Origin: Oceanihabitans sp. IOP_32
GTDB taxonomy: Bacteria > Bacteroidota > Bacteroidia > Flavobacteriales > Flavobacteriaceae
Length of the DNA: 64,000 nucleotides
Direction of reading: 5' to 3'
Assembly: GCF_009498295.1 (NCBI RefSeq)
Contig: NZ_CP040813.1
Location: forward strand, 2,735,001-2,799,000
The translations under genes and the position numbers were made by a program. Below, in pieces: positions 1 to 64,000 of this stretch (position 1 is the first letter of the stretch; each line of letters begins with the position of its first letter). A model generated the notes under the pieces. That model was not told where the DNA came from, made no database searches, and saw nothing but the letters and a program-made list of their open reading frames with translations.

Positions 1-730
1 ATGGAGTTTTATAATTGAATACAGAACAACTCAGCTTTCTACGTGTAAACCTGGGTGGCATCATTGATGAAAATCATTCTTATGTACTCATGGGTGTTAT
101 TATTTAGTGGTTGGCAATCCAAAAGATCCCATTAATTAATGAGACTCGTTATTAAAGCAATCAAATCCAATTAAAAAAGAGGCGTTAATTTTAAACTTAT
201 CGTACAAAAACAGAGGGTTTCGAAATGGAAAATCCCAAGTCGTGCCACAGCTCAGATGCATTTGGGTTAAAAGACAATCTATTGGATTGTGAGATACAAT
301 TTCAAAATCATTAGGCACTCTGCCAATCCTCATTTAATTTATCGATATTAAAGCAGACCAAACGAGAACCTATTATATGGCATCGTTTAATAAAACAGAC
401 CTTCTTGTAATTATGATGTTATAGAAGCTAAACTCCGCTAAGCTCAGCTCAATAAGTGCGTTTAAAAATATTGGCTTTTTCTGAAAAACAGAGGCTTCTA
501 AAAAATTAAACTTAATTAAAGCGAGCTCAGAGTTTTTATAATTTATTACTAATCGTATTATTTTAGAAGCAACACCTCATATCTTAAATAACATAGTTGG
601 TTTTAAACGAAATCAAAAACAAATTTCCTTTTTTTTTTGTTTTTATTGATATAATTTTGTGTTAAATAAAACTGCTTTTCATTGAAAATCAATATCTTAT
701 AGGGTGAATTTTAAATATAAATAAAGCGTC
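1..730. other. Gene-free left edge
   Basis: I see no supportable gene here. The only open frames are short, such as a 65-codon minus-strand frame at 136-333 that resembles nothing I know. A plus-strand frame at 15-110 (about 31 codons) reads like ordinary protein but follows a stop codon and has no start context, so it could be the decayed end of a gene lying to the left. The stretch before 731 is AT-rich with a long T run near 629-638. This entry is an honest blank apart from the promoter listed separately. Confidence 0.5.
652..659 (+). promoter_or_regulatory. Candidate -7 box for the SPFH gene
   Basis: TAATTTTG matches the Bacteroidota -7 consensus TAnnTTTG. It lies about 70 nt before the ATG at 731. 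No well-spaced TTG -33 box is visible, so the call is tentative. Confidence 0.35.
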
Positions 731-1465
731 ATGAATCTGTTATTACTATTTGCGATATTTTTAAGCGTATTCTTACTTTCGGGAATACGAGTAATTTTTG
801 AATACAAACGAGCTTTAAAATTTAGGTTTGGGAAATATATTAAAACATTACAGCCAGGGTTTAGATGGATTATACCTCTAGTAGAAACCATACAGGTTGT
901 CGATATTAGGGTAATTACCATTAATATAGTTTCTCAGGAGGTTATGACAGAAGATAATGTACCCTGTAGTATTGACGGTGTTGTTTTTTTTAAGGTTATC
1001 GATCCAGAAATGGCGGTATTAGAAGTAGAAGAATATACTTTCGCCATCACACAATTGTCGCAAGCGGCCTTACGAGATGTTTGTGGAAAAGTCGAGTTAG
1101 ATACCATTTTGTCTAAACGTGAAGAAATGGGGAATAATATTAAAAAAATAGTAGAGGTTGAAACCAAAGATTGGGGTATCGATATAATCGATGTAAAAAT
1201 AAAAGACATTCAGCTACCCGAAAATATGAAACGGATGATGGCTAATCAAGCAGAAGCAGAACATTCTAGACGGGCACGAATTATTTTGGCCTTGGCAGAA
1301 GAACAGGCAGCAGGTAAATTATTAGAAGCTGGTAAATTAATAGACCAATCACCATCGGCGATAAAGTTAAGGTTATATCAAACCTTGTCTAATATAGCGG
1401 CAGAAAAGAACTCAACCATTTTGTTCCCCTTCCCTGAAGAAGTATTACCAAAAAAATCGAAGTAA
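731..1465 (+). CDS. SPFH/Band 7 (slipin-type) membrane protein
   Basis: This is a 244-residue stomatin/prohibitin-family protein. A hydrophobic N-terminal anchor (about residues 1-21) is followed by an SPFH domain (about 22-170) with the family's typical 'KFRFGKYIKTLQPGFRW' entry and 'VVDIRVITINI' strand. A short charged, Ala- and Glu-rich coiled-coil segment follows (about 171-205), containing 'AEAEHSRRARI', the stretch conserved in slipins. Members form ring-like oligomers on membranes and are thought to organise membrane microdomains or control membrane proteases. Bacterial slipins usually pair with an NfeD-type protease or partner, but none lies beside it, so its partner is unknown. It stands alone, with DUF1801 following on the same strand 133 bp later. 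Family assignment is firm; the cellular role is inferred. Confidence 0.88.
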   Translation: MNLLLLFAIFLSVFLLSGIRVIFEYKRALKFRFGKYIKTLQPGFRWIIPLVETIQVVDIRVITINIVSQEVMTEDNVPCSIDGVVFFKVIDPEMAVLEVEEYTFAITQLSQAALRDVCGKVELDTILSKREEMGNNIKKIVEVETKDWGIDIIDVKIKDIQLPENMKRMMANQAEAEHSRRARIILALAEEQAAGKLLEAGKLIDQSPSAIKLRLYQTLSNIAAEKNSTILFPFPEEVLPKKSK

Positions 1466-1598
1466 AAAAAAATTAGATGCCTTTTTAGGTGCACTACTTC
1501 CATAAAATTTAAATAAAATAAAGCGGATTTTAATAAAAGTATTTACACTAAACATAGACCACTTTATTTAGTGTATTCGCTTAAATTATTAAATTAGC

Positions 1599-1970
1599 AT
1601 GGTAAATCCAGCCGAACATTACATATTAAATCAACCCGAACCCTATCGCTCTATTTTAATGCACATTCAAGTGATTATAGAGCACACTATTCCTGAGGCT
1701 GAATTAAAATATAAATGGCGAATGCCTTGTTATTACTTAGGTAAAACTCCTGTTTGCTACTTAAACGCTAGCCATAAAAATCAATTTGTAGATGTAGGTT
1801 TTTGGCGCTCGGCATACCTTTTAGAATTTGATGAACATCTGGTTAGCGAGAACCGCAAAGTGGTTAAATCGCTTCGTTATTATTCTTTAGAAGATATAGA
1901 CGAGGCCATCTTTATAGCCATTTTAAAGGAAGCCGAAAAGCAAAAAGGAAAATCGTTTTATAATAAGTAA
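1599..1970 (+). CDS. DUF1801 domain-containing protein
   Basis: A 123-residue cytoplasmic protein with no signal peptide or membrane segment. The N-terminal 'VNPAEHYILNQPEPYRSIL' and the 'KYKWRMPCYYLGKTPVCYL' core are typical of DUF1801 (YdhG-like fold), where a conserved Trp/Met/Pro patch and a following aromatic stretch form a small alpha/beta domain. The ATG at 1599 is the natural start, because the family begins just before the predicted first helix. The biochemical function of DUF1801 is not established. It converges on the CDGSH gene with a 16-bp gap and no obvious terminator between them. Confidence 0.82.
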   Translation: MVNPAEHYILNQPEPYRSILMHIQVIIEHTIPEAELKYKWRMPCYYLGKTPVCYLNASHKNQFVDVGFWRSAYLLEFDEHLVSENRKVVKSLRYYSLEDIDEAIFIAILKEAEKQKGKSFYNK

Positions 1971-1986
1971 ATTTTAAAACAAAATT

Positions 1987-2223
1987 CTAGTGGTGAGACC
2001 CATCACAGTATGGCGGATTTTTAGTTTGTTTGCAGGTACAGAGGTAAACTGTTTTAGCCGCTTCAACAGAAAAAACTATTGGTGTTGTTGCTTTTGCTGC
2101 TTTGTGAGATCCATTGCAAAAAGGATGATTTTCGCTATGCCCGCATGTACACCACGCGTAATTTTTGTTAGCTTCTAATTCACATTGTATGGGCGTGTCT
2201 CCGCCTCGTTTATTATTAACCAT
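1987..2223 (-). CDS. Tandem CDGSH iron-sulfur protein
   Basis: A 78-residue protein with two complete CDGSH motifs, 'CTCGHSENHPFCNGSH' (about 25-40) and 'CTCKQTKNPPYCDGSH' (about 62-77). Each supplies three Cys and one His for a 2Fe-2S cluster, as in mitoNEET-like proteins. Two motifs in one chain match the monomeric Miner2-type class, in which one protein does the work of a homodimer. Such proteins are thought to act in redox sensing or electron/cluster transfer; this one has no targeting signal and should be cytoplasmic. It lies 41 bp downstream of kdsA on the same strand, so the two are probably co-transcribed, though no functional link is known. Confidence 0.9.
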   Translation of the reverse strand: MVNNKRGGDTPIQCELEANKNYAWCTCGHSENHPFCNGSHKAAKATTPIVFSVEAAKTVYLCTCKQTKNPPYCDGSHH

Positions 2224-2264
2224 AATATCAGTTTTTACTTTTTACAAAACCAAATTACGACTAT

Positions 2265-3083
2265 TTATAATTTATTTATCGTTTTTCTAATAGAAACTAG
2301 GTTAGTTAATAACGGTTCTAAATTATCTAAATGCAACATATTAGCACCATCACTTTTGGCATTTGCTGGATCAAAATGGGTTTCTATAAAGAGCCCGTCC
2401 ACATGGTTTACAATTCCTGCTCTGGCGATGGTTTCAATCATATCTGGTCTACCACCAGTAACACCTGCACTTTGATTAGGTTGTTGTAAGGAATGTGTGA
2501 CATCTAAAATAGTGGGAGCATACTCTCGCATGGTTGGAATACCGCGAAAATCTACAATCATGTCTTGGTAGCCAAACATGGTGCCTCTATCGGTTATCCA
2601 TACTTTGTCACTGCCCGTATCTTTAACTTTTTGTACGGCGTGTTTCATGGCCTCCGGACTCATAAATTGACCTTTTTTTAAGTTCACCACTTTATCTGTT
2701 TTGGCGGCGGCAACAACCAAATCGGTCTGGCGAACCAAAAAAGCTGGAATTTGTAGCACATCAACATATTGCGCTGCCATTGCAGCATCAGAAACCTCAT
2801 GGATATCGGTAACCGTAGGAACGTCAAATTTCTCTGATACTTTTGCTAAAATCTCTAAAGCTTTTTCGTCTCCTATACCAGTAAAACTATCTATCCTGCT
2901 ACGATTTGCTTTTTTGAAACTGCCTTTAAAAATATAGGGAATTTCTAATTTGTTAGTAATGTTTACCACCCTTTCTGCTATTCTAAACGCCATGTCTTCA
3001 CCTTCTATGGCGCAAGGGCCTGCCAGAAGAAAAAAATTGTTGGAGTACGTATGTTTTATTTTAGGGATATCTTGAAGTTTCAT
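2265..3083 (-). CDS. kdsA: 3-deoxy-8-phosphooctulonate synthase (KdsA)
   Basis: This 272-residue enzyme condenses phosphoenolpyruvate with arabinose-5-phosphate to give Kdo-8-phosphate, the committed step to the Kdo sugar of lipid A/LPS. The chain shows 'LLAGPCAIEGED' near residue 18, 'KGSFKKANRSR' near 54, 'DVTHSLQQPNQSAGVTGGRP' near 194 and 'ETHFDPANAKSD' near 234. The Cys in 'GPCAIE' together with the later His, Glu and Asp matches the metal-dependent class typified by the Aquifex enzyme, rather than the metal-free E. coli class with Asn at that place; this subclass call is inference. Length is normal for the family. It leads a probable two-gene transcript with the CDGSH protein. Confidence 0.95.
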   Translation of the reverse strand: MKLQDIPKIKHTYSNNFFLLAGPCAIEGEDMAFRIAERVVNITNKLEIPYIFKGSFKKANRSRIDSFTGIGDEKALEILAKVSEKFDVPTVTDIHEVSDAAMAAQYVDVLQIPAFLVRQTDLVVAAAKTDKVVNLKKGQFMSPEAMKHAVQKVKDTGSDKVWITDRGTMFGYQDMIVDFRGIPTMREYAPTILDVTHSLQQPNQSAGVTGGRPDMIETIARAGIVNHVDGLFIETHFDPANAKSDGANMLHLDNLEPLLTNLVSIRKTINKL

Positions 3084-3109
3084 AAAATGTAAGCTATAAA
3101 TTAAAGATG

Positions 3110-3117
3110 CAAAGTTA
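3110..3117 (-). promoter_or_regulatory. -7 box for kdsA
   Basis: Read on the minus strand this is TAACTTTG, a perfect TAnnTTTG match, 26 nt before the kdsA ATG. No clear -33 TTG is seen at the usual spacing. Confidence 0.5.
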
Positions 3118-3330
3118 CTATTTGTAAACGAAAGTTTTTAATTATTTAAGCCCTAGTCTAATTAATAGTGCTATTATCTTTCTAAATCAGGCATTAATCA
3201 GCCAAAAAAATAAAATCCCATATATTCCAAACAGCGATTATAAAGTAGGATTTAACTGATTTAAAGTTGTTTTTTTGATGTTTTTTGTAAAAAGGAAATA
3301 CCCAAAAGTTATTTTTATATAATTTATGAG

Positions 3331-3338
3331 TACATTTG
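3331..3338 (+). promoter_or_regulatory. -7 box for typA
   Basis: TACATTTG fits TAnnTTTG and lies 27 nt before the typA ATG, predicting a short leader of about 20 nt. The -33 element is weak. Confidence 0.55.
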
Positions 3339-3365
3339 CAGGCTTAAAAAAAGGGAGCACACATT

Positions 3366-5159
3366 ATGGCTAACATTAAAAATATCGCAATTATTGCACA
3401 CGTAGATCATGGTAAAACCACCTTGGTTGACAAAATTATGTACCACTGTCGGTTATTCAGAGAAACCGAAAACACGGGTGATTTAATTCTAGATAACAAC
3501 GATTTGGAGCGTGAAAGAGGTATAACCATTACTTCTAAAAACGTTTCAGTAATTTATAAAGACACTAAAATCAACGTTATTGATACACCAGGTCACGCCG
3601 ATTTTGGAGGTGAGGTAGAGCGGGTTTTAAATATGGCCGACGGTGTATTGTTACTGGTAGATGCCTTTGAAGGGCCTATGCCGCAAACACGTTTTGTATT
3701 GCAAAAAGCAATCGATTTAGGTTTAAAACCTTGCGTGGTAATTAATAAAGTAGATAAAGATAACTGTACACCAGATGAGGTGCACGAAAAAGTATTCGAT
3801 TTAATGTTTGAATTGGGTGCTGAAGAGTGGCAATTAGATTTCCCAACCGTTTATGGCTCGGCCAAAAATAATTGGATGAGCACCGATTGGAAAAATGAAA
3901 CCGATAGTCTCGAGCCTTTATTAGACATGGTAGTCGAGCACATTCCAAATTTAAAAATTGAAGAGGGTAACACCCAAATGCTCATAACATCACTAGATTT
4001 TTCGTCGTTTACAGGACGAATTGCTATTGGACGCTTAACACGTGGCGAATTAAAGGTGGGACAAAATATTTCTTTAGTTAAAAGAGATGGCAGCGTTGTT
4101 AAAAATAGAATAAAAGAATTACACGTTTTTGAAGGGGTTGGCCGTAAAAAGGTAGACGAAGTTCAAACCGGAGATATCTGTGCTATTGTTGGATTAGAAG
4201 GTTTTGATATTGGCGATACAGTGGCCGACTTCGAGAATCCAGAAGGGCTAGAAACCATTGCTATCGACGAGCCTACAATGAGTATGTTATTTACTATTAA
4301 CGACTCACCGTTTTTTGGTAAAGATGGTAAGTTTGTAACCTCAAGGCATATTAAAGAGCGATTAACCAGAGAACTAGAAAAAAACCTAGCTTTACGTGTC
4401 GAAGAAACCGATAGTGCAGATAAGTTTATGGTGTTTGGTCGTGGTGTACTGCATTTATCTGTTTTAATCGAAACCATGCGTCGTGAAGGCTACGAATTGC
4501 AAATTGGACAACCTCAAGTTATTATAAAAGAAATTGATGGTGTTAAATGTGAGCCTGTTGAAGAAATGACCATTGATTTACCAGAAGCAGTTTCAGGTAA
4601 GGCCATCGAAATGGTTACACTACGTAAAGGAGAAATGCTTAGTATGGAAGCAAAAGGCGAAAGAATGGTTTGTCAATTTTTAATTCCATCGAGAGGTATA
4701 ATTGGACTGCGTAACCAACTGTTAACAGCAACTGCAGGTGAGGCTATTATGGCACACCGTTTTAAAGAATATCAACCGTTAAAAGGTGGTATTCCAGAAC
4801 GTCAAAACGGTAGTTTAGTGTCTATGGAAACAGGCCAAGCCATCCCATATTCTATTGATAAGTTACAAGATAGAGGGAAGTTTTTTGTAGATCCCGGAGA
4901 AGATATCTACGAAGGTCAAGTTATTGGAGAAAATTCTCGAGGCGACGATATGACGGTAAACGTTACCAAAACCAAAAAATTAAGTAACGTGCGTTCTTCG
5001 GGAGCCGATGACAAAGCTAAAATTGTGCCTGCAATTAAATTTAGTTTGGAAGAGGCTTTAGAATATATTCAAAAAGATGAGTATGTGGAGGTAACTCCAA
5101 ATTTCTTAAGAATACGTAAAATTCATTTAACTGAAGTCGAGCGTAAACGAAATAAATAG
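3366..5159 (+). CDS. typA: Translational GTPase TypA/BipA
   Basis: A 597-residue ribosome-binding GTPase of the elongation-factor class, involved in 50S assembly and stress or low-temperature growth. The GTPase domain shows the P-loop 'AHVDHGKTT' (about 10-18), the switch region 'RERGITI', the G3 motif 'DTPGHADFGGEVERV' (about 73-87) and the G4 motif 'NKVDKD' (about 127). EF-Tu domain II-like and EF-G domain III/V-like regions follow. The TypA-specific C-terminal domain includes 'SRGIIGLRNQLLTATAGEAI' around residue 442. Length matches the family. It is a single-gene unit with its own promoter and a strong terminator about 20 bp past the stop. Confidence 0.97.
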   Translation: MANIKNIAIIAHVDHGKTTLVDKIMYHCRLFRETENTGDLILDNNDLERERGITITSKNVSVIYKDTKINVIDTPGHADFGGEVERVLNMADGVLLLVDAFEGPMPQTRFVLQKAIDLGLKPCVVINKVDKDNCTPDEVHEKVFDLMFELGAEEWQLDFPTVYGSAKNNWMSTDWKNETDSLEPLLDMVVEHIPNLKIEEGNTQMLITSLDFSSFTGRIAIGRLTRGELKVGQNISLVKRDGSVVKNRIKELHVFEGVGRKKVDEVQTGDICAIVGLEGFDIGDTVADFENPEGLETIAIDEPTMSMLFTINDSPFFGKDGKFVTSRHIKERLTRELEKNLALRVEETDSADKFMVFGRGVLHLSVLIETMRREGYELQIGQPQVIIKEIDGVKCEPVEEMTIDLPEAVSGKAIEMVTLRKGEMLSMEAKGERMVCQFLIPSRGIIGLRNQLLTATAGEAIMAHRFKEYQPLKGGIPERQNGSLVSMETGQAIPYSIDKLQDRGKFFVDPGEDIYEGQVIGENSRGDDMTVNVTKTKKLSNVRSSGADDKAKIVPAIKFSLEEALEYIQKDEYVEVTPNFLRIRKIHLTEVERKRNK

Positions 5160-5180
5160 TAAGAAACACTAAAGTGTATA

Positions 5181-5215
5181 AAAGAGAGGGTCTGTTAAGG
5201 TCTCTCTTTTTTTTT
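5181..5215 (+). terminator. Rho-independent terminator of typA
   Basis: AAAGAGAG (5181-5188) pairs with CTCTCTTT (5202-5209) across a 13-nt loop and runs into a T tract to 5215. It starts 21 bp after the typA stop. Confidence 0.8.
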
Positions 5216-5258
5216 GCTTTAATTTCTTACCAATATTATAAAAATATGGTGTAGATTA

Positions 5259-5297
5259 AAAAAAAACCAATGCTTGGTATTGGTGGTTTTTTAATTT
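5259..5297. terminator. Second hairpin, possible bidirectional terminator
   Basis: ACCAAT/ATTGGT forms a short stem flanked by an A run on the left and a T run on the right, with a small bulge. Placed between convergent typA and ftsE, it could stop transcription from either side, but the stem is short. Confidence 0.4.
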
Positions 5298-5392
5298 TTC
5301 AGAGATATGCTTTTTTCTACATTTAAAGAAGGCGAAAAGCTATAAATGGATAGTAAAAGCTTAAGCACGCGGTCTTAAAAGTTACAGTGGTT

Positions 5393-5438
5393 CTAATGTG
5401 GTATTTTTAATAGCAATAGTATTAAAAATGCACATTAG
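5393..5438. repeat. Long imperfect inverted repeat
   Basis: CTAATGTG plus ATTTTTAATA on the left (5393-5412) pairs with TATTAAAAATGCACATTAG on the right (5420-5438) around a 7-nt loop. The left arm has one base more than the right, leaving a small bulge. There is no T tract, so it is not a standard terminator. It lies in the 340-bp gap between typA and ftsE, which otherwise holds only the two hairpins above. Confidence 0.55.
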
Positions 5439-5500
5439 GCTTCGTATTATGGGGTGCCATAGTTGTACAAAAAAAAAGCTGAGATGGGGTGTAAAATGTA

Positions 5501-6184
5501 TTAACTTTTTCGTTGTACGACCTCAAAGACGGCGTTATTATCGCATTTTAAGGTTTTACTGGGGTACTTAAGTAAAAGCGCATAATCGTGAGTAGCCATT
5601 AAAATGGTGTTGCCGTTTTTGTTTATTTCTTGTAAAACCTCCATAACTTCAACACTTGTTTGCGGGTCTAGATTTCCTGTCGGCTCGTCGGCAAGTATCA
5701 GTTCAGGATTGTTTAGTAAAGCCCTAGCAATAGCAATGCGCTGTTGCTCGCCACCAGAAAGCTCATGCGGATATTTAAACCCTTTGGTTTTCATGTCTAC
5801 TTTACTTAAAACCTCTTCAACACGAGTTTCCATTTTAGATTTGTCTTTCCAGCCAGTAGCCTTTAAAACAAATAGTAAATTGTCGTTTATAGTTCTATCG
5901 GTTAGCAATTTAAAATCTTGAAAAATAATACCTAACTTCCGTCTTAAATACGGAATGTCTTTTTCTTTAAGTGTTTTTAGGTTATAATCTACAATATGAC
6001 CTTCGCCTTCGGTTAATGGTAAGTCACCGTAAAGTACTTTAATAAAACTACTTTTTCCAGTACCGGTCTTGCCAATTAAATACACGAAATCACCTTTATT
6101 TACTTCAACATTAACCTTAGAAAGCACTAAATTATCGCCTTGATAAATAGCGGCGTCTTTTAACTGTAAAATGGGACGAGACAT
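5501..6184 (-). CDS. ftsE: FtsE-like ABC transporter ATP-binding protein
   Basis: A 227-residue ABC ATPase of the FtsE/LolD size class. It shows Walker A 'GKTGTGKSS' (about 37-45), a Q-loop 'IFQDFKLL' (about 87), signature 'LSGGEQQR' (about 142-149), Walker B 'LILADEPTGNLD' (about 161-172) and the H-loop 'MATHDY'. The 'FQDFKLL' stretch is characteristic of FtsE, which with FtsX controls cell-wall hydrolases at division. No ftsX lies next to it here, which is common in Bacteroidota but leaves the partner unproven; LolD- or MacB-type function is the alternative. It is transcribed alone with its own -7 box. Confidence 0.88.
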   Translation of the reverse strand: MSRPILQLKDAAIYQGDNLVLSKVNVEVNKGDFVYLIGKTGTGKSSFIKVLYGDLPLTEGEGHIVDYNLKTLKEKDIPYLRRKLGIIFQDFKLLTDRTINDNLLFVLKATGWKDKSKMETRVEEVLSKVDMKTKGFKYPHELSGGEQQRIAIARALLNNPELILADEPTGNLDPQTSVEVMEVLQEINKNGNTILMATHDYALLLKYPSKTLKCDNNAVFEVVQRKS

Positions 6185-6230
6185 AGTATAATTTTTAAGT
6201 CGTGTAAATGTATTACTAAAAAGTGAAATG

Positions 6231-6238
6231 CAAAAGTA
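6231..6238 (-). promoter_or_regulatory. -7 box for ftsE
   Basis: Minus-strand TACTTTTG fits TAnnTTTG and lies 46 nt before the ftsE ATG. Confidence 0.45.
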
Positions 6239-6469
6239 AAGCTCGATAAGTTAATCGGGTTTAACAGCAATAAGGCTTATTAAAATCCAGAGTACATCTT
6301 TAAAAGTAATTTACTAAACAGAACATAATTAAGTATCAATTATTGCGTTATATCAATAATTAGTGTTTAAAATGCCTTTATCTGGGTTATTTATAGTTTA
6401 AGATACCTAGGTTTTAAGGTTTTTTAAAATCTAAACTTAAAATAAAAACAATTTGTTTTGAGCTTTTAA

Positions 6470-6499
6470 TTGCAAACAAATAACCTTTAATTATCTTTG
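6470..6499 (+). promoter_or_regulatory. Full Bacteroidota promoter for the large TPR gene
   Basis: A TTG -33 box (6470-6472) is followed, after exactly 19 nt, by TATCTTTG (6492-6499). This is the textbook TTG-N19-TAnnTTTG layout. The start codon is 28 nt further on. It is the clearest promoter in the window. The rest of the 6185-6527 gap shows nothing else notable. Confidence 0.7.
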
Positions 6500-6527
6500 A
6501 TTTTTCAAATTAAAAAACGCCTTATTA

Positions 6528-9500
6528 ATGACTAAAAACAGTATTGTTTCTCTATTGGTAGCCTTAAGTTTTTGCGTTCAAGTGATGGCGCAAAAGTCTG
6601 CAACGTACACAAGCGATTTAGTGACATATCAAAAAGCACTTACCTTATTCAACAATCAACAATATCTCGCCGCTCAGTCGTTGTTTAAAACCATTAAAAA
6701 GGAGGCTAAAGACGAGGTTTTAAAATCGAATTGTAGTTATTATATTGCCAATAGTGCTGTAAGACTTAATCAGCGTAATGCCGATCAATTGGTGGAAGCC
6801 TTTGTGGAAGATTACCCAACAAGTACAAAACGTAATACGGCTTTTTTAGACGTGGCGAATTATTATTTCAAAAACGGAAAATACCCACATGCCAGAAAAT
6901 GGTACGATAAAGTCGATGAAGATGCTCTGGCATACGGTGATAAAGAAGCGTTTAATTTTAATAATGGCTACTCGGCATTTTCTGTAAAACAATATAAGGT
7001 TGCCAAAACCTATTTGACCCGAGTTGAAAACTCTTCAGAATACGGGGCGCAAGCCAAATATTATATTGGTTTTATGGCTTATGAGGGCGATGATTACAAT
7101 CAGGCAAACTCTTATTTTGATCAAGTAAGCGACCAAGAGCGATACAAAGAAAAGCTGTCGTATTACCAAGCAGATTTACATTTTAAACTCGGTAAATTTG
7201 AAAAGGCAATTGCCTTAGCAAAAGAGAGGTTGGAAACTAGCGATGCTGCTGAAGTGTCTGAACTCTCAAAAATTATTGGTGAAAGCTATTTCAATTTAGA
7301 AAAATACGCCAAGGCTATTCCTTATTTAAAAGCTTACCAAGGAAAAAAAGGCAGTAGAGATAGAACTGGGAAATGGAATAATACCGATTTCTATCAATTA
7401 GGTTTTGCGTATTACAAACAGGGCGATTACGAAAATGCCATTTCAGAATTTAATAAAATAGTTAGCGGTTCAAATACCGTTGCACAAAATGCCTATTACC
7501 ATTTAGGGATAAGCTATATTAATTTAAACAAAAAACAAGAGGCTTTAAATGCATTTAGAAATGCCTCTCAAATGAATTTTAACCTAAAAATTCAAGAAGA
7601 TGCTTGGTTAAATTACGCGAAAATTAGTTACGAGATTGGGAATCCATATCAATCGGCACCACAGGTTTTAGCTGCATATTTAGAGAAGTATCCTAATTCT
7701 AGTTATAAAGCAGAGATAGAAACCCTTTTAATCGATTCTTACATCACCTCGAAAAATTATAAAGAAGCGCTAAAGCTTTTAGAAGGTAAAAAGAGTTTTG
7801 AGAATAAGGCAGCCTATCAAAAAGTGGCATTCTATAGGGGTCTTGAATTGTATAACGACACGAAATACTTAGAAGCCGAATCGTTTTTCGATCGCTCTTT
7901 AGAGCAAGCCATAGATCCAAAATATACAGCGAGAGCAACCTTTTGGAAAGCCGAAGCAGATTACAATCTAACCAATTATAATGATGCTTTAGTGGGTTTC
8001 AAGCAGTTTGAACAGCAAGCAACTTCAGAGGCAACTCCAGAAATGGAAAACATAGATTACAATCTCGCTTATGCCTATTTTAAACTTAAAAACTACGTTC
8101 AAGCTGTGAAGCATTTCAATCAATTTATCGCCATCGATAGAGATGATGTAGTAAGACTAAACGATGCGTATTTACGATTAGGCGATGCACATTTTGTGTC
8201 TAGCCAATACCACGACGCTATAAAAGCTTATGAGGACGCCATAGAAATGAGTGCGATAAACGCAGATTATCCGTTTTTTCAAAAAACAATAAGTCTGGGC
8301 TATATTGGACAATCTTCTAATAAAATAAAAGGTTTAGAGCAATTTATCGAAACCTATCCCAAATCAAAATTAAGGGATGATGCCATGTTCGAATTGGCAA
8401 ATTCTTATGTTAAAGTAAATGAAAAAGACAAAGCATTGCGCATGTATAATCGTTTAAATAACGAGTATAAAATGAGTTCTTTTGTTCCAAAAGCCTTATT
8501 GCGTCAAGGTTTGGTGCATTATAACGATAGTGAAAACGAGCAGGCATTACGTACATTTAAAAGTATAGCCAGTAATTATCCAGGCACGCCAGAGGCGGTA
8601 CAATCGGTATCTACTGCGCGATTAATTTATATCGATTTAGGGCGTGTTAACGATTATGCAAAGTGGGTGAGAACCTTAGACTACGTTGAGGTAACTGATG
8701 TAGATCTCGATAATACCACTTATGAGGCAGCCGAGAAACAGTACCTACAGAATAATACAGACAAAGCCATTAAACAATTTAATGGGTATTTAAATGAATT
8801 TCCAAACGGCTTAAATGCATTACAAGCACATTTTTATGTCGCGCAATTATATTATAAAAAAGACTTATTAGCAAATGCAGCACCGCATTATAAATATATT
8901 ATCGAAGCCTCGCAAAACGAATATACCGAACAGGCTTTACTGCGATTGTCTCAATTTCATTTAGAGAATAAAAGCTGGGAAGAAGCCCTGCCATTACTAT
9001 TGCGTTTAGAATTAGAAGCCAATTTCCCGCAAAACACCATATTTGCACAATCTAATTTAATGAAAGCGAATTATGAATTAGAAAATTATAACGAAGCGGT
9101 TTCTTATGCCGAGAAAGTCCTTTTAAATTCTAAAATCGATAATAAAATTAAAAGTGACGCCCATATTATTATAGCGCGTTCTGCGATGAAAACAGGCGAC
9201 GAAAGTCGTGCGCAAACCGCTTATGCCGAAGTAGAAAAAGTAGCTACTGGCCAAATGGCAGCAGAAGCCTTATATTACAAGGCTTACTTTAAAACCAGAG
9301 ATGGTGCCTATGAGGCATCAAATAAATCTGTTCAAAAGTTAGCTAAAGACTTCTCTGGATATAAATATTATAGTGCTAAAGGTCTGGTGCTTATGGCGAA
9401 AAATTATTACGCATTAAAAGATGCCTTTCAAGCTACTTATATTTTAGAAAGCGTGATATCGAACTTTACAGAATTTGAAGATGTTGTAACTGAAGCTAAA

Positions 9501-9569
9501 GCAGAATTGAGCAAAATTAAAGCAGAAGAAGCCAAAACCAATGCCTCTGTTAAAACCGAACAAAACTAG
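6528..9569 (+). CDS. Large secreted tetratricopeptide-repeat protein
   Basis: A 1013-residue protein with an N-terminal signal peptide (hydrophobic about residues 6-21, cleavage after 'VMAQ') and TPR units over nearly the whole length. Recurring pairs such as 'YYIGFMAYEGDDYNQANSYF', 'FYQLGFAYYKQGDYENAI' and 'DYNLAYAYFKLKNYVQAVKH' show the classic Gly/Ala/Tyr/Ala spacing. The C-terminus is charged and low-complexity (Lys/Glu/Ala-rich). It is expected in the periplasm or at the outer membrane as a protein-binding scaffold. The outer-membrane barrel gene follows 98 bp later on the same strand, so the pair probably works together in an envelope process. The partner and substrate are unknown. Confidence 0.88.
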   Translation: MTKNSIVSLLVALSFCVQVMAQKSATYTSDLVTYQKALTLFNNQQYLAAQSLFKTIKKEAKDEVLKSNCSYYIANSAVRLNQRNADQLVEAFVEDYPTSTKRNTAFLDVANYYFKNGKYPHARKWYDKVDEDALAYGDKEAFNFNNGYSAFSVKQYKVAKTYLTRVENSSEYGAQAKYYIGFMAYEGDDYNQANSYFDQVSDQERYKEKLSYYQADLHFKLGKFEKAIALAKERLETSDAAEVSELSKIIGESYFNLEKYAKAIPYLKAYQGKKGSRDRTGKWNNTDFYQLGFAYYKQGDYENAISEFNKIVSGSNTVAQNAYYHLGISYINLNKKQEALNAFRNASQMNFNLKIQEDAWLNYAKISYEIGNPYQSAPQVLAAYLEKYPNSSYKAEIETLLIDSYITSKNYKEALKLLEGKKSFENKAAYQKVAFYRGLELYNDTKYLEAESFFDRSLEQAIDPKYTARATFWKAEADYNLTNYNDALVGFKQFEQQATSEATPEMENIDYNLAYAYFKLKNYVQAVKHFNQFIAIDRDDVVRLNDAYLRLGDAHFVSSQYHDAIKAYEDAIEMSAINADYPFFQKTISLGYIGQSSNKIKGLEQFIETYPKSKLRDDAMFELANSYVKVNEKDKALRMYNRLNNEYKMSSFVPKALLRQGLVHYNDSENEQALRTFKSIASNYPGTPEAVQSVSTARLIYIDLGRVNDYAKWVRTLDYVEVTDVDLDNTTYEAAEKQYLQNNTDKAIKQFNGYLNEFPNGLNALQAHFYVAQLYYKKDLLANAAPHYKYIIEASQNEYTEQALLRLSQFHLENKSWEEALPLLLRLELEANFPQNTIFAQSNLMKANYELENYNEAVSYAEKVLLNSKIDNKIKSDAHIIIARSAMKTGDESRAQTAYAEVEKVATGQMAAEALYYKAYFKTRDGAYEASNKSVQKLAKDFSGYKYYSAKGLVLMAKNYYALKDAFQATYILESVISNFTEFEDVVTEAKAELSKIKAEEAKTNASVKTEQN

Positions 9570-9667
9570 TATTGTTACAGTCTGTAAAGTGTCAGGCCCA
9601 ACAGATTAGTACCGTTGGTAGTCGAAGTGAAGTATTGTATAAATTAAAAAATCGAAAATAAATCCTT

Positions 9668-11395
9668 ATGCGAAAGCACAAAAAATATATTTTATTAGCC
9701 ATTGTTACTTTAAGTGTAACCACTGTTTTCTCTCAAATAAGAAAAAATGATACCATTAATACAGGTGTTGTAGATATCGTAAAACCTTACAAGCCAACTA
9801 TTTCTGATGCTTTTAAGGTTAAGGAAGTCCCACCTTTGGTAGATGAAGAAACGGCGACAAAAAAAGAACTTAAATATAATATTTTGTCATTTCCTGTAGC
9901 CTCAACATTTACACCAGCAAAAGGCAAGGCTGCGGTTGTAGAAAAAGCAAAACCCATAGAATTGTTCGATAATTATGCAACTTTGGCCGTTGGGACCTAT
10001 ACTACTATTTTGGGCGAAGTGTATTTAAATCATGCCCTTAGCAGAACTGAAAGTGTTGGGGGGTATTTAAGTCATCACTCATCGCAAGGTGGGATTGAAG
10101 GTTTAGCCTTCGACGATAATTTTTCGAGTACAAAGTTAAATGCTAAGTACTCGAACGAATTGAGAGATTTCGCTTGGCAGGTAGAAGGTGGTTTTCAACA
10201 TGATATGTTTAATTGGTACGGTGTGCCAGAATCTCAAATCACGGTAGCACAAGCAAATAGTATCGATGTCGATCATACATTTTATAGTGCGCATTTAGCT
10301 GGCGATATTACATTCGAGAATTCTTATATTAATTCAGCTAGTTTGTTATTAAGACATTTTGGAGATGATCAAGATTCTGAAGAAAACAGGTTTATAGCCA
10401 AAGCAAAAGTAGATGTTCCCATAAATAGCGAAGAAATCTCTACAGAGGTAAAGTTAGATTATATAGGAGGTACTTTTTACCGAGCTTACTCTGTAAACAC
10501 CCCGTTAGAACATCGCAATATTCATCTAGCGGTGTCACCAACCTATCAATTAAAACAAGATGATTTAACGGTAAATGTTGGGGCATCAGTATCTTATTTA
10601 AGAAATTTTGAAACTAAGGACAATAATTTCTATGTGTACCCCAATGTTACGGCAACCTATCGCTTGGTAAGTGATGTATTAATCGCTTACGGCGGAATTA
10701 CAGGCGAACTCATTCAAAATTCGTATTACGATTTTGCTTCAGAGAATCCATTTGTGTCGCCTACATTATTTGTCACGCCAACCGATCAACAATATAATGG
10801 CTACTTGGGGTTAAAAGGTAAAATAACTCGTAATTCAAGTTATAATATTAGTGCGAGCTATGTTGCTGAAAATAATAAAGCTCTAATCAGAAATAATGAG
10901 ATTAGTTTAACTACTCAAAATTATGCCTACGGAAATTCTTTTGGTACCGTATACGACGACGTAGAAACCTTTGGTATTGCTGGAGAAATTGCTATAGATG
11001 TCGCCAGAAACTTTAAAATGAGTGTAAAGGCCGAATATTTTAAATACAGCACAGATAATGAAGCCGAAGCTTGGAATTTACCCGAGCTAAAAGGCTCGTT
11101 GTTTTTAGACTATCAGGTTACCGAGCAAATTTTTGCTGGCGCGAATCTATTCTATGTAGGCGAGCGTAAAGATCAATTTTTCTTGAATGATGGTTTTATA
11201 TTTATAATGCCATCTACAGTGGTTTTAGAGAGTTATTTTGATGCCAATGCGCATGTAGGATACCATATAAACGATAAATTTTCGGTCTTTGCCAAAGCAA
11301 ATAATATAACCAATGAAGGCTATCAGAAATGGCAGAATTTCCCTGTGCAAAGTTTTCAGGTTTTGGCAGGTGCGACGTATAAGTTCGATTTCTAA
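9668..11395 (+). CDS. TonB-dependent-receptor-like outer membrane barrel
   Basis: A 575-residue outer membrane protein with a signal peptide (about residues 1-23, ending 'TTVFSQ'), then a segment with 'DIVKPYKPTISDAFKVKEVP', then alternating amphipathic beta strands to the C-terminus. The chain ends 'GATYKFDF' with the terminal aromatic typical of barrels inserted by the BAM complex, and 'VFAKANNITNEGYQKW' resembles the last strands of TonB-dependent receptors. It is shorter than most such receptors and I cannot see a complete plug domain, so energy-coupled transport is uncertain. It lies downstream of the large TPR protein and probably shares its transcript. Confidence 0.78.
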   Translation: MRKHKKYILLAIVTLSVTTVFSQIRKNDTINTGVVDIVKPYKPTISDAFKVKEVPPLVDEETATKKELKYNILSFPVASTFTPAKGKAAVVEKAKPIELFDNYATLAVGTYTTILGEVYLNHALSRTESVGGYLSHHSSQGGIEGLAFDDNFSSTKLNAKYSNELRDFAWQVEGGFQHDMFNWYGVPESQITVAQANSIDVDHTFYSAHLAGDITFENSYINSASLLLRHFGDDQDSEENRFIAKAKVDVPINSEEISTEVKLDYIGGTFYRAYSVNTPLEHRNIHLAVSPTYQLKQDDLTVNVGASVSYLRNFETKDNNFYVYPNVTATYRLVSDVLIAYGGITGELIQNSYYDFASENPFVSPTLFVTPTDQQYNGYLGLKGKITRNSSYNISASYVAENNKALIRNNEISLTTQNYAYGNSFGTVYDDVETFGIAGEIAIDVARNFKMSVKAEYFKYSTDNEAEAWNLPELKGSLFLDYQVTEQIFAGANLFYVGERKDQFFLNDGFIFIMPSTVVLESYFDANAHVGYHINDKFSVFAKANNITNEGYQKWQNFPVQSFQVLAGATYKFDF

Positions 11396-11444
11396 TGTCG
11401 TTACGAGGCGTGTAACAAGGTGCTAATCTTTTGAGCTAAACTAT

Positions 11445-11686
11445 ATTTTTATTCATTAATGTCCGACAAAAGACATAAGACCGCTTCGCTAATAGACATA
11501 AGAACCAAGACTTGACTCTAACTAACTGATAAACAGAAGTACTTTAAATTAACAAAATAGTTCCTTTAAATCTTAATAATTATTTCAAGTAAGCAAGGTG
11601 ACATTTTAAAAAACGTACAAAGTTCTTGATTTTAAAAGGATTGACAGCATTTTAATATTTTTAATCGGACACTAGTGATTTTTAAT
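11445..11686. mobile_element. 224-bp MITE-like element, copy 1, with target duplication
   Basis: The element proper is 11454-11677. It begins CATTAATGTCCGA and ends TCGGACACTAGTG, which are inverted repeats matching at 11 of 13 positions. It is flanked by near-identical 9-mers, ATTTTTATT (11445-11453) and ATTTTTAAT (11678-11686), 8 of 9 matching, as expected for an aged target-site duplication. It has no meaningful open frame. Copy 2 at 52876-53099 is the same length and differs at only 7 positions, all transitions. The layout is that of a non-autonomous element moved in trans by a transposase. IS4-like elements are a guess from the 9-bp duplication; no transposase gene is in the window. Confidence 0.82.
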
Positions 11687-11776
11687 TAAAAATTAGTTTT
11701 CTGATCTCATAAATAGAACATTTAATTTTAAACATTTTAATAAAGACCAAACATCGAGTAATTTTGTTCGTAACGG

Positions 11777-11820
11777 AGACCTAAAAGGTTTCAAAAACCT
11801 GTTAGGTCTGTCAGGTTTTT
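11777..11820. repeat. Palindromic CCTAA/TTAGG intergenic repeat
   Basis: AGACCTAAAAGGTTT (11777-11791) and AAACCTGTTAGGTCT (11795-11809) are complementary at 14 of 15 positions with a 3-nt loop. An overlapping alternative hairpin pairs AAAAACCTG (11793-11801) with CAGGTTTTT (11812-11820). A related palindrome occurs at 14235-14270. It could act as a terminator or REP-type element. Confidence 0.6.
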
Positions 11821-11877
11821 ATTATCGTGTAAATCGGTAGTGGTTAGTGCTCTAAAATAATGTTTATCATGTACTTA

Positions 11878-12462
11878 ATGAAAACCTATACACTCTTCAT
11901 AGCTTTCCTATCTCTCAACATTGGTATGTCACAAAGTGATGCACAAGTATTAACCTTGTCTCAGGCAGCATTAGAACTAACTCATCAAAAAGTAACTTAC
12001 GATCCAAGTTATTTTTCGATTGCTTACCCTAATGGCTATGTGCCTAGTGATAAAGGGGTTTGTACCGATGTGATAATTAGAGCCTTCAGGAGACTTGGTG
12101 TCGATTTGCAAAAACGGGTTCATGAAGACATGAAAGCAAACTTTAGCGCCTATCCGAAAAATTGGGGTTTAAAAAGTACCGATAGAAATATTGACCACCG
12201 GCGTGTGCCTAATTTAAGGACGTATTTTGAGCGCCATGGCACCGAATTGCCTATTACTCAAGACCCCAATAATTATCTGCCAGGTGATATTGTGACTTGG
12301 AATTTAAAAGGCGGTGCCAAACATATTGGAATCGTGGTTAATAAAAAATCGAAAGACAATAAACGCAACTTAATTGTTCATAATATTGGGGCAGGACAGG
12401 TTATTGAAGACTGTTTGTTTAGGTTTAAAATTACGGGGCATTATCGATATCCCAAAAAGTAA
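11878..12462 (+). CDS. DUF1287 family secreted protein
   Basis: About 194 residues from the ATG at 11878, chosen because it gives a clean signal peptide ('MKTYTLFIAFLSLNIGMSQ'); in-frame ATGs at 11860 and 11869 would only add residues ahead of it. The mature part carries 'KGVCTDVIIRAFRRLGVDL' with a conserved Cys, a following 'HEDMKANF', 'NIDHRRVPNLRTYF' and 'HIGIVV'. These are the DUF1287 landmarks of a Cys/His papain-like (NlpC/P60-like) fold. A role as an envelope peptidase or amidase is likely but unproven. It is a single gene 69 bp before the amidohydrolase on the same strand. Confidence 0.85.
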   Translation: MKTYTLFIAFLSLNIGMSQSDAQVLTLSQAALELTHQKVTYDPSYFSIAYPNGYVPSDKGVCTDVIIRAFRRLGVDLQKRVHEDMKANFSAYPKNWGLKSTDRNIDHRRVPNLRTYFERHGTELPITQDPNNYLPGDIVTWNLKGGAKHIGIVVNKKSKDNKRNLIVHNIGAGQVIEDCLFRFKITGHYRYPKK

Positions 12463-12530
12463 TATCAATTATAATCTTTAAAAGGGTTTGTTTTAGCACG
12501 TTTTTTTTATTTTTATAAAAAATTCTAATC

Positions 12531-14144
12531 ATGACAAAACCTCTTTTTCTATTATTCGTAATCCTTATTGTAAGTTGTTCTAAAAAGCAACAAGTGGATT
12601 TAATTGTCACAAACGCCAATATTTATACCGTAAATAGTGATTTTGAAACTGCTACCGCTTTCGCGGTTAAGAGCGGAAAATTTGTTGAGGTTGGTCATGC
12701 TGAAGACCTGTCGTCAAAATACGAAGCTTCAAATATAGTAGATGCCGAAGGAAAAACTATAGTTCCTGGTTTTATAGATGCGCACTGCCATTTTTTAGGC
12801 TTAGGACTTAATAAACAAGCAGTAGATTTGTTTGGTACTAAAAGTTTTGATGAAGTCGTGCAACGCGTTGTTGAGTTTCAATCTGAACACAATTTAGATT
12901 TTATTAAAGGTAGTGGTTGGGATCAAAACGATTGGGACGATAAGGTTTTTCCTAACAAAAAGCAGTTAGATGAATTATTTCCTAATACACCAATCTATTT
13001 AACGCGAATAGATGGACATGCTATCATTTGTAATCAAGCCGCTTTAAATTTGGGTAATGTCACTAAAGACAGTGAAGTTGATGGCGGCGAAGTGGTTATC
13101 GAAAATGGAGAATTAACTGGTGTTTTAGTAGATAACGCCGAACGTTTAGTGCTCGATTATTGGCCAAAAACCACAAAAAAGGATATGGCAAATGCTTTAT
13201 TAGAAGCACAAAAAATATGTTTCGATTATGGGTTAACTACGGTTGATGATGCTGGTTTAGACAAAGAAGCCATAGAAGTTATTGATAGTTTACAACAAGC
13301 AGGCGATTTAAAAATGCGTGTTTATGCTATGGTTTCGGCTTCAGAAGAGAATCTAGATTATTTTTTAAATAAAGGTATTATTAAAACCAATAGGCTTAAT
13401 GTAAGGTCTTTTAAGTTTTATGCAGATGGTGCTTTGGGTTCAAGAGGGGCTTTATTGAAGGAGCCGTATAGCGATAAACAAGATCACTTAGGTTTGCTAT
13501 TAACCGATTACCAGACTTTTAGTAGTGCAGCAAAAGCTATAGCCAATTCAGAATACCAAATGAATACCCACGCTATTGGCGATTCTGCAAACCATGCGAT
13601 TTTAAACGTTTATAAAGAGGTTTTAGAAGGAAAACCCAATAGACGCTGGCGTATAGAGCATGCTCAAATTATTTCGCCAGAAGATTTCGATTTGTTTGAT
13701 GATATTATTCCATCGGTACAACCAACACACGCCACAAGCGATATGTATTGGGCAGAAGATAGACTGGGTAGTAAACGTATTAAAGGGGCCTACGCTAATA
13801 AGGACTTACTCGATAAATACGGAAAGATAGCTTTAGGAACAGATTTCCCTGTGGAGCATGTTAGTCCGTTTTATACCTTTTACGCTTCAGTTGCGCGTCA
13901 AGATTTAAAAGGCTATCCAGAAAACGGCTATCAAATTGAAAATGCTTTGAGCAGAGAAGAAACTTTAAAAGGGATGACTATTTGGGCGGCTTATTCTAAT
14001 TTTGAAGAAGAAGAGAAAGGCAGTATTGAAACGGGTAAGTTAGCCGATTTTATCATATTAGATAAAGACATTATGGAAGTTCCTGTTGAAGACATACCAA
14101 ATATAAAAGTGCTTAGTACTTTTGTTGATGGTGAAAAAATGTAA
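12531..14144 (+). CDS. YtcJ-type amidohydrolase lipoprotein
   Basis: A 537-residue amidohydrolase-superfamily protein with a lipoprotein signal ('FVILIVSC', lipidated Cys about residue 17). The metal site begins with 'GFIDAHCHF' near residue 82. Later landmarks are 'FKFYADGALGSRGA' near 296, 'NTHAIGDSANH' near 345, 'WRIEHAQI' near 374 and 'GTDFPVEHVSPF' near 440, the order found in YtcJ/DUF3604-like amidohydrolase family 3 enzymes. These hydrolyse amide-type bonds, but the substrate cannot be read from sequence. It should sit on the periplasmic face of a membrane. A CCTAACA/TGTTAGG palindrome about 90 bp downstream may end the transcript. Confidence 0.88.
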   Translation: MTKPLFLLFVILIVSCSKKQQVDLIVTNANIYTVNSDFETATAFAVKSGKFVEVGHAEDLSSKYEASNIVDAEGKTIVPGFIDAHCHFLGLGLNKQAVDLFGTKSFDEVVQRVVEFQSEHNLDFIKGSGWDQNDWDDKVFPNKKQLDELFPNTPIYLTRIDGHAIICNQAALNLGNVTKDSEVDGGEVVIENGELTGVLVDNAERLVLDYWPKTTKKDMANALLEAQKICFDYGLTTVDDAGLDKEAIEVIDSLQQAGDLKMRVYAMVSASEENLDYFLNKGIIKTNRLNVRSFKFYADGALGSRGALLKEPYSDKQDHLGLLLTDYQTFSSAAKAIANSEYQMNTHAIGDSANHAILNVYKEVLEGKPNRRWRIEHAQIISPEDFDLFDDIIPSVQPTHATSDMYWAEDRLGSKRIKGAYANKDLLDKYGKIALGTDFPVEHVSPFYTFYASVARQDLKGYPENGYQIENALSREETLKGMTIWAAYSNFEEEEKGSIETGKLADFIILDKDIMEVPVEDIPNIKVLSTFVDGEKM

Positions 14145-14234
14145 GCTATTAAGCTGCTATTTTAAAAAGAAATAGCTGGGTACAGAACAAAAATTACTTA
14201 AAGAACTAATATCTGTGAATTTTCGTGACAATTT

Positions 14235-14270
14235 AAACCTAACATAAGAGGTTTCTAATCTGTTAGGTTT
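14235..14270. repeat. CCTAACA/TGTTAGG palindrome
   Basis: AAACCTAACA (14235-14244) pairs perfectly with TGTTAGGTTT (14261-14270) around a 16-nt loop. It shares its core with the palindrome at 11777-11809. It lies between the amidohydrolase and the methyltransferase, which converge, and may act as a terminator. Confidence 0.55.
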
Positions 14271-14403
14271 TCGTTAAAAACAGAAATACAGTACTTTTAA
14301 AACGATATATTCATATGTGTGCTAAATATATGAAATGAACTGAAAAAATCAGGCTTAAATTTGGAGTGTCTTCCAAAAAATCGACGTTCAGAAAACAGAA
14401 TAA

Positions 14404-15099
14404 TTAACTCAATCGTGCCAAATAATCAAAATGTTCGCCTTCAATTATCAGTTCACATTTAAGCCCAACAGCGGTACAAGCGGTTAATAAGGTGTTAAAA
14501 TCCAAATAAAGCCATTTCATTGGGGATTCTTTCTCGCCTTTATACGATAAAAAATAATCGAGTTCACCATAATAGTTGGCATTGGTATCTATCCAAAAAC
14601 CGCCATCGTCGTCTTCGTACATGTATTTAATGTCTGACGAATCCATTAATATTTGTCCGTTTGGCTTTAATAAACTTTTTAAATGCGATAAATATTTTGA
14701 AACTTGTGCTAATTCTTGAAAAATACCCGTTCCATTCATCAGTAGTAAAATGGTATCAAAGCTGTCTGTTTCCTCTAAAATAGGTTTGACTTCAGCTTGT
14801 AATACACCACGCTTTTTTGCGACTTGAATAGCGCCATTAGAGATATCAATAGCTTTAACTTTTAGTCCTTTTTCTTGTAAATATAAACTGTGATTTCCTG
14901 CACCACAGCCAACATCTAAAACCGTGCCTTTAGCAAGTTTTAAGGCCTGTTGTTCTAGTTTTGGCATGGCTTTATAATCTCGAAATAAATAGGGAATAGG
15001 TAGGGTGTCTTCGTCAGAAATATGTGTTGAGGTAATCAGGTCTTCAGAATAATTTCCGTTGTAATAATCTAATAAAGCGTTTCCAAAAAGGTCTTTCAT
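14404..15099 (-). CDS. Class I SAM-dependent methyltransferase
   Basis: A 231-residue Rossmann-fold methyltransferase. The SAM-binding motif I is 'VLDVGCGAGNHSLYLQ' (about 58-73), with 'VKAIDISNGAIQVAKKRG' as motif II and 'DTILLLMNGTGIF' as the motif IV region. The substrate is unknown; the C-terminal half resembles small-molecule methyltransferases rather than rRNA enzymes. The start ATG at 15099 is itself part of the repeat array: the first seven codons and upstream bases recur several times in the next 1.5 kb. Its regulatory region is therefore array sequence. Confidence 0.87.
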   Translation of the reverse strand: MKDLFGNALLDYYNGNYSEDLITSTHISDEDTLPIPYLFRDYKAMPKLEQQALKLAKGTVLDVGCGAGNHSLYLQEKGLKVKAIDISNGAIQVAKKRGVLQAEVKPILEETDSFDTILLLMNGTGIFQELAQVSKYLSHLKSLLKPNGQILMDSSDIKYMYEDDDGGFWIDTNANYYGELDYFLSYKGEKESPMKWLYLDFNTLLTACTAVGLKCELIIEGEHFDYLARLS

Positions 15100-15585
15100 A
15101 ATTTATGTCATTGCGAGACTTTTTTTAAGTCGCGATAATTGTTTTGTTGTTTCTAAAAGTTGTTACACCGAGTTACACTGAGTTTACACAGAGATACACG
15201 GAGTGTTTTGAAAATTTATTATAATAGTGTTTAAATTTTTTAATAATACCTTTTCATAATTTACGTCATTGCGAGACTTTTTTTAAGTCGCGATAATTGT
15301 TTTATTGTTTCTAAAAGTTGTTACACCGAGTTACGCTGAGTTTACACAGAGATTCAGAGAGCGTTTTAAATATAAAACATGGTAGCACTTAAAAATCTAA
15401 TCATTTCCAAAAAGGTCTTTCATAATTTATGTCATTGCGAGACTTTTTTTAAGTCGCGATAATTGTTTTATTGTTTCTAAAAGTTGTTACACCGAGTTAC
15501 ACTGAGTTTACACAGAGATACACGGAGCGTTTTAAATATAAATTATGGTAGCATTTAAAATCTAATCATTACCAAAAAGGTCTTT

Positions 15586-16611
15586 CATAATTTACGTCAT
15601 TGCGAGACTTTTTTTAAGTCGCGGCAATCTTTTGTTTAAGCGTTACAATTTTAAATTTTATTTCAGTTATACTTCATTTGTGATGGCTAAAACACGTTTC
15701 ATATTCCACGTCATTGCGAGACTTTTTTTAAGTCGCGGCAATCTTTTGTTTAAGCGTTACAATTTTAAATTTTATTTCAGTTATATTTCATTTGTGATGG
15801 CTAAAACACGTTTCATATTCCACGTCATTACGAGACTTTTTTTCAAGTCTAAGTAATCTTTTGTTTAAGCGTTACAATTTTAAAAACTATTTCAATCATA
15901 TTTCCTTTGTAATGGCAAAACCAACTTTCATAATTCCCTTCATTGCGAGACTTTTTTCAAGTCGTGGCAATCTTTTGTTTTGTTGTTTCTAAAAGTTGTT
16001 ACACCGAGTTACACTGAGTTTACACAGAGATACACGGAGCGTTTTAAATAGAAATTATGGTAGCACTTAAAAATCTAATCATTTCCAAAAAGGTCTTTCA
16101 TAATTTACGTCATTGCGAAACTTTTTTTAAGTCGCGGCAATCTTTTGTTTAAGCGTTACAATTTTAAATTTTATTTCAGTTATACTTCATTTGTGATGGC
16201 TAAAACACGTTTCATATTCCACGTCATTGCGAGACTTTTTTTAAGTCGCGGCAATCTTTTGTTTAAGCGTTACAATTTTAAATTTTATTTCAGTTATATT
16301 TCATTTGTGATGGCTAAAACACGTTTCATATTCCACGTCATTACGAGACTTTTTTTCAAGTCTAAGTAATCTTTTGTTTAAGCGTTACAATTTTAAAAAC
16401 TATTTCAATGATATTTCCTTTGTAATGGTAAAACCAACTTTCATATTTTACGTCATTGCGAGACTTTTTTCAAGTCGTGGCAATCTTTTGTTTTGTTGTT
16501 TCTAAAAGTTGTTACACCGAGTTACGCTGAGTTTACACAGAGATACACGGAGCGTTTTAAATAGAAATTATGGTAGCACTTAAAAATCTAATCATTTCCA
16601 AAAAGGTCTTT
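15586..16611. repeat. Higher-order 513-bp tandem duplication inside the array
   Basis: Units 4-7 (15586-16098) and units 8-11 (16099-16611) have the same order short-short-short-long, the same unit lengths (114, 114, 115, 170) and only a handful of base differences. The block of four units was therefore duplicated as one, recently compared with the single units. Confidence 0.85.
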
Positions 16612-17386
16612 CATAATTTACGTCATTGCGAAACTTTTTTTAAGTCGCGGCAATCTTTTGTTTAAGCGTTACAATTTTAAAAACTATTTCAATGATATTT
16701 CCTTTGTAATGGCAAAACCAACTTTCATAATTTACGTCATTGCGAGACTTTTTTTAAGTCGCGGCAATCTTTTGTTTTGTTGTTTCTAAAAGTTGTTACA
16801 CCGAGTTACACTGAGTTTACACAGAGATACACGGAGTGTTTTGAAAATTTATTATAATAGTGTTTAAATTTTTTAATAATACCTTTTCATAATTTACGTC
16901 ATTACGAGACTTTTTTTTAAGTCGCGGCAATCTTTTGTTTAAGCGTTACAATTTTAAAAACTATTTCAATCATATTTCCTTTGTAATGGCAAAACCAACT
17001 TTCATATTTTACGTCATTGCGAGACTTTTTTTAAGTCGGGGCAATCTTTTGTTTTGTTGTTTCTAAAAGTTGTTACACTGAGTTTACACAGAGATACACG
17101 GAGCGTTTTAAATAGAAATTATGGTAGCACTTAAAAATCGAATCATCCCCAAAAACACCTTTCATAATTTACGTCATTGCGAGACTTTTTTCAAGTCGTG
17201 GCAATCTTTTGTTTAAGCGTTGCAATTTTAAAAACTATTTCAATGATATTTCCTTTGTAATGGCAAAACCAACTTTCATAATTCCCGTCATTACGATACT
17301 TTTTTTAAGTCTTGGCAATCTCTTGTTTCAGCCTTACAATTTAAAAAATATTCTCAGTCCTACTTCATCTGTAATGGCGAAAACAC

Positions 17387-17394
17387 TACTTTTG
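17387..17394 (+). promoter_or_regulatory. -7 box at the end of the array, for the YkgJ gene
   Basis: TACTTTTG fits TAnnTTTG and ends only 4 nt before the ATG at 17399, predicting a nearly leaderless mRNA. It sits at the degenerate 3' end of the last array unit. Confidence 0.5.
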
Positions 17395-17398
17395 CGCC

Positions 17399-17893
17399 AT
17401 GGAAAACACGATAAAAACGCTTCCAAAACGCGCCAAAGATAAGCATAACGAAAACAAAAAATTCTTTAAAAAGCTTAAAAAAAAGCCACCAAAGAATTTG
17501 GACTATGTCATGCAAGAACTACACGATAACGAGTTTGAAAAAACCGAATGCTTAACTTGTGCCAATTGCTGCAAAACCACAGGTCCCTTATTTACCAACA
17601 AAGATATTGATAGAATAGCCAAACATTTTAGGCAAAAACCACAGCAATTTATAAACCAGTTTTTACGAATTGATGAAGATAACGATTACGTTCTGCAAAC
17701 GGTACCTTGTACTTTTTTAGGTGCAGATAATTATTGCTCTATTTATGAGGTACGACCAAAGGCTTGCCGTGAATTTCCGCATACCGATAGAAAAAAATTT
17801 CAGCAAATCTCAAATCTAACCTTGAAAAATGTAGCCATGTGTCCTGCGGCTTTTAATATTGTTGAGGCTATGAAAAAGCGTATTAAAGTTTAG
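17399..17893 (+). CDS. YkgJ-family cysteine cluster protein
   Basis: A 164-residue cytoplasmic protein with the cysteine pattern of the YkgJ/zinc- or iron-chelating family: 'CLTCANCC' (about 50-57), 'CTFLGADNYCSIYEVRPKAC' (about 101-120), the invariant 'REFP' and a final 'MCPAAFNIV' (about 149). The N-terminal third is Lys-rich and basic. The family is thought to bind Fe-S or Zn; its role is unknown. The ATG at 17399 matches the expected family start and lies directly after a -7 box. It follows the repeat array and is transcribed away from it. Confidence 0.87.
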   Translation: MENTIKTLPKRAKDKHNENKKFFKKLKKKPPKNLDYVMQELHDNEFEKTECLTCANCCKTTGPLFTNKDIDRIAKHFRQKPQQFINQFLRIDEDNDYVLQTVPCTFLGADNYCSIYEVRPKACREFPHTDRKKFQQISNLTLKNVAMCPAAFNIVEAMKKRIKV

Positions 17894-18224
17894 TTTCAGT
17901 TTTTATTTTTACTTCTATGTTAATAATTAATGGTGTATCTGTTTGGTGTCATTCTCGTAAAAAAATCAGCGTTACCTGGCAGCCGGCAGGTCTGCGTTAT
18001 CCATAGGAAATAAATAGAATTTTTCCGCAGATTGGGCTGATTTATGCAGAAGAAAAACAAAGTTTTGTTCTTATAATGAAATTAGAGACGTCCCTTTAAA
18101 GTTACAAAGGATCGAATTATGATGTTTTATCACCAAAAAACAACAAAAGATTTACTGATAAAATTTGAGAATTAATGTTTTTGAAAAAAATTATTTTTTA
18201 TCTTTAGAGACAGATCTTTATTTA
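17894..18224. other. Intergenic gap with a short REP-like palindromic patch
   Basis: This 331-bp gap has no gene. Around 17968-18042 it holds AATCAGCG, CCTGGCAGCC/GGCAGG, TCTGCGTTATCC and CCGCAGATT elements, more GC-rich than the surroundings and partly self-complementary. They look like fragments of dispersed CGCAGATT-type intergenic repeats. Nothing else is visible. Confidence 0.45.
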
Positions 18225-19058
18225 ATGGAAGCATTTTTAAACTATTTTGAGACCATTCCGGCTTTACATCGAGGCTTAATTATTGTTGGCGGATTAAGCT
18301 TATTTTGGCTTCTAGAAGGGGCCATGCCCTTATTTAATTTTAAGTATAAAAAATGGAAACACGCCATTCCCAATATCTTTTTCACCTTAACCACGGTGCT
18401 TGTTAATTTGCCTATGGCGTTCCTTTTGTTATGGACTGCCGATTGGACCTTAGCTAATAATTTTGGGATACTAAACTGGTTACCAGAAATGACATTAGGT
18501 ATTTATATTTTTTTAGGGGTGTTGTTTATGGACTTTTTTGGAGCTTATTTACCACATCTAATAGAGCATAAAACACCTGTGTTATGGAAAGTACATTTGG
18601 TACATCACTCAGACCATAAGGTTGATGCCACCACAGCCAATAGACACCACCCAATCGAGAGTCTTATTAGGTATTTATTCACGTTACTCGGTGTGGTTAT
18701 TATTGGGGCGCCCATTGGTATTGTTATGTTGTATCAATCGTTATCGATTGTGGCAACACAGTTTTCACACTCCAATATTAGCATACCCAAAAAAGTAGAT
18801 AAACTTATAAGTTATGTGTTGGTATCGCCCAATATGCACAAGGTACATCACCATTATAAAATGCCGTTTACAGATTCTAATTACGGTAATATTTTTTCGA
18901 TATGGGATAGGCTGTTAGGCACATATATGGAACTTGATACCGATAAGATTGTTTACGGCGTTGATGTTTTTCCAGATGAAAAAGCAAACAGTAGCATTAA
19001 AAATTTACTGAAACAACCATTTCAGGACTATCAAAATCCGATTAAAACTGAAAATTAA
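18225..19058 (+). CDS. Sterol desaturase / fatty acid hydroxylase family protein
   Basis: About 277 residues from the ATG at 18225. An in-frame TTG at 18165 would add 20 residues without a membrane or domain feature, so ATG is preferred. Several transmembrane helices surround the di-iron histidine boxes: 'HLIEH' (about 112), 'HLVHHSDH' (about 125-132), 'NRHHPIE' (about 140) and 'HKVHHHYKMPF' (about 205). This is the integral-membrane, oxygen-dependent hydroxylase/desaturase fold. The substrate may be a fatty acid, carotenoid or other lipid and cannot be chosen from sequence. Its 3' end overlaps the convergent namZ stop by 4 bp. Confidence 0.87.
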   Translation: MEAFLNYFETIPALHRGLIIVGGLSLFWLLEGAMPLFNFKYKKWKHAIPNIFFTLTTVLVNLPMAFLLLWTADWTLANNFGILNWLPEMTLGIYIFLGVLFMDFFGAYLPHLIEHKTPVLWKVHLVHHSDHKVDATTANRHHPIESLIRYLFTLLGVVIIGAPIGIVMLYQSLSIVATQFSHSNISIPKKVDKLISYVLVSPNMHKVHHHYKMPFTDSNYGNIFSIWDRLLGTYMELDTDKIVYGVDVFPDEKANSSIKNLLKQPFQDYQNPIKTEN

Positions 19059-20332
19059 TCGTAAATTAGATATTTTGCTCTCGTTTTTTTAAAGGCCGTT
19101 ATATCTTCTTGCCAAGTGGCTCTAATAGCCGCTTCGCTAAGACCTGCTTCAATTTGTTTTTGTATTTTTTCGGTGCCTGCATGTCTTGTAAATCCGTTGG
19201 TGATAAAAAACAAAGACTTATCGGTCGAATTATTATAAGCCTTGATAATCCATTTTAAGGTCATAATCCTATCAATAGTTTCATCTTTTAAATCTTCACC
19301 ATAGCACACCTCGTTTTTGTGTTTCGGATTTTTAGCACCAAAATTCTCAATAGGCGTGTAGCTAAATTTAAAAAAAGTGCTGTCTAAAAATGGTGCACCG
19401 TAGCGTTGAAATTGAAACTCTGTACCGCGACCAGCATTTACGTTTGTACCTTCAAAAAGTCCTAAACTTGGGTAGAGTTTAATAGATTGGTCGTTTGGTA
19501 AATTTGGTGAAGGCCTTATGGGTAAACTGTAAAAGGTGTCGTGTGTATAGTGCTTAACAGGTATAATGTTTATATCGCATTTTAAGTTATTCGGCAACCA
19601 ATTTTCACCATTTACCATTTGCGCATATTCACCAATAGTCATACCATGAACTAGGGGGATGGGGTGCATACCAATAAAACTTTTATGTTCAATTTCTAGG
19701 GTGGGGCCATCAACATAATGGCCATTTGGGTTGGGTCTATCTAATATAATTAGGGGAATTTTGCCTTCGGCACAAGCCTCCATAATATAGTGTAAAGTCG
19801 AAATGTAAGTATAAAAACGAACACCAACATCTTGAATATCAAAAATCATCACATCTAAATCTTCAAGATGTTCGGCCTGCGGCTTTCTGTTTTTTGCGCC
19901 GTATAGAGACACCACTGGCAAATTAGTTTTAGTATCTATACCATCTTTAACGACCTCACCAGCATCGGCAGTACCACGAAAGCCATGTTCTGGTGCAAAT
20001 ACCTTTTTAATGCTAATGTTTAAAGCCATTAGGGAATCTACTAAATGGGTGTAGTTTTTATTTTTAGAATGTGGTTTGCGGTCTTTAAAAATTACCGATG
20101 TTTGGTTGGCAACAATACCAACACGTTTACCTTTAAGTAAATGTAAATAGTTTTCGGTTTGATTGGCACCAACAATAATAGGGTCTTGGTTTTGAGCCGT
20201 TTTATGCAAGTCTTGCACTTGCGTACCCATAGTATCTTTATTTTTCGATTTGCTTCCGCAAGAAATCATTAAAATAAACCCGATAATTATTGGGATTAAA
20301 ACTGTATTTTTGAAACCGTTAATTAGCATCAT
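19055..20332 (-). CDS. namZ: DUF1343 lipoprotein, exo-beta-N-acetylmuramidase NamZ-like
   Basis: A 425-residue lipoprotein (signal with 'ILMISC', lipidated Cys25) of the DUF1343 family, typified by NamZ, which removes terminal N-acetylmuramic acid from peptidoglycan fragments. Family landmarks include 'GKRVGIVANQTSV' (about 69), 'VFAPEHGFRGTADAGE' (about 115), 'DIQDVGVRFYTYIST' (about 164), 'DRPNPNG' (about 199) and 'NAGRGTEFQFQRYGAP' (about 299). It suggests cell-wall recycling or use of foreign peptidoglycan. The start is at 20332 or the adjacent ATG at 20329. The divergent permease starts only 5 bp away, so each leader must lie inside the other gene. Confidence 0.9.
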   Translation of the reverse strand: MMLINGFKNTVLIPIIIGFILMISCGSKSKNKDTMGTQVQDLHKTAQNQDPIIVGANQTENYLHLLKGKRVGIVANQTSVIFKDRKPHSKNKNYTHLVDSLMALNISIKKVFAPEHGFRGTADAGEVVKDGIDTKTNLPVVSLYGAKNRKPQAEHLEDLDVMIFDIQDVGVRFYTYISTLHYIMEACAEGKIPLIILDRPNPNGHYVDGPTLEIEHKSFIGMHPIPLVHGMTIGEYAQMVNGENWLPNNLKCDINIIPVKHYTHDTFYSLPIRPSPNLPNDQSIKLYPSLGLFEGTNVNAGRGTEFQFQRYGAPFLDSTFFKFSYTPIENFGAKNPKHKNEVCYGEDLKDETIDRIMTLKWIIKAYNNSTDKSLFFITNGFTRHAGTEKIQKQIEAGLSEAAIRATWQEDITAFKKTRAKYLIYD

Positions 20333-20337
20333 ATAAA

Positions 20338-21573
20338 TTGAATTACGAGTTTTTTATAGCAAAACGCATTATTGGTAGTAAAGCGTATAAAAGTAGCATA
20401 TCTGCACCAATAATAAAAATTGGTATTGCGGCGATTACTATTGGTATGGTGGTCATGATGATTGCTATTGCCACAGGTATTGGCTTGCAGCAAAAAATAC
20501 GTGATAAAGTGGTGGCTTTTAATGGGCATGTAAATATCACCAATTACGACAGTAATAACTCGCAAGAAAGCTTGTTTCCCATTTCTAAAAACCAAGACTT
20601 TTACCCAGATTTTAAAAGCGTTGAGGGTATTGCGCATATCCAAGCGATAGCCACAAAATTTGGGGTAATTCGAACCGAAACCGATTTTGAAGGCGTTATT
20701 TTAAAAGGGGTTGGACCCGATTATAATTGGCGTTATTTTAAGGAGTTTTTAATAGAAGGCCAACTTCCAGATTATAGCGATACACGTAATGAAGACGTTT
20801 TAATTTCACAATATCTGGCCAATCGATTGCAATTTAATTTGAACGATACCTTCCAGATGGTGTTTAAAAAAGACGATCCCAATGCCATACCAAACATCAT
20901 AACCTACAAGGTTGTTGGAATTTATAACTCAGGTTTTCAAGATTTTGATAAACAGTACCTTTTAGGCGATATTCGCCATTTACAGCGTATAAATCGTTGG
21001 GGAAAAGACCAAATAGGGAGTTTTGAGGTTTTTATAGACGATTATGATGAGCTTGAGAAAAAAGGCACCGAAATTTATCAAAATACACCCTCCACTTTAA
21101 ACACGCAAACCGTGGTCGAGAAGTACTATTCTATACTGGAATGGATTAAAATTTTCGATAAAAATATATATGGCATCATTGGCATCATGATACTTGTAGC
21201 GGGTATAAACATGATCACGGCCTTGCTGGTTTTAATACTGGAGCGCACACAAATGATTGGTGTTTTAAAAGCCTTAGGGAGTAACAATTGGAGTATCCGA
21301 AAGCTCTTTCTTTACAACGCCTCCTATCTTATTATTTTAGGCTTATTTTGGGGTAATATTTTAGGATTAGGTTTGTTATTTGCTCAAAAGTATTTCGGAA
21401 TATTTAAGTTAGACCCGAGTACATATTATGTTTCCGAAGCCCCAGTTTACATCAGTTTAGATTATATTTTGGCTTTAAATTTAGGCACCCTTATATTGTG
21501 TTTGCTCATGCTTTTAATTCCCACCTACATCATTACCAAAATATCGCCAGTAAAAGCCATTCGTTTCGAATAA
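20338..21573 (+). CDS. FtsX-like / LolC-E type ABC transporter permease
   Basis: A 411-residue inner-membrane permease starting at TTG (20338). 'NYEFFIAKRIIGS' is the usual N-terminal sequence of this group and no nearby ATG keeps it. It has one membrane helix near residues 25-50, a large periplasmic MacB_PCD-like domain (about 50-270) and three C-terminal helices (about 278-303, 325-355, 378-400) with the FtsX-domain signature 'ERTQMIGVLKALGSNNWSIR'. This architecture is shared by LolC/LolE, which extract lipoproteins for transfer to the outer membrane. The ATPase partner is not adjacent. Lipoprotein release is the likely role but macrolide-type export cannot be excluded. Confidence 0.87.
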   Translation: MNYEFFIAKRIIGSKAYKSSISAPIIKIGIAAITIGMVVMMIAIATGIGLQQKIRDKVVAFNGHVNITNYDSNNSQESLFPISKNQDFYPDFKSVEGIAHIQAIATKFGVIRTETDFEGVILKGVGPDYNWRYFKEFLIEGQLPDYSDTRNEDVLISQYLANRLQFNLNDTFQMVFKKDDPNAIPNIITYKVVGIYNSGFQDFDKQYLLGDIRHLQRINRWGKDQIGSFEVFIDDYDELEKKGTEIYQNTPSTLNTQTVVEKYYSILEWIKIFDKNIYGIIGIMILVAGINMITALLVLILERTQMIGVLKALGSNNWSIRKLFLYNASYLIILGLFWGNILGLGLLFAQKYFGIFKLDPSTYYVSEAPVYISLDYILALNLGTLILCLLMLLIPTYIITKISPVKAIRFE

Positions 21574-21787
21574 TAATTTGGGCGTTTTAACACGCTTTCA
21601 CTACTCAATCTTTTTAAAAAGAGCCTTACTAAATAAGCGGCTTGGGTATGTTTTTTATATGCGGTACTGCACCAAGTTATCTACTATTTTGTTTTTAAAA
21701 AGGATTTCAAACAGGCCGTTCAATCGTTAACGCAATTTACAACAGGTTTTAATATTATCGGTCTTAAAAAAACTAAAAACAATAGCT

Positions 21788-21795
21788 TAAATTTG
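21788..21795 (+). promoter_or_regulatory. -7 box for the cysteine synthase gene
   Basis: TAAATTTG fits TAnnTTTG and lies 17 nt before the ATG at 21813. Confidence 0.5.
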
Positions 21796-21812
21796 TACTA
21801 TAAAAACAGAGT

Positions 21813-22808
21813 ATGCAATACGCCAAAAACATATTAGAAACCATTGGGAACACGCCGTTAGTCAAGCTTAATGTATTAACAAAAGACTTGCCGTGTCTAG
21901 TCTTATCAAAATACGAAACCTTTAATCCGGGTAATTCTACAAAAGATAGAATGGCATTAAAAATGATTGAAGATGCCGAGGCCGACGGGCGCTTAAAACC
22001 TGGAGGCACCATTATAGAAGGCACTTCTGGAAATACTGGCATGGGCTTAGCTTTGGCCGCCATTGTAAAAGGCTATAAATGTATTTTTGTGATTAGTGAT
22101 AAGCAGTCTAAAGAAAAAATGGATATTCTACGCGCAGTAGGCGCACAAGTTGTGGTGTGTCCCACCAATGTAGAGCCTACAGACGCGCGAAGTTATTATT
22201 CGGTATCCAAACGCTTAAGCGAAGAGACGCCTAACTCCTGGTATGTTAATCAGTACGATAACCCCAGTAACACCTTGGCACATTACGAGAGCACAGGACC
22301 AGAAATTTGGAAGCAAACCAACGGTAAAGTCACCCATTTTGTTGTGGGCGTAGGCACAGGCGGTACCATTTCGGGGGTTGGTAGATATCTAAAAGAACAA
22401 AATCCAGATATTAAAATCTGGGGTGTCGACACTTATGGTTCGGTATTTAAAAAATATCATGAAACTGGTGTGTTCGACAAAAACGAAATTTACCCCTATA
22501 TCACCGAGGGTATTGGTGAAGATATTTTACCTGAAAATGTAGATTTTGGTGTTATTGACGGTTTTACTAAGGTAACCGATAAAGATGCGGCTATCTATAC
22601 TCAGAAATTAGCCAAGGAAGAAGGGATGTTTTTGGGAAATTCGGCAGGCGCTGCCATAAAAGGGGTGCTACAACTAAAAGAACATTTTGCAAAAGATGAT
22701 GTTGTCGTGGTATTGTTTCACGACCACGGTAGCCGCTACGTCGCTAAAATGTATAACGACGATTGGATGCGTGAACAAGGGTTTATCGAAGCCCCAGAAA
22801 CGCAGTAG
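21813..22808 (+). CDS. PLP-dependent cysteine synthase family protein
   Basis: A 331-residue fold-type II PLP enzyme. The PLP lysine is in 'NPGNSTKDRM' (Lys near residue 46), the phosphate-binding loop is 'EGTSGNTGMGLAL' (about 71-83), and 'VGVGTGGTISGVGRYLK' (about 173-189) is the Gly-rich loop typical of O-acetylserine sulfhydrylases and cystathionine beta-synthases. It lacks the CBS domains and is somewhat longer than CysK, so CysM-like or Cbs-like activity is possible. It probably makes cysteine or cystathionine from serine derivatives. It stands alone with its own promoter. Confidence 0.9.
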   Translation: MQYAKNILETIGNTPLVKLNVLTKDLPCLVLSKYETFNPGNSTKDRMALKMIEDAEADGRLKPGGTIIEGTSGNTGMGLALAAIVKGYKCIFVISDKQSKEKMDILRAVGAQVVVCPTNVEPTDARSYYSVSKRLSEETPNSWYVNQYDNPSNTLAHYESTGPEIWKQTNGKVTHFVVGVGTGGTISGVGRYLKEQNPDIKIWGVDTYGSVFKKYHETGVFDKNEIYPYITEGIGEDILPENVDFGVIDGFTKVTDKDAAIYTQKLAKEEGMFLGNSAGAAIKGVLQLKEHFAKDDVVVVLFHDHGSRYVAKMYNDDWMREQGFIEAPETQ

Positions 22809-22938
22809 TATTACACGAACCTTTTGCTATAACTCATAAGTTTACTTTACCAATTTAAAGCGTTTTTGTATTTATTAATTCTAAAATTTAAAAACCTTAT
22901 GAATGCTACTTACAAGAATCACTTGTAATATTAGCGGC

Positions 22939-23715
22939 TTATTCTAAATGAAAGGTCATCGGATTCGGGTAGGTAAACCTATATTCTAATTCGGTTTGCA
23001 GTTTATCAGATTGCACCCGTCTTCCAAATGAATCATCAATCTCCTCATGGGCTTTATCGCCTTTTTGATAGCTAATCACTGCACTTTTAGTAGGGTGTAG
23101 TGGCGCCACTACGTTATATGTTTTATTAGAAATCTTTAAGGCAATCATTTTTTCAATGATGTTACAAATATCGACATAGTGCACGTGGTTTACCACCTGA
23201 TTCAAATTCGAGACCTTATAGTTACTAAAAACTCTGTTGGCACCCATTAATCCGCCTAAACGTAGAATATTAATTTGTGGATACCGTTCTCTCATAAAAC
23301 GTTCAACAAATAAAATACTGGGGTTAAGGTCTTTTTCTGTAAAGGTGGTTTCTGTGATTTCGATATCTGTTTGGGGATAAATACCAATGGAACTCATTAA
23401 AAATACTTGCTTGTCAAAATTATCGATAAATAAGGATAAATTTGAGAATCTGTTTTTTAGAAGCGTTATGCTTGTTCGTTTAGAAAACGGTACGGTAATA
23501 ATGAGGCTATCGATTTCATGTAATCGCTCCCAATAGTTATGGTTTTCGATAATGTCGGAATCCAAAAAATTAATAAGCGTCGGATTAAGACCTAAATCTT
23601 GGAGGTGATTTTCTTTGGTTTTCGAGGTGGTTGTTACAAAAATATCGTGCTCTTGTTTTAGGTGCTTTGCAATTTTTAAGCCTAGCCAACCACAACCTAT
23701 AATCCCTATTGTCAT
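22939..23715 (-). CDS. NAD(P)-binding Rossmann-fold protein (epimerase-like)
   Basis: A 258-residue protein with an N-terminal dinucleotide-binding signature 'IGIIGCGWLGLKIAKHL' (GxGxxG, about 3-19). An atypical short-chain dehydrogenase/epimerase body follows, with 'VFLMSSIGIYP' (about 103) in place of the usual active-site strand and 'ILRLGGLMG' (about 149). No Tyr-xxx-Lys pair is obvious, so catalytic activity is uncertain. Flavobacterial relatives are annotated only as NAD(P)-binding or YeeD/NAD-epimerase-like proteins. It is monocistronic with no informative neighbour. Confidence 0.75.
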   Translation of the reverse strand: MTIGIIGCGWLGLKIAKHLKQEHDIFVTTTSKTKENHLQDLGLNPTLINFLDSDIIENHNYWERLHEIDSLIITVPFSKRTSITLLKNRFSNLSLFIDNFDKQVFLMSSIGIYPQTDIEITETTFTEKDLNPSILFVERFMRERYPQINILRLGGLMGANRVFSNYKVSNLNQVVNHVHYVDICNIIEKMIALKISNKTYNVVAPLHPTKSAVISYQKGDKAHEEIDDSFGRRVQSDKLQTELEYRFTYPNPMTFHLE

Positions 23716-23939
23716 ATTAAAGTGCTATTTGTGAGGTAAATTAATGTAAAGAAGTTAATAATGCAATTATTGTTTTTTTAACAGGCTTTTGGTTATTTAA
23801 CAGCGTCTCGAGTCTCCAATTCATTTAAAAAAAATCGGTGAGATTTTACATTGTTTCAGAGCGAAAATTCTAACTATACGTATCAAACCTTAAGGTGTCG
23901 TAACCTATTAAAAAACGAATATATTATAAAATCATTATA

Positions 23940-23975
23940 TTTTGTTTAATAAAAACATTAAATAATTAAACAAAA
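23940..23975. promoter_or_regulatory. Inverted repeat upstream of the fasciclin gene
   Basis: TTTTGTTTAAT (23940-23950) and ATTAAACAAAA (23965-23975) are perfect 11-bp inverted repeats with a 14-bp spacer, about 52 bp before the ATG. It may be an operator or simply AT-rich chance. The rest of the 23716-24027 gap shows nothing clear. Confidence 0.35.
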
Positions 23976-24027
23976 CAAAAACTATTCATTATATTTACAC
24001 AAATCGAATACTTAAAAAATATAAATT

Positions 24028-24540
24028 ATGAAAAAGTTAGCTTTTATTTTAACCATGACACTGTCTTTAGCCTTCTCAAAAAATACTTTGGCTCAAGGAA
24101 CTATAGTTGATGTTGCTGTAGGAAATGAGAATTTTTCAACTTTAGTTACGGCATTAACGGCGGCCGAGCTAGTGTCGGCGCTTCAAGGTGATGGGCCTTT
24201 TACCGTTTTTGCTCCCACAAACGATGCTTTTGCTAAAATCGACTCGGCCACATTAAATTCTTTATTAGAGCCAGAAAATAAAAAGGCTTTAGCCAATATT
24301 TTAACCTACCACGTTGTTTCTGGTAAGTTAGTAGCTACCGATGTTGTAGCCGCTTTAAAGAAAGGTGACGGCACTGTAGAATTAGAAGCCTTAAATGGTG
24401 AAACCTTAACAGTGGTACAAAAAGACGATAAAATCCTATTGAAAGACGCTGCGGGAAACCATAGCGAAATTGTGGCCACCGATGTTATGGGGAGCAATGG
24501 GGTAATTCACGTTATTGATACCGTAGTAATGCCAGAATAA
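24028..24540 (+). CDS. Secreted fasciclin (FAS1) domain protein
   Basis: A 170-residue protein with a signal peptide (about residues 1-22, ending 'NTLAQ') and one FAS1 domain. Hallmarks are 'FSTLVTALTAAELVSALQ' (about 36), 'GPFTVFAPTNDAFAKI' (H1 motif, about 56-71), 'LTYHVV' (about 92) and 'SNGVIHVIDTVVMP' (H2 motif, about 155-168). FAS1 domains mediate adhesion or ligand binding. Location should be periplasmic or extracellular; there is no lipobox or sorting domain. It is expressed alone and followed at once by a terminator. Confidence 0.93.
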   Translation: MKKLAFILTMTLSLAFSKNTLAQGTIVDVAVGNENFSTLVTALTAAELVSALQGDGPFTVFAPTNDAFAKIDSATLNSLLEPENKKALANILTYHVVSGKLVATDVVAALKKGDGTVELEALNGETLTVVQKDDKILLKDAAGNHSEIVATDVMGSNGVIHVIDTVVMPE

Positions 24541-24570
24541 TCAATTAGTTATTGAATATTTAAAATGATA

Positions 24571-24597
24571 AAGCCTCGGGAGAATTCGAGGCTTTTT
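24571..24597 (+). terminator. Terminator after the fasciclin gene
   Basis: AAGCCTCG (24571-24578) pairs with CGAGGCTT (24587-24594) around an 8-nt loop and ends in T5. It stands between convergent genes. Confidence 0.75.
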
Positions 24598-24627
24598 CTT
24601 GATGCTAGTTTTTATGAAGCTGTTAAC

Positions 24628-27126
24628 CTATAGCTCAACCGCATTATTATTCACAAAAAAGATAGCGTTGGCTAAAAATAGTTTTCCGTTTTCCCAAAAG
24701 CCTCTAAACACCACATCGTCTACCATATAAATCATACTGCCTTTACCAATACGTTCTTCGCCAAAAATTAATGAATGGTTTAGCTTTTTCAAGGTCTTAC
24801 TCCCGACAAATCCAGAAACTTGTAAAGGATTATCACCTAAATACGCCACATTAAAGTTAGAATCGCCTAATAATTTATAAGAGCTGCTACCTAGCTTGAG
24901 CGAGTAATACGTGTCACCATAGCCAAAAGCCATAGGGTGTGTATTATCTACTTTTGTTTTAAAAATAGCCCCAGAAATCATGTTTTTTACAGCCTCACGC
25001 TCTCTATTGGCATAAGGTATTAGGTTGCTGCTATCTTTTGCCTTGTTATTGGTTTCGTTCTTTTTTAGCTTAAAGCCTTTTTTGCCTGCAAAAGCACTCA
25101 TCGCGTTACCTATAGCGATAACTTTACCACCTTTGGCAACCCATGATTTTAATTTATTTAAACCTTTTTCATTTAAAATAGGCTTGTAATTTCCACTAGG
25201 CAGGATAAGTATATCAAATTTATTGATGTTGAAAGTATTAAAATTCTCGGTATTAATAGCAGTAACAGGGTAGTGTAATTGCTTCTCGAAAAAGTGCCAA
25301 AGCGCACCGTAGTTTAAAGAGGAGGTACCTTTGCCCGAAAGCATGGCAATTTTCTGTTTGTTAACCAATTTAATATCTGGTGATCCAAAATCGGGCCCAC
25401 TTGTGGAAAAGCCTGAGGCTACAGCATGTAATTTTCGTCGATAGGTGTTGGCTGTCTTTAATAGCTTAGCTTCAAAATTATTTATGGTTTTATTATCACC
25501 TTTTACAATGATTAAGGATCCGCTGTTAAAGGTTTTTCCATCGGTTTTTAAGGGTTTCTCGGTAAACCTAACTTTAATATTCTGTTTTAGTAAATCAGCT
25601 AAAAATTCGGCATCCTTTAGGTGGTTCCACCTAACTATATAACCCGTTGCCGTTTCGCTTAGGGTATTTTTAAGTTCACTTGGTTGGGTGGTTTTCGTAG
25701 CTATTAGTTTATTACTGGCAACAGCATTTAAGCCATATGCATAGGGTAAACTCCAGGCTGTAATATCGTAAGTTAACGAATCGCTTAATTTGGCATTTGG
25801 CTCAAAAAGCACTTTTACCATTTTGCCTTTGGGTTGGTTGGTGCTCACTACTAAATCTTCCGATGTTGCGTTAATTCTCCCTTGGGAAGATGTGGCATAA
25901 TGGTAACCGTTCACTCTTCCGCCTTGAGCGAAACCATAATTAATGTCGTGTTTATCTAAGAACTGGGTTAGCGATTTAATTTTATCGGCATCGCCTTGCA
26001 TGACGTAGCTTTTATATTTTAAATTGGCAGTATTAAAGAATTTTTTAAACTCCGTATTTAACGCCTTAGCATGTTTTGAAGCCATTTCTACCGTCGATAA
26101 ACCTGCAGAGGTATGGTGTTTAATGCGGTCTACAAGCGTTAAAACTTCACCTTCGTCGTTTAAAATACCTAAGCCTGCGCGTCCGTGTCCGGCCTGCTCG
26201 TAAGTCATTCCAATTGCTCCCAGATACGTTGGGTAGGTGTCTCCATAACTAGGGTAAAATAAATCGAAACGCTCTCGAGTAAAGTACAACCAGCCTTCAG
26301 CATCGAAATATTTTGCATTGTTTTTACCAATCTGAGTTTGGAAATCGCGCTGCCAATCGGTAATAATTTCATGAAAAGGTTCTGCTGCCGGCGCAAAATA
26401 ATACGGCTCGTTTATGCCTTGCTCATGAAAATCGACATGAATATGTGGCAACCATTTATTGTATAATTTTAGTCTTGAGGTCGTTTCAATTTGTGTAGCC
26501 CAAGCCCAATCTCTATTCAAATCGAAAAGATAATGGTTTGGTCTGCCACTTGGCCAAGGCTCATGATGTTCGCTGGCTTGTTGACTAATATTGTAAGGTG
26601 TACTTGCGGTTTGGTTATACCAATTAACGTAGCGGTCGCGTCCGTCTGGATTTAAGGCAGGGTCTATAATGACTACAGTATTTTTTAACCAATCTTGTTT
26701 TTCGGTTAAAAGGGTGTAGATGGTTTCCATGGCAGACTCGGTAGCAGAAGCCTCGTTGCCGTGTACATTGTAGCTTAACCAAATTATGGCAACATCAGGT
26801 GATGTTGAATCACCGTCTATTACACCAGCATTTTTTAGATTATTAAGACGAATGGTTTCAATGTTTTTTAAATTTTCTTCTGATGAAATATATGCCACCA
26901 TAAGGGGTCTGCGTTCGTAAGTCTGGCCGTATTGTTCAAGTTTTACTTGATTTTTATGCGCCTTTGAAACATGTTCAAAATAACTAACCACCTGATGGTG
27001 TCTAGTAAATTGAGTGCCTAAATCGTAGCCTAAAAATGCTGAAGGCGATTGAAGATTTTGAGAATTAACCGAAATGGTTACTACCAAAAAAGTTAGAACG
27101 AAAAACGGACGTAAAAAACGTTTCAT
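24628..27126 (-). CDS. M14 zinc carboxypeptidase with C-terminal GATase-like domain
   Basis: About 832 residues from the ATG at 27126, which gives a normal signal peptide ('FFVLTFLVVTISVNS'); a further in-frame start at 27231 would bury it. The catalytic M14 domain shows the zinc motif 'NVHGNEASATESAMET' (HxxE, about 120) and a second His region 'HVDFHEQGINEPYYFAP' (about 230). A C-terminal class I glutamine-amidotransferase-like domain follows around 585-800 ('FDILILPSGNY'), as in other Bacteroidota M14 peptidases. It should release C-terminal residues from peptides in the periplasm or outside the cell. Its upstream region contains one of the two 39-bp repeats noted elsewhere. Confidence 0.9.
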   Translation of the reverse strand: MKRFLRPFFVLTFLVVTISVNSQNLQSPSAFLGYDLGTQFTRHHQVVSYFEHVSKAHKNQVKLEQYGQTYERRPLMVAYISSEENLKNIETIRLNNLKNAGVIDGDSTSPDVAIIWLSYNVHGNEASATESAMETIYTLLTEKQDWLKNTVVIIDPALNPDGRDRYVNWYNQTASTPYNISQQASEHHEPWPSGRPNHYLFDLNRDWAWATQIETTSRLKLYNKWLPHIHVDFHEQGINEPYYFAPAAEPFHEIITDWQRDFQTQIGKNNAKYFDAEGWLYFTRERFDLFYPSYGDTYPTYLGAIGMTYEQAGHGRAGLGILNDEGEVLTLVDRIKHHTSAGLSTVEMASKHAKALNTEFKKFFNTANLKYKSYVMQGDADKIKSLTQFLDKHDINYGFAQGGRVNGYHYATSSQGRINATSEDLVVSTNQPKGKMVKVLFEPNAKLSDSLTYDITAWSLPYAYGLNAVASNKLIATKTTQPSELKNTLSETATGYIVRWNHLKDAEFLADLLKQNIKVRFTEKPLKTDGKTFNSGSLIIVKGDNKTINNFEAKLLKTANTYRRKLHAVASGFSTSGPDFGSPDIKLVNKQKIAMLSGKGTSSLNYGALWHFFEKQLHYPVTAINTENFNTFNINKFDILILPSGNYKPILNEKGLNKLKSWVAKGGKVIAIGNAMSAFAGKKGFKLKKNETNNKAKDSSNLIPYANREREAVKNMISGAIFKTKVDNTHPMAFGYGDTYYSLKLGSSSYKLLGDSNFNVAYLGDNPLQVSGFVGSKTLKKLNHSLIFGEERIGKGSMIYMVDDVVFRGFWENGKLFLANAIFFVNNNAVEL

Positions 27127-27160
27127 AATATAAAGTATAAGATTGAAGGTAGCGAATTTA

Positions 27161-27199
27161 CCCAATTTGTTTAAAAGATAAATGCTTTTACCTATTTTT
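27161..27199. repeat. 39-bp direct repeat, left copy
   Basis: CCCAATTTGTTTAAAAGATA and the following 19 bases match 29126-29164 at 36 of 39 positions in the same orientation. This copy is 35 bp upstream of the M14 peptidase ATG. The two copies bracket the amidohydrolase gene. The remaining gap to 27611 is AT-rich, with a long T run near 27370, and holds no gene. Confidence 0.75.
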
Positions 27200-27611
27200 A
27201 AAATTGAAAATATAGGAAAGGAGTATTGCACCTAGTTTTTAATTAAATAGACAAGAGAATTATCTTCCGTTCTGTAATATGGTTTGTCTTTTGTAGCTTA
27301 TTTATTAATAAGATAATTTCTGTTGCACCAAATATCAATGTTTAATTAATCATTTTAAGAAAAAGACTTCATTTTTTTTTTTTTTTAAGTTAAATATTTG
27401 TATTTTCAGTCTTTATTGGTTTCGTTCGAGTTAAAAAACTATTTTTTGAAACGTAAATTTTGAGCAAAATACTTAAGTTAGACATGTTCTACATTTTCAA
27501 AAAAAAATAAATCCATATAATATTGCTGCTAATTTTAATATTTTCAAGAATTAAGAAGAAGATTTTTTTATGATTGTAAATCTTATCTAAGTCAGTATTT
27601 AAATGGAAGTA

Positions 27612-28889
27612 TCAGTTTTTAATTACTTTCCCATCTTTCATTACAAAATATATATTTTCCATAGTTTTAATATTTTCAGTAGGATCATCATCTGTAGCAA
27701 CAATATCTGCAATAAAGCCAGTTGTAATTTGGCCAATTTCATTTTCCATATTTAATAGTTTTGCATTTGTAATGGTTGCAGACTGGATGGCCTCTAGAGC
27801 AGGCATTCCGGCTTCTACCATATAACCAAACTCTTTACCGTTTTCACCATGATTAAAGACGCCAGCATCTGTGCCAAAGGCAATACCAACCCCTTTGTTG
27901 TAAGCTTTTCCAAAAGTACTCTGTATTTTTGGACCAATAGCTAAAGCCTTAGGAACAATAATATCGGGGAAATAACCTTTAATTTTGGCATTTTCTTCAA
28001 CCGATTTTCCTGCAGTTATTGTAGGTACGTAATAGACGTCATGTTTTTTCATAAGGTCCATTGTTTTTTCGCTCATCATAGTGCCATGCTCAATAGTTTT
28101 AACACCACCTAAAATAGCTCTTTGCATGCCTTCATCGCCGTGGGCGTGTGCCGCTACATGCATACCATAATCTTTAGCAGTTTCTGTAATGGCTTTAATT
28201 TCTTCAACAGTAAATTGAGGATTTTGTCCATTCTTAGCAACACTAAGTACACCACCTGTTGCAGTGATTTTAATTAAATCAGCACCATTTTTATAGCGCT
28301 GTCTAACAGCTTTTCTCGCCTCTTCAATACTATTAATAACCCCATCTTTAGGCCCAGGATTACCCATAAGTTCTTTTCTTCTGCCGTTGGTTGGGTCTGC
28401 ATGACCACCTGTGGTTGCCAAAGATTTCTCAGAAGTAAAAATTCTTGGTCCAATAACTTTTCCTTGATTAATAGCATTACGTAAGGAAACATTTACGCCA
28501 GTTCCTCCAAGATCTCTAACTGTTGTAAAGCCTGCCATTAATGTAGATTTTGCATAAACTTGTGCGTTGTAAGCAATATCAGCATCATTTAGAACAAAAG
28601 GTTGAATATATCGTTTTGGATTCATTTCACCTTCAAGATGCACATGCATATCAATAAGTCCAGGCATTACTGTTTTTGATTTTAAATCAATAACTTGATC
28701 TTCTGCTGATTTCGGATTAATATATCCTGATTTCACGTCTAATATTTTATCATCTGTAACAATAATGGTCATTTCTTTTTGAATTTCACCTTTTTTAGTG
28801 TCAATCAATTTTCCGCAATGCAAATACGTGCTTTGTGCAGATAATAAAAAAGTAAATAATAGTGTGAAAGTGGTTAGAAGTATTTTCAT
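27612..28889 (-). CDS. Secreted amidohydrolase (imidazolonepropionase/dipeptidase-like)
   Basis: A 425-residue amidohydrolase with a signal peptide ('LLTTFTLLFTFLLSAQ'). Metal ligands are in 'GLIDMHVHLEG' (HxH, about 78-88), 'HVAAHAHGDEGMQRAI' (about 247), 'KTIEHGTMM' (about 265) and 'GIAFGTDAGVFNHGE' (about 337). The expected carbamylated Lys is near 'DLIKITATGG' (about 206). This set matches the group that includes bacterial Xaa-Pro and Xaa-Arg dipeptidases and imidazolonepropionase-like enzymes; the substrate is unresolved. It lies between two copies of a duplicated intergenic segment and separates the otherwise divergent M14 peptidase and bshC, which suggests a later insertion. Confidence 0.88.
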   Translation of the reverse strand: MKILLTTFTLLFTFLLSAQSTYLHCGKLIDTKKGEIQKEMTIIVTDDKILDVKSGYINPKSAEDQVIDLKSKTVMPGLIDMHVHLEGEMNPKRYIQPFVLNDADIAYNAQVYAKSTLMAGFTTVRDLGGTGVNVSLRNAINQGKVIGPRIFTSEKSLATTGGHADPTNGRRKELMGNPGPKDGVINSIEEARKAVRQRYKNGADLIKITATGGVLSVAKNGQNPQFTVEEIKAITETAKDYGMHVAAHAHGDEGMQRAILGGVKTIEHGTMMSEKTMDLMKKHDVYYVPTITAGKSVEENAKIKGYFPDIIVPKALAIGPKIQSTFGKAYNKGVGIAFGTDAGVFNHGENGKEFGYMVEAGMPALEAIQSATITNAKLLNMENEIGQITTGFIADIVATDDDPTENIKTMENIYFVMKDGKVIKN

Positions 28890-29125
28890 AATATTTGTTT
28901 ATAAAGTCTTATGGTAAGCGTATTATCTTAAAAATACGTAGATGTAATTTGATTAGTAAATTTACGAAAATTGATTAGAATCACTAATTTTGATCTAAAA
29001 TAATGTAAAAATTGATAATGCAGACGTAAACCCATTATCTAGAATTATTTTGAATCTTTAAAATAAAAAGTCTTGTTAAAGGTTTTAGAGAAGAACTAAA
29101 AAAACGACTAAAGAAAGTAAAATAC

Positions 29126-29164
29126 CCCAATTTGTATAAAAGATAAATGCTTTAACGTATTTTT
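29126..29164. repeat. 39-bp direct repeat, right copy
   Basis: Matches 27161-27199 at 36 of 39 positions in the same orientation. It lies 53 bp upstream of the bshC ATG and may contain promoter elements. The rest of 28890-29216 is AT-rich and without a gene. Confidence 0.75.
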
Positions 29165-29216
29165 TACAATGATAAAAATGGAATAACTGTATATTTACAT
29201 AATTTTTAAAGTTAAT

Positions 29217-30809
29217 ATGCAGCAAAATTATATTCCGTTTAAAGATACCGGTTATTTTTCACCGTTAATAACTGATTATTTGGATGAAAAAGATGAATTA
29301 AAACCGTTTTATAATCGTTTTCCAAAGCTTGAGAACTTTAAAGCGCAAGTAGAGGAAAAACAACAATCGTTTTCAGCCAATTCTCGAGCTGTTTTGGCGG
29401 CACGCTTAGAACATCAATACAAAAATATAGAGGCATCAAAATCCACCTTAAAGAATATAGAATTATTAAAAGCCGATAATACGTTTACGATTACCACAGG
29501 GCATCAGCTTAATTTATTTACAGGGCCTTTGTATTTTCTGTATAAAATAATTTCAACAATAAATCTAACTACGCAGCTAAAAGAACGCTATCCTAACTAC
29601 AATTTCGTCCCAATATATTGGATGGCGACGGAGGATCACGATTTTGAAGAAATTAATTACTTTAATTTTAAAGGCAAAAAAATACAGTGGAATACAACAT
29701 CACAAGGTGCGGTTGGTGGATTATCTACCAACGGATTAGATAGGGTTTTAGACTTGTTTTCTAAAGACCTTGGTCATGGTCAAAATGCCGATTTTTTAAA
29801 AACACTCTTTGAAAACGCCTACGTAAAACATGATAATTTAAGCACTGCAACACATTATTTGGCCAACCAATTGTTTAAAGCTTATGGTTTGGTCATTATA
29901 GATGCCAATGATGCGTCTTTAAAAGAACAATTTACACCATTTATTGAAAATGAGTTGTTAAATAGTACATCGTATAAAACGGTTGCTGCTACCAATACAC
30001 AACTTGAAAAAACCTATAATATTCAGGTTAACCCAAGAGAAATTAATCTGTTTTATTTAAAAGAAAATTTACGCGAACGTCTTGTTTTTGAAAACGGACT
30101 TTATAAAGTGAATAATACGGCTATTACGTTCACAAAAGACGCTATTTTAGATGAAGTAAAACAGCATCCCGAACGGTTTTCGCCAAATGTGATTATGCGG
30201 CCCTTATACCAAGAAGTTATCTTGCCAAACCTGTGTTATATTGGTGGCGGTGGCGAATTATCGTACTGGTTGCAGTTAAAACCGTTTTTTGATGCGGTTA
30301 AAGTGCCCTTTCCTATTTTGTTATTGCGTAACTCGGTTTTAATTCAAAACGAAAAGCAGCAAGAAAAGCTCAAGAAATTAAAGATATCGAAAGCAGACTT
30401 GTTTTTACAACCCGATGCCTTTATTAATAAAAAGGTAAGACAGATTTCGGATATTGACATCGATTTTTCGCCTCAAAAAGAACAGCTTAACAAGCAATTT
30501 CTGGCATTATACGAATTGGCAGCACAAACCGATAAGAGTTTTTTAGGTGCCGTAAAAGCTCAAGAAGTTAAACAATTAAAAGGCTTAGATCATCTTGAAA
30601 AACGTCTGCTTAAAGCCCAAAAACGAAAATTGGCAGATCAAGTTTCTAGAATGCGCGACCTTCAAAGGGACTTATTCCCTAATGGCAGTTTGCAAGAACG
30701 AAACAGTAATTTCTCGGAGTTTTATCTGGAATATGGAGATTCCTTAATCGCGAATTTAGTTACAAGTTTACAGCCTCTAAAAAACGAATTTTTAATACTT
30801 AGTTTATAG
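29217..30809 (+). CDS. bshC: Bacillithiol biosynthesis cysteine-adding enzyme BshC
   Basis: A 530-residue cytoplasmic protein matching BshC, proposed to add cysteine to glucosaminyl-malate in the last step of bacillithiol synthesis. Diagnostic stretches are 'TITTGHQLNLFTGPLYFLYK' (about 91-110), 'PIYWMATEDHDFEEI' (about 137), 'SPNVIMRPLYQEVILPNLCY' (about 323) and 'YIGGGGELSYW' (about 342). A long charged C-terminal coiled coil lies around 380-500. Length is normal. Bacillithiol is the main thiol in many Bacteroidota. The PLP decarboxylase starts 3 bp after its stop, so the two are almost surely co-transcribed. bshA and bshB are not in the window. Confidence 0.95.
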   Translation: MQQNYIPFKDTGYFSPLITDYLDEKDELKPFYNRFPKLENFKAQVEEKQQSFSANSRAVLAARLEHQYKNIEASKSTLKNIELLKADNTFTITTGHQLNLFTGPLYFLYKIISTINLTTQLKERYPNYNFVPIYWMATEDHDFEEINYFNFKGKKIQWNTTSQGAVGGLSTNGLDRVLDLFSKDLGHGQNADFLKTLFENAYVKHDNLSTATHYLANQLFKAYGLVIIDANDASLKEQFTPFIENELLNSTSYKTVAATNTQLEKTYNIQVNPREINLFYLKENLRERLVFENGLYKVNNTAITFTKDAILDEVKQHPERFSPNVIMRPLYQEVILPNLCYIGGGGELSYWLQLKPFFDAVKVPFPILLLRNSVLIQNEKQQEKLKKLKISKADLFLQPDAFINKKVRQISDIDIDFSPQKEQLNKQFLALYELAAQTDKSFLGAVKAQEVKQLKGLDHLEKRLLKAQKRKLADQVSRMRDLQRDLFPNGSLQERNSNFSEFYLEYGDSLIANLVTSLQPLKNEFLILSL

Positions 30810-30812
30810 CCA

Positions 30813-32183
30813 ATGCATAAAATTGACATGGATTTAGTCGAAATGACTATGGATGTTATGAAATATACCATCGATAGGATTTCTTCAACAAAACATAAAA
30901 TTGGTAAGCCTAAAAAAGCCGAAGAACTCAAGGCTTTAGTTGGCGAAACCGTCACAAAAAAGGGAATTGGGGGTGAGTACGCCTTCGATCTGTGGAAGAA
31001 ACATTTAGCCAAAGCCAATGTGCCTATAGACCATCCCCGGCATTTAGCCTTTGTACCTGCAGCGCCCACACGAGCGTCTATCATGTTCGATTTGGTAACA
31101 TCGGCATCTAGTATTCACGGCGCGTATTGGATGGAAGGTGCTGGTGGTATTTTTTGCGAAAACGAAGCCATGCGCTGGATGGTGTCTTTAACAGGATTAC
31201 CAGAAGGGGCTTTTGGTGTCTTTACGAGTGGAGGTACAGCTGCAAATTTATCGGCTATTGTCACTGCTCGAGAGCATTGGAGAGAAAATGAAGCTTTTAA
31301 AGGCGAAAAAGGCTTAATCATCACTTCAATTGGTGCCCACTCTTCAATTAAAGCTATGGCAAAAGTGGCCGATGTGGATATTTTGCTAGTCGATACCGAA
31401 GATGTTATGCACGGTAAGGCCTTACAAGACACCATCGATAATTTAACAACACATCAACGTAGGCGTTTATTTGCAATTGTAGCAACTGGAGGCACTACCA
31501 ATGCTGGTATTATTGACGATTTAGAGGGTATTGCTACTATTTGTGAAGAAGAAAATTTATGGTTTCATATAGACGCTGCCTATGGTGGTGGCGCATTAAT
31601 GGCCGATTCGGTAAGGCATTTGTTTAAAGGTATTGAGCGCGCCGATAGCATTACTATCGACCCACATAAATGGATGTTCTCGCCTTACGATTGTGGTGCG
31701 GTAATTTATAAAGACCCAGAATTGGCAAAGCGAGCCCACGCTCAAGAAGGCTCTTATTTGGACATTTTTAAAGATGAAGGGGCGCATGGTTTCAATCCAT
31801 CCGATTATCAAATACAGTTAACACGACGTGTTAGAGGTTTGCCGTTGTGGTTTTCGTTAGCCACTCACGGTACAGATCGTTATAAAGAAGCGGTTGAGCG
31901 TGGAATTGAACTCGCACAAATAGCAGGGCGATTAATTGAAGAAAACCCAAATGTTGAATTGGTGCGCGAACCCAGTTTGTCTTGTGTATTATACAGAAGA
32001 ATAGGTTGGGAGCCTGAAGATTATACGCATTGGACATATGAAAACCATAAAAAAGGATTCGCCTTAGTCACGCCAACAAAATGGAAAACAGGCAATACCT
32101 TTGAAACCGTTTCGCGTTTTTGTTTTGTCAATCCAGATACAACTGAAGAAGACATCAAATTAATTTTAGATTCTATGGTTTAA
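30813..32183 (+). CDS. PLP-dependent group II decarboxylase-like protein
   Basis: A 456-residue fold-type I PLP enzyme of the aromatic/glutamate decarboxylase group. It shows 'FGVFTSGGTAANLSAIVTA' (about 134-152), 'TGGTTNAGIIDDL' (about 228), the Asp of 'HIDAAYGGG' (about 252-260) and the PLP lysine in 'ITIDPHKWMFSPYDCG' (about 280-295). Such enzymes decarboxylate amino acids (tyrosine, DOPA, tryptophan, 2,4-diaminobutyrate or others); specificity cannot be read here. It may begin at the first Met or at the Met six residues later. It directly follows bshC, which suggests shared regulation but not necessarily a shared pathway. Confidence 0.88.
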   Translation: MHKIDMDLVEMTMDVMKYTIDRISSTKHKIGKPKKAEELKALVGETVTKKGIGGEYAFDLWKKHLAKANVPIDHPRHLAFVPAAPTRASIMFDLVTSASSIHGAYWMEGAGGIFCENEAMRWMVSLTGLPEGAFGVFTSGGTAANLSAIVTAREHWRENEAFKGEKGLIITSIGAHSSIKAMAKVADVDILLVDTEDVMHGKALQDTIDNLTTHQRRRLFAIVATGGTTNAGIIDDLEGIATICEEENLWFHIDAAYGGGALMADSVRHLFKGIERADSITIDPHKWMFSPYDCGAVIYKDPELAKRAHAQEGSYLDIFKDEGAHGFNPSDYQIQLTRRVRGLPLWFSLATHGTDRYKEAVERGIELAQIAGRLIEENPNVELVREPSLSCVLYRRIGWEPEDYTHWTYENHKKGFALVTPTKWKTGNTFETVSRFCFVNPDTTEEDIKLILDSMV

Positions 32184-32237
32184 AAAAAAAAAGCAAAAAA
32201 TTGTTAAACAAGAACTAGTCCATATCAAATCAATTAT

Positions 32238-32245
32238 TATTTTTG
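32238..32245 (+). promoter_or_regulatory. -7 box overlapping the guaA start region
   Basis: TATTTTTG fits TAnnTTTG and ends 3 nt before the ATG at 32249. It overlaps the alternative TTG start at 32243, which argues for the ATG, and predicts a leaderless transcript. Confidence 0.5.
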
Positions 32246-32248
32246 CGC

Positions 32249-33784
32249 ATGCAACATGATAAAGTATTAATTTTAGACTTCGGATCGCAATACACTCAAC
32301 TTATTGCACGTAGAGTTAGAGAACTCAATATTTATTCCGAGATACATCCATTCAACAAAATTCCAACAAATTTAGACGATTACAAGGCTGTGATTCTGTC
32401 TGGTAGTCCATTTTCTGTAAGAGGAGATGCTGCTTTGCATCCAGATTTATCTGAGATAAGAGCTAAAAAGCCATTGCTAGCCGTTTGCTACGGCGCGCAA
32501 TATTTAGCGCATTTTTCTGGCGGCGAAGTCACACCATCGAACACTAGAGAATATGGTCGTGCTAATTTGTCTTTTGTTAAAAGTGATGACGATTTCTTTA
32601 AAAATATAAATGAAGGCAGCCAAGTGTGGATGAGCCATAGTGATACCATTAAGCAATTACCTACAAATGGTGTTTTATTGGCCAGCACAAAAGATGTTGA
32701 AAATGCTGCTTATAAAATTGAAGGTGAAACGACTTATGCCATTCAATTTCATCCAGAAGTGTATCACTCAACCGATGGGAAAAAGCTTCTAGAAAACTTT
32801 TTAGTGGGTATAGCTGGACTTAACCAAGATTGGACACCAGATTCTTTTGTTGAAGAAACGGTTGAAGCCATTCAAGAAAAAGTAGGAAATGATAAGGTGG
32901 TTTTAGGGCTCTCTGGTGGTGTCGATTCCACAGTATCTGCGGTTTTGTTAAATAAAGCTATTGGAAAAAACCTATATTGTATTTTCGTAAATAACGGCTT
33001 GCTTCGAAAAAATGAATTCGAAAGTGTGTTAAAGCAATACGAGGGTATGGGCTTAAACGTAAAGGGCGTTGATGCTTCAAAACGTTTTTTAGCTGCCTTA
33101 AAAGGTGTTGAAGATCCAGAAGAAAAGCGCAAGGCCATTGGTAATGCGTTTATCGAGGTTTTCGATGATGAAGCCAATAAGCTGGAAGACGTAAAATGGT
33201 TGGCACAGGGTACTATTTATCCAGATGTTATCGAGAGTGTTTCGGCAACAGGTGGCCCATCGGCAACTATTAAATCTCACCATAATGTTGGTGGTTTACC
33301 AGATTTTATGAAGCTTAAAATTGTGGAGCCACTTCGTGCTATTTTTAAAGATGAAGTGAGACGCGTTGGGGCGACTTTAGGCATAGATCCAGAATTATTA
33401 GGGCGTCACCCCTTTCCAGGACCAGGACTAGGCATTCGTATTTTAGGCGATATTACAGCCGAAAAAGTACAAATGCTTCAAGAGGTTGATGCGATTTTTA
33501 TTAACGGTTTAAAAGAATGGGGACTATACGATAAAGTATGGCAAGCAGGCGCCATGTTGCTCCCAGTAAATAGTGTTGGTGTAATGGGCGATGAGCGTAC
33601 TTACGAAAAATGTGTGGCCCTTAGAGCCGTTGAAAGTACCGATGGTATGACTGCCGATTGGGTGAATTTACCTTACGAGTTTCTTCAAAAAATATCAAAC
33701 GATATAATAAATAAAGTAAAAGGCGTTAATAGAGTAGTGTACGATATTAGTTCGAAACCACCAGCAACTATTGAATGGGAATAA
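32249..33784 (+). CDS. guaA: GMP synthase (glutamine-hydrolysing)
   Basis: About 511 residues. It converts XMP to GMP using ATP and glutamine. The N-terminal class I amidotransferase has the nucleophile in '[13 protein letters not shown]' (Cys near 79) and the His/Glu pair in 'FHPEVYHS' (about 167). The ATP pyrophosphatase domain has the P-loop '[11 protein letters not shown]' (about 222-232). The C-terminal dimerisation domain carries '[14 protein letters not shown]' (about 382) and ends '[10 protein letters not shown]', as in essentially all GuaA. The ATG at 32249 is preferred to the TTG at 32243, which lies inside the -7 box. Monocistronic. Confidence 0.97.
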
Positions 33785-33975
33785 TTTTGAATGGCTAAAG
33801 GCTTAAACAAGTGTGCCTGCATTTGGGATTGAACGGTATGTTCCAGCTCGCCGACTATAAAAGGAAGCGAGTAGTGAAATTAAAAACATAAAATAGTAAT
33901 TTTGGCATACTGTATGCTTGTAAAACTATAGAAGTAGCTTTTATTTTAAAAAGAAACGTATATAATTTAAATAGC

Positions 33976-33983
33976 TATGTTTG
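33976..33983 (+). promoter_or_regulatory. -7 box for the LysM gene
   Basis: TATGTTTG fits TAnnTTTG, 31 nt before the ATG at 34015. A small palindrome GCATAC-T-GTATGC lies at 33905-33917 further upstream. Confidence 0.45.
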
Positions 33984-34014
33984 CAATACTTATTTTCGAT
34001 TAGACATTAATAAT

Positions 34015-35937
34015 ATGAATAAAATTTTATTAGCATCGCTTTTGTTTTTAGTATTTGGTTTTACAACGGTTACTGCTCAAGATTTCGAGATGCATCAAGT
34101 TAAAAGCGGTGAAACCGTCGAGGCTTTAGCGCGACAATATGCCGTTTCGCCATCTGATATTTATAAATTGAATCCAGATGCGAAAAAAGGCTTGAAACCA
34201 AACACGATTTTAATTATTCCAGTTTCTAAAGCTCAAGAACCTAAAATCACGACGGTGAAAACATTAGATGGTTTTAAAAGTCATAAAACCAGAAGAAAAG
34301 AAACCTTGTATGGCTTGTCTAAAAAATACAATGTATCTGAAGATGAGATAAAAAAATACAATAAATTTTTATACTCAGCACCACTTAAAAAAGGAGATAG
34401 GCTTCAAATTCCCGTTTTTAAAGTTACCCACGAAACTGAAGAAACTAATAGAGTTTACGTGGTAAAACCTAAAGAAGGTAAATGGCGAATTGCTTATAAA
34501 TTTGGAATCTCGGTAGCCGAATTAGAAGCGCTTAATCCTGAAATGGGTGAGGTTTTAAAGGAGGGACAAGAAATTTTAGTGCCCAAAATTGCTGAAGATG
34601 ATAAACGCTTAGTAGACGAAAGATATAGCTATTATGAGGTGCTTCCTAAAGAAGGGTTTTACCGTTTAAAAATTAAACTGGGCTTAGACCAAGAGCAATT
34701 AGAACTCTTAAACCCAGAATTGAAAGAAACAGGTTTAAAGGTTGGTATGATTTTAAAAATACCGTTTTCTAAGGCGGATTCCTTAGAAGATATCAAAGCC
34801 ATCAATTTATCTGAAAATATTACAGACTTTAAAGAAAAGCGCATTGCTGTCATGTTGCCTTTTAGGTTAAATAAAGTCGATTTTAAATCGAAATCAAATA
34901 CTACAAAAAGCATCACTAATGACCCGTATTTAAATGCGTCCTTAGATTTTTATTCGGGTGTTTTATTAGCTGTAGATTCCTTAAAAAAATTAGGAGTTTC
35001 ACTAAGGATGGATGTTTACGATACTAAGTTTGATGTTAACGAAGTTTCAAAGATAATCGATAATGGCGATTTTAAAACTGTCGATGCCGTAATTGGTCCT
35101 TTAACCTCAAATACTTTTGAAAAGGCAGCAACCAAATTAAAAAACTATAATGTACCAATTGTTTCTCCAATTGGTTTGAATTTGAAATTACATGATAATG
35201 TGTTTCAATCCAGACCAACAAACGATAAATTAAAAAGTGCCATCGTTCATTTTGTAAAGAAAGATAGTACGACAAATAACATAGTTGTTATTTCAGATTC
35301 GAAACACACTCAAGTTTCAAACGGCGTAAAGCGGGATTTTGCTCAAGCCGAACAAGTGTATTCCAGAAAGAATGACAAAACTGGTGATGATGAGTTTTTT
35401 GTAATGAAAGAAGATATTGAAGCTGCGTTAAAACCTGGTAAAAATATTGTGTTTTTAGAGACCAAAGACGAGGGGTTTGTTTCTAATGTAACAAGCATTT
35501 TAGCATCGTTGATAAAAGAGGAGGATAAAAGAACGAATACTCCAGCGGTACATATTACTTTGGTTACAACAAACATGAATGCTGCTTTTACCGGCGATGG
35601 GGTGTCTAACGAGCATTTATCGAAATTGCAGTTTCATTATGCAACCACATCTAAAACCTATAATGAAAGTGATAATAATACGTTTGTAAATCGTTACAAA
35701 AAACTGTACAACGCGACGCCAAATAGTGCAGCGGTTAAAGGTTTCGATCTAACGATGGATGTTGTGTTAAGACTGGTAACCTCTGAAAATTTATATAGTT
35801 CTGTCACCAATAGTCCACTAACAGAATATGTAGAAAATAAATTTTTATACAAGAAAAAACTTTTAGGAGGCTATTATAATGACACGGTTTATTTAGTGAA
35901 GCTTCAAGACTTAGAAATTGTTGAGGTTGTGCAATAA
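34015..35937 (+). CDS. LysM protein with periplasmic-binding-protein-like domain
   Basis: A 640-residue exported protein (signal about residues 1-22, ending 'TVTAQD'). Four LysM-like repeats follow at about 26-70, 88-132, 147-188 and 205-250; typical lines are 'HQVKSGETVEALARQY' and 'SDIYKLNPDAKKGLKPNTIL'. The C-terminal half (about 275-640) is a type 1 periplasmic-binding-like fold, as in branched-chain amino acid receptors: 'IAVMLPFRLN', 'DAVIGPLTSNTFEKAATKL' and 'NVPIVSPIG'. The LysM part should hold it on peptidoglycan. The ligand is unknown, and the binding-protein fold in such fusions (as in LpoA-like proteins) may act as an envelope assembly factor rather than in uptake. The DUF922 gene follows 37 bp later. 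Confidence 0.88.
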   Translation: MNKILLASLLFLVFGFTTVTAQDFEMHQVKSGETVEALARQYAVSPSDIYKLNPDAKKGLKPNTILIIPVSKAQEPKITTVKTLDGFKSHKTRRKETLYGLSKKYNVSEDEIKKYNKFLYSAPLKKGDRLQIPVFKVTHETEETNRVYVVKPKEGKWRIAYKFGISVAELEALNPEMGEVLKEGQEILVPKIAEDDKRLVDERYSYYEVLPKEGFYRLKIKLGLDQEQLELLNPELKETGLKVGMILKIPFSKADSLEDIKAINLSENITDFKEKRIAVMLPFRLNKVDFKSKSNTTKSITNDPYLNASLDFYSGVLLAVDSLKKLGVSLRMDVYDTKFDVNEVSKIIDNGDFKTVDAVIGPLTSNTFEKAATKLKNYNVPIVSPIGLNLKLHDNVFQSRPTNDKLKSAIVHFVKKDSTTNNIVVISDSKHTQVSNGVKRDFAQAEQVYSRKNDKTGDDEFFVMKEDIEAALKPGKNIVFLETKDEGFVSNVTSILASLIKEEDKRTNTPAVHITLVTTNMNAAFTGDGVSNEHLSKLQFHYATTSKTYNESDNNTFVNRYKKLYNATPNSAAVKGFDLTMDVVLRLVTSENLYSSVTNSPLTEYVENKFLYKKKLLGGYYNDTVYLVKLQDLEIVEVVQ

Positions 35938-35974
35938 ACATGGTTTTTAAAAAAATACAAAGTATCTATTTAGT

Positions 35975-36511
35975 TTGTTTAAGTTTCTTCTAGCTTTATA
36001 TTTTACCTTTTTGGTTTATAATGAGCCTCCAATGGTTTGGCGGGAGTCTTATAAATTATCATGGTCGGATTTTAAAGGAGAACCAAACTACGAGGTGAGC
36101 GCTTCGGCAATCACGGCGTCTGGAATTTCTTTTCGGTTTTCAATCACTGAAAAAGACGCGCATATTATGAGTTTTACGACGGAAGTGCTTTGTCATTTCT
36201 ACCCCGAAAAATCATGGTACAAACCAGATGAGCGTAGTGATACCCTTTTAAAGCACGAACAATTGCATTTTGATATCACAGAACTGCATGCGCGTAAACT
36301 TAGATATGCTATTGCAGAGCTCAAGGTCTCTAAATCGCTTAAAAAGGAGTTAAAAACACTAAATAATCGTGTAATTAAGGCGCTTACAGCAATGCAAAAA
36401 CGTTACGATAACGAAACCAATTATTCTAGAAATGATGAGAGTCAAATAAAATGGCAAACCTTCGTTTCAGAAGAACTCGAAAAACTATCACAATTTAAAT
36501 CAAAGCCCTAG
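35975..36511 (+). CDS. DUF922-like putative zinc protease
   Basis: A 178-residue protein beginning at TTG (35975); no upstream ATG is in frame, and this start leaves a short hydrophobic leader ('KFLLALYFTFLVY'). The key feature is 'LLKHEQLHFDITELHARKLR' (about 89-108): an HExxH-like His-Glu-x-x-His with a following Glu and His, the arrangement in DUF922 proteins predicted to be secreted metalloproteases. 'ESYKLSWSDFKGEPNY' near the N-terminus is also typical. It follows the LysM gene closely on the same strand and could be co-expressed with it. The activity is predicted, not shown. Confidence 0.78.
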   Translation: MFKFLLALYFTFLVYNEPPMVWRESYKLSWSDFKGEPNYEVSASAITASGISFRFSITEKDAHIMSFTTEVLCHFYPEKSWYKPDERSDTLLKHEQLHFDITELHARKLRYAIAELKVSKSLKKELKTLNNRVIKALTAMQKRYDNETNYSRNDESQIKWQTFVSEELEKLSQFKSKP

Positions 36512-36528
36512 TTTTTTACACAACCATT

Positions 36529-36574
36529 TTATACCAAATTAACCATACGACATTTCAAAACTTAATTGGTATAA
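36529..36574. repeat. Short palindromic dispersed repeat (ATACCAA type)
   Basis: The element begins TTATACCAA and ends TTGGTATAA, with inner ACGACATTTCAAAACTT. The reverse complement of its body matches the left end of the larger element at 43741, so the two belong to one family. Confidence 0.6.
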
Positions 36575-36643
36575 TGAATAGCAAATTCAATTTTTAATTT
36601 GGTATGGTATGTTTAGTTGTGTTATCTGTTCTATTTTAATAAA

Positions 36644-36889
36644 ATGCCTAAAAGTATATTTATGATTCCTGATAAAGAATTTTTAATAAAACTGGCCTAT
36701 ACCAAAATGCCATATGGTAAATATAAAGATCGGTATTTAATTGACTTACCCGAGTATTATATAGTTTGGTATAATAATAAGGGGTTTCCTAAAGGGAAAT
36801 TAGGGGATATGCTTAAACAGGTCTATGAGCTTAAACTAAACGGATTAGAAGATTTAATACGTAATATTAGGAAACAGTATCCCAGATAA
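36644..36889 (+). CDS. DUF3820 family protein
   Basis: About 81 residues from the ATG at 36644; an in-frame TTG at 36617 would add nine unrelated residues. The chain contains 'MPYGKYKDRYLIDLPEYYI' (about 23-41) and 'WYNNKGFPKGKLGDML' (about 43-58), the two conserved blocks of DUF3820, formerly described as putative quorum-sensing-regulated virulence factors. It is a small cytoplasmic protein of unknown biochemical function. It stands alone and is followed by a strong bidirectional terminator shared with the convergent carbonic anhydrase gene. Confidence 0.83.
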   Translation: MPKSIFMIPDKEFLIKLAYTKMPYGKYKDRYLIDLPEYYIVWYNNKGFPKGKLGDMLKQVYELKLNGLEDLIRNIRKQYPR

Positions 36890-36986
36890 TATTGGCGTTT
36901 CTTTTTAACTGGGGCAACCTATACTTTTTAAAATTTTTATACGATTTTGAAAAGGTTGCAATAGACATTTTTAATTCTAAACACAT

Positions 36987-37025
36987 AAAAAAACCACTTT
37001 TTGTAATTTGCAAAAAGTGGTTTTT
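36987..37025. terminator. Bidirectional terminator
   Basis: A 15-bp perfect stem, AAAAACCACTTTTTG (36989-37003) with CAAAAAGTGGTTTTT (37011-37025), and a 7-nt loop. An A run on the left and a T run on the right allow it to stop both the DUF3820 and carbonic anhydrase transcripts. Confidence 0.88.
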
Positions 37026-37050
37026 AAGTGTAAGGATAAAGTTCTTGTTT

Positions 37051-37788
37051 TTATTTTAACCATTCAACTTTTCCAGTATCCATATCGTAAACCGCACCAG
37101 CTATTTTTATTTCGCCATTAGCTTCCATTTCTTTTAGAATTGGGCTCTGAGTTCGAATTTGGTCTATGGTGTTTTTTATATTGCTTTCGCAAACCATGTG
37201 CACAAACTCCTCATTTTTCGATGTGCGCTCGCCTTCATATTCTACAGTTTCAAGTGCAGGCTTTATTTTGCTTAACATTGGTGTAATGTTTCCTAATTTT
37301 ACGTCGTCTATAGTCGATTTTACCGCACCACAGTGTTCGTGTCCTAGAACTAGTACTAATTTTGAACCTGATACTTTACAAGCATATTCCATACTTCCTA
37401 AAATATCTTCATTCACAAAATTACCAGCAACACGTGCAACAAATAAATCGCCAATTCCTCTATCGAAAACATCTTCAACAGGAACTCTACTGTCTACACA
37501 AGATAAGATAATGGCTTCCGGAAATTGTCCTGAGATTGTTTTTCTTCTTTGCGCCGAGAGGTCTCTTTGAGTTAAATCGTTATTAGTGAATCTAACATTT
37601 CCTTCTTGAAGATTTTTTACAACATCATCTGGTGTTAAAGCATCTTGTTTTTCTTTGGTTAGAACGTCCTCCACGAGCACATTGGTCTCAGGTGCTTCTG
37701 TTACGGGAGTTGTTTTTTTCTCTTGATTACATGCAGTAATAGCAAAAATTGCTAAAGAAAGTGCAATAAATTTAATTTTACTTTTCAT
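37051..37788 (-). CDS. Lipoprotein beta-carbonic anhydrase
   Basis: A 245-residue protein with a lipoprotein signal ('IFAITAC', lipidated Cys about 20) and a beta-class carbonic anhydrase domain. Zinc ligands and catalytic dyad are in 'SCVDSRVPVEDVFD' (Cys, Asp, Arg; about 97-110) and 'VLGHEHCGAVK' (His, Cys; about 148-158), with the expected 'DLFVARVAGN' between them. It interconverts CO2 and bicarbonate; the lipid anchor places it in the periplasm, unlike most housekeeping beta-enzymes. Length is normal for the class plus a linker. It may serve CO2 capture or pH balance at the envelope. The 540-bp gap upstream shows no other gene. Confidence 0.92.
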   Translation of the reverse strand: MKSKIKFIALSLAIFAITACNQEKKTTPVTEAPETNVLVEDVLTKEKQDALTPDDVVKNLQEGNVRFTNNDLTQRDLSAQRRKTISGQFPEAIILSCVDSRVPVEDVFDRGIGDLFVARVAGNFVNEDILGSMEYACKVSGSKLVLVLGHEHCGAVKSTIDDVKLGNITPMLSKIKPALETVEYEGERTSKNEEFVHMVCESNIKNTIDQIRTQSPILKEMEANGEIKIAGAVYDMDTGKVEWLK

Positions 37789-38260
37789 TGTTTTGTGTTT
37801 AATTTTAATAATTGATTATGCTTAGTTTATATTTTAACGGTTTTAACACGATGGGTACTAAATTAATTTAAAGCATGTCGAGCTTGCGGTTATGCCCTGC
37901 TCAGAGCTCATCGAGTAAAAGCAAACATATAAAATTTAACAGTATTAACCAATATATTCTTTAAAAAAATAATAATTGTTTGCTATTATATCATTTGACT
38001 TCTAATAATGGTATTAAGTTTTAAATTCCACTTCGCTAATAAGTTTGCTTTTAGTTTCTTGTAATTTAAAAATCGTTTAAGTGGTATTATGTAGTCTAGT
38101 TTATACTAGTGTTTATAAATTAATTATATGAATTAGAAGCTTGCAAACACAAAATAAACTTGCTTGATAGACTATGTTCTGCTTATAATTTTCTTCTTTG
38201 ATTATTTAAAAATAATTCAGTTTCGAATATAATGATGCATTAATTTTTGAAATATTTATA

Positions 38261-38299
38261 AAAAAAATAAGCCTGTTTCAACTTATTGAAACAGGCTTA
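38261..38299 (-). terminator. Terminator of pnp
   Basis: A 14-bp perfect stem, TAAGCCTGTTTCAA (38268-38281) with TTGAAACAGGCTTA (38286-38299), and a 4-nt loop. On the minus strand it ends in a T tract (the complement of 38261-38267). It lies 28 bp past the pnp stop. Confidence 0.88.
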
Positions 38300-38326
38300 A
38301 AATTATTGATCTGTAAAAAAGATTAA

Positions 38327-40564
38327 TTAATCCTCTTTTTTATCTTCTCTTGGTTTTCTATCATCACGTCCGCGATTATCTCTACCTCGGTTATTATCAC
38401 GACCTCCAGAGCGTTTATCATCTCTTGGTGGTCTAGCCACATAACCTTCTGGTTTTGGTAATAGGGCTTTACGCGATACTTTTTCTTTACGTGTTCTTGG
38501 ATCTACACCAAAATATTTCACATCAAAAACATCACCCATATTTACAACATCTGTAACGTTTTCGGTGCGTTCCCAAGCCAATTCACTGACGTGTAATAAA
38601 ACTTCGTTTCCTGGTGCTTCGGTATATTCTACAACGGCACCAAAATCTAGCATTTTAATAACTTTAACCTCGTAAACGCTGCCTACTTGAGGTTTAAATA
38701 ATAAGGCGTCAATTTTGGCTAAAACAGCTTCAATACCTTCTTGACCAACTCCTAATATTTCTATAATACCTTCTTCAGTAACGGGGTCTTCGTTAATTAC
38801 GATAGTGGTATTGGTTTCTTTTTGCATTTCTTGGATCACTTTTCCGCCAGGTCCAATTAAGGCACCAATAAATTCGTTTGGAATGCGTCTAGTCACGATT
38901 TTTGGAGCGTGAGCTTTCACATCTTCGGCAGGAGCTGCAATGGTTTCTGCCATTTTATCTAAAATATGCAAACGACCTTCGCGCGCTTGTTTTAGTGCAT
39001 TTACTAAGATCTCGTAGCTAAGGCCTTTAATCTTAATATCCATTTGGCATGCCGTAATTCCTTGAGAAGTACCTGTTACTTTAAAGTCCATGTCTCCTAA
39101 GTGGTCTTCATCGCCCAAAATATCAGACAATACCGCATAGCGATCACCATCGGAAATTAAACCCATAGCAATACCAGAAACTGGTCTTTTCATTTTTACC
39201 CCAGCATCCATTAAAGCCATTGTACCAGCACAAACGGTTGCCATAGAAGACGATCCGTTAGATTCTAATACTTCAGAGACTACGCGAACTGTGTAAGGAC
39301 AATCTTCTGGTATCATTCCTTTTAAACCTCGTTGTGCTAAGTTACCATGTCCAATTTCTCGTCTTGACGTTCCTCTTAGTGGTCTAGCTTCGCCTGTACA
39401 AAAAGGAGGGAAGTTATAATGTAAGTAGAAGTTTTCTTCACCTTCGTACGATGGCATATCAATTTTATTGGCATCTCTTGAGGTTCCAAGGGTAACCGTT
39501 GCTAGTGCTTGAGTTTCACCACGTGAGAATATTGAAGAACCATGTGCAGATGGTAAATAATCTACCTCCGACCAAATCGGTCTAATCTCATCGGTTTTTC
39601 TACCGTCTAATCGTAAGCCCTCACTTAGGGTTAACTCTCGAACGGCTTCTTTTTCGGCTTTATCGAAGTATCCTCCAACAAGATGACCAAATTCTTCCAT
39701 TTCTTCTTCGGTGAACGAAGCGATTATCTCTTCTTTTACTGCAGCGAAAGCGTTGCCACGCTCGGTCTTAGAAGTTCCTTTCTTGGCTATGGCGTAACAT
39801 TTATCGTATGCTAAGTCGTGTATTCTTTTTTCTAAATCTGCGTTTACTTCGGCAGTTTCGTATTCTCGAACTTCTTTTTTGCCAAATGCTTCAGCTAAAC
39901 GTAATTGTGCTTCAATTTGAACTTTAATAGCATCGTGGGCAAATTTAATAGCATCAGCCATTTCTTCTTCAGAAATTTCATCCATTTCACCCTCTACCAT
40001 CATTACAGAATCTGTAGAGGCGCCAATCATCATCTCTAAATCAGAATCGGCTAATTGCGCTCTTGTTGGGTTAATAACAAATTCACCGTTAACACGGGCC
40101 ACTCGAACTTCAGAAATTGCACATTCAAATGGTATGTCAGACAATTGAATGGCTGCAGAAGCCGCTAAACCAGCCATGGCTTCAGGCATAACATTGTCAT
40201 CATGAGACATTAATTGAATCATGACTTGGGTTTCTGCATGATAATCTTTTGGGAACAATGGTCGTAAAACGCGATCCACTAAACGCATGGTTAAGACTTC
40301 ACTATCACTTGGTCTGGCTTCTCTTTTAAAGAACCCTCCAGGATAACGACCTGCTGCGGCGTATTTCTCACGGTAATCTACTGTTAGAGGTAAAAAGTCC
40401 ACATCAGATTGTTTGTAATTAGAGACTACAGTACCTAATAATACACAATTTCCAGACTTTACAACAACGCTTCCATGCGCTTGTTTTGCTAATTTTCCAG
40501 TTTCAATAGAAATTTCTCTACCGTCACCTAGGTCAATGACCTCTTTAAAAACTTTTGGAATCAT
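38327..40564 (-). CDS. pnp: Polynucleotide phosphorylase
   Basis: About 745 residues from the ATG at 40564, where '[18 protein letters not shown]' starts as in homologues; an upstream in-frame start at 40627 adds an unlikely tail. The enzyme degrades RNA 3' to 5' using phosphate and can add tails. It has two RNase PH domains (about 5-230 and 315-545), the second with the active-site '[17 protein letters not shown]'. A KH domain follows ('[16 protein letters not shown]', about 565) and then an S1 domain ('[20 protein letters not shown]', about 630). The C-terminus is a roughly 30-residue Arg/Gly/Asp-rich disordered tail. It lies downstream of rpsO, the classic rpsO-pnp order, with a terminator between them. 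Confidence 0.97.
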
Positions 40565-40801
40565 AAATTTTTTAATTCTAATTAAACAATGGTCGTTGTG
40601 TTGTGTGTAGTTGTTGTGTGTGACCAATGAAAAACTAATTATCTCGAATTTAATTCAAGATCTGCTTAATTATAAAAATACGCTGTTTAAAACTCTTGCG
40701 TTCGAGTGTTTTTTATTTGGGCGTTCCTTAAAGGCCGGGCTTTCCACTGTATCTTTTTTGCTTTTAATGGCAAAAAAGGATGCCGTATCAATCCCTAACG
40801 C

Positions 40802-40831
40802 AAAAACAAAAAAGAGGCTTTTAAAGCCTCT
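40802..40831 (-). terminator. Terminator between rpsO and pnp
   Basis: AGAGGCTTT (40813-40821) pairs with AAAGCCTCT (40823-40831). On the minus strand a T-rich tail follows (complement of 40802-40812). It begins 6 bp after the rpsO stop, so pnp expression must come by read-through or from its own promoter, for which I see no clear box in 40565-40801. Confidence 0.8.
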
Positions 40832-40836
40832 CTTTC

Positions 40837-41106
40837 TTATTTTCTTAAACCTAATTCTTTAATGATAGCACGATATCTTAAAATATCTTTCTTGGTTAGG
40901 TAATCTAATAGCGCACGACGCTTACCAACAAGCATTACTAAAGAGCGCTCGGTATTATAATCTTTACGATTGTTTTTTAAGTGCTCGGTTAAGTGGTTAA
41001 TACGTTGTGTAAATAACGCAATTTGTCCTTCTGCGCTGCCAGTGTCGTGCTTTCCTTTACCGTGTTTGGCAAAAAGCTCCTGCTTTTCTTCTTTTGATAA
41101 ATACAT
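40837..41106 (-). CDS. rpsO: 30S ribosomal protein S15
   Basis: An 89-residue protein from the ATG at 41106 ('MYLSKEEKQELF'), the exact usual S15 length. The in-frame start at 41163 lies upstream of the predicted transcription start. 'HGKGKHDTGSAEGQIALF' and 'SRxLVMLVGKRRALLDYL'-type blocks ('RSLVMLVGKRRALLDYL' here) mark the 16S rRNA-binding helices; S15 binds the central domain early in 30S assembly. It precedes pnp. A 5'-terminal hairpin in its leader may be a control element. Confidence 0.97.
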   Translation of the reverse strand: MYLSKEEKQELFAKHGKGKHDTGSAEGQIALFTQRINHLTEHLKNNRKDYNTERSLVMLVGKRRALLDYLTKKDILRYRAIIKELGLRK

Positions 41107-41138
41107 TCTAATATTATTGTAAATGATTGTTATGTACA

Positions 41139-41168
41139 TGGAAGCTTTTCTTCCAAGCGGCAAATATA
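41139..41168 (-). promoter_or_regulatory. rpsO promoter and 5'-terminal leader hairpin
   Basis: Minus-strand TATATTTG (41161-41168) is a perfect -7 box, placing transcription start near 41155. The mRNA would then begin directly with the stem-loop TGGAAG-AAAAG-CTTCCA (41139-41155, 6 bp) and a leader of about 50 nt before the ATG. The hairpin could be a target for S15 feedback or protect the 5' end. Confidence 0.5.
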
Positions 41169-41333
41169 CTAATTAAAATTATATTTATATTTATTTTTTG
41201 TGATAAAAATATTTTGAGCATTAAGACCTCACGGTTTTTGGCACGGCTGCTTTTTGGGTTAGTGTTTGCGTGTTTAAAATAGATAAGGCTAATCGCTTGG
41301 CTAAAGCTTTTGAGATAATGCTTTTGATGTCTA

Positions 41334-41375
41334 ATAAAAAAAAAACGACTCATAAATTTAAGATTACGAGCCGTT
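41334..41375 (-). terminator. Terminator of accD
   Basis: AACGACTCATAA (41344-41355) pairs with TTACGAGCCGTT (41364-41375) at 10 of 12 positions, followed on the minus strand by a T run (complement of 41335-41345). It lies about 25 bp past the accD stop. Confidence 0.7.
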
Positions 41376-41400
41376 ATATTTATTAAATACAGATTACTAA

Positions 41401-42258
41401 TTAAGCACGCATAGGCTGGTTAGTAATAAGATCGATATATTTATTTACTTGATCTTTTAACTCTTTTCTATGGCTTATAAAATCTAAAAAGCCGTGTTCT
41501 AGCAAAAACTCTGAAGTTTGAAAACCTTCTGGCAATTCTTTACCTGTGGTATCTCTTACAATTCTCGGACCAGCAAAGCCTATTAAAGCGCCTGGTTCGG
41601 CAATATTAATATCGCCTAGCATGGCAAAAGATGCCGTTGTACCTCCTGTGGTTGGGTCTGTACATAGTGAGATGTATGGTATGCCTGCATCTGCTAATTG
41701 CGCCAACTTTACCGATGTTTTTGCTAATTGCATGAGAGATAAAGCAGCTTCCATCATACGTGCACCTCCAGATTTGGAGATTATCATGAAAGGAAGTTTG
41801 TGTTTTAAAGCATAGTCTGCCGCTCGTGTAATTTTTTCACCAACAACACTACCCATAGAGCCACCTATAAAACCAAAATCCATACAAGAAATAACTATTT
41901 CTTTGCCTTTAGATTTTCCTACGGCACTGCGAACGGCGTCTTTTAACTTTGTTTTTTCTTGAGCTGCTTTTAAACGGTCTGGATACTTTTTGGTATCCTC
42001 AAACTTTAAGGGGTCTTTAGATTCTAAATTAGCATCTAATTCTTTAAACTTATTGTCATCAAACAAGATTTCAAAATATTCCTTACTGCCAATTCTAACA
42101 TGGTAGCCATCTTCTGGACTTACATAAAAGTTTTTTTCTAATTCTTCAGCGTCTACAATTTTTCCTGTTGGGGATTTGTACCAAAGTCCTTTCGGGGTAT
42201 CTTTTTTTTCTTCTGTACTCGTGTGTATTCCTTTTCCTTTTCTTTTAAACCAAGACAT
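41401..42258 (-). CDS. accD: Acetyl-CoA carboxylase carboxyltransferase subunit beta
   Basis: A 285-residue subunit that, with AccA, transfers carboxyl from biotin to acetyl-CoA to make malonyl-CoA for fatty acid synthesis. The carboxyltransferase core has '[17 protein letters not shown]' (about 130), '[18 protein letters not shown]' (about 161), '[20 protein letters not shown]' (about 205) and 'GFAGPRIV' (about 231). The N-terminal region aligns with the zinc ribbon of E. coli AccD, but both Cys pairs are replaced: 'WYKSPTGK' and 'YVSPEDGYH' stand where CxxC motifs normally are. Flavobacterial AccD seem to share this, so the subunit is probably functional without zinc. It follows fbaA on the same strand. 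Confidence 0.95.
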
Positions 42259-42526
42259 AATGATTTGCTGTTTTAAATTTACGATGTTTAAGATTGTTTA
42301 ATCTATTTCTATCGTGAATTGTGTTGTGGATTGTAGTTTTTCGTTGTATATCTATGTACACTACAAGCCTGATTACAAAATTAAAGCTTTATTTCAATTT
42401 CGTGGCAAGCCTTAAGCGATTTTTGTTAACGAAACTCTAAAAACCCTTCTGTAGTCTATTTTTACCACAGTTTTTTATGAAAATGACCTTCCGTATGGTA
42501 AGATCTTTACGGTGTTCTCATACCGT
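42259..42526. other. Gap between fbaA and accD
   Basis: No gene is visible. Near 42490-42527, just past the fbaA stop, CCGTATGG/TTTACGG/CATACCG fragments can pair in several weak ways, but none makes a clear terminator. No -7 box of good quality is seen before accD, so accD may be read from fbaA. Confidence 0.4.
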
Positions 42527-43592
42527 TTATAATGTATTTACATTGTTTAAATCTTCAAAAGCCTTTTTTAAACGTGCTATAAATGTTTTTTCGCCTTCAC
42601 GCAGCCAAACACGAGGATCGTAGTATTTTTTATTTGGGAGGTTTTCACCATCAGGATTTCCAATTTGCCCTTTTAAATACTCGGCTTTATCTTTCATATA
42701 ATCGCGTACTCCAGTAGTGAAAGCATACTGTAAATCGGTATCGATATTCATTTTAATAACACCATAACTTATGCCTTCTCGAATTTCTTCAAGCGAAGAC
42801 CCAGAACCTCCGTGAAATACAAAATCAATATGATTGTGCTCTACCCCATATTTTTTTGAGATGTATTCTTGTGAGTTCTTTAATATTTTTGGGGTGAGTT
42901 TTACGTTACCTGGTTTGTAAACACCGTGCACATTACCAAACGCCGCTGCAATTGTAAACTGCGAACTTACTTTGCTTAATTCTTCGTAAGCATAAGCTAC
43001 CTCTTCTGGTTGCGTGTATAATTTAGAGTCGTCTACATCGGTATTATCCACACCATCTTCTTCGCCTGTAATTCCCAACTCAATTTCTAAAGTCATGCCA
43101 ATTTTCGACATTCTTTCTAAATAGGTTTTACAGATGGCAATGTTTTCTTCGATAGGTTCTTCTGATAGGTCAATCATATGTGAACTGAATAAAGATTTTC
43201 CAGTTTCTTTAAAATGAGTTTCACTAGCATCTAATAAGCCATCTATCCAAGGTAATAATTTTTTTAGCGCAATGGTCGGTGTGCAAAATAACGGTAGCAC
43301 CATAAGCCTCAGCTAAAGTGTGTATATGTTTTGCCCCAGCAACGGCACCAGCTATGGCCGCTTTTTGATTTTCGTTACCGAGTCCTTTACCGGCATTAAA
43401 TTGGGCACCACCATTGGAGAATTGAATAATTACTGGCGCATTTAAATCTTTTGCGGTTTCTAAAACAGCATTAATAGTATCTGAACCTACTACGTTAACT
43501 GCAGGTAGTGCATAATTATTCGCTTTTGCATGGTTAAAAATAGCTTGCACTTCTTTACCTGTCGCAACACCTGGCTTTATATTGTGTCCCAT
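42527..43592 (-). pseudogene. fbaA: Class II fructose-bisphosphate aldolase, broken by a one-base frameshift
   Basis: Two overlapping frames together make one complete class II aldolase of about 354 residues (E. coli FbaA type). The first (43592 to about 43260) has 'GVATGKEVQAIF', 'PAVNVVGSDTINAVLE' and 'ILHTDHCAKK', the zinc His and catalytic Asp region. The second continues 'KKLLPWIDGLLDAS', 'GMTLEIELGITGEEDG', 'AAAFGNVHGVY' and 'DFVFHGGSGSS'. The break is at an A7 tract (T7 on the plus strand, 43259-43265); A6 would restore 'CAKKLLPWIDG' exactly. As the enzyme is central to glycolysis and everything else is intact, a sequencing or assembly error is the simplest cause; a real mutation or slippage is possible. 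Confidence 0.9.
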
Positions 43593-43629
43593 TGTAATTT
43601 TAAATTGATTAATAGTTTAATTAAGCTTT

Positions 43630-43637
43630 CAAAAGTA
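43630..43637 (-). promoter_or_regulatory. -7 box for fbaA
   Basis: Minus-strand TACTTTTG fits TAnnTTTG, 37 nt before the fbaA ATG. Confidence 0.45.
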
Positions 43638-43740
43638 ATGAATTTTAAATAATTATTTTTATTGTTCGGCTTGAAAGACTTAATCCTAGACTAAAACGAT
43701 GTAGTTTTTTGTTTTTTTACATCTTTTTTACAAGCGTTTA

Positions 43741-43957
43741 ATACCAATTTAGTTTTGAAATGTCGTCTTATTAATTTCAATTATTTTTTGTTCAGATGAG
43801 ATATAAAATCAAAGTATAGCAGCCTGGGTTATGGTTTTATTTTATACCGAAATATGAGCGAAAAAGAACTGCGAAGCACATCATGAACACCTATTTATAA
43901 ATATAGAGAAATGTGAGTAAACGAATTATGGGCGACATGACATGGCTAAGTTGGTAT
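43741..43957. mobile_element. 217-bp element with ATACCAA inverted ends
   Basis: It begins ATACCAATTTAG and ends CTAAGTTGGTAT, inverted repeats matching at 11 of 12 positions. The similarity extends inward, more weakly, through TTTTGAAATGTCG on the left and CGACATGACATGG on the right. No open frame or clear target duplication is seen. The left end matches the palindromic repeat at 36529-36574. It lies in the gap between tamL and fbaA and looks like a small non-coding mobile or REP-derived element. Confidence 0.55.
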
Positions 43958-44062
43958 AAAAGATTTATGAAACCACTTGTAGGTTATTTGAAGATAGCCT
44001 TACTACAAATAGGATTAGATTGTAACTGAGGTGTGTACTGTAAAATTTTGTTTAAGCACTTG

Positions 44063-46615
44063 TTAAAACGGATAGTTTATACCTATATTATATACCGCCT
44101 TGGCGAAGTTATAATCGTTAAACCAACGATTTTGATCTCTGTAAAACGGATCGTAAGTTTTAAAACCGATATCGAATCTGAAAACAAAAAAGCTAAAATC
44201 GTAGCGTAAACCAAAACCAGAGCCAATGGCAATATCTTTTAAAGAGTTAAAATTGGTAAACGTGGCGTCGTTGTCTTCTACATCGTCTAACACGTTCCAA
44301 ATATTTCCTGAATCTATGAATACAGCGCCATGTAATTTTTCGAAAATTTTAAAACGTTGCTCTATACTTAACGCTAACTTTAGGTTGGCTTCATTAAACT
44401 CGTCTGTGGTCTCCGAGCTACCTGGACCTAAACTATAAGCAGTCCAAGCTCGATTATCGTTTACACCTCCAGCAAAAAAACTTTTAGAAAATGGTATGTT
44501 TGACGAGTTTCCATAAGGAATAGCGATACCTAAAAAACTGCGCACCGCTAATACGTTATTTCGACCTAAATCCCAATGCTTAATATAATCAAATTCTGTT
44601 TTTACGTATTGAGAATAGGCCACATTAAACAGCTCATATTGATTGGAATCATTTTTATTAATTCCAAATAGCTTAGAGGCGTTTGCTAGCAAGTTTCCTG
44701 CGGCTTCTATTTTAAAACGGAATATGGAGAAATCATCATCAAATAAATTCTCTCGGTTGTTTTCTGTAAAACTAAAGCTAGTGGAGAAAATTAGGTTGTT
44801 TTCGGTAAGTCGTTTTTTTCGTTCATCAATACTATTTACGGTCTTATACGCTTCAGGATTGTTAGTTTCGAAACTGCTATCGTCTAATACTAAATTAATA
44901 AACTGGTCGGCACTTTCCTGTATTAAAATTTCGTTGTTGTTTTCATCTAGCGTTATAAATTCGGCTGGTGTGTTGTACTGATTAATGGCGATGTTTTCGA
45001 GTGTTTTAAACGTATTTTGATAAATTCCGAAATAATTCGCAATATTCAGGTTTCTAACATATTGTACATTAAATAAATCCAATCTGTTGGTCGCTTTAGA
45101 TGTTGGTTGCCATTTGTAACTAAATGTACCTGTAAAGGTTTGTTTGTCTAAACCTATATTAGTTTGGCTTGTGGCCGATAAACTAATTCTAGTACTTGCT
45201 AGCATGTGTTTAGGAACAATTTTCTCGGTATTAAAGGGTGAAAATAATCGAGGTATCGTTAATTTTAAATCGGCTCCAAACTCATTAATATCAAAAAACT
45301 GGTCGCGTTTGTTCGCAGCATCTTTAGAAGCACCAATAGATGCTATAGCCGATATTTCCAGAGTTTCTGCCCCTCGAAATATATTTCTTATCATTAAGCT
45401 TGGATTTAATGCGAAACCAAAAGATTGTATGTTACTTTGCGATACTTCGGCACTAAAACCTAAACCGAATTTTTTTAGAGGCGCTAAGTTTATATTTGCC
45501 GTTAGGGTAGAATCTGTATTTTCTACATAATTAATATCTGGGTATTTAAAGGTGCGTAATTCGCTTAAATGCCTGTATGTACGCGTACGATCTATGTCTC
45601 TAAAAGCTTTGAATGGGCTTATAAAAACAGCATCTGTTAATGCTTTTGGTCTAAAACGCATTTTATCGTAGCTATATAATTTATACCCATTATAAAGTAA
45701 AGAATCTTGGTAAGCTTTAGTTCTGTTTTCGAAAGCGTAATCGGTTACTATATTTACATTTTTCACCTTATAAATCTTAAAAGGTTGGCGTATGGTGGTA
45801 TCTTGAGTCCGAATCGCTCTGTCTTGAATAATTAGGTTAATGTTGGCTTTTTTATTGGTTTTAACAGTATCTACAGTAAAACGTATATAATCTTGATTGA
45901 AATGGTACACACCAGAGTTTCGCATTTCGGTTGCAATTCTTTCACGCTCCATGCCTAAAACGGGAATATTGTACTGATTGTTTTGTTGTATTAACGATTC
46001 TTTTTTAATGTTTTGGTATAGTGAATCTATTACGGGCGATTTAATACTAACAGTTAGAGAATCGATAATAAATGGTTCTCCGTGTGTCACAAAGTAATCT
46101 ATAGAAGCTCTTTTATTGTCGGTTTTATCGATTTCATAAGCAACATCAACAGCGCTCCAACCATTAAATTTATAATAGGCTTCTAGTCGGTTTGCCGTCT
46201 TTTTTGTTTTTTCTTCATCAACAATAACAGGAGGTTCCCCAGTTTCTTTTAACCAATTATTGAAACCAAGAGCAGTGGCTTTAAGTTTATCCACTTGTTT
46301 TTGAGAGTACCTTCTTTTTAAGCGTTCCCGTTTTTTAGGTTTTTTATCTAACCAAACTTCAAAAATGGAATCTCTGTTTGGGCGTGCTAAATTAAAAATG
46401 TGCAGTCTTAAATTCCCAATTATAGGAAGCTTGCTATTGGTTTTTTGATGTATTAAACTATTTACGGCTTCGGTCTTGTTTTTTTTGTCGTTAACATATA
46501 CCGTGTTTTCTGTAAGTAAATACTCATTGCTAGAAACCCTTTTAACGGTAGTACAAGACGCTAAAAATGCGGTAATACATAGAAATATCGATATTTTATA
46601 GAGGCGTTTCTGCAA
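44063..46615 (-). CDS. tamL: TamL: lipoprotein BamA/TamA-family outer membrane protein
   Basis: An 850-residue Omp85 protein with a lipoprotein signal ('ITAFLASC', lipidated Cys about 21), the mark of TamL, which replaces TamA in Bacteroidota. The N-terminal half holds POTRA-like domains (about 25-380) with 'VAYEIDKTDNKRASIDYFV' and repeated 'KIYKVKNVNIVTDYAF'-type strands. The C-terminal half is a 16-strand barrel ending 'YNIGINYPF', with the lid-lock-like 'FSKSFFAGGVNDNRAWTAY' near 708. It should help insert proteins into the outer membrane or carry lipids with a TamB partner, not present here. It faces away from the divergent TrmH gene across a 200-bp gap. Confidence 0.9.
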   Translation of the reverse strand: MQKRLYKISIFLCITAFLASCTTVKRVSSNEYLLTENTVYVNDKKNKTEAVNSLIHQKTNSKLPIIGNLRLHIFNLARPNRDSIFEVWLDKKPKKRERLKRRYSQKQVDKLKATALGFNNWLKETGEPPVIVDEEKTKKTANRLEAYYKFNGWSAVDVAYEIDKTDNKRASIDYFVTHGEPFIIDSLTVSIKSPVIDSLYQNIKKESLIQQNNQYNIPVLGMERERIATEMRNSGVYHFNQDYIRFTVDTVKTNKKANINLIIQDRAIRTQDTTIRQPFKIYKVKNVNIVTDYAFENRTKAYQDSLLYNGYKLYSYDKMRFRPKALTDAVFISPFKAFRDIDRTRTYRHLSELRTFKYPDINYVENTDSTLTANINLAPLKKFGLGFSAEVSQSNIQSFGFALNPSLMIRNIFRGAETLEISAIASIGASKDAANKRDQFFDINEFGADLKLTIPRLFSPFNTEKIVPKHMLASTRISLSATSQTNIGLDKQTFTGTFSYKWQPTSKATNRLDLFNVQYVRNLNIANYFGIYQNTFKTLENIAINQYNTPAEFITLDENNNEILIQESADQFINLVLDDSSFETNNPEAYKTVNSIDERKKRLTENNLIFSTSFSFTENNRENLFDDDFSIFRFKIEAAGNLLANASKLFGINKNDSNQYELFNVAYSQYVKTEFDYIKHWDLGRNNVLAVRSFLGIAIPYGNSSNIPFSKSFFAGGVNDNRAWTAYSLGPGSSETTDEFNEANLKLALSIEQRFKIFEKLHGAVFIDSGNIWNVLDDVEDNDATFTNFNSLKDIAIGSGFGLRYDFSFFVFRFDIGFKTYDPFYRDQNRWFNDYNFAKAVYNIGINYPF

Positions 46616-46815
46616 TGAAATTAAATTTAATTCAAATTAACGATCAATTGTTAAGAAATGTTGTTCTGACTAACAAAAATAATGGCGCGATATAATATCT
46701 TCAAAAATACATTATTTCTGTAAAAATCTACCTAAATAAATGCAACGAGATGTGACTGTGTTAATATTTTTCATTTCTTTATCAAATTAAAAACTAACAA
46801 TCAAAAAAAGATGGC

Positions 46816-47538
46816 ATGCTCTCTAAAAACCAGATTAAATTAATAGCGCAGTTAAAGCAAAAAAAATATAGAATACAGCAGGGTTTTTTTGTGGTTGAAG
46901 GCTTAAAAACAATCCAAGAACTGCTGCAGTCTAACTTAAAGCTTCATGCATTATATACTACTGAAAGCTTCAATATTGATGCCAAACATGAAGTTTTAAT
47001 TTCCGAAAGAGAACTAAAACGCATTAGTTTTCTTAGCACCCCTAACAAAGCGCTTGCAATTTTCGAAATACCAAAACCAAAACCTGTGAACATTAACGGA
47101 TTAATTGTCGCCCTCGATGCCATTAGAGACCCCGGGAATTTGGGTACAATTATTAGACTTTGTGATTGGTTTGGAATAAAAGATTTGGTTTGTAGTAAAG
47201 AAACGGTTGATTGTTTTAACCCTAAAGTTGTACAGGCGACCATGGGGTCGATAACACGAGTTAATATAAATTATGTGGATTTGGTAGATTTCTTAAAAGA
47301 AACAGATTTACCTGTTTTTGGTGCCTTTATGGACGGTGAAACCATTTACACAAAGCAATTGCCAGAAAAAGGTGTGTTGGTTATGGGAAATGAAGCTAAT
47401 GGGATATCGAAACCTGTTGAAACACTTATAAACGAAAAAATTTCAATCCCCAGATTTGGCGATTTACAAGCTACCGAAAGTTTAAATGTAGCCACAGCAA
47501 CGGCCATTCTGTTAAGCGAGTTTAAGAGGCGAATATAA
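46816..47538 (+). CDS. TrmH/SpoU-family RNA 2'-O-methyltransferase
   Basis: A 240-residue SPOUT methyltransferase. An N-terminal SpoU substrate-binding domain (about 1-90, 'QGFFVVEGLKTIQELL') precedes the knotted SAM domain. Motif 1 is 'ALDAIRDPGNLGTIIRLCDW' (about 99-118), motif 2 'LVMGNEANGIS' (about 192) and motif 3 'IPRFGDLQATESLNVATATA' (about 214). The target is probably 23S rRNA or tRNA ribose, by analogy with RlmB/TrmH; the exact site is unknown. It converges on porT with a 16-bp gap and starts opposite tamL. Confidence 0.92.
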   Translation: MLSKNQIKLIAQLKQKKYRIQQGFFVVEGLKTIQELLQSNLKLHALYTTESFNIDAKHEVLISERELKRISFLSTPNKALAIFEIPKPKPVNINGLIVALDAIRDPGNLGTIIRLCDWFGIKDLVCSKETVDCFNPKVVQATMGSITRVNINYVDLVDFLKETDLPVFGAFMDGETIYTKQLPEKGVLVMGNEANGISKPVETLINEKISIPRFGDLQATESLNVATATAILLSEFKRRI

Positions 47539-47554
47539 GATTTAAAATATAATT

Positions 47555-48286
47555 TTATTGAAACGTGAAATTAATAAAAATCCCACGTGTTTTCATGCTG
47601 GCAACATTACCAGTCCAAGGACTATTAGGGTCTTCGTCTCTAATAAGCTCATCGTTAATGGCAAAAAGACCTCGAATGGACGGCGTAAATTTAAAATTGT
47701 ATAGGTATAGATCTATACCGAAACCCAGTTCGTAAAAAAACATGTTTTTTTTAGTTCTAAATTGTCCGTTGCTATTATCGTCTGGGTTATTTTCGTTACT
47801 CGATAAATTTAAAGCCGTAGAAAATCCGCCAACAATAAAAGGTTTGAAATTATTAATACGCTTTGTGGAGAATTTTACTAATAACGGAATGTGTATATAA
47901 GTAGATTTAACTTCCCTGGTTAAATCTGAATTATTTAAATCTGGAAAACCAGTAAAATAAGTTTGACTGTAATACAACTCACGATTGGTTATAATTAAAC
48001 CAGGCTCTAAACGAAAATCTATAAAATCATTGAGTCTTAAATTTCCAATGAGACCGACACTAAAACCAGCGCTTTTTTTTACGTATATGTCGCGTAAATC
48101 CTCGTTGTAATCAAAATTAAAATCGTAGCTGTTTATCCCTAAAAAATATCCCCAACGCAATAAGTTGTTGTCTGTGCTTCCTCTTCCTGAATTGGCATCG
48201 TAGGTTACTTTTTCTCTATTAAAAAGCTGCGCATTACAAGTATGTACAGACAAAAAGAATATAAATAATAGGCTAAGGTATTTCAT
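47555..48286 (-). CDS. porT: Type IX secretion / gliding protein PorT (SprT)
   Basis: A 243-residue outer-membrane-associated beta-barrel protein with a signal peptide (about 1-19, ending 'VHTCNAQ'). Strands such as 'LRWGYFLGINSYDFNFDYN', 'FIDFRLEPGLIITNRELYY' and 'IPLLVKFSTKRINNFKPFIV' follow the PorT-family pattern, and the chain ends in aromatic 'FINFTFQ'. PorT is required for type IX secretion and, in gliding species, motility. PorT-family barrels are numerous, so the specific T9SS role rests on its place 2 bp after ubiE in an apparent operon, which I recall as the usual flavobacterial location. Confidence 0.82.
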   Translation of the reverse strand: MKYLSLLFIFFLSVHTCNAQLFNREKVTYDANSGRGSTDNNLLRWGYFLGINSYDFNFDYNEDLRDIYVKKSAGFSVGLIGNLRLNDFIDFRLEPGLIITNRELYYSQTYFTGFPDLNNSDLTREVKSTYIHIPLLVKFSTKRINNFKPFIVGGFSTALNLSSNENNPDDNSNGQFRTKKNMFFYELGFGIDLYLYNFKFTPSIRGLFAINDELIRDEDPNSPWTGNVASMKTRGIFINFTFQ

Positions 48287-48288
48287 TT

Positions 48289-49017
48289 TTATTGTTTTGA
48301 TGCTGTGTAGATCGTTGCCACGCCAAAAGTTTGTGGTAAATCTGTAACATTAATAAACCCGGTTTTTCTTAAAATATTGTTTAACGCTTCGCCGTAAGGG
48401 AAAGCAGATGCCGATTCGCATAAATATTTATAAGCACTTTTGTCTTTAGAAAAGATGCTACCAATAACAGGTAAAATGTTTTTAGTGTAAAAATTATAGC
48501 CTTGTTTATAAGGCGTTTTATTGGGCACAGAGGTTTCTAAAATTACAAAAAGACCATTTGGCTTTAATACGCGAAGTATTTCTTGTAAGCCTTTTTCAAG
48601 CGTTTCAAAATTTCGAACACCAAAGGCCACCGTTATGGCATCAAAAGTATTGTCCTTAAAAGGTATGTTTTCAGAGTCACCCAAAACCATCTCTATTTTT
48701 TGCTGTAAATTTTTAGTCTTTATCTTTTCTTTACCAATCTCTAACATCCCGCTACTAATGTCTAAGCCCACAATTTTACTAGCATTCGTTTCGGCAAGAT
48801 TGATGGCTAAATCTCCCGTTCCTGTGGCAATATCTAAAATGGTATCGGGATTTTTCTCGGCAACAAGAGCAACTACTTTTTTACGCCATTTTATATCAAT
48901 ACCAAAGGAAATAACACGGTTTAAACCATCGTAATCACCAGAAATGGTGTCGAACATTTTTGTGACTTGTTCTTTTTTTCCTAAGGTACTCTCTTTATAA
49001 GGTTTTATTTTCGACAA
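48289..49017 (-). CDS. ubiE: Menaquinone/ubiquinone biosynthesis methyltransferase UbiE/MenG
   Basis: About 242 residues. It methylates demethylmenaquinol, the last step of menaquinone synthesis. The SAM site is '[17 protein letters not shown]', followed by '[18 protein letters not shown]', '[19 protein letters not shown]' and '[12 protein letters not shown]', the UbiE signatures. I place the start at TTG 49017, giving '[18 protein letters not shown]', the usual flavobacterial N-terminus; the longer frame to 49065 would run through the promoter. It leads a two-gene operon with porT (2-bp gap). Confidence 0.93.
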
Positions 49018-49033
49018 ATCTATAATTTTTATA

Positions 49034-49065
49034 CAAAGATAATCTTTTACAAAAGCATTATGCAA
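49034..49065 (-). promoter_or_regulatory. Promoter of ubiE-porT
   Basis: Minus-strand TTG (49065-49063) and TATCTTTG (49041-49034) are separated by 21 nt. The box ends 16 nt before the TTG start at 49017, which supports that start. Confidence 0.6.
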
Positions 49066-49120
49066 CAGCTAAGCAAATATTATATTGCTATTTATTAAGG
49101 TGTCAATATTATTTTTATAG

Positions 49121-49128
49121 TATCTTTG
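49121..49128 (+). promoter_or_regulatory. -7 box for trkA
   Basis: TATCTTTG, identical to the ubiE box, lies 25 nt before the trkA ATG. Together they form a back-to-back promoter pair in the 49018-49153 gap. Confidence 0.55.
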
Positions 49129-49153
49129 TTATACTTTTTATGATACACAAATA

Positions 49154-50503
49154 ATGAAGATAATTATTGCTGGAGCAGGTGAAGTTGGATTTCATTTGGC
49201 AAAATTATTGTCTTACGAATCTCAAGAAATAACTTTAATAGACACTAATAAAGAAAGTCTCGCTTATGCCGATACACATCTGGACATAAAAGTTATTAAA
49301 GGTGATGCCACATCCATAGCTATTTTAAAAGACGCTCGCGTAGACAGTAGTGATTTGTTAATTAGCGTGACCTCCTCAGAAACGACTAATATTACCGTTT
49401 GCGTTTTAGCGAAACAATTAGGTTCTAAACGCACTATTGCAAGAATTTCGAATACCGAATTTATTAATCATAAAGATGAAGTTGGTTTTATTAAATTTGG
49501 AATTGACGAGCTTATATCTCCAGAAGCCTTGGCCGCTTCAGAAATTCAATTATCGCTAAAAACCTCTTCATTTGATGATAATTATGAGTTTGAAGAGGGC
49601 GCGTTAACGATGGCCGGTTTAACCTTGTCTAAAGAAGCCTCTTTTGTTGGAAAAAAGGTAAAGCAAGCGGCTTCAATTTTTCCGGAAATTCATTTTATGC
49701 CCATCGCCATACAACGCTCAGGAACGCATACTACAATTATTCCTAGAGGAAACACCTTGTTTAAAGAGGGCGATAATGTGGTGTTTATAACCTCTGAAGG
49801 TGGTGCAGAAGAGCTTTGTAAACTTACAGGAAAGGTAACCCGCGAGATAAAAAACGTTATGATTCTTGGCGGGAGTCAAATTGGTTACAAAACGGGAAGA
49901 GATTTATGTAAAAAAGGCTATAAAGTTAAGCTTTTAGAGAAAAATAAAGAACGAGCTTTCGATATTGCCGACGCCTTACCAAATGTATTGGTAATTAATA
50001 CCGACGGAAGGAATGTGGATATTTTAGAGGAAGAAAATATTGGTGCTATGGATGCTTTTATTGCTGTGGGCGATAATTCTGAAACCAATATTATATCTTG
50101 TTTGGTCGCCAAGTCTAAAGGTGTAAAAAAAACGATCGCTTTAGTTGAAAATATGGATTATTTTGAGTTGTCTCAATCCATTGGTATTGATACCTTAATT
50201 AACAAAAAATTATTGGCTGCAAATAATATTTTTAGATACATACGAAAAGGCGAAGTCGTTGCCATGACCAAATTAAATAACATGAATGCCGAGTTATTGG
50301 AATTTGAAGTTAAGGAAACCTCTGTGATATGTAATAAAGTTATTAAAGACATTGATTTTCCTCGCTCAGCAATTATTGGCGGTGTTATTAGAGCAGGAGA
50401 GGGGTTAATTGCCCTAGGAGATTTTAAAATACAAAAAGGCGATCGCGTTGTGGTATGTAGTTTACTTAAATCTATAAAGAGTGTTGAAAAACTATTCCTC
50501 TAA
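49154..50503 (+). CDS. trkA: Trk system potassium transporter TrkA
   Basis: A 449-residue cytoplasmic regulatory subunit with two RCK modules. The first begins 'IIIAGAGEVGFHLAKLL' (GxGxxG, about 2-18), with an acidic 'LIDTNKESLAYA' strand that binds NAD-type nucleotides and a TrkA_C domain near 135-215. The second begins 'VMILGGSQIGYKTGRDL' (about 235-251), with 'LLEKNKERAFDIA' and a last TrkA_C domain near 370-449. TrkA gates TrkH in response to nucleotides. It is 12 bp from trkH, so the pair is an operon. Confidence 0.95.
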   Translation: MKIIIAGAGEVGFHLAKLLSYESQEITLIDTNKESLAYADTHLDIKVIKGDATSIAILKDARVDSSDLLISVTSSETTNITVCVLAKQLGSKRTIARISNTEFINHKDEVGFIKFGIDELISPEALAASEIQLSLKTSSFDDNYEFEEGALTMAGLTLSKEASFVGKKVKQAASIFPEIHFMPIAIQRSGTHTTIIPRGNTLFKEGDNVVFITSEGGAEELCKLTGKVTREIKNVMILGGSQIGYKTGRDLCKKGYKVKLLEKNKERAFDIADALPNVLVINTDGRNVDILEEENIGAMDAFIAVGDNSETNIISCLVAKSKGVKKTIALVENMDYFELSQSIGIDTLINKKLLAANNIFRYIRKGEVVAMTKLNNMNAELLEFEVKETSVICNKVIKDIDFPRSAIIGGVIRAGEGLIALGDFKIQKGDRVVVCSLLKSIKSVEKLFL

Positions 50504-50515
50504 TAAAGCGTTTTA

Positions 50516-52009
50516 ATGAAGCTGAACTATAAAATTATTTTTCATTTTTTTGGCTTACTTTTATTATTTAGTGGTGGGTTTATGTTACTCGCAACACTAA
50601 TTAGCCTTGTCTATAACGACGGTGTTACGCAGGAGCTATTTTCTGCGGGTCTTGTTACGCTTATAGCTGGTGGCGTAGTCATGCTTTTTACCAAACGTCA
50701 CAGAAAAGAAATGAATAAACGCGAAGGTTATATTGTGGTAACTTTCGGATGGATTATTATGGCCTTATCTGGTACACTACCATATATTTTTACTGCAAGT
50801 ATTCCCAGTTTCACCAACGCTTTTTTCGAGACTATGTCTGGTTTTACTACTACAGGTGCCACCATTTTAAATGATATTGAAGCGGTCCCAAAGGGCGTGT
50901 TGTTTTGGCGTAGTTTAACCCATTGGATTGGCGGAATGGGTATTATTGTACTGGCCATTGCTATTTTGCCATTACTAGGCATAGGAGGGATGCAATTATT
51001 TGCTGCTGAAGCTCCAGGGCCAAACGCCGATAAATTACACCCGAGAATTACCGATACGGCGAAGCGTTTATGGCTTATTTATTTTGCCTATACAGCTGCC
51101 GAAACTATATTGTTACAAGTAGCAGGCATGTCGTTTTTCGATGCTGTTAACCATGCCTTATCCACCTTGTCAACAGGTGGTTTTTCTACAAAAAATGCAA
51201 GTGTGGCACATTGGAACAACCAACCTATTATTCAATATATTATTATTGTTTTTATGTTTTTGGCAGGCACAAATTTCGTGCTTAGCTATTTTGCTTTTAA
51301 AGGGAAGTTTCAAAAAATATTGCACGACGAAGAGTTTAAACTCTATTTTAAGTTTATAGCTATTTTTACAGCTATAGCCGCACTTATTATTTATTTTAAG
51401 GCCGATGTTTCGGTGTCATCTATTGCACATCCCATGGTGTGGGGAGAGGCTGAAAGTGCTTTTAGGCATGGTTTGTTTCAAGTTATCTCGGTAATAACAA
51501 CAACAGGTTTTGTAACCGCAGATTTCACCTTGTGGACGCCTTTTTTGGTGGTGCTCTTTTTTGGTCTTATGTTTTTAGGAGGTTCGGCAGGGAGCACATC
51601 GGGAGGTGTAAAAGTGGTACGGCATTTATTGCTCATTAAAAACGGCTTTTTAGAATTTAAACGCACCTTGCATCCCAATGCGATTGTACCGGTGCGCTAT
51701 AATACCAAATCCATTTCTGGCGATATTGTATTTAATGTATTGGGCTTTTTTATTTTGTATTTGTTGTCCTTTATAATTGGGGCTTTAGGGTTTTCTTTAT
51801 TAGAGATCGATTTTCAATCTTCTATTGGCTTGGCGGCGTCAAGTTTAGGAAACGTGGGGCCAGCTTTGGGTGATTTTGGTCCTGTTAACAACTATGCAAA
51901 TCTGCCAAGTGTTGGTAAATGGTGGTGTAGCTTTTTAATGCTTATTGGTCGTTTAGAACTCTTTACGGTGCTTATTTTATTTACGCCTTTCTTTTGGCGG
52001 AATAGGTAG
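50516..52009 (+). CDS. trkH: TrkH-family potassium uptake protein
   Basis: A 497-residue membrane channel subunit with about ten helices. Selectivity-filter P-loops with the TrkH Gly signature appear near 'TMSGFTTTGATIL' (about 105), 'ALSTLSTGGFST' (about 214), 'VISVITTTGFVTADF' (about 324) and 'AASSLGNVGPALGDFG' (about 440). The strongly conserved 'HWIGGMGIIVLAIAILPLLG' lies around 136-155, and 'LGGSAGSTSGGVKVVRHLLL' around 353-372. It mediates K+ entry under TrkA control. It follows trkA in the same operon. Confidence 0.95.
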   Translation: MKLNYKIIFHFFGLLLLFSGGFMLLATLISLVYNDGVTQELFSAGLVTLIAGGVVMLFTKRHRKEMNKREGYIVVTFGWIIMALSGTLPYIFTASIPSFTNAFFETMSGFTTTGATILNDIEAVPKGVLFWRSLTHWIGGMGIIVLAIAILPLLGIGGMQLFAAEAPGPNADKLHPRITDTAKRLWLIYFAYTAAETILLQVAGMSFFDAVNHALSTLSTGGFSTKNASVAHWNNQPIIQYIIIVFMFLAGTNFVLSYFAFKGKFQKILHDEEFKLYFKFIAIFTAIAALIIYFKADVSVSSIAHPMVWGEAESAFRHGLFQVISVITTTGFVTADFTLWTPFLVVLFFGLMFLGGSAGSTSGGVKVVRHLLLIKNGFLEFKRTLHPNAIVPVRYNTKSISGDIVFNVLGFFILYLLSFIIGALGFSLLEIDFQSSIGLAASSLGNVGPALGDFGPVNNYANLPSVGKWWCSFLMLIGRLELFTVLILFTPFFWRNR

Positions 52010-52340
52010 GCTGTCTTGGTGTTTTTTTACTTAATATCTATTTCATTTAAATATGAAAATCGTTTGTTTTAGTTGTTATGCCGATGATGATTCTGTAATA
52101 AAAATTGATATTCAAGCAATGCATTGAGGGATGCTGGAATAATGGAAGTATTAATTTAATGTAGTTTAGTTTTATTGGCACGAGCGTGTCGCTCGCGCCA
52201 GTGGGTTGGCAATCTATGTAGGATAAAGATATACTGGAGTTCTATTCTTTTTTTTTGAATTCAGCAAAGACAACAAGCTAAACCTATGACATGGTTAGAT
52301 TTAGTGTATCCTAAATTTCTTTATGTCAGCATTATTGTTT
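52010..52340. repeat. Intergenic gap with one REP-type hairpin
   Basis: The gap has no gene. At 52176-52200 TGGC-A-CGAGCG pairs with CGCTCG-C-GCCA around a TGT loop (10 of 11 positions), a GC-rich REP-like hairpin that stands out from its AT-rich surroundings. It lies past trkH and could protect or end its transcript. Confidence 0.55.
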
Positions 52341-52733
52341 TTACTGTTTTGTAAAAACACTATCTGAGGGAGAATTTAGCCAACGAATCTCAGTATTAGA
52401 AACTTTTTCAAAATTATAAGTTTGGATAGAAGAGCCAATTGTTACTTCGATAGAATAATTAGAATCACTTATTTCCTGTGTCACATTAGTAGTTATTTCA
52501 GAACCTTCATATAGTTCTAGAGTATCTTTATGACAAGTTGCAGAGGTTAAGGCTATCAAACAAAAATCATTGGAAGAGAATTTATAGCCACTTGAAACAG
52601 GACTTCCTTCAAGCAACCATGTTCCCTGAATCCATGAAGGTGGCGTTATTTGATTTGCTTTATTACCGTCGTCAGAAGAAGAACAAGAGATTAATCCAAT
52701 AAATAAAAGAGATAAAAGTAAGATTTTTTTCAT
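52341..52733 (-). CDS. Small hypothetical lipoprotein
   Basis: A 130-residue protein with a lipoprotein signal ('LLFIGLISC', lipidated Cys17) followed by a Ser/Asp linker 'SSSDDGN', typical of surface-exposed Bacteroidota lipoproteins. The mature part has 'PPSWIQGTWLLEGSP' near residue 31, like the entry of lipocalin-type lipoproteins, and two Cys (about 58 and 67) that could form a disulfide. I do not recognise a family. It lies downstream of aspC but beyond its terminator, so it needs its own promoter; none is clear. Confidence 0.7.
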   Translation of the reverse strand: MKKILLLSLLFIGLISCSSSDDGNKANQITPPSWIQGTWLLEGSPVSSGYKFSSNDFCLIALTSATCHKDTLELYEGSEITTNVTQEISDSNYSIEVTIGSSIQTYNFEKVSNTEIRWLNSPSDSVFTKQ

Positions 52734-52822
52734 AATAAAAATATTTGTGTTTAAATTGGTTTCTTAAGATTAGCTACAAACATATACAAAAAAGCTTACA
52801 AATTAATATTAATATTAAAAAC

Positions 52823-52862
52823 AAAAAAAAACCAGTTAATTCATTAAAAACTAACTGGTTTT
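52823..52862 (-). terminator. aspC terminator, displaced by a MITE
   Basis: Minus strand: AAAACCAGTTA (52862-52852) pairs with TAACTGGTTTT (52838-52828), an 11-bp stem with a 13-nt loop and a T tail (complement of 52823-52831). It is now about 255 bp past the aspC stop; removing the MITE and one target copy would put it about 20 bp away. Confidence 0.78.
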
Positions 52863-52866
52863 ATAT

Positions 52867-53108
52867 ATTTCAATTCATTAATGTCCGACAAAAGACATAA
52901 GACCGCTTCGCTAATAGACATAAGAACCAAGACTTGATTCTAACTAACTGATAAACAGAAGTACTTTAAATTAACAAAATAGCTCCTTTAAATCCTAATA
53001 ATTATTTCAAATAAGCAAGGTGACATTTTAAAAAATGTGCAAAGTTCTTAATTTTAAAAGGATTGACAGCATTTTAATATTTTTAATCGGACACTAGTGA
53101 TTTCAATT
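52867..53108. mobile_element. 224-bp MITE-like element, copy 2, with perfect 9-bp target duplication
   Basis: The element proper is 52876-53099, with ends CATTAATGTCCGA and TCGGACACTAGTG. It is flanked by identical ATTTCAATT on both sides (52867-52875 and 53100-53108). It matches copy 1 (11454-11677) at 217 of 224 positions with no gaps. No transposase or long frame is present. It separates aspC from its terminator. The perfect duplication suggests it is the younger of the two insertions. Confidence 0.88.
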
Positions 53109-53116
53109 ATTACAGT

Positions 53117-54301
53117 CTAACTAAGCGCTTCTTTAATACGTTTTATCGCTTCTATAATCTGTTCTTGTGAGGCAGCGTAGGAGATGCGAATACAGTCAGG
53201 ATTTCCAAAAGCTTCGCCGGTTACGGTGGCTACAAGGGCTTCTTCTAATAAATATAATGAAAAATCGGTAGCATTCTCTATGGTTTTACCACGTAATGTT
53301 TTTCCGAAGTAATGCGATACATTAGGGAACACATAAAATGCGCCTTCTGGGGTATTGGTTTTAAAGCCTTCAATATCGTTTAATAAATTTAAAATTAAAT
53401 CTCGACGCACTTTAAACTCATCAATCATATATTGCACACGCGATGGCGGTTCGTTTAAAGCTGTAATTACAGCACGTTGCGCAATACAGTTTGTCCCACT
53501 GGTAATTTGGCCTTGCATTTTATTACAAGCACGAGCAATTTTTTCTGGAGCACCGATATAACCAACACGCCAACCCGTCATGGCAAATGCTTTAGACACA
53601 CCATTTACAGTAATGGTACGATGGTACATATCATCAAATTGGGCCATACTGGCATGATCTGCCACATAGTTTATATGCTCGTAAATCTCGTCTGAAACCA
53701 CATAGATATTCGGGTGTTTAATCAGTACATCGGCCAGGGCTCTTAACTCTTCTTTACTGTAAATAGAACCACTTGGGTTACAAGGTGAACTGTACCAAAT
53801 CATTTTAGTTTTTGGTGTAATGGCGGCTTCAAGTTGCTCAGCTGTCATTTTAAAATCGTTCTCGATAGTCGTTTTCACTTCTACTGGAACACCATCATTT
53901 AGCTTTACAATATCAGAATAACTTACCCAGTACGGACAAGGTAAAATAACTTCGTCGCCAGCATTAAGCATCACGGCAGCAACATTGGCTAAACTCTGCT
54001 TGGCACCAGTAGAAACAACTATTTGGGGTAGGGTATAAGTCAAGTTGTTATCACGTTTAAACTTTGTTATAATGGCCTCTTTAAGTTCGACATACCCATC
54101 AACGGGAGAGTACGAGTTGTAATTATCATTAATGGCTTGTATCGCAGCTTCTTTAATAAAATCTGGTGTGTTAAAGTCTGGCTCGCCAAGACTTAAACCA
54201 ATAATATCTTTGCCTTCACCTCTAAGCGTTCTAGCTTTAGCCGCCATGGCTAAAGTAGCAGAAGTAGCCATGTTTAAAATTCTGTCTGATAATAATTGCA
54301 T
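53117..54301 (-). CDS. aspC: Aspartate/aromatic aminotransferase (class I)
   Basis: A 394-residue PLP aminotransferase of the aspartate aminotransferase Ib type. Markers are 'GLSLGEPDFNTPDFI' (about 36), 'VVSTGAKQSLANVAAVML' (about 95), 'IWYSSPCNPSGSIYS' (about 168), 'VSDEIYEHINY' (about 201) and the PLP-lysine block 'VNGVSKAFAMTGWRVGY' (about 231-247). It most likely makes aspartate from oxaloacetate and glutamate, and may use other amino acids. It sits 28 bp after the fatty acid desaturase on the same strand; its 3' flank now carries MITE copy 2. Confidence 0.92.
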   Translation of the reverse strand: MQLLSDRILNMATSATLAMAAKARTLRGEGKDIIGLSLGEPDFNTPDFIKEAAIQAINDNYNSYSPVDGYVELKEAIITKFKRDNNLTYTLPQIVVSTGAKQSLANVAAVMLNAGDEVILPCPYWVSYSDIVKLNDGVPVEVKTTIENDFKMTAEQLEAAITPKTKMIWYSSPCNPSGSIYSKEELRALADVLIKHPNIYVVSDEIYEHINYVADHASMAQFDDMYHRTITVNGVSKAFAMTGWRVGYIGAPEKIARACNKMQGQITSGTNCIAQRAVITALNEPPSRVQYMIDEFKVRRDLILNLLNDIEGFKTNTPEGAFYVFPNVSHYFGKTLRGKTIENATDFSLYLLEEALVATVTGEAFGNPDCIRISYAASQEQIIEAIKRIKEALS

Positions 54302-54329
54302 GTAATCTATTTAAAAGTTGAATAAAAAT

Positions 54330-55421
54330 TTAAGCTAAACTCGGTTTTTGTCCCAGTTCTTTTAACTGGTTGTAGTGTTCTGAAACGGCCTTCCAAAACG
54401 TGTTGTATTCGTTGTAAGGTAAGTTGAATTCCTTAGCAGTTTCTTTAACTATTTTTGCAATGTGTTTGTAATGCACATGGCTAATGTTAGAGTATAAATG
54501 GTGTTCTACCTGTCGGTTTAATCCGCCAGTGTAAAACTCTACAATCCAGCTTTTTGGCGAGAAATTTGAAGTGGTAAATAATTGATGAATAGCCCAAGTG
54601 TTCTTCATGTTACCGTCTTCATCTGGTAAAGGTGTTTCTGTGTTAGGCATGACGTGCGCTAATTGAAAAATAACACTTAAAATAATCCCCGCTGTATAAT
54701 GCATGACTATAAAACCAATTAAAACGTGCCACCATACAAAACCTAAAGATAGCGGTAAAATAATCCACAAGGTATAATACACTATTTTACCAATAATTAG
54801 TTTAGTCCATTGGGTTGCTGGATTTGGGAATTTACCGTAAGCTAATTTTCTTTTTAAATATTTATAAGTTTGAATAAAATCTGTAGTAATTGCCCAATTC
54901 ACAGTAAGTAATCCGTAAAGAAAAAACGCGTAGTATTTTTGATACTTATGGATTTTTAACCATTTGGCATGTTTTGAAAAACGTATAATTTTACCCGCAT
55001 CAATATCTTCGTCATGGCCTTGAATATTCGTGTAGGTATGGTGTAATACATTGTGTTGTACTTTCCAGTTGTAGTCGTTTCCGGCTAAAATATAAATGCT
55101 ACTTCCCATTAATTTATTAACCCATTTTTTACTAGAAAACGAGCCGTGATTCGCATCGTGCATTACATTCATGCCTACACCAGCCATACCTACGCCCACA
55201 ACCATCATTAAAAGAAGTTGAACCCAAGCAGGGAGAGAAACCGTTAGTATAATTACCATTGGCGCTATGAGTAAGAAAAACATAACAAATGCTTTTATAT
55301 AGAGTTCCCAATTTCCGGTGCGTTTTATATTGTTGTCTTTAAAATAACTATTAACACGTTTGTTTAATGTTTTAAAGAAGTTTGCGGGGTCTTTTCTGGA
55401 GAAAGAAATATTTTTTTTCAT
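54330..55421 (-). CDS. Membrane fatty acid / acyl-CoA desaturase
   Basis: A 363-residue integral membrane di-iron desaturase. The three His boxes are 'HDANHG' (about 89), 'HNVLHHTYTN' (about 124-133) and 'RQVEHHLYSNISHVHY' (about 307-322), with four hydrophobic helices around 47-85 and 165-255. This spacing matches front-end or delta-type acyl desaturases related to delta-6/delta-5 enzymes, but there is no cytochrome b5 domain. It should introduce double bonds in membrane fatty acids. aspC follows 28 bp later on the same strand, probably in one transcript. Confidence 0.9.
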   Translation of the reverse strand: MKKNISFSRKDPANFFKTLNKRVNSYFKDNNIKRTGNWELYIKAFVMFFLLIAPMVIILTVSLPAWVQLLLMMVVGVGMAGVGMNVMHDANHGSFSSKKWVNKLMGSSIYILAGNDYNWKVQHNVLHHTYTNIQGHDEDIDAGKIIRFSKHAKWLKIHKYQKYYAFFLYGLLTVNWAITTDFIQTYKYLKRKLAYGKFPNPATQWTKLIIGKIVYYTLWIILPLSLGFVWWHVLIGFIVMHYTAGIILSVIFQLAHVMPNTETPLPDEDGNMKNTWAIHQLFTTSNFSPKSWIVEFYTGGLNRQVEHHLYSNISHVHYKHIAKIVKETAKEFNLPYNEYNTFWKAVSEHYNQLKELGQKPSLA

Positions 55422-55473
55422 GCTATAATTGTTTAATATGATTGATAATCTATAAGATACATCATACTACTTA

Positions 55474-55481
55474 CAAATATA
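55474..55481 (-). promoter_or_regulatory. -7 box for the desaturase gene
   Basis: Minus-strand TATATTTG fits TAnnTTTG, 52 nt before the ATG at 55421. Confidence 0.45.
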
Positions 55482-55538
55482 AGTATAAACCAATGTAATT
55501 AATGCGGAGTTCATGCTAAAATATGTAATGAAATAGTA

Positions 55539-55546
55539 TATTTTTG
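55539..55546 (+). promoter_or_regulatory. -7 box for rsmG
   Basis: TATTTTTG fits TAnnTTTG, 17 nt before the rsmG ATG. Confidence 0.5.
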
Positions 55547-55563
55547 CAAAAAATTAACATTGT

Positions 55564-56193
55564 ATGGAACTCATTTTAAAATACTTTCCAAACCTAAGCG
55601 TAGATCAAATTGAAAAATTCAAAAAATTAGAAACCTTATATAAAGACTGGAATTTAAAAATTAATGTAGTGTCCCGCAAAGATATAGACGAGTTGTATTT
55701 GCGCCATGTTTTGCATGCTTTGGCCATTGCAAAGGTCATAGAATTTAAACCAGGTACTCAGCTTTTAGATGTGGGTACTGGAGGCGGATTTCCAGGCATT
55801 CCACTAGCCATTTTATTTCCAGAGTGTTCTTTTCATTTGGTAGATAGTATTGCTAAAAAGCTAAAAGTAGTGAACGAGGTTGTTGAAGGCTTAGGTTTAA
55901 CCAATGTAAAAACAACACATTCTAGGGTTGAGGAGATTAACGAACAATACGATTTTATTGTAAGCCGTGCTGTTGCAGCGATGCCCACTTTTGTGCATTG
56001 GGTAAAAGGTAAAATTGCTAAAAAACAAAATCACGATTTAAAAAATGGCATATTGTATTTAAAGGGAGGTGATTTAGCCGAAGAACTTAAAGACTACAAA
56101 ACCGCTACCATTTACAATTTGAGTGACTATTATAATGAGCCATTTTTTGAAACTAAAAAACTGGTGCATTTACCTTTAAAGTACAAAGCCTAA
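55564..56193 (+). CDS. rsmG: 16S rRNA (guanine-527 N7) methyltransferase RsmG
   Basis: A 209-residue enzyme that makes m7G527 in 16S rRNA. It shows 'YKDWNLKINVVSRKDIDELY' (about 28-47), the SAM loop 'LLDVGTGGGFPGIPLAI' (about 72-88), 'FHLVDSIAKKLKVV' and 'DFIVSRAVAAM' (about 130), all RsmG hallmarks. Length is normal. Loss of RsmG is known to give low-level streptomycin resistance in other bacteria. Its stop overlaps that of the convergent TPR gene (shared bases 56190-56193). Confidence 0.95.
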   Translation: MELILKYFPNLSVDQIEKFKKLETLYKDWNLKINVVSRKDIDELYLRHVLHALAIAKVIEFKPGTQLLDVGTGGGFPGIPLAILFPECSFHLVDSIAKKLKVVNEVVEGLGLTNVKTTHSRVEEINEQYDFIVSRAVAAMPTFVHWVKGKIAKKQNHDLKNGILYLKGGDLAEELKDYKTATIYNLSDYYNEPFFETKKLVHLPLKYKA

Positions 56194-57152
56194 ATTTTAA
56201 GTATGCGATCAAGATTTTCTTTAAAAAAGTAAAACTGATGTATGTACCAAAACGTGTCTGTAAAAGATTCGACCGTAATTGGTTTTTCTGAGTCAACTGC
56301 TAAAACAGACCTAACCTTCTCTAAGTTTAACTTTGCATTTTTTAAGTCGTTAAGTTTATAATAGGTAAGTGCTAAGCCTAAAAGTGCTTCGTAATCTAAA
56401 GGGTTATTGTTAAGGGTAGTTGTAAAGTCTGAAATAGCCTCTTTATATTTTCCTAAAAGCAAATGCGCTGCGCCTCTATAAAAATGAGCTGAAACGTTAT
56501 TGGTGTCAATAGTTATAGATTTATCAAAGTCATTTTTGGCAGCTTCAAAATAATTTATTTGCAATAAAGCGAGCCCTCGGCTGTAATAGGTGTTTGTATT
56601 TGGGTTTATTAAAATCGCGGTAGTAAAATCGGTCATAGCAAATTCGTATTTTTTTAGTTTTAAATACGCATTCGCACGATGTAAGTACAATTCAGAATGC
56701 TTAGGTGCAACTTTAATTAATGTGTTTATATCTGTTATTGAGCCTTGGTAATCCTCTAAAAAATATTTAGTAAGCGCTAAATTATACAAAGCGTCGTAAA
56801 ACTCGGGATCAAGCTTAAACGCATGCTCATAATCGAGTTTAGCACCTTCGTAATCTTGTAAGCTAAACTTAGAATTACCCCTGTTAAAATAAGAATTGGG
56901 ATCGGGATTAAAAACAATTATCTTCGAGTAATCCATAATGGCTCCAAAATAATCACCTATATCGTTTTTAGCAATACCACGGTGAAAATAAGCGTCGTAG
57001 TGTTTGGGTTCTAAGGCGATAACTTGCGTGAGCAACTCTATTTTCTCTTGAACATTGTCCGTTCTCAACGCCTTTCTGTATATTTTTTTAGCTTGACCAA
57101 AAGTTAAAACAGGCATTAAAACTATCAAACAAAGCAGATAAATTTTTTTCAT
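56190..57152 (-). CDS. Periplasmic tetratricopeptide-repeat protein
   Basis: A 320-residue protein with a signal peptide (about 1-19, ending 'VLTFGQ') and about seven TPR units from residue 45 to 280. Examples are 'HYDAYFHRGIAKNDIGDYFG', 'PNSYFNRGNSKFSLQDYEGA' and 'NVSAHFYRGAAHLLLGKYKE'. The repeats are regular and Tyr/Gly-rich, suggesting a protein-binding solenoid in the periplasm. No partner can be named. It is a single gene convergent with rsmG. Confidence 0.87.
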   Translation of the reverse strand: MKKIYLLCLIVLMPVLTFGQAKKIYRKALRTDNVQEKIELLTQVIALEPKHYDAYFHRGIAKNDIGDYFGAIMDYSKIIVFNPDPNSYFNRGNSKFSLQDYEGAKLDYEHAFKLDPEFYDALYNLALTKYFLEDYQGSITDINTLIKVAPKHSELYLHRANAYLKLKKYEFAMTDFTTAILINPNTNTYYSRGLALLQINYFEAAKNDFDKSITIDTNNVSAHFYRGAAHLLLGKYKEAISDFTTTLNNNPLDYEALLGLALTYYKLNDLKNAKLNLEKVRSVLAVDSEKPITVESFTDTFWYIHQFYFFKENLDRILKI

Positions 57153-57392
57153 TTTGTTTTTCCTCTAAAATTACAAAATTTTAAATAGATTTCTATGTCC
57201 CTTGTAATTCATCTGTTTTTCAAGTGCTTTAGGTTAAATATGCATACAGAATTTAGAAGCTTGAAGTTTTACAATATTAAAACTTGTACGCTGTCTTTTT
57301 CTTGGTTAATTGCCTCGATGATTTTTAATTTGAATGCCTTGTTTTAGTTGAACTCAAAAAAATAATTATATTCGTTTTCAAAAAATGAATTT

Positions 57393-57818
57393 ATGGCCTT
57401 TCTGTTTAAAATTATTGACAAAAAAGATATTGATTTAGTGGTGCCTTTAATCCAAAAGTCGAACGATCATAAAATTCCCGAAGCGGTTTTAAAACAGCGT
57501 TTTGCCGAGATGGTGAATCAGAATTACGAGTGTGCGGGAATTTTTGACGGTGAAACCTTAATTGGTGTCTCAGGATTATGGTTTTGTACCCGGCATTACT
57601 CTGGAAAAAGCGTTGAACCCGATCATGTGTTTATTGAAGAGGACTATCGTGGTAAAGGTTTGGGTAAACAGCTTTTCGAGTGGATTTACAATTATGTCAA
57701 GCTAAAAGGTTGTGAGTCAATTGAGTTAAATACATATGTGAGTAATTACCCCTCTCATAAATTTTATCACAATGAGGGTTTTAAAATTCTAGGCTATCAT
57801 TTTTTTAAAAAGTTGTAG
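57393..57818 (+). CDS. GNAT-family N-acetyltransferase
   Basis: A 141-residue GNAT protein. The acetyl-CoA loop is 'EEDYRGKGLGKQLFEWI' (about 86-102), with the preceding strand 'VEPDHVFIE' and a final 'HKFYHNEGFKILGYHFFKK' (about 123-141), where the conserved Tyr acts as general acid in relatives. The substrate may be an amine, peptide or antibiotic; nothing here decides. Cytoplasmic. The tRNA-Gly gene follows about 50 bp later but has its own promoter. Confidence 0.88.
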   Translation: MAFLFKIIDKKDIDLVVPLIQKSNDHKIPEAVLKQRFAEMVNQNYECAGIFDGETLIGVSGLWFCTRHYSGKSVEPDHVFIEEDYRGKGLGKQLFEWIYNYVKLKGCESIELNTYVSNYPSHKFYHNEGFKILGYHFFKKL

Positions 57819-57825
57819 AAATTGT

Positions 57826-57857
57826 TTGCAATTTATCTTTGAGATTGTATATATTTG
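57826..57857 (+). promoter_or_regulatory. Promoter of tRNA-Gly
   Basis: TTG (57826-57828) and TATATTTG (57850-57857) are 21 nt apart. The -7 box ends 10 nt before the mature tRNA, so the precursor has almost no leader. Confidence 0.6.
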
Positions 57858-57867
57858 CATCGCTAAT

Positions 57868-57940
57868 GCGGGAGTAGCTCAGTTGGTAGAGCGTCAGCCT
57901 TCCAAGCTGAATGTCGCCAGTTCGAACCTGGTCTCCCGCT
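57868..57940 (+). tRNA. tRNA-Gly (anticodon UCC)
   Basis: A complete 73-nt cloverleaf. The acceptor stem GCGGGAG pairs perfectly with CTCCCGC, the D arm is GCTC/GAGC, the anticodon stem TCAGC/GCTGA has loop CTTCCAA (anticodon TCC) and the T arm is GCCAG-TTCGAAC-CTGGT. The 3' end is not followed by encoded CCA. It reads GGA and GGG codons. A terminator follows at once. Confidence 0.97.
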
Positions 57941-57943
57941 CTA

Positions 57944-57974
57944 AAAGGTCTCATTAAACATGAGGCCTTTTTTT
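57944..57974 (+). terminator. Terminator of tRNA-Gly
   Basis: AAAGGTCTCAT (57944-57954) pairs with ATGAGGCCTTT (57960-57970) with one T-G wobble and a 5-nt loop, then a T tract. It starts 4 nt past the tRNA and ends next to the pepE stop, so it may serve both strands. Confidence 0.82.
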
Positions 57975-58680
57975 ATTTCAAATCGCTTAGTTGAGTGCCT
58001 GGATCCACCTCGTACGGTGGCCTATTATACTCGAAAATACGTGCTTTTAATGCGCCTTTTAAAATTATAGAATTATCTTTAACCCGCAGCCAACTTCCTT
58101 CGCGTAAACCAATTACTGGTGATGTGTTGTAATGGTGAAATTCTTTGATTCTAGTTTCTCTAGTTTCGCCCATGTGTTTACTATTTACATCGGGATCTAG
58201 ATAATGAGGATTGATATTAAACGGTACCATTCCAATAGTATTAAAACTTGGTGGATATACAATAGGCATATCATTCGAGGTTTTCATTGTAAGTCCGCAA
58301 ATATTACTACCAGCACTCGTACCCAAATAAGGTGTGCCGCTTAAAAGTTTTTCTTTTAGGGCGGGTATGATATTATGTTTATACAACGCGTTTACCAAAA
58401 CAAATGTATTACCACCACCCGTAAAAATGGCTTCGGCATTATTAATAGCTTGAATAGGGTCTTTAAACGTATGAATGCCAATTACTTTTTTACCTATTTT
58501 TGAAAACGCGACTTGTGTTTTTTTTGTGTAATCGTCATGTGATATACCGCCTGGCCGCGCATACGGAATGAATAAAATATTGCTTACATCCTTATAAAAT
58601 AAGGCCAATTCATCCATAAGATATTCTAAATAATCACTACCATGTAAGGTTGAAGTACTTGCTATTATTAAGTTTTTCAT
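57973..58680 (-). CDS. pepE: Dipeptidase E (peptidase S51)
   Basis: A 235-residue cytoplasmic serine peptidase that cleaves alpha-aspartyl dipeptides. Hallmarks are 'FIPYARPGG' (about 38), 'AIFTGGGNTFVLVNAL' (about 84-99), the nucleophile elbow 'YLGTSAGSNICG' (Ser near 122) and the His of 'FNINPHYLDPD' (about 158). Length and order match the E. coli enzyme. It probably recycles Asp-X dipeptides. It is a single gene convergent with tRNA-Gly. Confidence 0.93.
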   Translation of the reverse strand: MKNLIIASTSTLHGSDYLEYLMDELALFYKDVSNILFIPYARPGGISHDDYTKKTQVAFSKIGKKVIGIHTFKDPIQAINNAEAIFTGGGNTFVLVNALYKHNIIPALKEKLLSGTPYLGTSAGSNICGLTMKTSNDMPIVYPPSFNTIGMVPFNINPHYLDPDVNSKHMGETRETRIKEFHHYNTSPVIGLREGSWLRVKDNSIILKGALKARIFEYNRPPYEVDPGTQLSDLK

Positions 58681-58925
58681 ATTTTTTTTGTAAATTTAGT
58701 ATCAGGTCTTAGTAAAGGGTTCATGTAGTGGTGAATCGAATTATTTTGTTTTATATATAATTTTTAACAGCATTTATGTAAATAAAAAATTAGCCTCGAA
58801 CGCCACTTAAAACGTAAAAACTATTTAGGTAAAAGTAGCCAAAAGATCATTTTAACAAAAGTTTATCACGACATTTCATTTTATTTAAGATTTGAAAAAC
58901 TTTCTTTATAACTAAAACAAACTTA

Positions 58926-59738
58926 GTGAAGCCTTTATTACTTCTTATTATATGCTTTTTTTCTTTTGATTTACTATGGAGTCAGAACAAAGACCGTGTC
59001 GAGATACAAGGCTTTATTTTTGCTGAAGATAACGATGTAGAAAACATTAGCATTTACAATTCCTCTTCTAACAAAGGCACCATTACAGACCAAAACGGCG
59101 AGTTTTCACTTCAAGTTTTGTTAAACGATGTCATTGAAATTTCAGCCTTGCAATTCACCCCTGTTACAGTGACTATTACCGAGGATATTATAGCGTCTAA
59201 ACAAATAAAAGTTTATCTAAGCGAGCATTTTCATGAATTAAAAGCTGTTTTATTATCTAGTGGACTTACAGGAAATTTAATTGCCGATATCCATGATGCT
59301 GAAGCGTTACCCGAGTTAAATTTTGATATGGGGAATTTGGATGCTCTTAATTTTTTTGATGATAATGCTTTTAATAACCAAATTGTAAAACATGAATTAA
59401 ATAAAGTGATGAATAAAGGTGGTCTTTATAATGGTGTAAATTTAGGGGCGGTGTTCGATTTAATATCTAACAATTTATTTAAGTTTAAGAATAAAAACCA
59501 TGATAAAAATAAGCGTGTTAAGCATGAAAAACCTATCGAAATATTAGATGTTTATTCTCATGCAACCCTTAGCGATATCTGTAATATTCCAGTAAGTAAA
59601 GTTGAATTATTTATTGCTTTTATTGAAGCTAAAGGTGTTAAAGACGATTTGTATAAGCCAGAAAACGAGGTGTATTTAATTGATTTTCTGGTAAATCAAA
59701 GTAAAACATTTTTAAAGCTTAATAATATTAAAGATTAA
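58926..59738 (+). CDS. Exported protein with CarboxypepD_reg-like domain
   Basis: A 270-residue protein starting at GTG (58926), which gives a signal peptide ('LLLLIICFFSFDLLWSQ'). Residues about 24-105 form a carboxypeptidase regulatory-like beta-sandwich: 'RVEIQGFIFAEDNDVENISI' and 'GTITDQNGEFSLQVLLND' are the diagnostic lines, as in the N-terminus of many Bacteroidota receptors, but no receptor follows. The C-terminal half is Asn/Lys-rich and unknown, with 'VSKVELFIAFIEAKGVKDDL' near 230. Likely periplasmic. It could act with the DUF6702 and M1 peptidase genes downstream on the same strand. Confidence 0.8.
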   Translation: MKPLLLLIICFFSFDLLWSQNKDRVEIQGFIFAEDNDVENISIYNSSSNKGTITDQNGEFSLQVLLNDVIEISALQFTPVTVTITEDIIASKQIKVYLSEHFHELKAVLLSSGLTGNLIADIHDAEALPELNFDMGNLDALNFFDDNAFNNQIVKHELNKVMNKGGLYNGVNLGAVFDLISNNLFKFKNKNHDKNKRVKHEKPIEILDVYSHATLSDICNIPVSKVELFIAFIEAKGVKDDLYKPENEVYLIDFLVNQSKTFLKLNNIKD

Positions 59739-59870
59739 ATACGGGACCTGTAAATTTTTTTTAGAATGATTGACAAAAAATGACATTTACAATAAAATAA
59801 CTTTAAAACTAAGAGGATTTCTTTATCAAAAAGTATTAAATATTTAATTTAGCAAAAAAAACATAGAAAC

Positions 59871-60374
59871 ATGAAGTATATAAAGATTTTTATATGGTGT
59901 TTAATAGTGCCTCTTTTTGCATTTAGCCCGCCTCATAAATACCACGTGAGTGTTACGCAAATAAATTATGTAAAAGAGGAAGCATCGGTACAAATTATAT
60001 CTCGAATTTTTACAGACGATTTTGAGTATGCGTTGCGAAAACGTTACAACGATAGTATTACACTAGAAGGGAAAAACGAACCAGAAAGTACAGACAGCTT
60101 TGTGGAGCAATATTTAAACGACAAAATTAAAATTGAAATTAACAATAGTCCAGTTAAATTTAATTTTATTGGCAAAGCGTACGATGCCGATATTATGCGT
60201 TGTTATTTAGAAATTGAAAATGTTAAAACACTACATTCTATTAAAATTACGAACCAATTTTTATTTGATGTATTTGAAGAACAACAAAACATTGTAAAAT
60301 TAGACATCAATTCAACTCAAAAAAGTTATTTATTTACGCGCCAGAAAGATTCGGCCGAACTAAATATTAATTAA
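59871..60374 (+). CDS. DUF6702 family exported protein
   Basis: A 167-residue protein with a signal peptide (about 1-20, 'FIWCLIVPLFAFSPPHK'). The mature chain opens with 'HKYHVSVTQINYV' and has 'VQIISRIFTDDFEYALRKRY' (about 41-60), typical of DUF6702, a small family that I recall lying upstream of M1 peptidases in flavobacteria, as here (80-bp gap). Its role is unknown; a periplasmic partner of the peptidase is a plausible but untested guess. Confidence 0.78.
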   Translation: MKYIKIFIWCLIVPLFAFSPPHKYHVSVTQINYVKEEASVQIISRIFTDDFEYALRKRYNDSITLEGKNEPESTDSFVEQYLNDKIKIEINNSPVKFNFIGKAYDADIMRCYLEIENVKTLHSIKITNQFLFDVFEEQQNIVKLDINSTQKSYLFTRQKDSAELNIN

Positions 60375-60453
60375 TTTTGATTAATCGTATTTTAAACAAT
60401 TTAAAATCTAACGATATTACACCATTTAAAATCCAACTATAACCATTACAATC

Positions 60454-62757
60454 ATGAAAAAACTAAGGTACTATCTATTGGCCGTAACACTTATATCGAC
60501 AAGTGTTTTTGCTCAAAGTAAAGGCGAACAGGAACGTAAAACGGGGCATACAAACACCAATAAATTTAAGCAATTGTACGATGAGTTTTCTACACCAAAT
60601 ATGTATAGAGCGGCATCTGGTGCACCTGGCGTAGCTTATTATCAGCAACGGGCCGACTATAAAATGGATATTGTTTTAGACGACAAAAATGCAAGGTTAT
60701 CAGGTTTTGAAACCATTACCTACACCAATAATTCTCCTGATGTTTTACAATATCTTTGGGTGCAATTAGATCAAAACCAACGGGCAAAAGATTCTAAGTC
60801 ACCTTTAATTCAAAGCCGAGAATTGGCTCCCGTTTACACACCAGAAAAATTTGTGTCAACTCACATGAAAGCCCCTTTAGAACGCGGTTTTAACATTGAA
60901 AGCGTAACAGGAATAAATGGTAAACCATTAACGTATATGATTAATAGAACCATGATGCGTATAGAACTACCAGAAGCCATGAAATCTGGAGAGACCTTCT
61001 CGTTTTCTATTAAATGGTGGTACAATATCAATAATCATGTGGTTGAAGGCGGTCGCTCTGGTTACGAATATTTCCCAAAAGATGGCAATAAAGCTTATGT
61101 TATTGCACAATTTTTTCCAAGAATGGCCGTGTATAGCGATGTGGAAGGTTGGCAAAATTCACAATTTTGGGGTCGTGATGAATTTGCATTACCGTTTGGC
61201 GATTACGAGGTTAACATTACAGTGCCAGCCGATCACATTTTAGATGCTACTGGAAAATTGCTCAATAGAAAAGAAGTGTTTTCAAAAACCATGTTAAAAC
61301 GATATGAGCAAGCCCAAAAGTCTTACAACGAGCCTGTTCTAATTGTTACTCAGGCTGAAGCCGAGGCGGCCGAGAAGAAATTCTCAAACAAAACAAAAAC
61401 TTGGAAGTTTAAAGCAGAAAATGTGCGTGACTACGCTTTTGCAACATCTCGAAAATTTATTTGGGACATGATGGCGGTAAAAATTGGAGATAAAGATGTT
61501 ATGGCTGCGTCTATGTATCCAAAAGAAGGCAACCCGTTGTGGGAAGAATGGTCTACCAAAGCCGTTGCAAGTACCTTAGAGACCTATTCTAGAATGACTT
61601 TCGATTATCCGTACCATAAAGCGATTTCGGTACATGCGAAAAGGCAAGGAATGGAATACCCGATGATTTGTTGGAATTTTGGCAGACCAGATGAAGAGGG
61701 TAATTATAGTGACCGTACAAAATACGGTATGATAGGCGTGATTATTCATGAAGTTGGCCATAACTACTTTCCGATGATTGTGAATAGTGATGAGCGTCAA
61801 TGGACTTGGATGGACGAGGGTTTAAATACCTTCTTGCAATATGTCGCAGAACAAGATTTTGGAAAAAAACATCCAAAAGCCTTATCACCACAACACGATA
61901 ACTTTCCTTCTCGTCGGGGTCCAGCACATTTAATTGTACCCTATATGGGCGGCAATCAAGATTATATTGCACCAATAATGACAAAAGGTCTCAATACCTA
62001 TCAATTTGGTAATAATGCCTATGGCAAGCCAGCAACCGCTCTAAATATTTTGAGAGAAACTGTAATGGGACCCGAGTTGTTCGATTATGCCTTTAAAGTT
62101 TATGCCCAGCGTTGGATGTTTAAACACCCTACACCTGAAGATTTTTTTAGAACCATGGAAGATGCGTCGGCATTCGATTTAGACTGGTTTTGGAGAGGCT
62201 GGTTTTACACTACAGATTGGGTAGATATTGGGATTAAGGATGTTAAAAAATACTATGTATCGTCTAGCCCTAATCAATACATAAAAGATTATGTAAAAGA
62301 ACAAGGAGAGTCTTTGAGTGATTTACCACCATTAGTTTATATGGTTGAAGAAGGAAGTGATGCGTTTAATAAAACCCAAATGAAAAATGGAACTCCAAAA
62401 GAAAATTCAATACCACTTAAAACGTATCTCATGGATAATTTCTCGCCAGAGGAACGAAAAAACATGAAAAATCCTAAGTTTTTCTATAATATTACTTTCG
62501 AAAAACCAGGCGGTTTGGTTATGCCTATACTCGTAGAGTATACCTATGCCGATGGTACAACTAAAACCGAAAAATATCCAGCGCAAATTTGGAGACTAAA
62601 CGACAATGAAGTCAATAAAACGATTGCTTCAGATAAAGAGCTTGTTGGTATTAAAATCGACCCTAATTTACAAACAGCCGATGTCGATGTATCCAATAAT
62701 TCTTGGCCAAGAGTTGTAGAAAAAAGTCAATTCGATAAATTTAAAGAAAGAAAATAA
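60454..62757 (+). CDS. M1 family zinc aminopeptidase-like metallopeptidase
   Basis: A 767-residue exported peptidase with a signal peptide (about 1-21, ending 'STSVFAQ'). The gluzincin site is 'IIHEVGHNYFPMI' (HExxH, about 430-442), followed 18 residues later by 'WTWMDEGLNTFLQYVAEQDF', which supplies the third zinc ligand Glu. An N-terminal beta domain (about 60-280) precedes it, with 'MDIVLDDKNARLSGFETITY'. The 'GAMEN'-type exopeptidase loop is replaced by 'GMEYPMICWN' (about 405), as in other Bacteroidota M1 proteins, so amino- or endopeptidase action is uncertain. Periplasmic or secreted. A strong terminator follows. Confidence 0.92.
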   Translation: MKKLRYYLLAVTLISTSVFAQSKGEQERKTGHTNTNKFKQLYDEFSTPNMYRAASGAPGVAYYQQRADYKMDIVLDDKNARLSGFETITYTNNSPDVLQYLWVQLDQNQRAKDSKSPLIQSRELAPVYTPEKFVSTHMKAPLERGFNIESVTGINGKPLTYMINRTMMRIELPEAMKSGETFSFSIKWWYNINNHVVEGGRSGYEYFPKDGNKAYVIAQFFPRMAVYSDVEGWQNSQFWGRDEFALPFGDYEVNITVPADHILDATGKLLNRKEVFSKTMLKRYEQAQKSYNEPVLIVTQAEAEAAEKKFSNKTKTWKFKAENVRDYAFATSRKFIWDMMAVKIGDKDVMAASMYPKEGNPLWEEWSTKAVASTLETYSRMTFDYPYHKAISVHAKRQGMEYPMICWNFGRPDEEGNYSDRTKYGMIGVIIHEVGHNYFPMIVNSDERQWTWMDEGLNTFLQYVAEQDFGKKHPKALSPQHDNFPSRRGPAHLIVPYMGGNQDYIAPIMTKGLNTYQFGNNAYGKPATALNILRETVMGPELFDYAFKVYAQRWMFKHPTPEDFFRTMEDASAFDLDWFWRGWFYTTDWVDIGIKDVKKYYVSSSPNQYIKDYVKEQGESLSDLPPLVYMVEEGSDAFNKTQMKNGTPKENSIPLKTYLMDNFSPEERKNMKNPKFFYNITFEKPGGLVMPILVEYTYADGTTKTEKYPAQIWRLNDNEVNKTIASDKELVGIKIDPNLQTADVDVSNNSWPRVVEKSQFDKFKERK

Positions 62758-62765
62758 AATCACTA

Positions 62766-62798
62766 AAGCCAACTTTTTAATAGTTGGCTTTTTTTTTC
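62766..62798 (+). terminator. Terminator of the M1 peptidase gene
   Basis: AAGCCAACT (62766-62774) and AGTTGGCTT (62782-62790) form a perfect 9-bp stem with a 7-nt loop and a T tract to 62798. It starts 8 bp past the stop. Confidence 0.9.
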
Positions 62799-62814
62799 TA
62801 ACCAAAACACTTCC

Positions 62815-62822
62815 TATATTTG
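62815..62822 (+). promoter_or_regulatory. -7 box directly before tatA
   Basis: TATATTTG fits TAnnTTTG and ends 4 nt before the GTG start at 62827, predicting a leaderless transcript. Confidence 0.5.
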
Positions 62823-62826
62823 TAAA

Positions 62827-63114
62827 GTGATATTTCAATCTACATATTTGTTTATAAGCGGTGCCGAAATAGCATTTATACTATTTATTGCTATAATGGT
62901 TTTTGGTGCCGATAAATTACCTGAGATTGCTCGAGGTTTGGGTAAAGGTATGCGCACTCTTAAAGATGCAACCAATGATATTAAGCAAGAAATCACAAAA
63001 ACAGCCGAAAAAAACGGCATCGATTCTAGCATAACTTCCGATGTTAAAAAAGAAATCGATAAAGTAAAAGACGATTTAGAAGACTTTACAGGCTCCGTGA
63101 AACGTAAATTTTAA
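62827..63114 (+). CDS. tatA: Sec-independent translocase protein TatA/E
   Basis: A 95-residue protein starting at GTG (62827), since no ATG keeps the N-terminal helix. One membrane helix ('GAEIAFILFIAIMVFGADKL', about 12-31) leads to the amphipathic 'PEIARGLGKGMRTLKDATND' (about 32-51) with the conserved hinge and 'ARGLGKG' block, then a charged tail. TatA forms the channel for folded proteins with twin-arginine signals. tatC is not in the window. It lies after a terminator, so it is independently transcribed. Confidence 0.93.
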   Translation: MIFQSTYLFISGAEIAFILFIAIMVFGADKLPEIARGLGKGMRTLKDATNDIKQEITKTAEKNGIDSSITSDVKKEIDKVKDDLEDFTGSVKRKF

Positions 63115-63247
63115 GATTTCTGGGTATTATTTTTTTTATTTGTGAGAAATTTAGGCTTAAAAAATTATAATTCAAGTTAATAATAACATATCTTTAGCTG
63201 AATAAAATATAATTTGATAGAACCCCAAATCTAAGCCTGTCAAACAC

Positions 63248-64000
63248 ATGAGAAAAATCCTGCTTTTAAGTTTTCTTTTTGTTAACATATTTTCCTTTGC
63301 TCAGAACGACCGAGAGGTTATAAAAAAAATTGATGATTTAAATGCATCTGCTTTAATTCTCTACAACGACAAGCAGATAGTTGAGGCCTTTAAAGTGTTT
63401 AATAAAGCTAAAGCACTAGCAGATTCTATTGAAGACGATTATGGTGCGGCCACTGCAAATTTTAGTTTAGGTAATATTTATTATTTAATGCAAAATTATG
63501 AGTCTGCGAAAGTTCACTATGATTTAACCCTAGACGCTTTAAAAGGAATAAATGATTATTATTTAATTTCTGCTGCATATTTAAACCTAGCGAAGATTTT
63601 TAAAGAACAGAACAATTATGATGTAAGTGTTCGATATTTAAAAAAAGCACTTCAAAATTCTATTGTCGGTAGTGGTATGAGTGTTATCGATAAACAAAAC
63701 GTTCAAAATATCTATTTTGAGTCTGGAATTAATCTTTGCGAATTATACATTGAAAACAACAAGCTAGATGAAGCTTTAATTAAGCTTTTAGAGTATGGTA
63801 ATTACTTAAAAGTTAACGCTATAAAACCAAAATTAGAGAGTTATTATAACTTTGTTTACGGTATGTATTTTACAAAGAAAGCGTTTTATAATACCGCACG
63901 AGAAAAATTTGGTGAAGCCATTCTTTTATTAGAGCAAAATAATAAAGAAACGGATTTAGATTTAATGAGCAATATCTATATGCAATTATCCATTTCCTTC
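63248..64000 (+). CDS. Exported TPR protein, 3' end beyond the window
   Basis: An open frame of 251 codons runs from ATG 63248 to the window edge without a stop. It begins with a signal peptide ('MRKILLLSFLFVNIFSFAQN') and continues with TPR-type helices: 'ASALILYNDKQIVEAFKVFN', 'GAATANFSLGNIYYLMQNYE' and 'AAYLNLAKIFKEQNNYDVSV'. In this family such N-terminal TPR domains often precede a membrane helix and a histidine kinase or DNA-binding domain, so this may be the sensor part of a regulator; the missing 3' end decides. No good -7 box is seen; TATCTTTA at about 63189 is near-consensus. Confidence 0.82.
   Translation, partial: MRKILLLSFLFVNIFSFAQNDREVIKKIDDLNASALILYNDKQIVEAFKVFNKAKALADSIEDDYGAATANFSLGNIYYLMQNYESAKVHYDLTLDALKGINDYYLISAAYLNLAKIFKEQNNYDVSVRYLKKALQNSIVGSGMSVIDKQNVQNIYFESGINLCELYIENNKLDEALIKLLEYGNYLKVNAIKPKLESYYNFVYGMYFTKKAFYNTAREKFGEAILLLEQNNKETDLDLMSNIYMQLSISF

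Follow-up and report, generated by a model that had tools for sequence, protein, structure and literature searches.

A dispersed MITE family in Oceanihabitans sp. IOP_32 that shares ends and 9-bp target duplications with IS4/DUF4372 insertion sequences

The nearest Bacteroidota cases of MITEs that we found in the literature are in Porphyromonas and Cardinium. BrickBuilt of Porphyromonas gingivalis resembles the element reported here in being a Bacteroidota MITE with tandem-repeat content. It differs in its 23-nt tandem repeats, its tabulated ends and a duplication length that varies between copies, according to PMC4596501, which also gives a MITE size range of 50-1000 bp. MITECca01 of Cardinium is likewise a Bacteroidota element of ~240 bp, mostly intergenic and present in many copies, but it derives from an IS982-family element still in 68 copies (PMC9769881). 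The strings flavobacteri, bacteroid and IS4 are absent from the main text of a review of MITEs in prokaryotes published in 2024 (PMC10969869), and passages of PMC12542641 and PMC13277301 mention MITEs only in other contexts. A literature search found no paper describing a Flavobacteriaceae MITE, which is weak evidence of absence given that most subscription papers were beyond its reach.

A further likeness is with IS4-family insertion sequences of the DUF4372 plus DDE_Tnp_1 type (NF033592), which agree with the element in their ends (12-13 of 13 at locus L089) and in 9-bp duplications. By contrast, the MITE has no transposase, measures 224 rather than ~1380 bp and has a left-arm core that is absent, at two or fewer mismatches, from the nine insertion sequences examined. 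The MITE family is new and its kind of element well understood.

We analysed a 64,000-nucleotide stretch of DNA (the window), positions 2735001-2799000 of the 3,475,698-bp single-contig host genome, in which two copies of the element lie (Table 1). We read both as members of a MITE family, non-autonomous and moved by IS4-family (DUF4372 plus DDE_Tnp_1) transposases, and give this reading a probability of about 0.86. The two near-identical, gapless 224-bp elements described in the first-pass annotation are borne out by direct comparison. The same annotation held that they differ only by transitions. This is true of the pair (7 of 7 differences), but the remark does not extend to the family since transitions and transversions are about equally frequent (54 and 57, with 8 indels) among the 27 closest copies; on these counts we also reject the idea that divergence by transitions alone points to special mutagenesis. 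Its claim of a 9-mer duplicate at each element stands for copy 2, whereas that of copy 1 falls one base short of an exact duplicate. The window copies share no flank beyond the 9-mers, where continued similarity had been named as an objection.

Table 1. Coordinates of the two window copies, their parts and the copy 2 site
Feature	Position	Strand	Remarks
MITE copy 1	11454..11677	+	224 bp, no ORF (stop codons in every one of the six frames); 217/224 identical to copy 2
MITE copy 2	52876..53099	+	224 bp; between aminotransferase gene and terminator-like stem
Left 9-bp target duplication, copy 1 (ATTTTTATT)	11445..11453	.	8/9 identical to 11678-11686
Right 9-bp target duplication, copy 1 (ATTTTTAAT)	11678..11686	.	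Paired with 11445-11453
Left 9-bp target duplication, copy 2 (ATTTCAATT)	52867..52875	.	9/9
Right 9-bp target duplication, copy 2 (ATTTCAATT)	53100..53108	.	9/9
Left terminal inverted repeat, copy 1, CATTAATGTCCGA	11454..11466	+	12/13 identical to right end of insertion sequence L089
Right terminal inverted repeat, copy 1, CACTAGTGTCCGA read inward	11665..11677	-	13/13 identical to left end of insertion sequence L089
Left terminal inverted repeat, copy 2	52876..52888	+	End-pattern match
Right terminal inverted repeat, copy 2	53087..53099	-	End-pattern match
Conserved left arm, copy 1	11467..11537	+	Conserved between genera; 7-bp periodicity
Conserved left arm, copy 2	52889..52959	+	From gapless comparison with copy 1
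Class I/II aminotransferase gene adjoining copy 2	53117..54301	-	PF00155, 5e-77
Terminator-like stem-loop, then T run	52832..52861	-	Read in sequence

The ends of the window copies are imperfect inverted repeats: CATTAATGTCCGA and, on reading the other strand inward, CACTAGTGTCCGA agree at 11 of 13 positions. An end pattern, CAYTARTGTCCGA, matches exactly at four places in the window, each an end of one of the two copies, and at six when up to two mismatches are allowed, against a chance mean of 2.9. Folding of the element is no better than that of shuffled sequences on the plus strand (z -0.85) and only slightly better on the minus strand (z -2.0; 6 of 200 shuffles as good). Around copy 1, positions 11300-11860 hold one promoter-like site where 2.3 are expected and no terminator-like site, so that we ascribe neither a promoter nor a terminator to this copy, and none of the three window matches of an Rfam search at the gathering score falls at either element. 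Elsewhere in the window the minus strand carries a Flavo-1 RNA (40729-40806) and an S15-Flavobacteria leader (41104-41168) some 300 bp apart, both ordinary.

A search of the whole genome for the 224-bp element, which the first-pass annotation had proposed, revealed a dispersed multi-copy family far beyond chance. The query matches at least 51 places in the host, of which 39 are dispersed and 12 belong to a single tandem array (perhaps a lower bound, 40 of 87 first-look candidates having been scored). A second subfamily, ~77% identical, adds seven places when used as the query, and one copy with an insert was recognised by its ends. For the host this makes no fewer than 47 dispersed copies or fragments, besides the array. 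The 27 closest copies are 94.6-100% identical to the query and depart from their own consensus by 1 to 9 changes each (mean 4.4 of 224). Their divergence is star-like: 42 of the 60 variable sites are singletons, and a few sites mark subgroups. From this identity of ~95% or more we read these copies as the apparent product of a recent burst; the older subfamilies probably record earlier bursts.

Some host loci depart from the standard form. At L043 (579-1010; host 763278-763709) the ends delimit a 432-bp copy whose middle is ~200 bp of other DNA and whose outer 9-mers are identical (ATTTAAAAT). The tandem array (L040, 7045-9037; host 1220044-1222036, within element matches that span 1220010-1222036) comprises 11.6 units of 172 bp of truncated MITE sequence, downstream of a 161-aa ORF whose end appears LysM-like. 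As to a phage or plasmid vehicle, the MITE has no match in phage and plasmid records, its end-plus-arm pattern has none in viral contigs, and the matches of the L089 transposase to plasmids (388 records) are all less than 60% identical.

Most copies are flanked by a target duplication of their own. Among the 40 copies with both ends recognisable (at least 10 of 13 at each end and a length below 260 bp, a filter passed by 40 of 46 processed copies), 37 have flanking 9-mers that match at 8 or 9 of 9 positions: 23 matches are perfect and 14 have one mismatch, while one further copy has two mismatches and two are unmatched (5/9 and 4/9). Offset controls at 9, 18 and 27 bp reach 8/9 in 0 of 40 copies, and after 1000 re-pairings of the flanks, left with right, the share reaching the duplication level averages 3% and never exceeds 13%. 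The count omits L039 (the same place as L046), the array L040, L047 and L050-L053. In the six copies that fail the end or length filter, the 9-mers match at 9, 9, 8, 6, 3 and 2 of 9 positions, the last value being that of L043, where the scan misplaced an end and the true outer 9-mers are the identical ones given above.

Placement, judged from ORFs rather than annotation in 43 of 46 copies (three failed the end-score filter), is intergenic. No ORF of more than 450 bp is overlapped by any of the 43; the neighbouring genes are tandem for 24 copies, convergent for 7 and divergent for 7, and 5 are undetermined. The annotation's classification as a MITE thus finds support, the elements being short, non-coding and intergenic, with terminal inverted repeats, duplications of fixed length (9 bp) and many near-identical dispersed copies, as prokaryotic MITEs have. 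Slippage or recombination does act on the elements, as the host array and a second one of three 253-bp units in genome G013 indicate. Nevertheless, spread of the copies by segmental duplication or gene conversion instead of transposition is the least probable of the explanations considered, for the dispersed copies have matching 9-mers next to unmatched offset flanks, and what the two window copies have in common stops at the 9-mer.

The annotation had further expected a parent transposase sharing the ends of the MITE. Such transposases exist in other genera, of the IS4/DUF4372 type, with nearly the same ends and with 9-bp duplications; in the host chromosome none was found. Searching 149 family genomes with the ends plus their neighbours (CAYTARTGTCCGRYWAAA) gave matches in nine, the host included; the reversed control matched once each in two genomes, so single matches are weak leads. 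Two of the 20 stretches retrieved hold a complete insertion sequence. That of L089 (1693-3075, 1383 bp, ends CACTAGTGTCCGA/CATTAGTGTCCGA) has one ORF of 404 aa and a perfect 9-bp duplication, ATAAAATAT, on both sides, and its ends correspond crosswise to those of the MITE (Table 1). The one in L088 (1700-3084, 1385 bp) has 9-mers matching at 8/9 and one in-frame stop. The L089 protein contains PF01609 (DDE_Tnp_1, 9e-26) and PF14294 (DUF4372, 5e-18) and belongs to the IS4 family by NF033592 (215 bits against a cut-off of 115); no solved structure matches it by sequence. The MITE shares the terminal sequence and 9-bp duplication of this group and encodes no transposase; as it has no ORF, we class it within the IS4/DUF4372 group solely as non-autonomous.

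Relatives of the L089 transposase (E<=1e-10) occur in 31 of 397 family genomes, with identities of 78% (L123), 72% (L125), 36% (L112), 31-33% (L105 and L106), 30% (L132) and 27% (L142). Perfect 9-mers border the insertion sequences of L089, L112, L123, L125, L132, L105, L106 and L142, whose ends are related (10-13 of 13 to the pattern used). When 17 transposase loci were scanned for ends, eight had ends with 8/9 or 9/9 duplications: L089, L104 (the L088 element), L123, L125, L132, L105, L106 and L142. The scan picked end pair and 9-mer jointly, which favours matching 9-mers, although a perfect 9-mer is unlikely by chance. The other nine loci lack ends with such duplications, and several are fragments or are cut by contig ends; L124 has both ends at 13/13 and no duplication. 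In genome G125, three IS4/DUF4372 copies are more than 99% identical, with identical 9-mers in L112 and unmatched ones in L117 and L120, a difference that recombination between the copies, or insertion lacking the usual duplication, could explain.

Majority letters in the first 13 columns are the same in 12 MITEs and nine insertion sequences, except at left column 6 and for a tie at right column 5. MITEs and insertion sequences were both located by their ends, so agreement of the ends is partly built in, that of duplication length less so. Ends and duplication length characterise much of the IS4/DUF4372 clade, and by these marks the MITE fits the clade. An alternative is that the MITE was moved by a transposase of a different family with similar ends and the same duplication length. 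We consider this unlikely: the close clade (L089, L088, L123 and L124) matches the end pattern at 12-13 of 13 positions and more distant insertion sequences at 10-12, and 9-bp duplications occur in the clade down to 27% transposase identity. What it has in its favour is that the searches brought up no parent whose interior resembles that of the MITE, that the host is without the IS4 type, and that the host was searched with three transposase queries only (PF14294, PF01609 and the L089 protein), one IS3 element being seen in passing.

That IS3-type element lies between MITE ends at host positions 3282480-3283952 and is parent-like by spacing, but it has a PF00665 integrase core and is inserted in a MITE copy, and we reject it as the parent. 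A second candidate, which we do not claim, is an origin of the MITE by internal deletion, from the right arm of the insertion sequence via AGCAAGGTG. This 13-bp word, the longest common to the MITE and insertion sequence interiors, is present in 6 of 12 MITEs and in 4 of 9 insertion sequence right arms. Its length falls short of significance, being attained in 2 of 60 permutations (the arms of the insertion sequences being permuted together), and the opposite orientation gives 12 bp. Between the ends, then, the MITE has no demonstrable sequence in common with any of the insertion sequences found.

Neither DUF4372 (PF14294) nor DDE_Tnp_1 (PF01609) has a match in the host chromosome at E<=0.001, and the L089 transposase has no relative there at E<=0.1. 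The host MITE therefore looks orphaned, its transposase missing from the chromosome, and mobilisation in trans is not visible in the host itself; we infer it from the ends common to the MITE and to insertion sequences of other genera. Under IS4/DUF4372 mobilisation, a transposase of the clade, now missing from the host chromosome, would have bound the MITE ends (CAYTARTGTCCGAYWAAA) and, after excising or copying the element, inserted it at a staggered cut of 9 bp in AT-rich DNA between genes. The parent would later have been lost, or may reside on DNA outside the assembly, and without the enzyme the host copies would now be fixed and decaying.

MITE and transposase tend to occur together. In the 298 genomes (G001-G298) taken as common to both searches, a DUF4372-type transposase is found in 7 of 16 genomes with a MITE-like match (E<=1e-5) versus 20 of 282 others (Fisher 1.5e-4), statistics that ignore relatedness and draft assemblies. 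Looser MITE matches (E<=1e-3) give 8 of 44 versus 19 of 254 (p=0.03), and close transposases only give 4 of 16 versus 7 of 282 (p=0.0015). In the other nine MITE-positive genomes (E<=1e-5), no DUF4372-type transposase reaches E<=1e-10.

Copy 2 lies 17 bp past the stop codon of the aminotransferase gene, ahead of the terminator-like stem. The stem starts 255 bases after the stop codon in the host, or 22 if the element and one 9-mer are removed; in five relatives measured, it starts at 27, 28, 28, 22 and 19 bases. On these distances (255 versus 19-28), the insertion of copy 2 appears to have separated the gene from its terminator. Of 40 genomes searched, 38, counting the host, have a match to the gene, and none of 29 relatives' loci, all in other genera, has a match to the element near it (1.5 kb on each side where the contig allows). 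The empty-site comparison is one of loci, the intergenic DNA being too diverged for comparison base by base.

Homologues occur in other Flavobacteriaceae. The whole 224-bp query matches 45 of 299 family genomes at E<=0.001, the host included, with two candidates scored per genome. At E<=1e-5 there are 26 matches outside the host: 24 fall within positions 1-99, and two, both in G013, span 1-224. Weaker ones (E 1e-5 to 1e-3) are scattered along its full length, some of them in the right half, and could be chance matches. In six other genera (G125, G088, G186, G116, G027 and G013), elements could be delimited that have 8/9 or 9/9 duplications. Flavivirga sp. 57AJ16, perhaps a member of one of these six genera, has such an element too, and the left end and arm are also present in a Lutibacter MAG.

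Across nine representatives from seven or eight genera, mean pairwise identity is 0.78 at the left end (1-14) and 0.77 at 211-224. It is 0.82 and 0.81 at 15-42, a value inflated at about 17-37 because the alignment was seeded by a pattern inside the arm or by BLAST, then falls from 0.67 to 0.56 at 43-84 and to 0.24 at 99-112. Elements entered the alignment only if they had a duplication of 8/9 or 9/9 (one of ten candidates, L055, gave no such element), and the search with the whole 224-bp query is the less biased support for arm conservation. The array in G013 (L096, 2200-2964) is of three head-to-tail MITEs with one 9-bp duplication between each and a period of 253 (244 + 9); it arose perhaps by slippage between two 9-mers, or by insertion at the element's own junction. 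This array, L172 and L165, in three genera, contain a GC-rich palindrome of ~20 bp (CCTGCC...GGCAGG type) within the arm or arm-like sequence, as if a second, REP-like mobile repeat.

The left arm consists of five heptads centred on AGA and interrupted by a CGCTNCGCT box, laid out as AAAAGAC ATAAGAC CGCTTCGCT AATAGAC ATAAGAA CCAAGAC and followed by TTGA...TAACTAACTGATAA. Its autocorrelation is highest at a shift of 7 in 11 of the 12 elements, with single-sequence p values from 0.001 to 0.15 that are not independent, given the relatedness of the elements. A conserved RNA in the arm was considered and rejected, with 0 consensus pairs in eight sequences and no Rfam match at the elements. The arm core pattern occurs in 11 of 199 family genomes, the host included, and the reversed pattern in none. 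Its 27 places outside the host give 26 loci: 14 have a left end of at least 10/13, and 12, some of them looking decayed, do not. Arm box and AGA heptads without recognisable ends lie in intergenic Flavobacteriaceae DNA at L061 (= L148), L066, L068 and L153; at L061 they adjoin, by eye, an inverted stretch of similar heptads.

Conservation of the arm across genera, including the 12 loci without a recognisable left end, together with 8/9 or 9/9 duplications in only 6 of the 26 loci (a scan without a random control), would suit an old, vertically inherited and immobile intergenic element, serving as a regulatory RNA or as a repeat that binds protein, with inverted ends that are there by accident. 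This is highly improbable. The duplications in 37 of 40 host copies refute it as a whole, the 29 relatives' loci are all without the copy 2 insertion, and the arm's lack of RNA pairs, the Rfam result and the folding scores reported above tell against it as well. All that remains of it is an additional role for the arm.

The arm is probably of help to the non-autonomous element, for instance as a binding site for the transposase or a host protein. A bolder proposal, which we hold to be possible though doubtful, is that the arm is a functional cis-acting, iteron-like module that Flavobacteriaceae non-autonomous elements acquired and that their IS4 parents lack. It would recruit the transposase or a host DNA-binding protein, raise mobility in trans, and have persisted in at least seven genera, during which time the middle of the element diverged until its similarity was near random.

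The elements described here add a Flavobacteriaceae-wide MITE family, tied to a transposase clade by its ends and duplication length. MITE copies can lengthen 3' untranslated regions, as at 52876-53099. A functional arm, if true, would explain how a MITE outlives and outspreads its parent, and it would make testable the long-standing question of why some non-autonomous elements outcompete their autonomous movers.
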